Assembly (NCBI RefSeq): GCF_015163655.1
Contig: NZ_JADEUF010000032.1
Location: 1 to 35,398, forward strand
Direction of reading: 5' to 3'
Origin: Xenorhabdus griffiniae
GTDB taxonomy: Bacteria > Pseudomonadota > Gammaproteobacteria > Enterobacterales > Enterobacteriaceae
DNA: 35,398 nucleotides
Part shown: in pieces, positions 1-35,398 of the stretch
Numbering within the stretch: the first letter of the stretch is position 1
Layout: each line of letters starts with the position of its first letter
Notes under the pieces: generated by a model
Told to the model about the DNA's origin: nothing
Database searches by the model: none
Seen by the model: only the letters and a program-made list of their open reading frames with translations
Translations under genes and position numbers: made by a program

Positions 1-11
1 CCCCGCTAATA

Positions 12-137
12 TTATTTGAAATAGTTCTTAATCAACTCCTCAAATACCTCGCCAAAATCTACCAAAATATGGTTTTGATTTATTAGCACCGTTTTGTGGG
101 GATCCCTCAGCGCGAAGCGGGGAGAAACAATATGCAT
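12..137 (-). pseudogene. Possible 3' remnant of a gene, fused to a repeat
   Basis: A 41-codon reading frame runs leftwards and ends with TAA at 12-14. Its last 30 or so residues (containing HKTVLINQNHILVDFGEVF) look protein-like. Its first codons, including the ATG, lie inside the truncated repeat at 104-157, and there is no Shine-Dalgarno sequence before that ATG. It could be the tail of a gene whose upstream part was lost when the repeat arrived, or a chance frame. I do not recognise the family. Confidence 0.2.
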
Positions 138-157
138 CTTGAAGTTAGATTGGTATA
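104..157. repeat. Truncated copy of dispersed palindromic repeat
   Basis: This is half of the dispersed repeat. It keeps one arm of the GC-rich hairpin (GCGAAGCGGGGAGAAACA) and the end with TGCATCTTGAAGTTAGATTGGTATA. The other half is missing and replaced by unrelated sequence. The rest of 1-393 holds the full copy at 251-358 and AT-rich sequence in which I see no gene apart from the doubtful frame at 12-137. Confidence 0.7.
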
Positions 158-250
158 AGATTGTTTTTTGAAAGATGAAATATATAAATCAAAATATTGC
201 CCAGATTGAATACAAGCCACATTAGTGGTATCACTTCCCATAGTACTACT

Positions 251-358
251 TATATACCAATCTCATTTCAAGATGCGTGTGATGTCTCTCCCGCTAAGCG
301 GGGAGACATCAGGTTTCATATCGTGTTGTAAATTGCAACTTGAAGTTTAATGCGTATA
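251..358. repeat. Dispersed palindromic (MITE-like) repeat, full copy
   Basis: The copy runs from TATACCAATCTCATTTCAAG to TTGAAGTTTAATGCGTATA. The ends form an imperfect terminal inverted repeat (TATAC...ACTTCAAG on each strand). A central hairpin, GATGTCTC..GAGACATC, surrounds a CCCGCTAAGCGGG core. Other copies lie near 104, 5968, 8867, 9141, 13219, 34631 and 35270. It ends 35 bases before the adenosine deaminase start and lies in its promoter region. It encodes nothing. Confidence 0.85.
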
Positions 359-393
359 GCGCTTAACAAATATCGAGACCAGGAAAAAGGGTT

Positions 394-1938
394 ATGAATA
401 CTTTATCCATTGTAACCATTTTATTGATGCTATTTCCTTGTCTGGTCAATGCTGGTGAAGTAAATACAGCTTTAGCCAAGGAAAATGAAACAGCGACAGC
501 ACGTTTTTTCAGTAATCTGATTGAAACCAACGATCCAAATGTTGCAGAGCTAACAATGGCATTGAAAATGATGCCCAAAGGTGCAGATATCCATATTCAC
601 TATTCTGGTGCAATATATGCAGAAACCTATCTTGATTGGGTTGGTGATAAGGGCTATTGCATTTATGATCGGACCGATCCGAAACTTAAGATCGAAATTT
701 TTCGAATAGAAACACGTCAGAAAAACCAACTCCCAGGCGAGAATCAGCAATTTTGTCTCGAAAAGAGTGCAGTCATGGCAAACAATACTTTCTACCGAGA
801 ATTATTGAAGGTATGGTCAGACAAAGATTTTCATAACCATTATCACGAGCAGAAGGCACCAGACCAGCAATTTTTTGATACTTTTAGTTATTTCAGCCCA
901 TTATCTCATCAAATTTTAATGGATGGGATGACGAAATTAAAAAATCGGGCCAAAAATGAAAATGTTCAGTATCTGGAAATAATGTTAAACAGGGCGCCTT
1001 CTTTTGAGTACCCAGAGCTGGCTAAAGCACTCGATGCGTTAGGCCCAGATGCTGATGAAAATACCGTTTTCGCAGCATTGGCGCCCTATGCGGATTTTAT
1101 GGCTAAGGACCCACTTGTCAGGAAAGGCATATCTGATTATATCCAAACCGAAGAAGCGGCGGTTTCCGGGATCGACGATGATGAGTTTCGGATTCGGCTC
1201 CAATCTTATGTTGTTCGTAATGCGCCACGCGCGACTGTATTCTCAAGTCTGTATTCGGCATTTTCAGCGGCACATATGAGCAAAAAGATTGTCGGTGTGA
1301 ATATTGTTGGGCCGGAAAATGGTTATATAGCAATTCGTGACTATAAGTTGCACATGCTGATGTTCCGGTATCTAAAAAGGCTTTTCCCCGATGTTCGTTT
1401 ATCGCTACATGCTGGGGAATTAGTAAGTGGAATGGTTCCGCCAGAAGATTTGGCAAATCACATTCGATATGCTGTAGATATCGCAGGGGCAAATCGGATC
1501 GGCCACGGTGTTGATATTGCCAGGGAAGAGAAGGCGATTGCATTACTCCAGGAACTGAGAGAAAAGGCAATTCCTGTCGAAATTAACCTGACGAGTAATG
1601 ACTTTATTCTTGGTGTTAGAAGGAATGAGCATCCGATAAAACTTTATCAACGTTATGGAGTACCTTTTGTGATATCAAGTGATGACCCAGGAGTTTCTCG
1701 TGGTGACCTGACTCATGAATTTGTCATTTTTGCCACAAACTACAAGCCATCTTATGCAGAGATCAAAAAAACCGTATTTAATAGCATCCAATATTCTTTT
1801 CTATCCCCAGAGGAAAAATCGGCGGAGTTGCAGGATCTGCGGTCCAGGTTTTTGATTTACGAATCAGAGATTGCGGGAATAGAAAAAGCGGTGAATGATC
1901 GAGATATAAACGCTGTGTTAAATAACCAGTTGAATTAA
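394..1938 (+). CDS. Exported adenosine deaminase (ADGF/ADA-like)
   Basis: A 514-residue metal-dependent deaminase predicted to convert adenosine to inosine outside the cytoplasm. A cleavable signal peptide covers residues 1-20 (hydrophobic core, then NA|GE). All expected adenosine deaminase motifs are present: HIH metal ligands at 67 and 69 followed by SGA, HAGE with ligand His339 and catalytic Glu342, RIGHG with His371, and SSDDPG with Asp430/431. The extra N-terminal region and the secretion signal resemble the ADGF/CECR1 growth-factor-type deaminases more than the roughly 330-residue cytoplasmic Add. The start follows AGGAAAAAGG. It stands alone, with a repeat just upstream and convergent glpD downstream. 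Family assignment is firm; that it acts on host adenosine is inference. Confidence 0.88.
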   Translation: MNTLSIVTILLMLFPCLVNAGEVNTALAKENETATARFFSNLIETNDPNVAELTMALKMMPKGADIHIHYSGAIYAETYLDWVGDKGYCIYDRTDPKLKIEIFRIETRQKNQLPGENQQFCLEKSAVMANNTFYRELLKVWSDKDFHNHYHEQKAPDQQFFDTFSYFSPLSHQILMDGMTKLKNRAKNENVQYLEIMLNRAPSFEYPELAKALDALGPDADENTVFAALAPYADFMAKDPLVRKGISDYIQTEEAAVSGIDDDEFRIRLQSYVVRNAPRATVFSSLYSAFSAAHMSKKIVGVNIVGPENGYIAIRDYKLHMLMFRYLKRLFPDVRLSLHAGELVSGMVPPEDLANHIRYAVDIAGANRIGHGVDIAREEKAIALLQELREKAIPVEINLTSNDFILGVRRNEHPIKLYQRYGVPFVISSDDPGVSRGDLTHEFVIFATNYKPSYAEIKKTVFNSIQYSFLSPEEKSAELQDLRSRFLIYESEIAGIEKAVNDRDINAVLNNQLN

Positions 1939-2044
1939 ATAAAAAATAAGGGAATCGCGATAGAAAATAGGGATGATTGATTTCGAAAGTTTATGAGTTC
2001 GATGAGCGGAAAAAAACTTATATGACACGAATAAATCAAAATGA

Positions 2045-2073
2045 AAAATGGCGATAATCTCTATCGCCATTTT
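2045..2073 (-). terminator. Rho-independent terminator of glpD
   Basis: A perfect 12-bp stem (AAAATGGCGATA / TATCGCCATTTT) with a 5-base loop sits just beyond the glpD stop. Read on the minus strand, the hairpin ends in a run of T residues, as expected for intrinsic termination. Confidence 0.8.
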
Positions 2074-2078
2074 CAAAA

Positions 2079-3584
2079 TCAATCTTGCAATCGAGCGGCT
2101 TTGGCGTTTTGTGCCAGCCAGTCAGCTACACGCTGTTTTTGTTCATCAGTGAGCCACATACCCAGTTTGGTTCGGCGCCAGATAGCATCATCTAGCTCGA
2201 TTACCCATTCGTGTTTAACTAAGTAACGCAATTCAGCTTCATACAAATTATGGCCGAAACATTCGCCGAGGTCGGCCAACGTTTCGGCATCTTGCAGGAT
2301 AAATTGGCTGTTGCTACCGTAAGTACGGGCATAACGCAGTGCCACACCTTCAGGCAGCCAGTTATGACGCTGGCGTAGCAGGCGCGTATAACCATCGCGA
2401 TCACAGCCTTCCAGCTCACCGCCTGGTAACTTGCCATTTTTGGTCCATGCATTGCCCGCGTTAGGGTAGTACTGCGCCAGCTTATCCATAGCGTGTTCAG
2501 CCAGTTTGCGATAAGTTGTTAGCTTACCGCCAAATACGGACAGCAATGGCATTTGTCCTTGCTCATCTTGCACATCCAGCGTGTAATCACGGGTGATCGC
2601 TTGTGGTGAATCGGATTCATCATCACACAGGGGGCGAACGCCAGAGTAAGTCCAAACAATATCATCGCGACCAAGCTGTTTCTTAAAGTGGTCGTTATAG
2701 ACTTTCAGCAAATAGTCGATCTCTTTATCGTCAATTTTGACTTCTTTTGGATCGCCTTTGTATTCAACATCCGTTGTGCCGATAATCGAAAATTCGTCAT
2801 TCCATGGAATAACGAACACGATGCGGTGATCTTCATTTTGCAGAATATAAGCCTGCGGCTCATCGTGAACGCGAGGCACAACGATATGACTGCCTTTGAT
2901 CAGACGAATGCCATAAGGTGATTTTAGTTGCAGCCCGTTATCAAAGAAATTTTTCACCCACGGGCCAGTTGCGTTAACCAAACCTTTCGCGCGCCATGTA
3001 TTGGTTTCGCCAGTTTTGAGGTTTGTGGCTTCAACCAGCCAATAGCCATTTTCACGCCATGCACGAGTTACCTGGGTGCGGGTATGTACTTCACCACCGT
3101 GTTTTTGGACTTCTTGTGCGTTTAGAACCACCAGACGCGCATCGTCAACCCAACAGTCGGAATATTCAAAGCCACGAGTGATGGATGGCTTCAATACCGA
3201 GTTTGTGCCAAATTTCAGCCCCTTACTGCCTGGTAAGCTAACGCGTTTGCCCAAGTTATCGTACAGGAACAGGCCAATGCGGATCATCCACGCTGGACGC
3301 AGGTGTGGTTGATGTGGCAGGCGAAAGCGCATCGGGAATGCAATATGGGGAGCCAGTTTTAAAAGCACTTCACGCTCTGCCAGTGCTTCACTGACCAAAC
3401 GAAACTCATAATGTTCCAGATAGCGTAACCCACCGTGGATCAGTTTGGAGCTGGCAGATGAAGTTGCACTGGCCAAATCTTGACCTTCCAACAGTAGGAC
3501 TGAAAGCCCCCGGCCAGCAGCATCTGCCGCAATACCAGCGCCGTTAATTCCGCCGCCTATTACAATCAAGTCTTTGGTTTCCAT
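2079..3584 (-). CDS. glpD: Aerobic glycerol-3-phosphate dehydrogenase
   Basis: A 501-residue FAD-dependent, membrane-associated enzyme that oxidises sn-glycerol 3-phosphate to dihydroxyacetone phosphate and passes electrons to quinone. The N-terminus METKDLIVIGGGINGAGIAA carries the dinucleotide-binding GxGxxG fold. The protein follows E. coli GlpD, as I remember it, almost throughout, for example SSKLIHGGLRYLEHYEFRL and SGVRPLCDDESDSPQAITRD. I chose the METKD start because AGAGGGG lies about 7 bases upstream and the length equals that of E. coli. Two GlpR-operator-like sites lie directly upstream. In E. coli glpD is divergent from glpEGR. Here it lies downstream of glpR on the same strand. 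Confidence 0.97.
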   Translation of the reverse strand: METKDLIVIGGGINGAGIAADAAGRGLSVLLLEGQDLASATSSASSKLIHGGLRYLEHYEFRLVSEALAEREVLLKLAPHIAFPMRFRLPHQPHLRPAWMIRIGLFLYDNLGKRVSLPGSKGLKFGTNSVLKPSITRGFEYSDCWVDDARLVVLNAQEVQKHGGEVHTRTQVTRAWRENGYWLVEATNLKTGETNTWRAKGLVNATGPWVKNFFDNGLQLKSPYGIRLIKGSHIVVPRVHDEPQAYILQNEDHRIVFVIPWNDEFSIIGTTDVEYKGDPKEVKIDDKEIDYLLKVYNDHFKKQLGRDDIVWTYSGVRPLCDDESDSPQAITRDYTLDVQDEQGQMPLLSVFGGKLTTYRKLAEHAMDKLAQYYPNAGNAWTKNGKLPGGELEGCDRDGYTRLLRQRHNWLPEGVALRYARTYGSNSQFILQDAETLADLGECFGHNLYEAELRYLVKHEWVIELDDAIWRRTKLGMWLTDEQKQRVADWLAQNAKAARLQD

Positions 3585-3598
3585 TGCATCCCCTCTGA

Positions 3599-3638
3599 AA
3601 TGTTCGAAACAGTTCTTTAATGTTCGTTTTCGCTCAAG
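3599..3638. promoter_or_regulatory. Two tandem GlpR operator-like sites upstream of glpD
   Basis: Two 20-bp segments, each beginning AATGTTCG, lie head to tail at 3599-3618 and 3619-3638. Against the GlpR consensus WATGTTCGWTAWCGAACATW I count about 14 and 15 matches of 20. The left half-site is perfect in both and the right half is degenerate. They begin 15 bases upstream of the glpD start codon. Tandem operators at glpD are known in E. coli, so repression by the adjacent glpR product is likely. Confidence 0.65.
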
Positions 3639-3787
3639 GATTGTAATTAAAAATTCATCAATCGCCAACTATTAACTCAGAAAAAACATATTCACGTGAC
3701 ACAGGTAACAAAACCTTATCTTATACATAAGATTAATAAGGATTTTGTGGGATACAAATTGAGGAAGGGAATATTAGTGGGAGCTAA

Positions 3788-3810
3788 CCCCACCCGAATA
3801 TCGGGTGGGG
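3788..3810 (-). terminator. Strong hairpin between glpR and glpD
   Basis: A perfect 10-bp GC-rich stem (CCCCACCCGA / TCGGGTGGGG) with an ATA loop sits 33 bases beyond the glpR stop. There is no T tract on the minus strand, so it may be a Rho-independent-like terminator, a transcript-stabilising stem or a processing site rather than a full terminator. It would separate glpR transcription from glpD. Confidence 0.5.
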
Positions 3811-3842
3811 GCATTATTATGGCACTTTTGGCTAAAAAGTGA

Positions 3843-4601
3843 TTAGCACAATTCTAACTTAACGCTGTGCTGTTCGATAATTTTCTGGATGCCTGGAGGG
3901 GGAGCTTTATCCGTGAACAAAAAGTCAATCAGGTTCATGTTACCGAGATTAACCATGGCATTGCGGCCGAATTTTGAATGATCGGCAACCAACATGACGC
4001 AGCGGGAGTTTTCGATAATGGCACGTTTGGTGCGAACTTCGTGGTAATCGAATTCCAGCAGTGAACCATCACTATCGATGCCGCTGATCCCAAGAATGCC
4101 GAAATCAAGGCGGAACTGGGAAATAAAATCTAGCGTTGCTTCGCCAATGATGCCGCCATCGCGGGAGCGTACTTCACCACCCGCCAAAATCAGGCGGAAA
4201 TCTTCTTTGCTCATAAACAGAGTTGCGACATTGAGATTGTTGGTGACAATCCGTAAATCGCGATGGTTGAGCAGAGCATGTGCTACAGCCTCTGGAGTTG
4301 TTCCAATATCGATGAACAGGGTTGCGCCGTTTGGAATTTGGGTGGCAACGTGCTGTGCAATTCGAGCTTTTTCATCCGACCACATGATCTTGCGGTCATG
4401 GTAGGCCGTGTTGACCGAGCTGGATGGTAATGCGGCACCACCATGATGACGTTGGATCTTATTTTTATCTGCGAGATCATTTAAATCACGTCGAATGGTT
4501 TGCGGGCTAACATCAAAATGTGCAACCAGCTCTTCAGTGCTGACATAACCTTGAATGCGCACAAGCTCAATTATTGCATCATGTCGCTGAGTTTGCTTCA
4601 C
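3843..4601 (-). CDS. glpR: Glycerol-3-phosphate regulon repressor (DeoR family)
   Basis: A 252-residue DeoR-family repressor, the same length as full-length enterobacterial GlpR. The N-terminal helix-turn-helix is at about residues 18-40 (VSTEELVAHFDVSPQTIRRD). The C-terminal sugar-phosphate-binding domain contains FIDIGTTPEAVAHALLNH, AGGEVRSRDGGIIGEATLDF and GISGIDSDGSLLEFDYHE. It ends in LELC as in E. coli. It should bind glycerol 3-phosphate and repress glp genes, including glpD through the sites at 3599-3638. It appears to be the last gene of a glpE-glpG-glpR unit. The frame is intact, unlike the disrupted copy known in laboratory E. coli MG1655. Confidence 0.96.
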   Translation of the reverse strand: MKQTQRHDAIIELVRIQGYVSTEELVAHFDVSPQTIRRDLNDLADKNKIQRHHGGAALPSSSVNTAYHDRKIMWSDEKARIAQHVATQIPNGATLFIDIGTTPEAVAHALLNHRDLRIVTNNLNVATLFMSKEDFRLILAGGEVRSRDGGIIGEATLDFISQFRLDFGILGISGIDSDGSLLEFDYHEVRTKRAIIENSRCVMLVADHSKFGRNAMVNLGNMNLIDFLFTDKAPPPGIQKIIEQHSVKLELC

Positions 4602-4687
4602 AAAATTCCCCTAATATATGCATAGATGGATTATCGTTGACCAAAATTATCTCCCTTCTATTTCAAGCCGATGCTGAAACTTGAAAT

Positions 4688-5548
4688 CTATTGGGGCCTA
4701 TTTGGCATCTTTTGGTTTTTTTGTTTACGCAAATTATCCCATAATCCCATTAATAACCCGATGATTAATCCTGCAACATGGGCGGCATTGGCGATGTGTA
4801 ACGAAAATAGATCGAAATAGCCCACCAACAACCAAATAACAGAGATAGCGATTAACCCTCTGGGAGCACTAATCCCTCGTTTTGGGGAGATTTCACCGGT
4901 CAGCCAAACGTACCCAATCAGTGCGTAGACGACACCGGATAATCCCCCGAAATGAGATCCACTGAATAATGATTGCGCCCAGCTACTGAAAATGGCTGAC
5001 ACTATCGTGATTTCAAACAGCTTACCGCTCCCAATCTTTTGCTCTACCTGGCTGCCGAAATACCACCATAAGGCAAGATTAAAGAGCAAGTGTGTCAGAG
5101 AGAAATGCAATAGCGTTGGGCTTATCCAGCGCCATAACTCCAGATACTGATCACTGTTAGCTGGCCATGCTAATCCGTTCATAACATCCGGTATGCCTGC
5201 CATTGCCATCCAGAGGTAAACGAGGATACAAAGCAGAGTTATCGCAATAGTCAGGGGGCCAGACTGGTTTTTGAGCGTACTCAAATTCAGGTTGTTATGA
5301 TATTTAAAGAAGCTGTCAGATTTGCCTGTTTGCCAACTGGCAGCTTGATAGCGTTCATTGAGTGGATCGCGAGCAAAGTGGCGAAGTTCCTCTTCAACCC
5401 GACTGAGTTGGCTATCATCCTCTAACCAGAGTTCAACTACTGACGGCTCATTGGTGGACTGCATGGTCAAATGAATGCCCTGCGTCGCCATATAATCAAT
5501 AAAGGCCTGAGCCAGCCGAGGGTTAGATATTGAGGTTATATGGATCAT
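4688..5548 (-). CDS. glpG: Rhomboid intramembrane serine protease
   Basis: A 286-residue rhomboid protease of the inner membrane. An N-terminal cytoplasmic domain (about 1-90) precedes a six-helix core starting near residue 98. The catalytic dyad is visible: Ser204 in GGLSGVVYALIG and His257 in ANAAHVAGLIIG. Further rhomboid features are WRWISPTLLHFSLTHLLFNL and the GxxxG-type last helix. It is about ten residues longer than E. coli GlpG, mostly in a basic C-terminal tail (DNLRKQKNQK). It lies 61 bases after glpE and 86 before glpR, as in the E. coli glpEGR order. Its physiological substrates cannot be read from here. Confidence 0.96.
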   Translation of the reverse strand: MIHITSISNPRLAQAFIDYMATQGIHLTMQSTNEPSVVELWLEDDSQLSRVEEELRHFARDPLNERYQAASWQTGKSDSFFKYHNNLNLSTLKNQSGPLTIAITLLCILVYLWMAMAGIPDVMNGLAWPANSDQYLELWRWISPTLLHFSLTHLLFNLALWWYFGSQVEQKIGSGKLFEITIVSAIFSSWAQSLFSGSHFGGLSGVVYALIGYVWLTGEISPKRGISAPRGLIAISVIWLLVGYFDLFSLHIANAAHVAGLIIGLLMGLWDNLRKQKNQKMPNRPQ

Positions 5549-5609
5549 TGCTCGTCTTATCTCTGCCTTAAGTTGAAGTTAATTGCATTATAATCAGCGT
5601 GTTAAAGGT

Positions 5610-5933
5610 TTATTGAGTATGGACAGCGTGAGGATAGTCTCTTTGCCAGACTTCAAAACCGCCATTGACACTATAAACGGTCTCAAAACCCATATTGATC
5701 AGGTACTGTGCTGCTCCTTGGCTGCTATGGCCGTGGTAACACATCACCATGACCGGTTGGTCAAAATCCGCTTCTTGTAGAAAGCTATTGAGTGTTTCAT
5801 TTGTTAGGTGAAATGCACCGGTCGCGTGTCCGGCCTGGAAGCTTTGTGGATCGCGGATATCAACCATGACTGCGGTTTTATCGAGCCAATGTTGGTAAGC
5901 CTGTTCAGGAGTTATCGTTTGAAAATGGTCCAT
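5610..5933 (-). CDS. glpE: Thiosulfate sulfurtransferase (single-domain rhodanese)
   Basis: A 107-residue cytoplasmic rhodanese that moves the sulfane sulfur of thiosulfate to cyanide or to thiol acceptors such as thioredoxin. The active-site loop CYHGHSS places the persulfide-forming cysteine at residue 65, as in E. coli GlpE (108 residues). [20 protein letters not shown] is the typical rhodanese entry motif. It is the first gene of the glpEGR unit. Its promoter region contains a repeat copy and, further up, the nfuA hairpins. Confidence 0.96.
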
Positions 5934-5967
5934 AAATACTCAACGTAGTTTCTAAAATTTTCATTTT

Positions 5968-6074
5968 TATATACCAATCTAACTTCAAGATGCGTGTGAT
6001 TTCTCCCCGCGAAGCGGGGAGAAATCACGTTTCATATCGTGTTGTAAATTGCAACTTGAAGTTTAATGCGTATA
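5968..6074. repeat. Dispersed palindromic (MITE-like) repeat, full copy
   Basis: This is one of the best-preserved copies. It has the ends TATACCAATCTAACTTCAAG and TTGAAGTTTAATGCGTATA, a perfect central hairpin GTGATTTCTCCCCGC-GAA-GCGGGGAGAAATCAC (shown by arms), and a spacer containing CATATCGTGTTGTAAATTGC. It lies between nfuA and glpE, in the likely glpE promoter region. Confidence 0.88.
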
Positions 6075-6093
6075 TATTCATTTCTTAATAGTC

Positions 6094-6139
6094 GTCAGGT
6101 CATACCTGACTGCCTTCCCAATATAACGATTGGGAAGGC
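6094..6139 (-). terminator. Two adjacent hairpins after nfuA
   Basis: Reading from nfuA, the first hairpin is a perfect 11-bp stem (GCCTTCCCAAT / ATTGGGAAGGC, 6112-6139, 6-base loop). After a single base comes a second, 7-bp stem GTCAGGT-CAT-ACCTGAC (6094-6110). Neither has a T tract. Their position 70-115 bases past the nfuA stop suggests transcript end formation or RNA stabilisation. Confidence 0.5.
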
Positions 6140-6208
6140 GTAGATATAGAGATAGAAAATGTTAGAAACAGAAAAATGGTTAAAAATTGTCAAAATAAGA
6201 ATGAAAAA

Positions 6209-6784
6209 TCAGTAATATGAATGTTCACCGCGCTGATGCTCAGTCAGATCTTTTACACCTTTTAATTCAGGGAATGTCTGTAATAACTGTTTTTCGATCC
6301 CCTCTTTCAGAGTGACATCGACCATTGAACAGCCGTTACATCCACCGCCGAATTGCAGAATAGCATAACCTTCATCGGTGATTTCCATCAGGCTGACACG
6401 GCCACCATGTCCTGCAAGCTGTGGATTGATCTGCGATTGCAGGACATATTCAACACGATCAATCAGTGGGGCATCGTCCGCCACTTTACGCATTTTAGCG
6501 TTCGGGGCTTTCAGGGTCAGTTGGGAACCCAATTGATCGGTCACAAAATCAATGACGGCTTCTTCCAGAAAAGGTGCACTAATTTCATCAACATAAGCTG
6601 AGAGTTGATCGAACTTCAATTCGGTGTCAGTAGCTTCAACAGCATCCGGTGGGCAATAGGAAACACCGCATTCAGCGGTCGGCGTTCCTGGATTAATAAC
6701 AAAGACGCGGATCTGTGTACCCGGTTCTTGGTTTGCCAGTAGCTTGGCAAAATGCGCTTGCGCTGCTTCAGTAATATTAATCAT
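6209..6784 (-). CDS. nfuA: Fe-S cluster carrier protein NfuA
   Basis: A 191-residue protein that carries [4Fe-4S] clusters to target enzymes under oxidative stress or iron limitation. An N-terminal degenerate A-type carrier domain (about 1-95, [20 protein letters not shown]) is followed by a NifU C-terminal-like domain with the cluster-binding CxxC in [20 protein letters not shown] (Cys149/Cys152). Its length equals that of E. coli NfuA and the end [10 protein letters not shown] is the same. It is next to gntX and bioH, as in E. coli. It is a housekeeping Fe-S gene, separate from the IscU/IscS-like pair at 14582-16116. Confidence 0.97.
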
Positions 6785-6843
6785 GTCATTTGCTCAATAG
6801 TTGACTGTTCTAGTTGGTTATAATACGCCCATTTATAAAGGAA

Positions 6844-7527
6844 CTACAAGGTTCGGCATATTGCCCAAGCCTGTACAGAACGAGCACCAGCACGAATCAT
6901 CAACTGTGAAGCTTCACGCAGTGTCGTGCCCGTGGTGATCACATCGTCGAAAATCGCGACATGTTGATCGGTAAAATCGCCCTGTAATTGGAAGGCTTGC
7001 TTAAGATTGGTTCTCCTTTGGGCGGCAGATAAGCCCCGCTGCGTGAGTGTAGCACGTGAGCGGCGTAAAAAATCCGGTTGATATGGACATTGCAGCCAAC
7101 GTGATAGGGAACGGGTAATGAGTTCAATGTGATCGAAGCCACGTTGCCAGCGTTTTCTGTGATGCAGAGGAATGCCCAATATGCGATCTGGCTTATGCCA
7201 GCGGCCTTCACGATAGCCCTGCAACCAATGCAGCAGGAACAAACGCGCCAGCACGGAGGCGAGTTGTGGGGTATTGTTATATTTATAGCGTTGAATAAGC
7301 TGACTTAAAGGTGGGGTGTAATCCGTAATGGCTATCAAATATTGCCATGCAGGGGGACTCTTTACGCATCGTCCACAGGGAAAGTTGCCGGATTCAGCAG
7401 GCAGTGCACAGCGTGGACAGACAGGTTGCAACCGCCTTAAGTGACGGTGGCAGAGATAACAAATCCCATGATGGGCAAAATACAAATTTTGCTGGCATAG
7501 CCAACAGTATCCAACCATTGTTAGCAT
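6844..7527 (-). CDS. gntX: ComF-family phosphoribosyltransferase-like protein GntX
   Basis: A 227-residue ComF/GntX-family protein. The N-terminal part has paired zinc-binding-type cysteines (CWLCQQ, ICYLCHRH, CPRCALP, CGRC). The C-terminal part is a phosphoribosyltransferase-type fold with the PRPP-loop signature VAIFDDVITTGTTLREA. I chose the MLTMVGYCW start over the longer upstream frame because AAGGAAGGAAAC precedes it and the length then equals E. coli GntX (YhgH). It is divergent from bioH with only 38 bases between starts. The biochemical role in enterobacteria is not settled; homologues take part in DNA uptake in competent bacteria. Confidence 0.93.
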   Translation of the reverse strand: MLTMVGYCWLCQQNLYFAHHGICYLCHRHLRRLQPVCPRCALPAESGNFPCGRCVKSPPAWQYLIAITDYTPPLSQLIQRYKYNNTPQLASVLARLFLLHWLQGYREGRWHKPDRILGIPLHHRKRWQRGFDHIELITRSLSRWLQCPYQPDFLRRSRATLTQRGLSAAQRRTNLKQAFQLQGDFTDQHVAIFDDVITTGTTLREASQLMIRAGARSVQAWAICRTL

Positions 7528-7565
7528 AGTTTCCTTCCTTGGTGACAAATAAAGTGAGAATAACA

Positions 7566-8333
7566 ATGAATCAGTTGTTTTGGCAGACAATTGGCGATGC
7601 ACCACGTGATCTTGTGATGCTGCACGGATGGGGTTTAAACGCTGAAGTTTGGCGCTCAGTGGAAACGCGATTGGCTTCGCATTTTCGTTTGCATCTGGTG
7701 GATTTGCCGGGTTATGGGCGTAGCCAAGCGTATTCGGCTATGTCATTGGCGGACATGGCAGAGATTGTCTGGCAGCAAGCGCCAGTAAATGCCTTGTGGC
7801 TAGGTTGGTCTTTAGGAGGGTTGGTGGCTAGCCGGATTGCTTTGGATCACCCGGCACACGTTGCGGGTTTGATCACGGTAGCTTCTTCGCCAAGATTTAG
7901 TGCTGATGGCGACTGGCCGGGGATTAAGCCGGAGGTCTTGAGGGCATTTGAGCATCAATTAAGTGCTGATTTTCAAAAGACGGTCGAACGTTTTCTGGCT
8001 TTGCAGACTTTGGGGACGGACAGTGCACGTCAGGATGCTCGTGTACTGAAATCAGTGATACTGAACCAGCCGATGCCGACAGTTGAGGTACTTAATGCCG
8101 GTTTGGAAATCCTGCGCACTGATGATCTAAGGGAGGAATTGTCCCAACTTCAATTACCTTTCCTGCGTCTATATGGTTATCTTGATGGTTTAGTACCGCG
8201 TAAAATTGCTTCACAGCTTGACAAGGCATGGCCACATACGCACTCCGTTATTATGCGCAACGCTGCTCATGCGCCTTTTATTTCCCATCCTGAGGAGTTT
8301 GTTGAGGCAGTAAAGAATTTTGTGGCAGGGTAG
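7566..8333 (+). CDS. bioH: Pimeloyl-[acyl-carrier protein] methyl ester esterase
   Basis: A 255-residue alpha/beta hydrolase that removes the methyl group from pimeloyl-ACP methyl ester and so ends pimelate chain synthesis in biotin formation. The catalytic triad falls at the same positions as in E. coli BioH: Ser82 in LGWSLGG, Asp207 in YGYLDGLVP and His235 in [10 protein letters not shown]. The start MNQLFW is preferred over the longer upstream frame because it gives the family length. It is divergent from gntX, the E. coli arrangement, and marks the left border of the accessory island. Confidence 0.96.
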
Positions 8334-8357
8334 TCAATTGATGTTTCTTTATTGATA

Positions 8358-8388
8358 ATTACCCATAGCATTAATTGTTATGGGTAAT
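8358..8388. terminator. Bidirectional hairpin between bioH and osmC-like gene
   Basis: The inverted repeat ATTACCCATAGCA / TGTTATGGGTAAT forms 13 pairs with one G-T and a 5-base loop. It lies between two convergent genes, 24 bases after the bioH stop and 7 bases from the stop of the next gene. Such a position fits a shared terminator. There is no good T tract on either side. Confidence 0.55.
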
Positions 8389-8395
8389 CGATAAC

Positions 8396-8839
8396 TTATC
8401 TTGAGGAATAAATTTCAGTTACAATTTCAGGTGTATTGACCATGGTGTCGCGAATAGGGCAGTTTCTCTCGATAAAATCAATAAAATCTCGTATTTCTTG
8501 TTCGGTATTATCTGCTTTAATATAGAATTTTGATGTAATTTTGGAAAAACCAATTTTGGTGTTTTTATTTATACCTTTGACGCCATCAAGATCTAATTCA
8601 CCCTCTAGTTCTATTTTGATATCGATCAGATTTATTTTATGGGCACTGGCAAAGCTTTTTGCCACCATCCCCTGACAAGCACCGAAAGCGGAAAGCAATG
8701 CTTCTACAGGCGTCATTGCTTCATTTTTTCCTCCCAAACTTTCCGGTTCATCTAAATGAAATAAAAAGTTTCGTGAGGAACATTTCATTTTCAGAGGACC
8801 TACAGACTCCACAGTTGCAGTAAATAACTCTTTAGACAT
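8396..8839 (-). CDS. OsmC-family protein
   Basis: A 147-residue OsmC/Ohr-superfamily protein. The two family cysteines are present, in FGACQGMVAKSFAS and ERNCPIRDTM, so thiol-based peroxide reduction or another redox role is possible. The preceding TPVEALLSAFGACQ segment is the usual OsmC core helix. It looks closer to the YhfA-type branch than to Ohr, but I cannot place it in a subfamily. The start is preceded by AAGGAT. It is the first gene of the region not shared with E. coli and is transcribed towards bioH. A shortened repeat lies just upstream. Confidence 0.85.
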   Translation of the reverse strand: MSKELFTATVESVGPLKMKCSSRNFLFHLDEPESLGGKNEAMTPVEALLSAFGACQGMVAKSFASAHKINLIDIKIELEGELDLDGVKGINKNTKIGFSKITSKFYIKADNTEQEIRDFIDFIERNCPIRDTMVNTPEIVTEIYSSR

Positions 8840-8866
8840 ATTATTATCCTTAGGTTATTAATAATG

Positions 8867-8952
8867 ATATACACATTAAACTTCAAGTTGCAATTTACAA
8901 CACGATATGAAGCGAGGAGACATCACGTGCATCTTGAAGTTAGATTGGTATA
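8867..8952. repeat. Dispersed palindromic repeat, internally shortened, inverted
   Basis: The copy lies in the opposite orientation to those at 251 and 5968 (TTAAACTTCAAGTTGCAATT first, ATCTTGAAGTTAGATTGGTATA last). One arm of the central GC-rich hairpin has been lost (GAAGCGAGGAGACATCACG remains), so it is about 20 bases short. It lies directly upstream of the osmC-like gene. Confidence 0.75.
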
Positions 8953-9140
8953 GAAATGCAACCCAGATAATAAGGGACTATCTTTTAGTTTTCAATTTTA
9001 ACGGAAGTAATAAAATTTAGTTCTAGGGAATAATATTAATTATATTAAAACAGTGAGTGAATTTGTACTGAGAAAGCATTTTCCAAGAGTAAATAATAAA
9101 TATTTTTTACGCTAATTTCTCATGTAAACTTTACTTTGTA

Positions 9141-9167
9141 TGCGCATCTTGAAATTAAATTGGTATA
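9141..9167. repeat. Half copy of the dispersed repeat
   Basis: Only the terminal segment remains (TGCGCATCTTGAAATTAAAT then TGGTATA). Apart from this and the copy at 8867-8952, the gap 8840-9271 is AT-rich and should hold the diverging promoters of the osmC-like gene and the araC-type gene. I see no further gene in it. Confidence 0.55.
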
Positions 9168-9271
9168 TTGCTGTTGGTTGACGACATACCCGCTAACCGA
9201 TTAATCTAGAGTGCATTGCAAGTTAAGGTAGACTATATTCACTCACTGCTTTGTTGATAAGGATTGAGGCT

Positions 9272-10153
9272 ATGCTATCAAATATTCAAGCTGCCCCTAA
9301 GTTTATCCGGCAATATAAACATGCTACTAGTGAATTAAACTTTATTTACAATGTATCAACTGAATGGCACCAACATCCCTGTATTCAACTCAGTCTATCT
9401 TTACATAGTCATGAATTGCTCACCTTATCAATACAGGATAAGATTCATTCCTCTCATGGTTTTCTTATTCGTTCAAATGTGATGCATAAGCTAGATTCAT
9501 CCAATACTTGTAGCATTACATTGCTCATTGAACCGATCGATGAGCACTACCATTTATTTAGCCATCTCACGGAGGATCTGGCAGTTATTTCGCTGGGGTA
9601 TGATGACATTGTGGCTGTAACGGATTATCTCATTAAGTCGTTTCTTTGTGGCGAAAAACCTGACACATTTACTATTTACTTGTTACTTAGCCCATATCTG
9701 CCATGCCATTGTCAGTTTGATAAACGTATTTTAAAAGCGGTTACGTTTATCGAATCGCTATCCGTAAAGCGGATTTCATCCCGCCAGGTCGCTGATAAAA
9801 TTTACCTTTCTGAAAGCCGTTTTTTACATCTTTTTCGCGATCAAGTGGGAATTAATTTCCGCGCTTACTTGCTATGGTTACGTTTAAGTGATGCTATTGA
9901 AGAAATTTATATGACCGATTCTTTAACATTGGTTGCTAATAACTGCGGTTTTTCTGATACAGCTCATTTTAGTCGGACATGCAAAATGGCATATGGAATA
10001 CGCCCTTCTGACCTTAAACATATAATCCAACAAAATCTACAGTTCGACTGTAACACTGCGCAATGCCGCTATAACATCAATAAACAAGCAATACATAATA
10101 TTGCTGAGAGACAAAACCATCATGAAAAAGAAGCCAATCCCCGAATCATTTAG
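9272..10153 (+). CDS. AraC-family transcriptional regulator
   Basis: A 293-residue regulator. The N-terminal half (about 1-140) is a cupin-like sensory domain with an EWHQHPCIQLSL segment. The C-terminal half carries two helix-turn-helix motifs at about 169-190 (SSRQVADKIYLSESRFLHLF) and 218-239 (LTLVANNCGFSDTAHFSRTC), then GIRPSDLK, typical of AraC/XylS proteins. The ATG at 9272 follows GGATTGAGG and is preferred over an upstream TTG. Its 3' end overlaps the convergent emrB-like gene by 8 bases. That neighbourhood suggests it controls the pump or the divergent acyl/sulfur operon. The ligand is unknown. Confidence 0.88.
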   Translation: MLSNIQAAPKFIRQYKHATSELNFIYNVSTEWHQHPCIQLSLSLHSHELLTLSIQDKIHSSHGFLIRSNVMHKLDSSNTCSITLLIEPIDEHYHLFSHLTEDLAVISLGYDDIVAVTDYLIKSFLCGEKPDTFTIYLLLSPYLPCHCQFDKRILKAVTFIESLSVKRISSRQVADKIYLSESRFLHLFRDQVGINFRAYLLWLRLSDAIEEIYMTDSLTLVANNCGFSDTAHFSRTCKMAYGIRPSDLKHIIQQNLQFDCNTAQCRYNINKQAIHNIAERQNHHEKEANPRII

Positions 10154-11654
10154 GTGATAAATTCGATCTGGACAACCAAAGAATCAAAATGAGTGCCAGA
10201 AAAATAAAACCAAAGAGCCAGAAAATTTCGTTAGCTGCCAGAATTAAACTCTGGTTAGTAATTTTCTTCGCGAGAAAAATAGTTGCCTGTAGGTCAGACA
10301 ATCCCAGCAGCCTGATATCTTGATAAGCTAAATCAACAAGGACGTTATTTTGTGTGATGTTTTCAGTGAGCTGAGAATGGTGAACAGCCTCACGGCGCGA
10401 CCACAATGTATTGGTTAACGATGTACCTATCGATATCGCCAGGGTTCGAAAGAAGTTAAACAAGCTGCCTGCCGAAGCGATCTTTTCCTGAGGGATATCA
10501 GATAAAATAATCATGTTGAGTGGCATAATAAAACAGGCAATCGCTATTCCCTGTACAAACTGTGGCCATGCTGCGCTGGAAAAATCCATCCCAGACTCAA
10601 AAGTATGCGCCCGCCAAAAAAAGCAGAAAGAGAAGACAATAAAGCTAAGGGTGACTAAATAGCGCATATCAATTTTGGCACCAAAGCGGCCAATAACCGG
10701 GGCCAGAAAAATGGGAAGGATGCCCAGAGGCGCTAATGCAAACCCTGCCCAAGTAGCGGTGTAACCAAAAACTGTCTGTAGTAACTGGGGTTGTAAGACT
10801 AAGACACCAATGTGCAATAGAAATGCCAAACTGATACAAATCGTGCCTACCGTAAAGTTACGAGATTTAAACAGGGATAAATCAACAATCGGGTTATCAT
10901 CAGTCAGTTCCCAAATGACAAACAGGATGATACCTATCGTGGCAATGATAGCCAGTGCGATGATCTCATTGGAATTAAACCAATCTAGCTCCTTCCCTCT
11001 GTCTAACATCAGTTGTAAGCAGCCAACACCGACAACGAGTAGAACCAAGCCCACTGTATCAACCGGAATAATTTCAGTTTTGGTTTCGCGCTTATTTAAC
11101 AGTAAATAAGTAATAAAAATAGCGACCAAACCAATGGGAACGTTGATTAAGAAAATCCATCCCCAGTGGACGTTATCACTAATCCATCCACCGAGGATAG
11201 GCCCACAAACTGGGGCTATAATGACGGTCATAGACCAAATGGCCAAAGCCATACTGTGTTGAGACTTAGGAAAATTTGCCAGCAACAAACTTTGTGATAA
11301 GGGGATGATAGGGCCTGAAACCGCGCCTTGTATAATTCGGGTAATAATGAGCATTTCAAGGCTATTGGAGATGCCACATAACCAAGAAGAAATAATGAAA
11401 AGCACGGTCGAAATGACAAACAGTCGCACTTCCCCCACGCGTTTTGCCAACCAACCCGTCAAAGGGATAGAGATCGCATTAGCAACACCAAATGACGTGA
11501 TAACCCAAGTGCCTTGTGACACAGATGATCCAAGATCACCGGCAATGGTTGACAATGCTACGTTAGCAATCGTCAAATCCAAAATTTGCAGAAAAGCGAT
11601 AATCGCCAGGGACAGGATTAACCACCAGCGCTGGCTGACTGATAAAAGTTCCAT
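10146..11654 (-). CDS. emrB: EmrB-type multidrug efflux transporter (MFS, DHA2)
   Basis: A 502-residue proton-driven transporter of the DHA2 (14-helix) major facilitator family. Characteristic segments are LDLTIANVALSTIAGDLG, SQGTWVITSFGVANAISIPL, LTGWLAKRVGEVRLF, APVCGPILGGWISD (motif C) and LTDDNPIVDLSLFKSRNFTV, all near those of E. coli EmrB. An in-frame ATG 24 bases earlier overlaps the emrA-like gene, but AAGGA lies upstream of the ATG chosen here. With the upstream emrA-like gene it should form a tripartite system with a TolC-type outer-membrane channel that exports hydrophobic compounds. There is no emrR nearby; an AraC-type gene sits on the other side. It may export the product of the divergent operon. 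Confidence 0.9.
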   Translation of the reverse strand: MELLSVSQRWWLILSLAIIAFLQILDLTIANVALSTIAGDLGSSVSQGTWVITSFGVANAISIPLTGWLAKRVGEVRLFVISTVLFIISSWLCGISNSLEMLIITRIIQGAVSGPIIPLSQSLLLANFPKSQHSMALAIWSMTVIIAPVCGPILGGWISDNVHWGWIFLINVPIGLVAIFITYLLLNKRETKTEIIPVDTVGLVLLVVGVGCLQLMLDRGKELDWFNSNEIIALAIIATIGIILFVIWELTDDNPIVDLSLFKSRNFTVGTICISLAFLLHIGVLVLQPQLLQTVFGYTATWAGFALAPLGILPIFLAPVIGRFGAKIDMRYLVTLSFIVFSFCFFWRAHTFESGMDFSSAAWPQFVQGIAIACFIMPLNMIILSDIPQEKIASAGSLFNFFRTLAISIGTSLTNTLWSRREAVHHSQLTENITQNNVLVDLAYQDIRLLGLSDLQATIFLAKKITNQSLILAANEIFWLFGFIFLALILILWLSRSNLSPK

Positions 11655-11667
11655 AGCTGTGTGATCC

Positions 11668-12855
11668 TTAATTTTCATGACTGGTATTGCTTTTTATGAT
11701 TTGTTCAATAATTTCATCTATTTCTTTATTATCGAATGAGAGCACATCAGTCTGATAAATAATCCGTTGCGGAGTTTTGTTAGCCAGAGTTGTACCTTCT
11801 GTTTTTCTCGTATCAACAGTTGCATGCATTGATAAACCGATTCGTAATGGGTTAAGGGCAATTTGCTCCCGATCTAATTCAATACGTACAGGGAGGCGCT
11901 GTACCACTTTAATCCAGTTACCTGTCGCGTTCTGAGCGGGGAGGATAGAGAAAGCGCTGCCAGTTCCCATATCCATACCCGTAATCCGTCCCTGATAAGC
12001 CACACTATCACCATAAAAATCACTGATTAATTTGACGGGTTGCCCCAGACGCATATTAGTAAACTGTACTTCCTTAAAATTCGCTTCAACCCATAATTGG
12101 TCAGAAGGGACAATTATCATCAAGGGCGTAGATTGATTGATTTGGGCGCCGACCTGAACACTACGACGTGATACATACCCACTGACTGGCGCGTAAATTT
12201 TAGTACGTTGCAGGGACAACCAAGTTTCACGTAAATTGGATACCGCCTTTTCTATATTGGGCAGCTTCTCTAGCGGTGTTCCCATAATCAAAGCCTGATT
12301 AATCTTATACTGCTGTATAGCGACTTTTAAATCTGCTTTGGCAATATCAACAGCCTTACGAGCGTGATCCAGCTCTTCAACAGCAATGACATTGACCTTT
12401 CCTAATTTTTCCCGCCTTGCCAGATCACTTTTTAACTTGTCTAAAGTCAGCTGTTTTAATTCCACATTAGCCTGAAGCTTGGGGTTACTCAGGATAGTTT
12501 CTTGTGTTTCACGCACGGCTTGGGCTAACGCATGTTTACTCTTCCCGAAAGCATTTTCAGCATCAGCACTATCCAACGTTAACAGAAGGTCGCCTTGTTG
12601 AACGAAATCGGTGTTATCAACATAAATATTTTTTACGCTGCCATGGGTTTGTGACATAACTTGAATTTGATTACCGACAACATAAGCATTATCTGTTGAT
12701 TGGTAGAAACGCAATACCATGTACCAATAAAGTAGGTAAGCTGCACCGGAGAACAAAAAAAATAATACAACAACAGAAAGTATTATTTTTCGCTTTTTAT
12801 TATTTTTTGCTCCTTGTAGTGGCTCAGGCATAGTTTCAACTTTATTATTTCCCAT
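11668..12855 (-). CDS. emrA: EmrA-type membrane fusion protein (HlyD family)
   Basis: A 395-residue periplasmic adaptor of the EmrA/HlyD family. One membrane anchor spans about residues 24-47. The first barrel-sandwich half follows (TDNAYVVGNQIQVMSQTHGS...VKNIYVDNTDFVQQGDLLL), then a coiled-coil hairpin at about 100-225, the second lipoyl half (IYAPVSGYVSRRSVQVGAQI) and a beta-barrel with QLWVEANFKEVQFTNMRLGQ. GGAG precedes the start. It is the first gene of an emrAB pair and links the MFS pump to an outer-membrane channel not encoded here. It is divergent from the operon beginning at 13391 and shares its 535-base upstream region. Confidence 0.9.
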   Translation of the reverse strand: MGNNKVETMPEPLQGAKNNKKRKIILSVVVLFFLFSGAAYLLYWYMVLRFYQSTDNAYVVGNQIQVMSQTHGSVKNIYVDNTDFVQQGDLLLTLDSADAENAFGKSKHALAQAVRETQETILSNPKLQANVELKQLTLDKLKSDLARREKLGKVNVIAVEELDHARKAVDIAKADLKVAIQQYKINQALIMGTPLEKLPNIEKAVSNLRETWLSLQRTKIYAPVSGYVSRRSVQVGAQINQSTPLMIIVPSDQLWVEANFKEVQFTNMRLGQPVKLISDFYGDSVAYQGRITGMDMGTGSAFSILPAQNATGNWIKVVQRLPVRIELDREQIALNPLRIGLSMHATVDTRKTEGTTLANKTPQRIIYQTDVLSFDNKEIDEIIEQIIKSNTSHEN

Positions 12856-13390
12856 GTTCGACTCCGATTAATTAAATTAATAAGCATATTCAAAATTTAT
12901 ACTGATATGCTACCGCCAGGCATCCCTATTTTTCATATGACTTGCATAGAATGAATTCCATACTTAGGTGTTATGCCCGCTAATACCTTGAAGGTACACG
13001 GTATCTTCATTTTATAACTTAATAACATGATTGGATTGAATAATCTGGCTGATGTGGAAGTGATGGAATGTTAAGTGAAATTTATGCAATAATGGCAAGG
13101 CAGGTAAGGAATGTATGTGAGTGATTTACAAAGTAAATAAAAATAGCCAGTTTATTCAAGCAAAATAAAAACACGATAGTTAAATTTGCTTTGGCAAAAA
13201 GTGCTTACACGAATTGCTTATATATCAATCCAACTTCAAGTTGCAGCTTGCAATCAATGTGATTGTTTATCTCTCCCCGCGTAGCGGGAAGAGATAAGAA
13301 GCATCTGGAAAGGCGATTGGTATACATATGATCTGCACAACTGCCGGAAAGCAATTAAAAAAATATATAATAACTATTAGGATAGATTAC
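12856..13390. promoter_or_regulatory. Divergent control region of emrAB-like and acyl/sulfur operons
   Basis: These 535 bases lie between two divergent transcription units. I see no open frame of note. The region contains a full repeat copy at 13219-13325. The repeat end forms TTGGTATACAT, an extended -10-like element (TGN at 13318-13320, TATACA at 13321-13326), about 65 bases before the first gene of the rightward operon. AGGA at 13379-13382 is the ribosome-binding site for that gene. Binding sites of the AraC-type regulator would be expected here but cannot be recognised. Confidence 0.45.
13219..13325. repeat. Dispersed palindromic repeat, divergent full copy
   Basis: The copy has the same architecture as those at 251 and 5968 but a different spacer: TATATATCAATCCAACTTCA first, then GCAGCTTGCAATCAATGTGA, a hairpin with CTCTCCCCGC-GTA-GCGGGAAGAG and GGCGATTGGTATA last. 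Compared with the copy at 34631 it is inverted and shares the same spacer type (CAATCACATTGATT on the other strand). It lies 66 bases upstream of the acyl/sulfur operon start. Confidence 0.8.
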
Positions 13391-14572
13391 ATGTTCAAAT
13401 CGACTGAGCTGTATGAAAAAATAAAAGAAGTCAATGGTGACGCTATAAAATGGTTAATTACAAGTAGTAACTTTTTTTATAGTCTCTCAACTGAAGAACA
13501 ACAAGAATTAAAAACCCATGTTATTAGAGATGCCTTTAAATACCATTTTGAAAATAATGCTTACTACCGTGAACAATGTGAAAAGAAAGGGGTAAAACCC
13601 AGTGATATTCAAAATTACACAGATTTAGTCAATATCCCAGTTATTCCTGTATCCACATTCAAATCTGCAAATAGCCATCGTCTTTTGAGTAAACCTCTTT
13701 CCAGCATTGAGCATGAAATGCGTTCGACAGGTACTAGTGGGATCCCGAGTGTTGCCCGTCGATGTGATGAAACAATGGACTATACTACCATAGGTCTTTA
13801 TAACTCATTTCGTGACATGCTTAAACTCTCCAGTGGCGCGGGACTTTGTTTATGTCCTTCCACAGAGGAAATTCCTGAAATGGGAATGATCAAAGCATTT
13901 AATTGGTTGGCTGGGTTGCTGGATACAAATTGCTTTATGGTTAAGGAAGAGCGTTTTGTCCCAGAAGAAGCTGTCAGTCAATTAAACGAGTGGCAAGGAA
14001 AATTTACCCGCCATCTGATAGGGCCTCCATTCCTTATTCATCGCTTTATCAGTTTCTTAAAAGCGACAAATACTAAGTTGGAACTGGATAGCGGAAGTAT
14101 GATCATTACACTTGGTGGTTGGAAGCGTTTCACTGGTGCCATGATCTCCCGTACCGAGTTTAATCAGGAGCTGGAAACTTGGTTAGGTATTCCAGCTAAT
14201 CAGGTTCGTGATATGTACGGACTGGTCGAAGCCAACTTTTTGGCGATAGAGGATGAGTTTAACCAAAAACATATACCGCCTTATATTCATTTCTCTGTTC
14301 GTGATCCGGAAAATTTATCCCGAGAAGTGGCTGATGGTGAAACCGGTCAGCTTGTTATTTTTGATCCCATAGCACGCTCAACACCGGGCATGTTGTTGAC
14401 TGAAGACATGATTTACCTGCGCACTGATCGTGATCCATCAGGGCGTAACTCGCAACGTATGCAATATGTTATGCGGGCGCCTTCTGCAACGGAATTCGGC
14501 TGCTGTGCTGTTAATCTGGAAAGTAAAATGTCTGCTGATGAACAAAGGGATGTATGCCCTGTTACTCAGTGA
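13391..14572 (+). CDS. LuxE-like acyl-protein synthetase (acyl-adenylating enzyme)
   Basis: A 393-residue member of the LuxE / acyl-protein synthetase family (ANL-related). Family marks are the nucleotide-binding loop RSTGTSGIPSVARR (111-124), LGGWKRF (241-247), RDMYGLVEANFLAIEDE (273-289), a conserved HIPPYIHFSVRD segment, and a C-terminal GCC motif (Cys371/372) near the place where LuxE carries its acyl-accepting cysteine. LuxE activates a fatty acid as acyl-AMP and holds it as a thioester for the LuxC reductase. No luxC, luxA or luxB is present, so the acyl group probably goes elsewhere. I chose the ATG at 13391 because AGGA is 8 bases upstream; a longer frame begins at 13328. It is the first gene of a six-gene operon, 9 bases before the next. 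Confidence 0.85.
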   Translation: MFKSTELYEKIKEVNGDAIKWLITSSNFFYSLSTEEQQELKTHVIRDAFKYHFENNAYYREQCEKKGVKPSDIQNYTDLVNIPVIPVSTFKSANSHRLLSKPLSSIEHEMRSTGTSGIPSVARRCDETMDYTTIGLYNSFRDMLKLSSGAGLCLCPSTEEIPEMGMIKAFNWLAGLLDTNCFMVKEERFVPEEAVSQLNEWQGKFTRHLIGPPFLIHRFISFLKATNTKLELDSGSMIITLGGWKRFTGAMISRTEFNQELETWLGIPANQVRDMYGLVEANFLAIEDEFNQKHIPPYIHFSVRDPENLSREVADGETGQLVIFDPIARSTPGMLLTEDMIYLRTDRDPSGRNSQRMQYVMRAPSATEFGCCAVNLESKMSADEQRDVCPVTQ

Positions 14573-14581
14573 GGTCTAATC

Positions 14582-14938
14582 ATGTTTAATGAAATTATCA
14601 CTGATAACTTCTGTAATCCTGATTTTCAGGGCAGCCTGACAAATCCTGATATTCAGTTGAAGTTGGGTAACCCTGTGTGTGGGGATACAGTGAATATTGA
14701 TTTGTCCTTGAGTGAAGAAGGGCGCATCAGTGCGGCCCGTTTTCAAGCTTGGGGATGTACGACTTCTTTAGCCATGTCTAACCAGTTTTGTCGCCAAGTT
14801 CAGGGAAGAACTCTGGCAGAGATCGCCCAATTAAGCACACAAGAGATCGACAGCATGTTGGGTAAGCTGCAACCTTCACAGCAGCATTGTCTGGAAATGT
14901 TGCACGCTCTTTTTCAGCAGGTAAGGGAGCATATATGA
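14582..14938 (+). CDS. IscU/NifU-N-like Fe-S or sulfur scaffold
   Basis: A 118-residue protein of the IscU/SufU/NifU N-terminal family. The three scaffold cysteines are present with the usual spacing: Cys33 in NPVCGD, Cys59 in WGCTTSLAMS and Cys103 in QHCLEML, plus Asp35 after the first. It is shorter than IscU (128) and divergent in sequence, and I do not see the LPPVK motif by which IscU is handed to the HscA chaperone. It may therefore serve one local partner rather than general cluster assembly. It could accept sulfur from the next gene's desulfurase or build a cluster for an enzyme outside the locus. ATGA overlap with the desulfurase gene indicates translational coupling. Confidence 0.88.
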   Translation: MFNEIITDNFCNPDFQGSLTNPDIQLKLGNPVCGDTVNIDLSLSEEGRISAARFQAWGCTTSLAMSNQFCRQVQGRTLAEIAQLSTQEIDSMLGKLQPSQQHCLEMLHALFQQVREHI

Positions 14939-16116
14939 CAATGTTGTACTTTGATTTCAATGCGACAACGCCACTGAGTCATAAGACAAAGACGGCAATT
15001 CAGGGCGTGTTGGATCAATTTGCCAATCCTTCCGGCAGATATCGTTTAAGCCAAAATCTGGTGACGTTGATTCATCAGGCAAAAGAGTCAATCGCTCAAT
15101 TAGTGGGAGGTTCGCCAGAAAGGATCATTTTTACTTCTGGGGGGACAGAGAGCAATAATCTGGCTTTGCACAGTGTATTCAGCCAGCTTCCGGTTGGTCA
15201 ATTGTCACGTTATCACGCCATCTGCTCCGCAATTGAACACTCTTCAATTCTGGAACCTCTGCGTTGGTACCAAGCGCAAGGCTTAAAGCTTACTGTCATT
15301 GAGCCGAGTAAAACAGGAAGAGTTGATCTGGACACCTTATGTCGTGCTATCACACCTCAAACGTGTTTCATCGCATTGATGGTAATCAACAATGAAACTG
15401 GCGTTATTCAACCTTACGATCAGCTTGCTTCCTGGCTGAAAGGAAAAGGTATCCATCTTCATCTCGATGCCATACAAGCGGTAGGAAAATGGCCGATAAG
15501 CCGTTTTGATGATATTCCACTAACTATTTCCTTTTCCGGGCATAAATTTTATGCCCCTAAAGGGGTGGGTGGGTTGTATTACAGCCAGCAAGTGAAAATC
15601 AATCCCTTACTACATGGAGGTGGGCAGGAACACGGCTTACGTAGTGGTACAGAAAACACATTAGGAATAGCCGGATTAGCGGCTGCCGCAAAAGAAGCTT
15701 ATGAAGAATTGGTTCAACGCATTGATTACTGCCGTGAAATGAGAACGTACCTGCTTACTCAATTAGATAAGTTGGGTGTGAATTATCACGTAAATGGTGA
15801 GACCAATCCTGAATATCAGGCTCCATGGACATTAAATGTCAGTTTCCCTGGTATTAGGGCGGAAGCGTTAGCAAGCCGATTGGATTTATGCCACGGTATT
15901 TCTGTTTCTCTGGGGTCTGCTTGTAGCAATAACGCTCATTCACCTCAGCGTTCACATGTTTTACTTGCGATGCAATCTCCTCATGACTATATCGATAGTG
16001 CATTGCGGATCAGCTTTGGACATGTTACCGAGCGGCATGAAGTGAGTGTCTTGGCTAATGCCTTACAACAGGAAACACGGCATTTATTGGCCATTGCAGG
16101 AGAACAAAAAAGATGA
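14935..16116 (+). CDS. IscS/NifS-like cysteine desulfurase
   Basis: A 393-residue PLP enzyme that converts cysteine to alanine and a protein-bound persulfide. The PLP-binding Lys204 is in SFSGHKFYAPKGVGG. The persulfide cysteine Cys330 is in VSLGSACSNNAHSPQRSHVL, matching the mobile-loop cysteine of group I (NifS/IscS) enzymes. Further family motifs are FTSGGTESNNLAL, ALMVINNETGVIQP and HLDAIQAVGKW. Its length is close to IscS (404). The ATG at 14935 follows AAGGGAG and overlaps the previous stop. The longer frame from 14887 would overlap the previous gene by 52 bases. It lies between a scaffold gene and acyl-activating genes, so its sulfur probably serves this pathway. Confidence 0.93.
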   Translation: MTMLYFDFNATTPLSHKTKTAIQGVLDQFANPSGRYRLSQNLVTLIHQAKESIAQLVGGSPERIIFTSGGTESNNLALHSVFSQLPVGQLSRYHAICSAIEHSSILEPLRWYQAQGLKLTVIEPSKTGRVDLDTLCRAITPQTCFIALMVINNETGVIQPYDQLASWLKGKGIHLHLDAIQAVGKWPISRFDDIPLTISFSGHKFYAPKGVGGLYYSQQVKINPLLHGGGQEHGLRSGTENTLGIAGLAAAAKEAYEELVQRIDYCREMRTYLLTQLDKLGVNYHVNGETNPEYQAPWTLNVSFPGIRAEALASRLDLCHGISVSLGSACSNNAHSPQRSHVLLAMQSPHDYIDSALRISFGHVTERHEVSVLANALQQETRHLLAIAGEQKR

Positions 16117-17816
16117 TGTTGGAGCATGCTCAAACACTATTATGCTGTTTTAAACATTATGCTTCACAGCAGCCAAATCAAATTGTATATCGCTTTTTAC
16201 CTTCAGGAGATTCAGAGACGGTTACCCTGACTTGGCAAGAATTGGAACAACGTTCCCATCAACTTGCTTGTGCCCTCGTTGCTGGAGGACAACAAGGGAA
16301 AACGGTTATTCTGATGTACCCTGCTGGTCTGGAGTTTATTGTCGGATTATTAGCCTGTTTTAAAGCGGGGGCTATTGCTGTTCCATCCAATGTCGTTCGG
16401 GGAAGTCGCCATCTACAAAGGTTAACTCAGATCTTGAATGACTCAGAAGCGAAAGTGATTTTGACCACCTCAGAGTTAAGCAGGGTTTTATCAAATGAAT
16501 TTCCTGATCTGGGGATCATGTATTACTCGGAAAATCAGCCGGTAGATGAAAGCACGGAACTTCCCTCAATCAGTCCGGGACAATTGGCTTTCCTACAATA
16601 TACCTCTGGTTCCACCGATATTCCTAAAGGAGTGATGGTCACTCACGATAACTTAATCCATAACTTGCGGGCAATGAATAATACTTTTGGCTTGCATGAA
16701 GGGTTAGTCATTGGAGGCTGGATACCTCAGTTTCATGATATGGGGTTGGTAGGACATATTTTAATGACCATGGCACTCGGTGGACAATATAACTTCATGT
16801 CACCCTTGTCATTTATCCAGCGGCCATTACGTTGGTTACAGTTGATGCATGATTATAAAGCAGAATTCTGTTGTGCCCCTAATTTTGCTTACGACCTATG
16901 TGCTGACCAAGATTGCTCTGGACTTAATCTGGATCTGTCCCGCTGGCGTTGGGTGGGGAATGGTGCCGAGCCAGTCAGAAATGAAACGTTGATGCGTTTT
17001 TATCAGGCTGTTAAGGAATATGGATTTATTTATCAAAGCCAAATCCCCTGTTACGGTATGGCTGAAGCAACACTGGTAATCAGTTCATCCACAAGTGAGG
17101 ATCTGCCACTGAGTTTCACGCTGTGCAGCGACAGTCTGGAAAAAGGGAAATTGGCCTTAAAACCTGGTGGGATTGCCATGCAAGCTTGTGGTCAAGTTGC
17201 ACCTGATCACCGAGTCGTGATTGTTAACCCCGACACAAAAGTATTGTGTGAGCCTGATGAAATCGGTGAGATCTGGGTGCAGGGACCAAGTATTGCCATA
17301 GGATATTGGAATAATCCGCAACAGACTCAAGAGAACTTCATGGCCTATACGACCACTGGAGAAGGACCTTTTCTCCGTACTGGTGATCTTGGTTGTCTGT
17401 ACCAACACCACTTGTTGATCACCGGCCGTTTGAAGGATTTGATTATTATCCGAGGGCGGAATATCTATCCACAGGACATTGAGTACACGGCTACTATGCA
17501 ATCCACAGCCTTTCGTCCAGGAAAAGCAATTGCATTTGAACTTGGCCAGCGGGTTGTTGTCGCCATCGAGCTGCAAAAAAATGTGGAACAAGAACACAAT
17601 TTCAGAGAATTGAGACGAAATGTAATTCAGGCACTCAATGCAGCGTTCGATATCGATATCGATATCGCTGACTTAGTGTTTATTCAAGCTAATAAATTGC
17701 CTACAACTAGCAGTGGAAAAGTACAACGAAAACTCTGCCGTTCGCTTTACTTGCAAGGCAAATTACAGTTAGCCAATGTGTTGTCTACCACCGAAACTCA
17801 AGGAGCATTAATATGA
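16113..17816 (+). CDS. Fatty acyl-AMP ligase (FAAL-type adenylating enzyme)
   Basis: A 567-residue ANL-superfamily acyl adenylate ligase. Core motifs are YTSGSTDIPKGVMVTHDN (163-180), GGWIPQFHDMGLVGHILMTM (201-220, a hallmark of FAAL and loading-type ligases), CYGMAEATLVIS (313-324), LRTGDLG (421-427), RLKDLIIIRGRNIYPQDIE (439-457) and catalytic-type Lys536 in SSGKVQRK. These enzymes activate fatty acids with ATP and hand them to an acyl carrier protein instead of CoA. The ACP gene directly follows (ATGA overlap at 17813), so that is the likely acceptor. A GATATC tandem run at 17648-17667 encodes an Asp-Ile repeat near residue 513. The start overlaps the desulfurase stop. Confidence 0.92.
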   Translation: MMLEHAQTLLCCFKHYASQQPNQIVYRFLPSGDSETVTLTWQELEQRSHQLACALVAGGQQGKTVILMYPAGLEFIVGLLACFKAGAIAVPSNVVRGSRHLQRLTQILNDSEAKVILTTSELSRVLSNEFPDLGIMYYSENQPVDESTELPSISPGQLAFLQYTSGSTDIPKGVMVTHDNLIHNLRAMNNTFGLHEGLVIGGWIPQFHDMGLVGHILMTMALGGQYNFMSPLSFIQRPLRWLQLMHDYKAEFCCAPNFAYDLCADQDCSGLNLDLSRWRWVGNGAEPVRNETLMRFYQAVKEYGFIYQSQIPCYGMAEATLVISSSTSEDLPLSFTLCSDSLEKGKLALKPGGIAMQACGQVAPDHRVVIVNPDTKVLCEPDEIGEIWVQGPSIAIGYWNNPQQTQENFMAYTTTGEGPFLRTGDLGCLYQHHLLITGRLKDLIIIRGRNIYPQDIEYTATMQSTAFRPGKAIAFELGQRVVVAIELQKNVEQEHNFRELRRNVIQALNAAFDIDIDIADLVFIQANKLPTTSSGKVQRKLCRSLYLQGKLQLANVLSTTETQGALI

Positions 17817-18058
17817 CCGAGCTGGAATTAAAAGGCTGGCTGATTGAATATTTGACACCTTATTTCCAACGCCATGATATTCCTATCGGTGAACACGTTT
17901 CTTTCGATAGCCTTGGCTTGGATTCTGCAAGCAGGGTAACACTGATTAGTCAGTTAGAAAAAACATTACAGCGAAAATTGGATCCTATTCTTGGCTATGA
18001 ATACCCCACTATCCACGCTCTGGCTGAACATATATTGCAATTGGAGCCGACGCCATGA
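17813..18058 (+). CDS. Acyl carrier protein
   Basis: An 81-residue carrier protein. FDSLGLDSASRVTLISQLE (31-49) contains the phosphopantetheine-attachment serine (Ser38) in GLDSA. The DSxGLDSA context is typical of ACPs paired with fatty acyl-AMP ligases or polyketide-type systems. It overlaps the ligase gene by ATGA and the next gene by another ATGA, so the products are probably made in fixed ratio. It should carry the activated acyl group while the flavoprotein or the sulfur-transfer pair acts on it. That is inference. No phosphopantetheinyl transferase gene is in the window. Confidence 0.93.
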   Translation: MTELELKGWLIEYLTPYFQRHDIPIGEHVSFDSLGLDSASRVTLISQLEKTLQRKLDPILGYEYPTIHALAEHILQLEPTP

Positions 18059-19117
18059 AAATCGATTGCTTAATCGTTGGTGCAGGGCAAGCGGGGCTAA
18101 CACTGGCTGTTACCCTTAACAAAAAAAATTAACACATTGATTCTGGAGCGAGACCAGCGTATTGGTGATGTTTGGCGTCGGCGCCCTGACAATATGTTGT
18201 TATTTACTTCCCGTATGATGAGCCAGCTGCCTGATTTTCCTTTGGCAGGTTCTCCTGATGGCTATCCGGGTAAGGATGAGATAGCGGATTATCTGGAACG
18301 TTACGCGCATCATCATAATCTACATGTATTGACGGGCATGCAGGTGATCAGTGTAAAACATCAAGATGGGGTGTTTACTCTGACCACGCAAAAAGGGGAG
18401 CAGTTTTCTGCTCCTTGTTTAGTTAATGCCACTGGTGCTAACCAAGTACCAATTATCCCTGAGATGGCGAGCGATTTATCTCCTTCTGTCCAGCAACTGA
18501 CGGCTGATCGTTATCAGAACCCCGAGCAATTTCAGGCGGGGTCACGGATTGCTGTCATAGGTGATGGCGCCAGTGGCCGACAGATAGCACAAGAACTTTC
18601 TTCCACGATGAAGGTGACATTATTCTGTGGTTCCCCTCGCCCGCTTGTACCCAATCGGGTTATGGGTAAGGATTTGTTCTGGCTGCATAAGTCAAGGATA
18701 TTGTATGCAAATACATCGAGCCTGGTCGGTAAAATAGTACAACGACGTAATCCACTTCCATGTGGTGAGCTTAATAACCAGCGTTTGTCTGCGCTTAATG
18801 TACAGATAGCGCCAAAATTAGTAAGGGCTGAAAACGAAACATTGTATGACCAACAAGGTAAAAAATATCGCATTGATGGATTGATTTGGTGTGTAGGGTA
18901 TAAGGAAGTCACGGATTGGTTAACCTTGCCTGGCGTTAGCAATTCGCAAGGTTTTATCTGCGAAAGTGGTCATATTAATGGAGGAAAAACAGCTTATCCG
19001 GGGTTATTTATTGTAGGCAGAAAATGGCTCAGTAGCCGTAGTTCTGAATTATTACTTGGCGCAGCCAGAGATGCACAACGGGTCGCACAGTGGGTAGAAC
19101 AAAAGCTGAAGTCTTAA
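18055..19117 (+). pseudogene. FAD-dependent oxidoreductase, frameshifted in an A8 run
   Basis: The region encodes a flavin-dependent monooxygenase/oxidoreductase (CzcO/FMO-like). The ATG at 18055 overlaps the ACP stop and begins MKIDCLIVGAGQAGLTLA, the FAD-binding GxGxxG. That frame stops after 25 codons at 18130. Removing one A from the run 18121-18128 joins it to the downstream frame (ILERDQRIGDVWRRRPDNML...), giving about 353 residues. The second part has an NADPH-type Rossmann motif, IAVIGDGASGRQIAQEL, and IDGLIWCVGYKEVTDWL. A TTG-started product from 18137 would lack the FAD site. The break may be a sequencing error, a real mutation, phase variation, or a site rescued by transcriptional slippage. 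It is the last gene of the operon. Confidence 0.8.
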
Positions 19118-19158
19118 ACGCTTATTAGAAGGGACTTTTCTACAAGGTAATTATAGCG

Positions 19159-19185
19159 ATAAGGCAGGGAGTTCCTTATTTTTTT
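19159..19185 (+). terminator. Terminator of the acyl/sulfur operon
   Basis: A short stem ATAAGG / CCTTAT (19159-19164 with 19174-19179) is followed directly by six T residues. It lies 42 bases after the flavoprotein stop and overlaps the very end of convergent feoC. The stem is short, so efficiency is uncertain. Confidence 0.5.
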
Positions 19186-19415
19186 ACGGTAAGCTGATAG
19201 GCTTTAGTATCACATTTTTGTGTTTCCGGGCACTGCTTGCAGCCCCCGCTGAGGCAGGAGGAAGCATCCACTTCCTCCAGTTTACCCATTATGACAAGCT
19301 GCTTGAGCATGGCTTCCACCATTGGCAGCGGTGCTGAAAACTGATGGCTCAATGACCTGGCATCGGTACGCCCGTTGAGGGCAACAGCATCTCTGATTTT
19401 CAGCAGGTTAATCAT
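19176..19415 (-). CDS. feoC: Ferrous iron transport protein FeoC
   Basis: A 79-residue winged-helix protein, the third gene of feoABC. The C-terminal cysteine cluster CLSGGCKQCPETQKC, which can bind an Fe-S cluster, matches FeoC of E. coli (78 residues). The N-terminal part MINLLKIRDAVALNGRTDAR is a small winged helix. FeoC is thought to protect FeoB from proteolysis or to regulate it. GAGGAA precedes the start, and the gene lies 23 bases after feoB. It marks the right border of the accessory island. Confidence 0.93.
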   Translation of the reverse strand: MINLLKIRDAVALNGRTDARSLSHQFSAPLPMVEAMLKQLVIMGKLEEVDASSCLSGGCKQCPETQKCDTKAYQLTVKK

Positions 19416-19438
19416 TTATGGTTCCTCAATGGTTCCGA

Positions 19439-21751
19439 CTAGTGACAGCTATTGTTTGAGCATTCGCAACGACGGTCTGTGGCGTTGTTGAATGTCACAG
19501 TGACTCGGCTGCGCGCGCGGCGTAAACCAATAACTATCAGAATGTTAAATAGGATCACGGCCAGAATGGTGATCAGGCTACTTTGTGGATGAGCTGAAAA
19601 CGTTGTGATTTGATAAAACAGTGCTGACAGCGAATAAGCGACGTTTAATCCCCACAAAATCGAGAATATCATCCAGCCACGGCTGGTTTCACGGGCGATG
19701 GCGCCCATCACGGAAACACAAGGTACATACAGCAACACGAAAATCAGGTAACTGTAGGCGGAAATGGCAGAGCCGAATTTAGCGCTCATGGTGCCCATTG
19801 AGCTGCGATCCATGTTGCCATCACCTTTGCTGGCTTCAATTGGGTTAGAAAGTGCGCTCAAAGTGAAGGTTTCTTTCAGGCTATCCCACGTTTCTGCGAC
19901 CGAATCTTTTAGTTGATCCAATAAATTAAATTCATCGGGATTAAAAGGCTCTTGAGCAAGGTTTTCTGCGGTATAGAGAGTATTTAGGGTTCCTACAACC
20001 ACTTCTTTTGCCATCGCGCCAGTGATAAGCCCAACGGTGGCTTGCCAGTTATCGGAATGCACACCGATAGGTTGCAACACAGGTGTAAGCACTTTACTGA
20101 CGGAGGCCAGCGCCGACTGGTTGATATTATCCACGGTCTTGCCGGAGAAGGAGAAACTGTTCAGGGCGCCAATCAACATGCTTGCTGCGACAATCACTTT
20201 ACCTGCGCGTATGACAAAACCTTTCAGCCTTTGCCATGTCTGGAGCAGCAGGGTTTTGGCATGGGGAACGTGATAAACCGGCAGCTCCATAACAAATGGC
20301 GATGCTTCACCGCGCATCAGCGTGAATTTCAGCAGCAGCCCTGTCAGGATGGCAATGACAATCCCCAGGATATACAGGGAGAAAACGATGCTTGCTCCCT
20401 CTTTGCCGAAGAAGGCGGCAGCGAAGACGGCAAAGATCGCTAATCTTGCCCCGCAAGACATAAACGGTGCCATCATGATGGTAATCAAGCGCTCACGTGG
20501 GGCATCCAGTGTCCTTGAACCCATCACGGCAGGTACGTTACAACCAAAGCCCACAATCAAGGGGACAAAGGATTTACCCGGCAACCCCAGGGCTTGCATC
20601 AACCTGTCCATGACAAACGCCGCCCGCGCCATATAGCCGGAATCTTCCAGAAAAGAGAGGAACAGGTACATCATGCCAATTTGGGGTACCAGCGGCAGGA
20701 CTGTATTGATACCCCCACCCACTCCTTGAGCAAGGAACACCGTTAACCAATTCGGGAAATGGAGAGTATGGCCAAGCCATTGCATTCCATCAATAAAAAT
20801 GGCGGAGGAAGCGCCGTCAAAGATAGGCTGTAAGGCCCCTCCTATATTGATAGCCAGCACAAACATCAGATACATGACAAACAGGAAGATAGGCAGGCCC
20901 AACCAGCGGTTTAGGATAACGGTATCTAACGCTTGAGTTAGTTTGTTGGGTGTAGCTGTGCGGGTATCAATGACTGCCAGACAAATTTCACTGATGGTTT
21001 GGTAGCGTGCGCCTGCGATGATAAGGTCAGGTTCTTCAATTTGTTGTTTTTGCAAACGCTCTTTGCTTTCAGCCAATTGTGTGTGAGTCAGGTCGGATAC
21101 CCCACGGCTGTAAATATCCCCTTCAAGGGCTTGCAAAGTCAGCCAGCGGCGCTGTTGTGGGGTAAATTTTTCTGCGATCTGGCGGGAAAGATGGGAAATC
21201 TCCTGCAATAACGCATCAGGGTAATTAACCTGTACAGGGTTGGTATGCTGTGGGTAATTGTCGATGGTTTTTTTTAGCGTATCTATCCCTGTGGCACGGG
21301 TTGAAACCAGTGGGATGACCGGACAGCCAAGGCGTTTTTCCAGTGCAGGAATATCAATATTGATGCGTTGATTTTGAGCGATATCCAGCATGTTCAATGC
21401 AATGATGCAGGGAACACCCAATTCAATTAATTGCAGTGAGAGATAAAGGTTACGTTCCAGATTAGACGCATCAACAACATTGATCAGCATATCTGCTTCA
21501 CCACTAAGGATATAGTGGCAGGCGATTTGCTCATCAATGGAAGTTTGTTCGGAAATGGTGGTGAGCGAATAAGTACCGGGAAGGTCGACAAGTTCGATCT
21601 GATGGTTATCGGTGGTAAAGTGGCCGGTTTTGCGTTCTACGGTAACACCAGCCCAGTTTCCCACGCGTTGGTGAGAGCCAGTAAGCTGGTTAAAAAGCGT
21701 TGTTTTGCCGGCGTTGGGATTACCAATCAGGCCAATAGTTAATTGTTTCAT
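19439..21751 (-). CDS. feoB: Ferrous iron permease FeoB
   Basis: A 770-residue inner-membrane Fe(II) transporter with an N-terminal G-protein domain. The G motifs are visible: GNPNAGKTT (G1), VDLPGTYSLT (G3), ALNMLD (G4). The membrane part has the Gate motifs around LVPQIGMMYLFLSFLEDSGY and IVGFGCNVPAVMGSRTLD. A cysteine-containing tail, CECSNNSCH, ends the protein, as in enterobacterial FeoB. I chose the MKQLTIG start by comparison with E. coli; a second ATG lies one codon upstream and the ribosome-binding site is weak (AGAAAG). It follows feoA by 76 bases and is expected to share its FNR and Fur control. Confidence 0.96.
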   Translation of the reverse strand: MKQLTIGLIGNPNAGKTTLFNQLTGSHQRVGNWAGVTVERKTGHFTTDNHQIELVDLPGTYSLTTISEQTSIDEQIACHYILSGEADMLINVVDASNLERNLYLSLQLIELGVPCIIALNMLDIAQNQRINIDIPALEKRLGCPVIPLVSTRATGIDTLKKTIDNYPQHTNPVQVNYPDALLQEISHLSRQIAEKFTPQQRRWLTLQALEGDIYSRGVSDLTHTQLAESKERLQKQQIEEPDLIIAGARYQTISEICLAVIDTRTATPNKLTQALDTVILNRWLGLPIFLFVMYLMFVLAINIGGALQPIFDGASSAIFIDGMQWLGHTLHFPNWLTVFLAQGVGGGINTVLPLVPQIGMMYLFLSFLEDSGYMARAAFVMDRLMQALGLPGKSFVPLIVGFGCNVPAVMGSRTLDAPRERLITIMMAPFMSCGARLAIFAVFAAAFFGKEGASIVFSLYILGIVIAILTGLLLKFTLMRGEASPFVMELPVYHVPHAKTLLLQTWQRLKGFVIRAGKVIVAASMLIGALNSFSFSGKTVDNINQSALASVSKVLTPVLQPIGVHSDNWQATVGLITGAMAKEVVVGTLNTLYTAENLAQEPFNPDEFNLLDQLKDSVAETWDSLKETFTLSALSNPIEASKGDGNMDRSSMGTMSAKFGSAISAYSYLIFVLLYVPCVSVMGAIARETSRGWMIFSILWGLNVAYSLSALFYQITTFSAHPQSSLITILAVILFNILIVIGLRRARSRVTVTFNNATDRRCECSNNSCH

Positions 21752-21827
21752 CATACTTTCTGCCAATCAGGAAAGTGAATTTCGTACCCGAGTTATATTT
21801 TCAGTACCAAATTGACTTAGGGCCTTG

Positions 21828-22055
21828 CTAATTCAGATCTTCATGCAACATGAGAAATGCCAAGTCTTGTTTACGAAGGGTAAGGTTAACTCTGCGTGTT
21901 TCAATTTGTATTGGGTCGCCCAATGGAGCGAAGCGAATGACCTGAAATGTTGAGCCAGGTAACATGCCGAGTGACAATAATTTTTGTCGGTAAGCTGGGG
22001 TAATCTTTGGAGAAAATCCCAGAATTTTATATCTACGTTCTGGAATAAGAACCAT
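21828..22055 (-). CDS. feoA: Ferrous iron transport protein FeoA
   Basis: A 75-residue SH3-like cytoplasmic protein needed for FeoB activity. The segment [20 protein letters not shown] followed by [20 protein letters not shown] is nearly the E. coli FeoA sequence. I chose the [10 protein letters not shown] start because GGAG lies 6 bases upstream and the length matches; a GTG four codons upstream overlaps that ribosome-binding site. It is the first gene of feoABC, downstream of tex as in E. coli. Confidence 0.95.
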
Positions 22056-22161
22056 ATAAATCTCCACTCTAACTGAAAAAATAAGTGATTATAAGAATTA
22101 TTATCCTCGATAATGGAAGAACCACAAGAAAAAAGTAGGGTAATTTCTCCGAATTATAGTT

Positions 22162-22180
22162 GTTAATGATAATAATAAGC
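22162..22180. promoter_or_regulatory. Fur-box-like site upstream of feoA
   Basis: GTTAATGATAATAATAAGC matches the Fur consensus GATAATGATAATCATTATC at 15 of 19 positions. It lies about 110 bases upstream of feoA and would sit just downstream of a start site placed by the FNR box. Repression by Fe-Fur when iron is plentiful is the expected role. Confidence 0.5.
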
Positions 22181-22223
22181 AACTGCGATTCCGGTTATTG
22201 ATATTGGATAATATGGAAATGAA

Positions 22224-22237
22224 TTGATATTAATCAA
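22224..22237. promoter_or_regulatory. Perfect FNR box upstream of feoA
   Basis: TTGATATTAATCAA is an exact match to the FNR consensus TTGATN4ATCAA. Its centre at 22230.5 would place a class II start site near 22189. FNR activation of feo under anaerobiosis is established in E. coli, where ferrous iron dominates. The rest of the 360-base gap 22056-22415 holds the Fur-like site, AT-rich sequence and the tex terminator, and no gene. Confidence 0.75.
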
Positions 22238-22343
22238 ATTAATGAAGAATTAATTAAAATATGCGGATGTTATCACTTATCCAAATTAATAACGTCAGCA
22301 ATAAATAGAATCATTATGAAGAAAATCATCGATTTTTCGGATA

Positions 22344-22382
22344 GTAAAAAATCCTGAACTGACACAATTAGGCCAGTTCAGG
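22344..22382 (-). terminator. Rho-independent terminator of tex
   Basis: The 9-bp stem CCTGAACTG / CAGTTCAGG (22353-22361 with 22374-22382, 12-base loop) lies 33 bases after the tex stop. On the minus strand it is followed by A and then TTTTTT (22345-22350), the classic intrinsic terminator pattern. Confidence 0.85.
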
Positions 22383-22415
22383 AAATCATTTAATGAATCT
22401 AACGTTTTTTGTTAA

Positions 22416-24752
22416 TTAACGTTTTTTACTAAAGGCGGCGGCCAATGCATCACTCATCGCGCTATTGGCTAAAGGCGCAGAACCTGAACGCGAAACAGGG
22501 CGGTTTCTGCCATTGCCGTTACGATTATTGCGATTTTGACGGTTGCCTTCTTGGGAGCTACGGCGTGCTTGAGTTTCACCAGGTTGCTCATCAAGACGCA
22601 TGGTTAATGCAATACGCTTACGGTTGAGGTCAACATCCATCACCTTCACTTTCACGATGTCACCTGTCTTAACGATGGTGTGTGGATCTTCCACAAAGCG
22701 ATCGGAGAGGGAAGAGATATGAACCAGACCATCCTGATGAACACCGATATCCACGAATGCACCAAAATTGGTCACGTTAGTTACCGTACCTTCCAAGATC
22801 ATGCCTGCTTGCAGGTCGTTCATGGTTTCAACCCCATCGGCAAATGTAGCAGTCTTGAATTCAGGACGCGGATCGCGACCTGGTTTTTCCAGCTCTTTCA
22901 GGATATCGGTGACGGTCGGGAGCCCAAATTTTTCGGTCGTGAACTCCTGGGCGCTCAGGTTACGCAAATTAGCAGGGTTGCCCATCAGTTCAGACAAGGT
23001 CTGCTGGGTTGCGGCCAGGATTTTTTCAACGACGGGATAAGCTTCTGGGTGCACTGTTGAAACATCCAGCGGGTTATCACCTTGATTGATACGCAGGAAG
23101 CCTGCGCATTGCAGGAAGGCTTTTGGTCCCAGACGGGTCACTTTCAATAGCTGATTACGGTTGTCGAAACGACCGTTTTCATCGCGCCAGTTAACAATAT
23201 TTTGAGCAACAGTGCGCGTCAGGCCAGCAACGCGAGTCAGTAAAGCGACAGAGGCGGTATTCAGGTCAACACCGACGCTGTTTACACAGTCTTCAACCAC
23301 GTTATCCAGTTTTTTCGCCAGCAAAGTTTGGCTGACATCATGCTGGTATTGACCAACACCGATGGATTTAGGTTCGATTTTCACCAGCTCAGCCAGTGGA
23401 TCTTGCAAGCGGCGAGCGATGGAGACGGCACCACGCAGGGAAACATCCAGATCAGGGAACTCTTGCGCAGCTAATTCAGATGCGGAATAGACAGAGGCTC
23501 CCGCTTCGCTGACGACCACTTTCTGTGCCTTAACGTCAGGATACTGTTTCTGAACGTTGACAAAGAAACGCTCTGTTTCACGGGATGCGGTGCCGTTGCC
23601 AATAGCAACCAGTTCCACTTGGTGTTTGGTGCACAGTGCTGCGACGGTAGCAGCCGCTTTGTTTTCCTGTCCGGTGTGCGGATAAATGGTATCGGTGGCA
23701 ATCAGTTTGCCTGTCGCGTCAACCACGGCGACTTTTACCCCTGTACGCAAACCCGGGTCCAGGCCCATTGTTGCACGCATACCTGCAGGCGCAGCCATCA
23801 GCAAGTCATTCAGGTTACGGGCGAATACGTTAATAGCCTCGTTTTCGGCTTTCTCACGTAGTGTGCCCATGAGTTCGGTTTCCAGATGCAGCAGCACCTT
23901 GATGCGCCATGTCCAGCTCACCACAGCTTTGCGCCAATTGTCAGCCGGTGCATTGTTCAGGCGCAAATTCAGGTGATCGGTAATAATTTGTTCGCAGTGA
24001 CTCTCTTTCGGTGCTTCCTCAAATTGTGGGTCCGCATTCAAAGAGAGTTGCAGGATACCTTCGTTCCGTCCACGGAACATGGCAAGGGCGCGGTGGGAAG
24101 GAACCGTCGCGATGGCTTCGTGGTGATCGAAATAATCGCTGAATTTCGCGCCTTCTTCCTCTTTACCTTCGATAACCTTAGAAACCAGGTGAGCATTTTT
24201 CCATAAATATTCACGTACCTTCGCCAGCAAGGTTGCATCTTCGGCAAAACGCTCCATCAGGATATAACGTGCGCCGTCCAATGCTGCCTTGGTATCAGCA
24301 ACGCCCTTGTCAGTATTGACATAGGCCGCCGCTGCCAGTTCTGGCTCTTGTTGCGGATCTTGCCAAAGTAGATCGGCCAGAGGCTCCAATCCGGCTTCGA
24401 TGGCTGTTTGTCCACGGGTACGGCGCTTAGGTTTATAAGGCAGGTACAGATCTTCTAACTCAGTCTTGCTGAGTGTCGCGTTAATCGCTTCTGCCAGCTC
24501 AACGGTTAGCTTTCCCTGTTCCTCAATTGATTTCAGGATAGTTTGACGGCGGCTGGACAGTTCACGCAGATAGCCGAGTCGGCTTTCGAGTTGGCGGAGC
24601 TGTGTGTCATCCAGACCACCGGTGGCCTCTTTACGGTAACGGGCGATAAAGGGAACCGTATTTCCCTCATCAAGCAGGGAAATGGCAGCTAGGATTTGCT
24701 GTGGTTGAGCCTGTAGCTCACCGGCAATGATTCGACTTAAAGATTCATTCAT
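22416..24752 (-). CDS. tex: Tex-family RNA-binding transcription factor
   Basis: A 778-residue Tex/YhgF protein (E. coli YhgF 773). The N-terminal Tex domain starts [20 protein letters not shown], with [21 protein letters not shown] YqgF/RNase H-like domain follows ([20 protein letters not shown]), then helix-hairpin-helix segments ([19 protein letters not shown]) and a C-terminal S1 domain at about 652-722 ([20 protein letters not shown]). The last 50 or so residues are a low-complexity Arg/Asn/Gly tail, likely to bind nucleic acid. Members bind RNA and affect transcription; in some pathogens they influence toxin gene expression. It is divergent from greB and lies upstream of feoABC, as in E. 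coli. Confidence 0.95.
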
Positions 24753-25026
24753 GGTCTGTTTTCTTCAACTTCTTTAGGGCCTGGAGATATCCTGCGACAT
24801 CATCAGACAGAGCCGGATAAGATCAAATTTCATCTGAAACAGTATCGGCATGGTTCAAACTGGCTCCATTTATACGTGCTGAGCGCGATAATTTCCAGTT
24901 TAGCGCGATATTTCAATTATGTTGCAGCAGAATTCATCAAATATCTTCTGAGTTGGGATTGGGTTGATGAGAGTTGATAAGATATAGTACTGCGCCATTA
25001 ATCATCTTTTCTCAAGTGAGTTTTTC

Positions 25027-25509
25027 ATGGCCAAGAGTCACTATATTACCCGAGAGGGTTGGCATGTACTTGATCAGGAATTGAAATATCTTTGGAAAGT
25101 TGAACGCCCTAAAGTGACCCAAGCTGTTTCAGATGCTGCTGCATTGGGGGATCGTTCAGAGAATGCAGAGTACATTTATGGTAAAAAAAGGTTAAGGGAA
25201 ATTGACCGCCGAGTGCGTTTTTTGTCCAAGCGTCTGGATATTCTGCAAATTGTCGATCCTGATCCGCGACAAGAAGGGAAAGTCTTTTTTGGGGCATGGG
25301 TAAAAGTTGAAAACGAGTATGAGGAAGAACACCTATTTCGTTTGGTGGGACCGGATGAATTCGATCCTGCAAAAAAATGGATTTCCATTGATTCTCCGGT
25401 GGCGAGGGCGTTACTGGGTAAGCAGGTTGATGATGAAGTCACGGTGATGACACCGAATGGCGTAGTGACTTATTGGATACTGGAAATTAGTTATCAGCCT
25501 TTGGCATAA
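25027..25509 (+). CDS. greB: Transcript cleavage factor GreB
   Basis: A 160-residue GreB that rescues backtracked RNA polymerase by stimulating transcript cleavage. The N-terminal coiled coil carries the tip segment LGDRSENAEYIYGKKRLREI with the conserved acidic residues. The C-terminal FKBP-like domain includes GKVFFGAWVKVENEYEEEHL and ISIDSPVARALLGKQVDDEV. E. coli GreB has 158 residues. The start follows AAGTGAG. The 274 bases separating it from divergent tex hold no other gene that I can see. Confidence 0.95.
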   Translation: MAKSHYITREGWHVLDQELKYLWKVERPKVTQAVSDAAALGDRSENAEYIYGKKRLREIDRRVRFLSKRLDILQIVDPDPRQEGKVFFGAWVKVENEYEEEHLFRLVGPDEFDPAKKWISIDSPVARALLGKQVDDEVTVMTPNGVVTYWILEISYQPLA

Positions 25510-25608
25510 GTTGCCTTAAAATACATGCGGTTAAGTTTCTATTAGCATTATGAGTTTTCTGTGAAAGTGATGGATGTTGCGGGCATGGAGCATCTTAGGA
25601 GCTGAAAC

Positions 25609-26328
25609 ATGCAAGAGAATTATAAAATCCTTGTTGTTGATGATGATATGCGCTTGCGGGCGTTACTGGAACGTTATTTATCCGAACAAGGATTCCAGGT
25701 GCGTAGTGCCGCAAATGCAGAACAGATGGATCGTTTATTGACCAGAGAATCCATCCAATTGATTGTACTGGATTTAATGTTGCCGGGTGAAGATGGGTTG
25801 TCTATTTGTCGCAGGCTGAGAAGTCAGCATAACGCGATCCCGATCATCATGATATCCGCGAAAGGGGAAGAGATTGATCGGATTGTTGGGCTTGAAATTG
25901 GCGCTGATGATTATCTTGCCAAGCCTTTTAACCCGCGTGAATTGTTAGCACGTATACGTGCTGTCCTGCGGCGACAGACGAAGGAACTGCCGGGGGCGCC
26001 GACGCCGGATAATGCAGTGATCAAGTTTGGGAAATTTAAACTTGATCTTGGAACACGTGAAATGTTTCATCGAGATGAGTTGTTACCTTTGACGAGTGGG
26101 GAATTTTCTGTGTTGAAGGTGCTGGTTTCTCACCCACGAGAGCCATTATCACGGGATAAGTTGATGAATTTGGCTCGGGGGCGAGAGTATGGTGCGATGG
26201 AGCGTTCCATTGATGTCCAGATTTCCCGTCTGCGCCGCCTGATTGAAGAAGATCCTACCCATCCACGTTATATCCAGACGGTCTGGGGGCTGGGATACGT
26301 TTTTGTTCCTGATGGAAACAAGGTATGA
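25609..26328 (+). CDS. ompR: Two-component response regulator OmpR
   Basis: A 239-residue OmpR, the same length as in E. coli and nearly identical in sequence as I remember it. The receiver domain (1-120) has the acidic pocket VVDDD, the phosphorylated Asp55 in [13 protein letters not shown], and the conserved Lys in LAKPFNPRE. The winged-helix DNA-binding domain follows ([20 protein letters not shown]...[12 protein letters not shown]). It controls porin genes and, in Xenorhabdus, outer-membrane protein synthesis and other traits. GGAG precedes the start. Its stop overlaps envZ by ATGA. Confidence 0.97.
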
Positions 26329-27338
26329 AAAAGCCCAGTGTGAAAAAGTTTTGGCTTTCTCTGCGTACTTTGTGTTTTCGTGTCCTGTACTTAGTGCTGG
26401 GCAGCTTGCTGTTCAGCACATTGATCACCTTACTGCTGGTGGTATTAGAAGCACTCCCTTTTAACGCGGTATTTCCCTATCTCTTTATCAGTGTTTTTGC
26501 GATGGCATTGTCTGTGTTTATGGTGTTCTGGCGATATTCCGCTATCCAGAAACACTCATTGAAGGCGATGCAAAAAGCCGTTATCGACATAAGAAAAGGA
26601 AGAAGAGGTTCATCAGTGCCTGAAATGGGGATGCCCGCGATTCGTGCCGTCATTAGGGCGCTTAACCAATTGTCGGTAGAGCTGAAATCACAGGAAAGCG
26701 ATCAGGCGGTATTAATAGCTGGCGTAAGCCATGACTTGCGCACTCCGCTTACCCGTATCCGTCTGGCGATGGAAATGATGGAGGGAAAAGATGATTTTCT
26801 GACAGAATCTGTCCATCAGGACATTGAAGAGTGTAATGCCATGATTGATCAATTCATTGATTATCAGCGAGCGGGGCAGGAGATGCCGATGACATGCTGT
26901 GAATTGAATGGGTTGCTTGAAGAGGTGATTACAGCAGAGCAGCGTTGTGCCGCAGATACAGATATTGAAAATCGTTTAGCGACAAGTTCGATTTTCATTT
27001 TAGCCCATCCCTTTTCCATCAAACGTGTACTGGTCAATTTGTTTACTAATGCCCGTCGTTACGGCAATGGGTGGATCCGCATCAGTAGTGGCTCAACAGA
27101 AAAATTTGGCTGGTTTCAAGTTGAGGACAACGGCACTGGAATGACGAAAGAAGAAGCCGCTGTTTTATTCCAACCTTTTATGCAGGGAAATAATAGACGT
27201 GAAATAAATAGTGGTGTGGGGCTAGGGCTGGCGATCATCCGCCGTATCATTGATAGCCATGGGGGAGATATTCAGGTGGGGAGCAGTGAAAAACAGGGGC
27301 TGTCCATTCGTATATCTATTCCGTTGAATAAAAGATGA
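26325..27338 (+). CDS. envZ: Sensor histidine kinase EnvZ, short form without periplasmic domain
   Basis: A 337-residue EnvZ, against 450 in E. coli. Two membrane segments (about 18-41 and 49-69) are joined by a loop of only about 8 residues (EALPFNAV), so there is essentially no periplasmic domain. A HAMP-like linker follows, then the phospho-acceptor His136 in [15 protein letters not shown], and an ATP-binding domain with [10 protein letters not shown] (N box), DNGTGM (G1), MQGNNRR and [12 protein letters not shown] (G2). X. nematophila EnvZ was described as about 342 residues lacking this domain, so this is a lineage trait rather than a recent deletion. It is coupled to ompR. Confidence 0.95.
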
Positions 27339-27378
27339 AAATCGCATTGAACGCGAAATAAGGTATTGTCGAAACCAC

Positions 27379-27434
27379 CTGTCATAAAAATGTCATAATT
27401 CATACATCTTATTGTCATTGAATTCGCCTATTTT
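27379..27434 (+). promoter_or_regulatory. PHO boxes and -10 region of the pst operon
   Basis: CTGTCATAAAAATGTCAT (27379-27396) matches the PHO-box consensus CTGTCATAAAWCTGTCAT at 17 of 18 bases. A second, weaker box (CATACATCTTATTGTCAT, 27401-27418) begins exactly 22 bases later, the spacing seen at pstS in E. coli. TATTTT at 27429-27434, ten bases further on, is a plausible -10. PhoB activation under phosphate limitation is expected. Confidence 0.85.
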
Positions 27435-27539
27435 CATTATTGAATCATTTTGTTACCTAAAAATCAGACTGTCAGTGATACCTGACATTTGTGTTTCATT
27501 AATGATGCATATCCAGTAGGAAATCCAACAGGAGATAGT

Positions 27540-28562
27540 ATGAAATTAATGCGTACCACCGTGGCGAGTATCATGGTTGCTGTATTTGCCATGACATCCC
27601 TGTCTTCATTCGCGGCCACCAGCCTGACCGGGGCGGGTGCGACGTTTCCTGCACCGATATATACCCAATGGGCGGATTCTTATCAGAAAGAAACGGGCAA
27701 CAAAATCAATTATCAAGGCATTGGCTCTTCTGGTGGTGTAAAACAGATTGTTGCCAATACGGTCGATTTTGGTGCCTCTGATGCCCCACTTTCTGATGAA
27801 AAATTGGCGACTGATGGCTTATTCCAGTTTCCAACTGTCATCGGTGGGATTGTGCTGGCGGTGAACATTACCGGTGTTAAAGCCGGTCAGTTGGTTCTGG
27901 ATGGTAAAACACTGGGTGATATTTATCTGGGTAATATCAAAAAATGGAATGATCCAGCGATTACCAAGCTGAATCCCGACCTCAAATTGCCAGAGCAAAA
28001 TATCGCTGTGGTTCGCCGCGCTGACGGCTCAGGGACCTCCTATGTTTTCACGAGTTACCTGTCCAAAGTGAATAGCGATTGGAAACAAAAAGTCGGGACG
28101 GGTTCGACCGTCAAATGGCCAACAGGATTGGGCGGTAAAGGTAATGACGGGATTGCTGCATTTGTTCAGCGTCTGCCGGGCTCGATTGGTTATGTCGAAT
28201 ATGCCTATGCGAAGCAGAATCACCTGGCTTATACCAAATTGGTTTCAGCGGATGGTGCCGTGCTAGCGCCGACCGAAGAGAATTTTAGTGCAGCGGCCAA
28301 AGGTGCGGATTGGAACCGCAGTTTTGCGCAGGATCTGACAAACCAGAAAGGCGATCATGCGTGGCCAATTACCTCGACTACATACATTCTCATCCACAAA
28401 AAGCAGGCAAATGCTGCCAACGGTGCCGAAGTGCTGAAATTCTTCGATTGGGCTTATAACAATGGCAAACAACAGGCGAAAGATCTGGATTATGCCACCC
28501 TGCCGGAAGAAGTGGTCAGCCAGGTGCGTGCAGCATGGAAGAGCAATCTCTCCTTTTATTAA
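27540..28562 (+). CDS. pstS: Phosphate-binding periplasmic protein PstS
   Basis: A 340-residue precursor of the periplasmic phosphate receptor. A Sec signal peptide covers residues 1-25, with cleavage at SFA|ATS. The mature start [20 protein letters not shown] and the segments [20 protein letters not shown] (containing phosphate-contact residues) and [18 protein letters not shown] are those of enterobacterial PstS. AGGAG lies 6 bases before the ATG; an upstream in-frame start at 27489 is rejected. It is the first gene of pstSCAB-phoU, behind two PHO boxes. Confidence 0.97.
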
Positions 28563-28593
28563 GGGGAAATAACCTAAAGTGAGAATGAAGCGT

Positions 28594-29553
28594 ATGGCCG
28601 AACGGAAAACGGCACTGAAAGCACCGAGCAGAAAGGGTGACATTATTTTCAGCGCCTTGGTGAAGTTAGCGGCGCTGTTAACTTTATTTCTGCTGGGAGG
28701 CATTATCATTTCACTGATCATTGCTTCCTGGCCGAGTATACAAGCATTTGGTTTTGCTTTCTTATGGAGCAAAGAGTGGGATGCACCGGCAGGGGTATTT
28801 GGCGCATTGGTACCGATTTATGGCACATTGATGACTTCGTTAGTTGCCCTGATTATTGCGGTTCCCGTGAGTTTTGGTATTGCCCTGTTTCTGACAGAAT
28901 TGTCACCAAACTGGTTAAAACGTCCATTGGGTATGGCGATTGAGTTATTGGCAGCGATCCCCAGTATTGTTTATGGCATGTGGGGGTTGTTTGTTTTCGC
29001 TCCGCTGTTTGCTACTTATTTCCAGCAACCCGTTGGTGATGTGCTCTCCAGCATTCCCATCGTAGGGGCGCTATTCTCCGGTCCTGCTTTTGGCATCGGC
29101 ATTCTGGCGGCGGGTGTCATTCTTGCCATCATGATTATCCCCTATATCGCTTCTGTCATGCGCGATGTGTTTGAACAAACCCCCGTGATGATGAAAGAGT
29201 CGGCCTATGGCATCGGTTGTACAACATGGGAAGTGATTTGGCATATTGTCTTGCCTTATACCAGGAATGGTGTGATTGGCGGTGTGATGTTGGGACTTGG
29301 CCGGGCATTGGGAGAAACAATGGCAGTCACCTTTATTATCGGTAATACCTACCAACTTGATAGTTTGTCTCTGTATATGCCGGGGAACAGTATCACTTCT
29401 GCATTGGCAAATGAATTTGCTGAGGCTGAATCTGGCCTGCATACCGCCGCATTGATGGAACTGGGGCTGATCTTATTTGCCATCACCTTTATTGTGCTGG
29501 CGTTGTCAAAATTAATGATTATGAGTCTGGCAAAAAATGAGGGGCAGCGCTGA
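28594..29553 (+). CDS. pstC: Phosphate ABC transporter permease PstC
   Basis: A 319-residue inner-membrane permease subunit of the Pst importer, with six membrane segments. Typical stretches are [37 protein letters not shown] and the ATPase-contact loop [21 protein letters not shown] chose the MAERKTAL start because it gives the E. coli length; GTG at 28579 and ATG at 28585 are possible alternatives, and no ribosome-binding site clearly decides. It ends one base before the pstA ATG. Confidence 0.95.
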
Positions 29554-29554
29554 G

Positions 29555-30463
29555 ATGACAACCGTCAATGAGCAACCTTCACATTTAGTCAATACAGTAA
29601 ACGAAACGGAGATGAAAAGTCGTCGCCGTATGCAGTCATGGCGTCGTCAGAAAAATCGGCTGGCGCTGATGTTATCCATGATGACGATGGCATTCGGTTT
29701 ATTCTGGCTGGGCTGGATTTTGATCTCCACCGTCACTAAAGGGATTGATGGCATGTCGCTGGCGTTGTTTACTGAAATGACACCGCCTCCGAATACCGAG
29801 GGCGGTGGGTTGGCAAACGCCATTGTGGGTAGCGGCTTGCTGATCTTCTGGGCGACGGTGTTTGGTACGCCATTGGGAATTATGGCAGGCATTTATCTGG
29901 CGGAGTATGGTCGCCATTCATGGCTGGCAGAAATCATCCGCTTTATTAATGACATCTTGCTTTCAGCCCCTTCGATTGTTGTCGGATTATTTGTCTACAC
30001 CGTTGTGGTAACGAAGATGCAACATTTTTCAGGGTGGGCTGGAGTAATGGCACTGGCACTGTTGCAGATCCCTATTGTGATTCGCACGACGGAAAATATG
30101 CTGAAATTAGTGCCGGATAACTTGCGTGAAGCCGCTTATGCCTTGGGAACACCGAAATGGAAAATGATCTCTGCCATTACGTTGAAAGCTTCGATATCAG
30201 GCATTATGACCGGTGTGTTACTGGCTATTGCTCGTATCGCTGGTGAAACGGCTCCATTGTTGTTCACCTCGCTTTCCAACCAGTTCTGGAGTACCGATCT
30301 TAACCAACCGATGGCAAACTTGCCTGTCACCATTTTCAAGTTTGCCATGAGTCCATTCTCTGACTGGCAGCAGTTGGCATGGGCGGGAGTATTGCTGATC
30401 ACCCTGTGTGTATTGCTCATTAATATTGTGGCGCGTGCGCTGTTTGCGAAGAAAAAGCACTAA
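29555..30463 (+). CDS. pstA: Phosphate ABC transporter permease PstA
   Basis: A 302-residue second permease of the Pst complex (E. coli 296). After a basic N-terminal segment ([15 protein letters not shown]) come membrane helices beginning [19 protein letters not shown]. Also visible are [16 protein letters not shown], the coupling loop [20 protein letters not shown] and [20 protein letters not shown]. The ATG at 29555 follows GAGGGGCAG and lies one base after the pstC stop. Confidence 0.95.
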
Positions 30464-30512
30464 TATTTTTTCAACGGAATAAAAGCAGAAGGTATTCAAG
30501 AGATAAATATTG

Positions 30513-31307
30513 ATGAATAAGGCTAATGACGTTATTTCAGTAAATAAAATCGCAGAAAGTAAAATTCAGGTGCGTGATCTGAATTTCTATTACAGCAAGT
30601 TTCATGCGTTGAAAAATATTACGCTGGATATTGCACAAAACAAGGTAACGGCATTCATCGGGCCATCGGGCTGTGGCAAGTCCACATTACTGCGTACTTT
30701 CAACAAAATGTATGAATTGTACGGAGATCAGCGCGCTGAAGGTGAAATTATTCTGGATGGCACCAATATCCTGACAGACACGCAAGATATTGCCTTGCTA
30801 CGCGCCAAGGTTGGGATGGTTTTTCAGAAACCAACACCATTTCCGATGTCCATTTACGACAATATTGCTTTCGGGGTGCGCCTGTTTGAAAAACTGCCCA
30901 GAACAGAGATGGATGAACGAGTCCAATGGGCATTGACCAAAGCGGCATTGTGGAATGAAACCAAAGATAAATTACACCAGAGTGGGCATAGCCTTTCTGG
31001 TGGCCAGCAACAGCGTCTGTGCATCGCCCGTGGTATTGCCATTCGTCCAGAGATCTTGCTGTTGGATGAACCTTGTTCGGCACTTGATCCCATCTCGACA
31101 GGACGCATTGAAGAGTTAATTAGTGAACTGAAATCGGAATATACCGTCGTGATCGTCACCCACAATATGCAGCAGGCGGCTCGCTGTTCGGATTACACCG
31201 CATTTATGTACCTGGGTGAACTAATTGAATTTAGCGACACCGATAGATTATTCACCACACCGAAGATGAAACAGACCGAAGATTACATTACTGGCCGTTA
31301 CGGTTAA
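30513..31307 (+). CDS. pstB: Phosphate ABC transporter ATPase PstB
   Basis: A 264-residue ATP-binding subunit that powers phosphate import. Walker [10 protein letters not shown] (50-58), the Q loop [15 protein letters not shown], the signature LSGGQQQR, Walker [14 protein letters not shown] and the switch histidine in [13 protein letters not shown] are all present. The N-terminus has about seven residues more than the usual PstB. AGAG precedes the ATG; a TTG one codon earlier is less likely. It lies 49 bases after pstA. Confidence 0.97.
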
Positions 31308-31325
31308 TACGGGGGATAGCAAAAT

Positions 31326-32042
31326 ATGGACAATCTGAATCTCAGCAAACATATCTCCGGTCAGTTCACTGCTGAACTGGAACATATTCGTACCGAATTG
31401 ATGACAATGGGCGGTTTGGTGGAAGAACAGCTCAGTAAGGCGATTCTGGCGATGCACAACCAGGATGAAGTATTGGCACGGCAAGTGATTGAGGATGACC
31501 AGAAAGTCAATATGATGGAAGTGGCGATTGATGAAGCGTGTGTCCGCATCATTGCAAAACGCCAACCGACGGCCAGTGACCTGCGCCTGATCATGGTTAT
31601 TTCAAAGACCATTGCTGAACTGGAGCGCATTGGCGATGTTGCCAATAAGATCTGTAAGACTGCGCTTGAAAGATTTTCACATCAACAGCAATCTTTGCTG
31701 GTTAGCCTGGAATCACTGGGGCGTCATACGATCCAAATGTTGCATGATGTGTTGGATGCCTTTGCCCGTATGGATCTGCAAGAAGCCATCCGTATCTACC
31801 GTGAAGACAAAAAAGTCGATCAGGAATACGAAAGTATTATCCGCCAGCTTATAACTTACATGATGGAAGATCCCAGAACCATTCCGAATGTTATGACGGC
31901 TCTCTTCTGCGCCCGCTCTATTGAGCGCATTGGTGACCGTTGCCAGAATATTTGTGAATTTATCTTCTATTACGTCAAAGGACAGGACTTTCGCCATATC
32001 GGTGGTGACAATTTGGAAAAATTACTGACCCAAAAAGAATAG
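31326..32042 (+). CDS. phoU: Phosphate signalling regulator PhoU
   Basis: A 238-residue, all-helical protein with two PhoU repeats, each with acidic metal-binding-type motifs ([20 protein letters not shown] and [20 protein letters not shown]). It mediates the link between the Pst transporter and PhoR, so that the PHO regulon is silent when phosphate is plentiful. E. coli PhoU has 241 residues. It ends the pst operon, 18 bases after pstB. Confidence 0.96.
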
Positions 32043-32152
32043 TTATTATTCTAAAATTGAATAAATATAGTATTTTATATTATTTCAGGTGCTATATCTA
32101 AATTGATAGCTTTTGTTGATATATAAAAATTAATAACCAACAGGGGTGTACA

Positions 32153-33001
32153 ATGAAGATTGGCAACAAATCTCGCGTAGCGGTTACTGCTCTGCTGACC
32201 AGCTTGGCATTGGTTTCAGGAGTGGCAAAAGCAGATAAACTTGATGATATTAAAAAAGCTGGCACGGTACGTATTGCAGTATTTGACAGTAACCCACCAT
32301 TTGGTTTTATCGATCCGCAAACGAAAAAATTGGCAGGCTATGATGTCGATATCGCCAATGCGATTGCCAAAGATTTAGGGGTGAAGCTGGAGCTGCGACC
32401 AACGAATCCAGCAAACCGCATTCCTCTGCTTTCTTCCAAAAAAATTGACTTAATTGCTGCTAATTTCACGATCACTGATGAACGTGCAAAACAAGTTGAT
32501 TTTTCCATCCCTTATTTTGCAACTGGTCAGAAATTCATTGCCCGCAAAGGTGTTTTGACCAAGCCGGACGATATTGCCAAACTGCGCATTGGTGCAGACA
32601 AGGGGACGGTGCAGGAAATCACCTTACGTGAGCGTTATCCAACAGCCAAAGTGATCTCATATGACGATACACCATTGGCATTTGCGGCTCTGAGAAATGG
32701 CAATGTCCAGGCGATCACGCAGGATGATGCGAAACTGGTCGGCTTGCTGGCAAACGTACCGGAAGCACAGAAAGCCGATTTTGAAATTTCCCCTTTTAGC
32801 ATTACTCGTGAATATCAATCAGTTGCGGCCGCTAAAGGGGAAACGCGATTAGTTGATTCAGTTAACCAAACCTTACTGAAATTGGAAAAAGAGGGTGAAG
32901 CAGAGAAAATCTATAACCGCTGGTTTGGCCCGGAAACGAAATCCGCTCAACCGCGGGGTGATTTTAAATTTGCTCCGTTAGCAGATCAGGCAAAACAGTA
33001 A
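32153..33001 (+). CDS. Amino-acid ABC transporter substrate-binding protein
   Basis: A 282-residue periplasmic binding protein of the SBP_bac_3 family (polar amino acids). The signal peptide spans about 1-27 (cleavage AKA|DKL). Family segments are GTVRIAVFDSNPPFGFIDPQ, KLAGYDVDIANAIAKDLGV, PANRIPLLSSKKIDLIAANF and TITDERAKQVDFSIPYFATG. The arginine in NPANRIP and the aspartate in TQDD are placed to hold the amino-acid carboxylate and amine. The ligand cannot be named. It follows phoU by 110 AT-rich bases and leads an operon with two permeases. A hairpin downstream may raise its level over the permeases. Confidence 0.9.
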   Translation: MKIGNKSRVAVTALLTSLALVSGVAKADKLDDIKKAGTVRIAVFDSNPPFGFIDPQTKKLAGYDVDIANAIAKDLGVKLELRPTNPANRIPLLSSKKIDLIAANFTITDERAKQVDFSIPYFATGQKFIARKGVLTKPDDIAKLRIGADKGTVQEITLRERYPTAKVISYDDTPLAFAALRNGNVQAITQDDAKLVGLLANVPEAQKADFEISPFSITREYQSVAAAKGETRLVDSVNQTLLKLEKEGEAEKIYNRWFGPETKSAQPRGDFKFAPLADQAKQ

Positions 33002-33040
33002 TGTTTGTTTAGTGCTTCCATTTAAGAACACCAATTGATT

Positions 33041-33060
33041 AGCCCCGTTATTGCGGGGCT
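33041..33060 (+). terminator. Hairpin between binding-protein and permease genes
   Basis: A 7-bp GC stem AGCCCCG / CGGGGCT with a 6-base loop (TTATTG) lies 40 bases after the binding-protein stop. The following sequence (TTGCTGTTTG) is only weakly T-rich. It looks like a partial terminator or an mRNA-stabilising stem, which would yield more binding protein than permease. Confidence 0.6.
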
Positions 33061-33087
33061 TTGCTGTTTGTTTATGCGGTGAATGAT

Positions 33088-33825
33088 ATGTTTGAGCAAT
33101 TTATTACCGAGCATTTACTGGCTCCTGAATATCTTCTATGGCTTTGGCAGGGATTTCTGATCACCCTGTGGCTTTCTGCCTGTGTCATTATCTCCTCCAC
33201 TTTATTGGGTTTTGTGATTGCCGCGATACGGGATAGCCAAATCAAGCCACTGCGCTGGCTGGTTACGGCTTACACTACGGTATTTCGTAACACGCCTTTG
33301 TTGGTACAGCTGTTTTTCTGGTATTTCGCTTCCGGGCAAATTTTGCCACAAGAGGCAATGATATGGCTGAACACGCCGCACGACACAATAATTTTCGGTC
33401 TGACACTGGAATGGCCATCCTTTGAATTTCTGGCGGGATTCATCGGACTCACTCTCTATTCAGCTCCGTTTGTTGCAGAAGAATTGCGTGCGGGCATTCA
33501 GGGCGTTGGACGCGGACAAAAATATGCAGCCCATGCATTGGGTTTAACAGGCTGGCAGGCCATGCGTCATGTTGTATTGCCACAGGCATTGAAAATAGCT
33601 ATGCCACCCTTATTGGGGCAATACATGAATATTGTCAAAAATTCATCATTAACCATGGCGATTGGTGTGGCAGAACTCTCCTATGCTTCTCGTCAGGTGG
33701 AAACCCAATCTTTACAAACCTTTGAGGCATTTGGTGTGGCGACAGTGCTTTACATTGCCATTATTGCTGTGATGGAAGGCTGGGGACAATGGCGCCAACA
33801 GAGAACCTTGGCGAGAGGGTATTGA
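33088..33825 (+). CDS. Amino-acid ABC transporter permease (first)
   Basis: A 245-residue inner-membrane permease of the polar amino-acid (HisMQ/GlnP) family. The first helix region contains LWQGFLITLWLSACVIISST. YTTVFRNTPLLVQLFFWYF is the family N-terminal motif. The coupling loop is HALGLTGWQAMRHVVLPQAL, with the EAA-type Gly and the conserved VLPQAL. The start at MFEQF follows GGTGA; an upstream TTG at 33061 would add nine residues and overlaps the hairpin's end. It lies one base before the second permease. Confidence 0.9.
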   Translation: MFEQFITEHLLAPEYLLWLWQGFLITLWLSACVIISSTLLGFVIAAIRDSQIKPLRWLVTAYTTVFRNTPLLVQLFFWYFASGQILPQEAMIWLNTPHDTIIFGLTLEWPSFEFLAGFIGLTLYSAPFVAEELRAGIQGVGRGQKYAAHALGLTGWQAMRHVVLPQALKIAMPPLLGQYMNIVKNSSLTMAIGVAELSYASRQVETQSLQTFEAFGVATVLYIAIIAVMEGWGQWRQQRTLARGY

Positions 33826-33826
33826 T

Positions 33827-34540
33827 ATGGATTTTACTGTTATTGCAGAAAACTGGCGTTACTTGTTATTAGGAACCTTTCCCGATGGGCCGTTGGAAGG
33901 GGCGGCATTGACGCTAGTAATCAGCATCATAGCGGGGACGATCTCCATCGTATTGGGTATTCTGGGTGGCGTTGCTCTGGCAATGTTGCGCGGTTTTTGG
34001 GCCAATTTATTGGCAGCAATACTGGGTTTCTTTCGCGCCATTCCGGTCATTATGCTGATTTTCTGGACATATTTCTTGTTGCCTGTCGTATTGGGGATGG
34101 AGATCCCTGAAATTACGACCGTTGTCTGTGCTTTGGCATTGATTACTTCGGCTTATTTAGCACATGGTGTCAAAGCGGGAATTTTAGCGATTGGTGATGG
34201 TCAATGGCGGGCAGGGTTATCACTGGGTTTCAATCGTTGGGAAGTCCTGTGGCATATCGTTTTGCCGCAGGCGTTGCGTATGATGGTGCCTTCATTTATC
34301 AATCAGTGGATTGCGTTAATCAAGGATACTTCATTGGCTTATATCGTTGGCGTGGCGGAATTGTCATTTTTGGCGACTCAAGTGAATAATCGCAGCATGG
34401 TTTATCCGATGGAAGTCTTTTTATTCGTTGCGTTGGTTTATTTTGTGATGTGTTTATCACTGGAATTGATTGCCAATTATGTTGCCCGTCACTTCTCAGT
34501 GAGGCGTAAAAGTACAAACAATATTCGGATTTTGACGTAA
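33827..34540 (+). CDS. Amino-acid ABC transporter permease (second)
   Basis: A 237-residue paralogue of the preceding permease. Segments include LEGAALTLVISIIAGTISIV, LGFFRAIPVIMLIFWTYFLL and the coupling loop SLGFNRWEVLWHIVLPQALR. Together the pair should form a heterodimeric channel for the binding protein at 32153-33001. No ATP-binding gene follows, so the ATPase must be encoded elsewhere or shared with another importer. Two hairpins follow at 34569-34622. Confidence 0.9.
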   Translation: MDFTVIAENWRYLLLGTFPDGPLEGAALTLVISIIAGTISIVLGILGGVALAMLRGFWANLLAAILGFFRAIPVIMLIFWTYFLLPVVLGMEIPEITTVVCALALITSAYLAHGVKAGILAIGDGQWRAGLSLGFNRWEVLWHIVLPQALRMMVPSFINQWIALIKDTSLAYIVGVAELSFLATQVNNRSMVYPMEVFLFVALVYFVMCLSLELIANYVARHFSVRRKSTNNIRILT

Positions 34541-34568
34541 AAAGTTTTGACCGTGGCGCCTCAAAATT

Positions 34569-34628
34569 AATATCTGACAGATATTTTCATTGTTGTATTC
34601 ATTCCCTGTTGTGAGGCAGGGATTGTTT
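34569..34628 (+). terminator. Hairpins at the end of the amino-acid importer operon
   Basis: Two stems follow the second permease: AATATCT-GAC-AGATATT (34569-34585), followed by TTTCATTG, and TCCCTG / CAGGGA (34603-34608 with 34617-34622), followed by TTGTTT. Either could act as an intrinsic terminator; the T tracts are imperfect. Confidence 0.5.
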
Positions 34629-34630
34629 AT

Positions 34631-34716
34631 TTATATACTAATCGCCTTTCAATATGCGTCTTATATCTCCCCGCATGGCGGGGAGATATAAAAAATCACA
34701 TTGATTTACAAGCTGG
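34631..34716. repeat. Dispersed palindromic repeat, copy left of the Vap-like gene
   Basis: The copy starts TATATACTAATCGCCTTTCA and has a perfect central hairpin TTATATCTCCCCGC-ATG-GCGGGGAGATATAA (by arms). It continues with a spacer like that of the 13219 copy (CACATTGATTTACAAGCTGG). The far end has decayed, so the right limit is approximate. Confidence 0.75.
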
Positions 34717-34769
34717 AATATTCTGTTAATCATTGTATTCAGGCTGAGGTTATTTATTATAAAAAATAA

Positions 34770-35222
34770 TTAACTCCATGAACCGCTTCCGCCACCTACA
34801 CCTGCTATAAGGGAGATTGCGAGACCGCCGAAGGAGCCAAGTAAATAGCTATCTGAATCAAAGAAATGTAAACCAAAGGATACAGGCGTTGCCTCAAAAG
34901 CGAAATGTACAGTATCAGAATAAAGAGTGTCTAGATCGTCTGTAAAAATAAATCCTTGTATAGTTGCAAAGCCAGGAGTCGTCAGCCCCCCTGCTTGCCC
35001 GCGAAAAGATTTTTTATTCTCAATAAAATCTGGGCGCAGGTAAAACTTCAGATAAAAAATCAAGCTTTCTACATGGCCTCCAGCCGAATATGCATCTACT
35101 TTTTGAGAGGCTATTTTTGTCACAGCTTCATTAATCTTTTTGGGTTCTAGCTTCCCTTGCATAGTTTGTTTAAAATTTTCAATAAGTTTTAGTTTTATTT
35201 CATTTTTTTCTAATTCGTTCAT
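34770..35222 (-). CDS. Vap-like protein (Rhodococcus equi virulence-associated protein family)
   Basis: A 150-residue protein. Its second half (about 45-150) shows the pattern I know from the R. equi VapA/VapB family: FRGQAGGLTTPG (73-84), FIFTDDLDTLYSDTVHF (91-107), FGLHFFDSDSYLLGSFGG (116-133) and a C-terminal GVGGGSGSW (141-149). In VapA this region forms a compact beta-barrel. The first 45 residues are charged and helical, with no signal peptide, unlike the secreted rhodococcal proteins. The ATG follows AGAGGT; the upstream frame is rejected. The gene stands alone between two repeat copies and is AT-rich. Family assignment is from memory of motifs; function is unknown. Confidence 0.75.
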   Translation of the reverse strand: MNELEKNEIKLKLIENFKQTMQGKLEPKKINEAVTKIASQKVDAYSAGGHVESLIFYLKFYLRPDFIENKKSFRGQAGGLTTPGFATIQGFIFTDDLDTLYSDTVHFAFEATPVSFGLHFFDSDSYLLGSFGGLAISLIAGVGGGSGSWS

Positions 35223-35269
35223 AATATTACCTCTTTTATAGTTTATTGAATGTAGAGAAAAAATAATAT

Positions 35270-35375
35270 CTATACCCATCTCACTTCAAGATGCATATTG
35301 TTTCTCCCCGCGAAGCGGGGAGAAACAATGAGTTATGTTGTCTTATAATGAGCAACTTGAAAGGTAACGTGTATA
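35270..35375. repeat. Dispersed palindromic repeat, copy right of the Vap-like gene
   Basis: A full-length copy with ends CTATACCCATCTCACTTCAAG-type and GAGCAACTTGAAAGGTAACG then TGTATA. The central hairpin is ATTGTTTCTCCCCGC-GAA-GCGGGGAGAAACAAT (by arms). It has the same orientation as the copy at 34631. Confidence 0.85.
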
Positions 35376-35398
35376 AAATATATGAATATTATTATTTG

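Follow-up and report, generated by a model that had tools for sequence, protein, structure and literature searches.

Why should two proteins of the Fe-S assembly type, resembling IscU and IscS, be encoded between two acyl-activating enzymes? The question is raised by a run of six genes in Xenorhabdus griffiniae (contig NZ_JADEUF010000032.1, analysed over 35,398 nucleotides and referred to here as the window), in which the pair lies behind a LuxE-like gene and ahead of genes for a fatty acyl-AMP ligase (FAAL), an ACP and a flavoprotein (Table 1). The preliminary description of this DNA placed six genes here, five of them translationally coupled, and all of this is present in the window: the genes from the IscU-like gene to the flavoprotein gene are joined by four ATGA overlaps (14935-14938, 16113-16116, 17813-17816 and 18055-18058), and a 9-base gap separates the LuxE-like and IscU-like genes. 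The key residues, said to be visible save for a frameshift in the flavoprotein, are likewise borne out, in that the catalytic residues are present and the break belongs to this copy only. The operon is thus confirmed as real, and it is not a chance arrangement because the same six families are found again in other lineages.

Table 1. Genes of the operon and of the adjoining exporter and regulator, in window coordinates.
Feature	Position	Strand	Evidence
LuxE-like acyl-adenylating / acyl-protein synthetase	13391-14572	+	PF04443, E 1.5e-40
IscU-like sulfur carrier / scaffold without LPPVK (putative role)	14582-14938	+	PF01592, 2.7e-22
IscS/NifS-like cysteine desulfurase	14935-16116	+	PF00266, 3.2e-59
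FAAL-type fatty acyl-AMP ligase (putative acyl supply, variant 1)	16113-17816	+	PF00501, 8.2e-67
ACP	17813-18058	+	PF00550, 1.7e-10
Flavoprotein 5' piece, to premature stop	18055-18132	+	window sequence
Flavoprotein (FMO-like), remaining open frame	18137-19117	+	Pyr_redox_3 and FMO-like
EmrA-type adaptor (emrA)	11668-12855	-	EmrA model 579 bits, cut-off 563
EmrB-type MFS exporter (emrB)	10146-11678	-	passes TIGR00711
AraC-type regulator (araC)	9251-10153	+	HTH_18 5.9e-17

One gene order for the six families is shared by 9/9 Xenorhabdus carriers (nine of the 30 genomes) and by G106, a distant gammaproteobacterium; the four Priestia plasmids that were read carry all six in a different order. Cluster-type LuxE is found in 12/12 Photorhabdus-like genomes searched, four of whose loci were read (L075-L077, L093). 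In this genus and in family f207 (2/44), genes for a ketosynthase (KS), a MaoC-like protein and a ketoreductase (FabG) replace FAAL, while LuxE-IscU-IscS and the flavoprotein are kept. Every complete locus read has LuxE, IscU and IscS next to one another and in this order; LuxE is split in one Priestia record. An ACP gene is present in each locus checked for one, a set that leaves aside L075-L077 with their gap behind IscS. These co-occurrence counts describe genome samples, with Bacillota covered via a plasmid collection, and no relative of the cluster was found on viral contigs. The gene set is found in insect-associated bacteria, on plasmids of soil bacteria and in a few other bacteria.

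Two forms of the locus that differ in their acyl genes thus point to LuxE-IscU-IscS as the core and to an acyl supply (FAAL or KS/MaoC-like/FabG) that is interchangeable, so that FAAL, one of the six genes of the preliminary description, lies outside the invariant part. The association of IscU/IscS with FAAL/ACP on which that description hinged recurs in three lineages (Xenorhabdus, G106 and Priestia), and its proposal of one pathway is strongly supported by a gene set kept across phyla and despite rearrangement. The divergence of LuxE, IscU and IscS also runs parallel over seven loci (r 0.93-0.97, 21 non-independent pairs). Comparison of the loci shows that, at the level of gene content, LuxE-IscU-IscS and the flavoprotein are kept together, accompanied by an ACP, an interchangeable acyl supply and an exporter. 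The FAAL-type ligase of the window has fatty-acid--AMP ligase models among its best NCBIfam matches (397 bits against a cut-off of 775), and all matches listed (25 of 106) lie below their cut-offs. FAAL and LuxE together make two acid-activating enzymes, one more than the simple thiocarboxylate model proposed below requires, which speaks against it.

The LuxE-like protein belongs to Pfam family PF04443 and has LuxE (7xc6_E) as its nearest solved chain, and it scores below the cut-off of the curated LuxE model NF052244 (160 bits against 550). The GTSG nucleotide loop and the C-terminal acyl-accepting cysteine, seen in alignment with 7xc6_E, are found in 7/7 representatives from five lineages. 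Family, loop and cysteine are all held in common with the LuxE-LuxC fatty acid reductase of bioluminescence and with LuxE/acyl-CoA reductase pairs. Unlike these, the LuxE-like gene here is followed by IscU-IscS and by no LuxC, and its product has a C-terminal GCC motif with an extra vicinal cysteine (7/7 representatives, the truncated L054 being left out of this count), whereas lux LuxE has one cysteine there; a role for the vicinal cysteine is conjecture. A LuxC-type acyl-CoA reductase is the next gene in 3/3 non-lux LuxE-family plasmid loci read, so that IscU-IscS occupy the position held by this reductase behind these other LuxE-like genes. No acyl-CoA reductase was found in the window operon or among the annotated genes of the four Priestia plasmids, and no LuxC-type reductase was recognised among the scanned part of the genes in other loci.

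Several further LuxE matches were set aside. Those in G439, G508 and G613 (159-169 bits, in the order sample) have luciferase-type and flavin-reductase-type neighbours, as judged by eye, and were assigned to lux operons, and plasmid H59 carries luxA and luxB. The G224 match (467 bits) is useless for testing linkage because the 3' end of its LuxE is cut by a transposase-like frame (by eye), and L010, from a Pseudomonadales MAG, proved a false match inside a chemoreceptor-like frame and was dropped from all counts.

The pair behind LuxE comes from the same two protein families as the ISC and NIF systems of Fe-S assembly (IscS-IscU, NifS-NifU) and retains their catalytic residues. The IscS-like protein, at 308 bits, lies below the cut-off of the NifS model (530.75); its PLP lysine stands in SGHK in the window protein, and its catalytic cysteine loop reads SLGSAC (as in the window), SIGSAC or SIASAC in 7/7. 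The IscU-like protein of the window keeps the CGD, GC and HC residues, with LQPSQQHC replacing LPPVKIHC, and LPPVK is absent in all seven representatives, with Cys, Asp and His-Cys kept. LPPVK is the motif bound by HscA (PMC7585200), and some NifU proteins carry other motifs at this place (LPPQKMHC, LPKQKMHC). A branch separates cluster IscU from the sampled housekeeping and Nif proteins, and another does so for cluster IscS (97/92 and 98/96). In contrast to ISC/NIF, LPPVK is lost here, the pair follows LuxE in all complete loci read, and no ISC helper is recognised: IscA, HscB, HscA and ferredoxin are found neither in the window operon nor among the window genes scanned, and the annotation of the four Priestia plasmids has none of them. 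A Planctomyces plasmid IscU (H16) was rejected as a relative, with no LuxE or FAAL annotated alongside.

It is quite unlikely that the pair serves a dedicated enzyme by building its Fe-S cluster, and that the acyl genes of the operon have a different function. The IscU-like protein could still hold an Fe-S cluster, since all the cluster ligands are kept; this and the varied NifU motifs count against the sulfur-transfer reading. Moreover, nif clusters do have a dedicated NifU/NifS beside their client. Set against Fe-S assembly, no conserved Fe-S client is recognised beside the pair in the lineages read, the HscA motif and the helpers are missing as described, the same genome already holds a housekeeping iscS-iscU locus with IscA- and HscB-like genes, and LuxE-IscU-IscS remains contiguous though other genes are swapped. 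The preliminary description's own alternative, a cluster built for an enzyme encoded elsewhere, survives in weakened form, because LPPVK is lost and neither a conserved client nor an ISC helper is recognised alongside. Taken together, the loss of LPPVK in the IscU-like protein and the extra vicinal cysteine in the LuxE-like protein favour sulfur transfer over Fe-S assembly.

We propose, as a reading with about an even chance of being right, that the locus directs the biosynthesis of an exported, sulfur-bearing acyl metabolite, in which a LuxE-bound acyl group and an IscS-IscU persulfide would yield a thiocarboxylate or a derivative of it. The order of steps, the chemistry and the product that we infer are as follows. 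An acyl chain would be loaded or built on the ACP, after which the LuxE-like enzyme would adenylate a carboxylate and the acyl group would move to the C-terminal cysteine C372, as in LuxE. IscS would draw persulfide sulfur from cysteine and pass it to the IscU-like protein, acting as a sulfur carrier rather than an HscA-served scaffold. The persulfide, perhaps via the vicinal LuxE cysteine C371, would then displace the acyl group as a thiocarboxylate, in contrast to the aldehyde formed when LuxE passes its acyl group to LuxC. Finally, the flavoprotein would oxidise the sulfur or the chain, and EmrAB, controlled by AraC, would export the product. Of the chemistry that we can infer, the first suggestion, that sulfur goes onto an acyl chain with oxidation to follow, still has the best support.

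Sulfur might also act as a transient nucleophile, the IscU persulfide or a LuxE cysteine freeing the acyl chain from the ACP, so that no sulfur would remain in the end product, whether acid, aldehyde or lipid. LuxE relatives produce aldehydes via a thioester, and LuxE plus FAAL suggests repeated activation of one chain, but a desulfurase spending one cysteine per turn would make for a costly thioester hydrolysis, and we consider this highly improbable.

Thiocarboxylate formation as proposed would resemble the thioacid cassette PtmA3/PtmU4 of thioplatensimycin (with QbsL/QbsK, OrfJ/OrfI and YtkG/YtkF), in which carboxylate activation is likewise followed by sulfur transfer (PMC6006322). That cassette combines an acyl-CoA synthetase, a type III CoA-transferase and a ThiS-like carrier (PMC6006322), whereas the cluster here has a LuxE-type synthetase, an IscU-type carrier and its own IscS; a scan of eight window proteins and ten proteins from other loci gave no Pfam match to a two-domain type III CoA-transferase. 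A likeness to paulomycin (isothiocyanate) was considered and rejected, as its desulfurase accompanies a ThiF-like protein (PMC4425429).

Alternatively, sulfur may enter the carbon chain and not the carboxyl carbon, the persulfide relay making a C-S bond on an ACP-bound chain oxidised by the flavoprotein (thiolactone- or thiotetronate-like), with LuxE activating the chain so that it can cyclise or be released. Precedent comes from the thiotetronate clusters (thiolactomycin/Tu 3010), in which a NifS-like desulfurase and a thiouridylase-like sulfur transferase serve a polyketide chain and KAS genes are found in each (PMC5518548), and in the KS variant a functionalised chain could be assembled on the ACP. 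The desulfurase is encoded at a separate locus in those systems and inside the operon here. Against the carbon-chain reading, the FAAL variant would bring in fatty acids already complete, and the PKS-NRPS, P450 and thiouridylase-like proteins that are features of thiotetronate clusters (PMC5518548) are unrecognised in the loci read. Iterative PKS-NRPS and P450 had no Pfam match in the same scanned proteins, and there is no PKS-NRPS-sized frame among the frames listed for the loci. We regard entry into the chain as unlikely, if deserving of a hearing.

The flavoprotein figures in both the thiocarboxylate and the carbon-chain readings. Its frame in the window ends after an A run at a stop (18130-18132), and another frame is open thereafter. 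In 14/14 other loci, which include three similar Priestia plasmids and the same-species genome G009, the gene is a single uninterrupted frame of 345-363 aa, and in the four Photorhabdus-like loci read it is likewise whole, with 361 aa. The break therefore probably reflects misassembly or a mutation of this strain; programmed frameshifting was set aside because the 14 other copies are each one frame. The window protein scores 133 bits against an ArsO-like model, below its cut-off of 425. Solved structures nearest in sequence to the intact L003 protein are bacterial flavin monooxygenases of the SMFMO type (4usr, 4usq, 4c5o, 4a9w). Such enzymes stand alone and carry out thioether sulfoxidation, whereas the flavoprotein here is tied to a sulfur cluster; its relatives also catalyse N- and C-oxidations, a point against the proposed reading.

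An EmrAB exporter and an AraC regulator, overlooked in the first reading, adjoin the operon in three lineages. The emrB product scores 586 bits against TIGR00711 (cut-off 230) and 791 bits against the EmrB model NF000391, below its cut-off of 925; a homologue 68-74% identical adjoins the operon in the Photorhabdus-like and f207 loci. The araC gene is convergent with emrB, and relatives of its product (42-50% identity) lie at the locus in L075-L077, L093, L055 and partly L059 (f207), so that the AraC-type protein is likely the regulator of the locus. Operon-type EmrA occurs in 12/30 Xenorhabdus genomes, among them all nine operon carriers, where by position it adjoins the operon in 9/9. A separate EmrA, 51-57% identical and probably the housekeeping copy, is found in 28/30. 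Priestia and G106 have a neighbouring transporter other than EmrAB, which also counts against the proposed reading. Three Xenorhabdus genomes carry emrAB-araC without the operon; one of them, G017, retains a decayed start of a luxE-like gene, and its gap holds a complete foreign-type FabF, whose identity to FabF proteins, rhizobial ones among them, reaches 70% and which is absent from the other 29 Xenorhabdus genomes.

Cerulenin and thiolactomycin are ketosynthase inhibitors. EmrAB-TolC gives E. coli resistance to both (PMC8277102), which also lends some support to sulfur entry into the carbon chain, and the ptm thioacid case involves a FabF-directed antibiotic (PMC6006322). A new class of sulfur-bearing acyl antibiotic against FabF, its thiocarboxylate made by a LuxE-type synthetase and an IscU-type sulfur donor, is a very doubtful but specific possibility, hinted at by EmrAB fixed beside the genes (in the Xenorhabdus carriers and two KS-variant lineages) and by the single case of the G017 FabF.

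In the open-access literature we found no published account of the cluster, the sole mention, as far as the available text goes, being the row for plu4676 in Table 3 of PMC3422287. This ketosynthase, seen on protein gels (PMC3422287), has the same pI as the cluster KS of G1361 and almost the same mass. As LuxE is present in 12/12 Photorhabdus-like genomes and the ketosynthase has been seen on gels, a comparison of deletion strains with their parents should bring the product to light. If true, the proposed pathway would add a way of attaching sulfur to acyl groups, in which Fe-S-assembly-type proteins relay the sulfur and a bioluminescence-type synthetase accepts it; in the antibiotic reading, thiocarboxylate formation by the LuxE-type synthetase would be a further enzymatic route to thioacids. 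It would also mean that these much-studied nematode symbionts make an exported product that has so far gone undescribed.

All six genes of the preliminary description are present where it placed them; four ATGA overlaps join five of them, and 9 bases separate luxE from the gene that follows. Pfam and NCBIfam models class their products as LuxE, NifU_N/IscU, a class V aminotransferase (NifS/IscS), a fatty acyl-AMP ligase (FAAL), an ACP, and an FMO-like flavoprotein. With the NCBIfam model of true LuxE, whose cut-off is 550 bits, the LuxE-like protein reaches 160, and it is therefore a superfamily member outside the lux family. A housekeeping iscS-iscU pair lies elsewhere in the same genome, with IscA- and HscB-like genes behind it. 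The flavoprotein gene has a stop after a run of A. None of the 14 other loci checked, same-species genome G009 included, has this interruption, the gene being a single open frame in each, and the break is thus a trait of this sequence or strain, not of the system. The nearest solved relatives of the flavoprotein are the bacterial FMOs 4usr, 4usq, 4c5o, and 4a9w, which oxidize thioethers. A short intergenic repeat precedes luxE, and a similar copy occurs in the Xenorhabdus genome G017.

Coordinates of features in the window and at related loci
Feature	Sequence	Position	Strand
Six-gene operon	window	13391..19117	+
emrB/emrA (-) and araC (+)	window	9251..12855	
Intergenic repeat	window	13218-13325	
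Flavoprotein stop	window	18130	
Similar repeat	L062 (G017)	5535-5628	
FabF gene	L062 (G017)	10684-11958	
Region with shortened LuxE	L054 (G224)	34-10848	
Extra IscS-like gene	L007 (X. anantnagensis)	11237-12370	
Phosphopantetheinyl transferase gene	L059 (family f207)	18709-19422	
AhpD/CMD- and DinB-family flanking genes	L041 (Priestia plasmid)	5268-5600, 11631-12101	

Of 30 Xenorhabdus genomes, nine have cluster-type IscU (E<=1e-60), and the six families stand in one order at all nine loci (the window, L057 of G009, and L003-L009). At the X. anantnagensis locus an extra IscS-like gene, 32% identical, lies 3′ of the operon between the flavoprotein gene and feoC. Cluster members are rare in broad genome samples, which counts against the model set out below. 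The LuxE profile matched 1/398 genomes of the phylum sample (the window's own; E<=1e-60), 3/369 of the class sample (its own, the distant gammaproteobacterium G106, and G224; E<=1e-30), 6/295 of the order sample, and 5/343 of the family sample (its own, the Xenorhabdus genome G022, and three of the Photorhabdus-like genus g657). Three of the order-sample matches were its own genome, G022, and G537; the other three were rejected as cluster members, as their neighborhoods resemble lux operons. All 12 genomes of genus g657 carry cluster-type LuxE, one copy with an internal stop, and each has a second, weaker match (144-158 bits) that presumably belongs to lux. Positives were also found in 2 of 44 genomes of another family (f207) and in one of four in the order of G106. 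Among plasmids, LuxE was found in 14 Priestia records (48-49% identity), each of which also has IscU (38-39%). FAAL is split in one of the four Priestia records read and LuxE in another. In all four the cluster is flanked by AhpD/CMD- and DinB-family genes, families that both include thiol-linked enzymes. In G224, cluster-type LuxE is shortened by a transposase-like frame, and the contig holds frames that by eye resemble conjugation genes (relaxase-like and coupling-protein-like), which suggests movement of the cluster on mobile elements.

The set of six families is complete in Xenorhabdus, G106, and Priestia, where FAAL is present, but not in genus g657 (4 of 12 neighborhoods read) and f207 (both loci read), where FAAL is replaced by a FabF-like ketosynthase (KS), a MaoC-like protein, and a FabG-like reductase behind IscS. 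These families were assigned on the genes of L055 (f207), the MaoC match being weak (24.1 of 27 bits). An ACP frame lies between IscS and the KS-variant genes in L055, L059, and L093, and a search for FAAL in KS-variant loci gave no match at E limits of 1e-3 to 1e-8. The f207 locus L059 has a phosphopantetheinyl transferase gene between emrB and araC, as expected of an ACP-dependent pathway. In the four Priestia neighborhoods read, of 14, the order is FAAL-flavoprotein-ACP-LuxE-IscU-IscS. The flavoprotein and acyl-supply genes change place between loci, but LuxE, IscU, and IscS adjoin in this order wherever a complete locus was read, which makes these three the functional core.

Pairwise identities of LuxE, IscU, and IscS run parallel (r = 0.93, 0.97, and 0.96; seven loci, 21 non-independent pairs). 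In small trees (13 and 11 rows), where long branches and few outgroups limit inference, a branch (97/92 for IscU, 98/96 for IscS) separates the cluster proteins from the sampled housekeeping and Nif sequences. Judged from these sequences, the three evolve as one unit. In the IscS-like protein the catalytic loop is that of the IscS/NifS class. The C-terminal motif of the LuxE-like protein is GCC(A)(V/I) in 7/7, compared with KGCALS in three lux LuxE proteins, and in a HMMER alignment its second cysteine matches the lone cysteine of LuxE 7xc6_E, the acyl-group carrier in LuxE. Because cluster IscU keeps CGD, GC, and HC, it may yet carry an Fe-S cluster, which makes Fe-S assembly an alternative, though less likely, role. 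In 7/7 the sequence L(Q/E/S)P(S/A)Q stands in for LPPVK, whereas the housekeeping copy reads LPPVKIHC. LPPVK is described as the HscA-binding motif of E. coli IscU, and archaeal IscU as probably functioning without HscA (PMC7585200); the loss therefore counts against the HscA route, but not against all Fe-S roles.

Sulfur transfer to an acyl group is suggested by gene order. At all three non-lux LuxE-family plasmid loci read, the next gene encodes a LuxC-type acyl-CoA reductase, and the IscU-IscS pair occupies that position here. The simplest reading is that the LuxE-bound acyl group would pass to a sulfur nucleophile rather than to a reductase, giving a thiocarboxylate, although FAAL plus LuxE is one activation beyond need. 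In PtmA3/PtmU4 thioacid cassettes, a carboxylate is reported to become a CoA ester and a type III CoA-transferase to move sulfur from a ThiS-like carrier (PMC6006322), and thiotetronate clusters are described with a NifS-like desulfurase and a thiouridylase-like transferase (PMC5518548). The present locus appears to resemble both in outline of working, but as far as seen it shares with them just one kind of sulfur-transfer enzyme, a desulfurase that belongs, broadly, to one family. Among the matches listed in the open-access literature searched, no published account of the cluster was found.

The cluster KS of the g657 genome G1361 has a computed mass of 45436.1 Da and a pI of 5.58. A KAS II-like protein, plu4676 (45407.3 Da, pI 5.58), is reported as a 2-D gel spot in Photorhabdus luminescens LN2 (PMC3422287), and a gene count from rep, given as plu4667 (PMC4706420), also arrives at plu4676 for the cluster KS. 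The ratios of plu4676 to wild type in four rifampicin-resistant mutants were 3.29, 3.0, 0.01, and <0.01, a rise of about 3-fold in R2 and R16 and a roughly 100-fold drop in R31 and R33 (PMC3422287, Table 3). Only R16 of the four kept nematicidal activity, which the plu4676 level does not track; the cluster itself was not a subject of that paper.

The window operon adjoins emrA, emrB, and an AraC gene. Operon-type EmrA (80-100% identical) occurs in 12 of 30 Xenorhabdus genomes, including all nine operon carriers, where it adjoins the operon; a second EmrA (51-57% identical) in 28/30 is probably the housekeeping copy. An AraC gene is next to emrB in all seven carriers checked, of the nine (the window, G022, G001, G025, G011, G026, and G014), and in G011 and G025 the operon is flipped relative to emrAB with linkage retained. 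In g657 and f207, FabG is followed by emrA and emrB, with an araC gene also at the locus. EmrAB is not present at every locus, which counts against the model: Priestia instead has TetR and YhgE/Pip-family genes, and the G106 transporter is MMPL.

Three Xenorhabdus genomes (G017, G003, and G024, the last 82% complete) have emrAB-araC without the operon. At this site G017 has a decayed luxE-like start and a complete FabF gene between emrA and feoC, the operon's place in other Xenorhabdus. This FabF passes its model (520.6 bits; cut-off 493.75) and shares 47-48% identity with the FabF proteins of Xenorhabdus used for comparison, but up to 70% with rhizobial and other FabF. None of its type was found in the other 29 Xenorhabdus genomes (E<=1e-140), G003 and G024 with their pump but no operon included, leaving G017 a single case. 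KAS genes in thiotetronate clusters have been proposed to confer self-resistance (PMC5518548). The foreign FabF is possibly a target duplication. A pump kept where the pathway is missing would fit protection against an inhibitory product.
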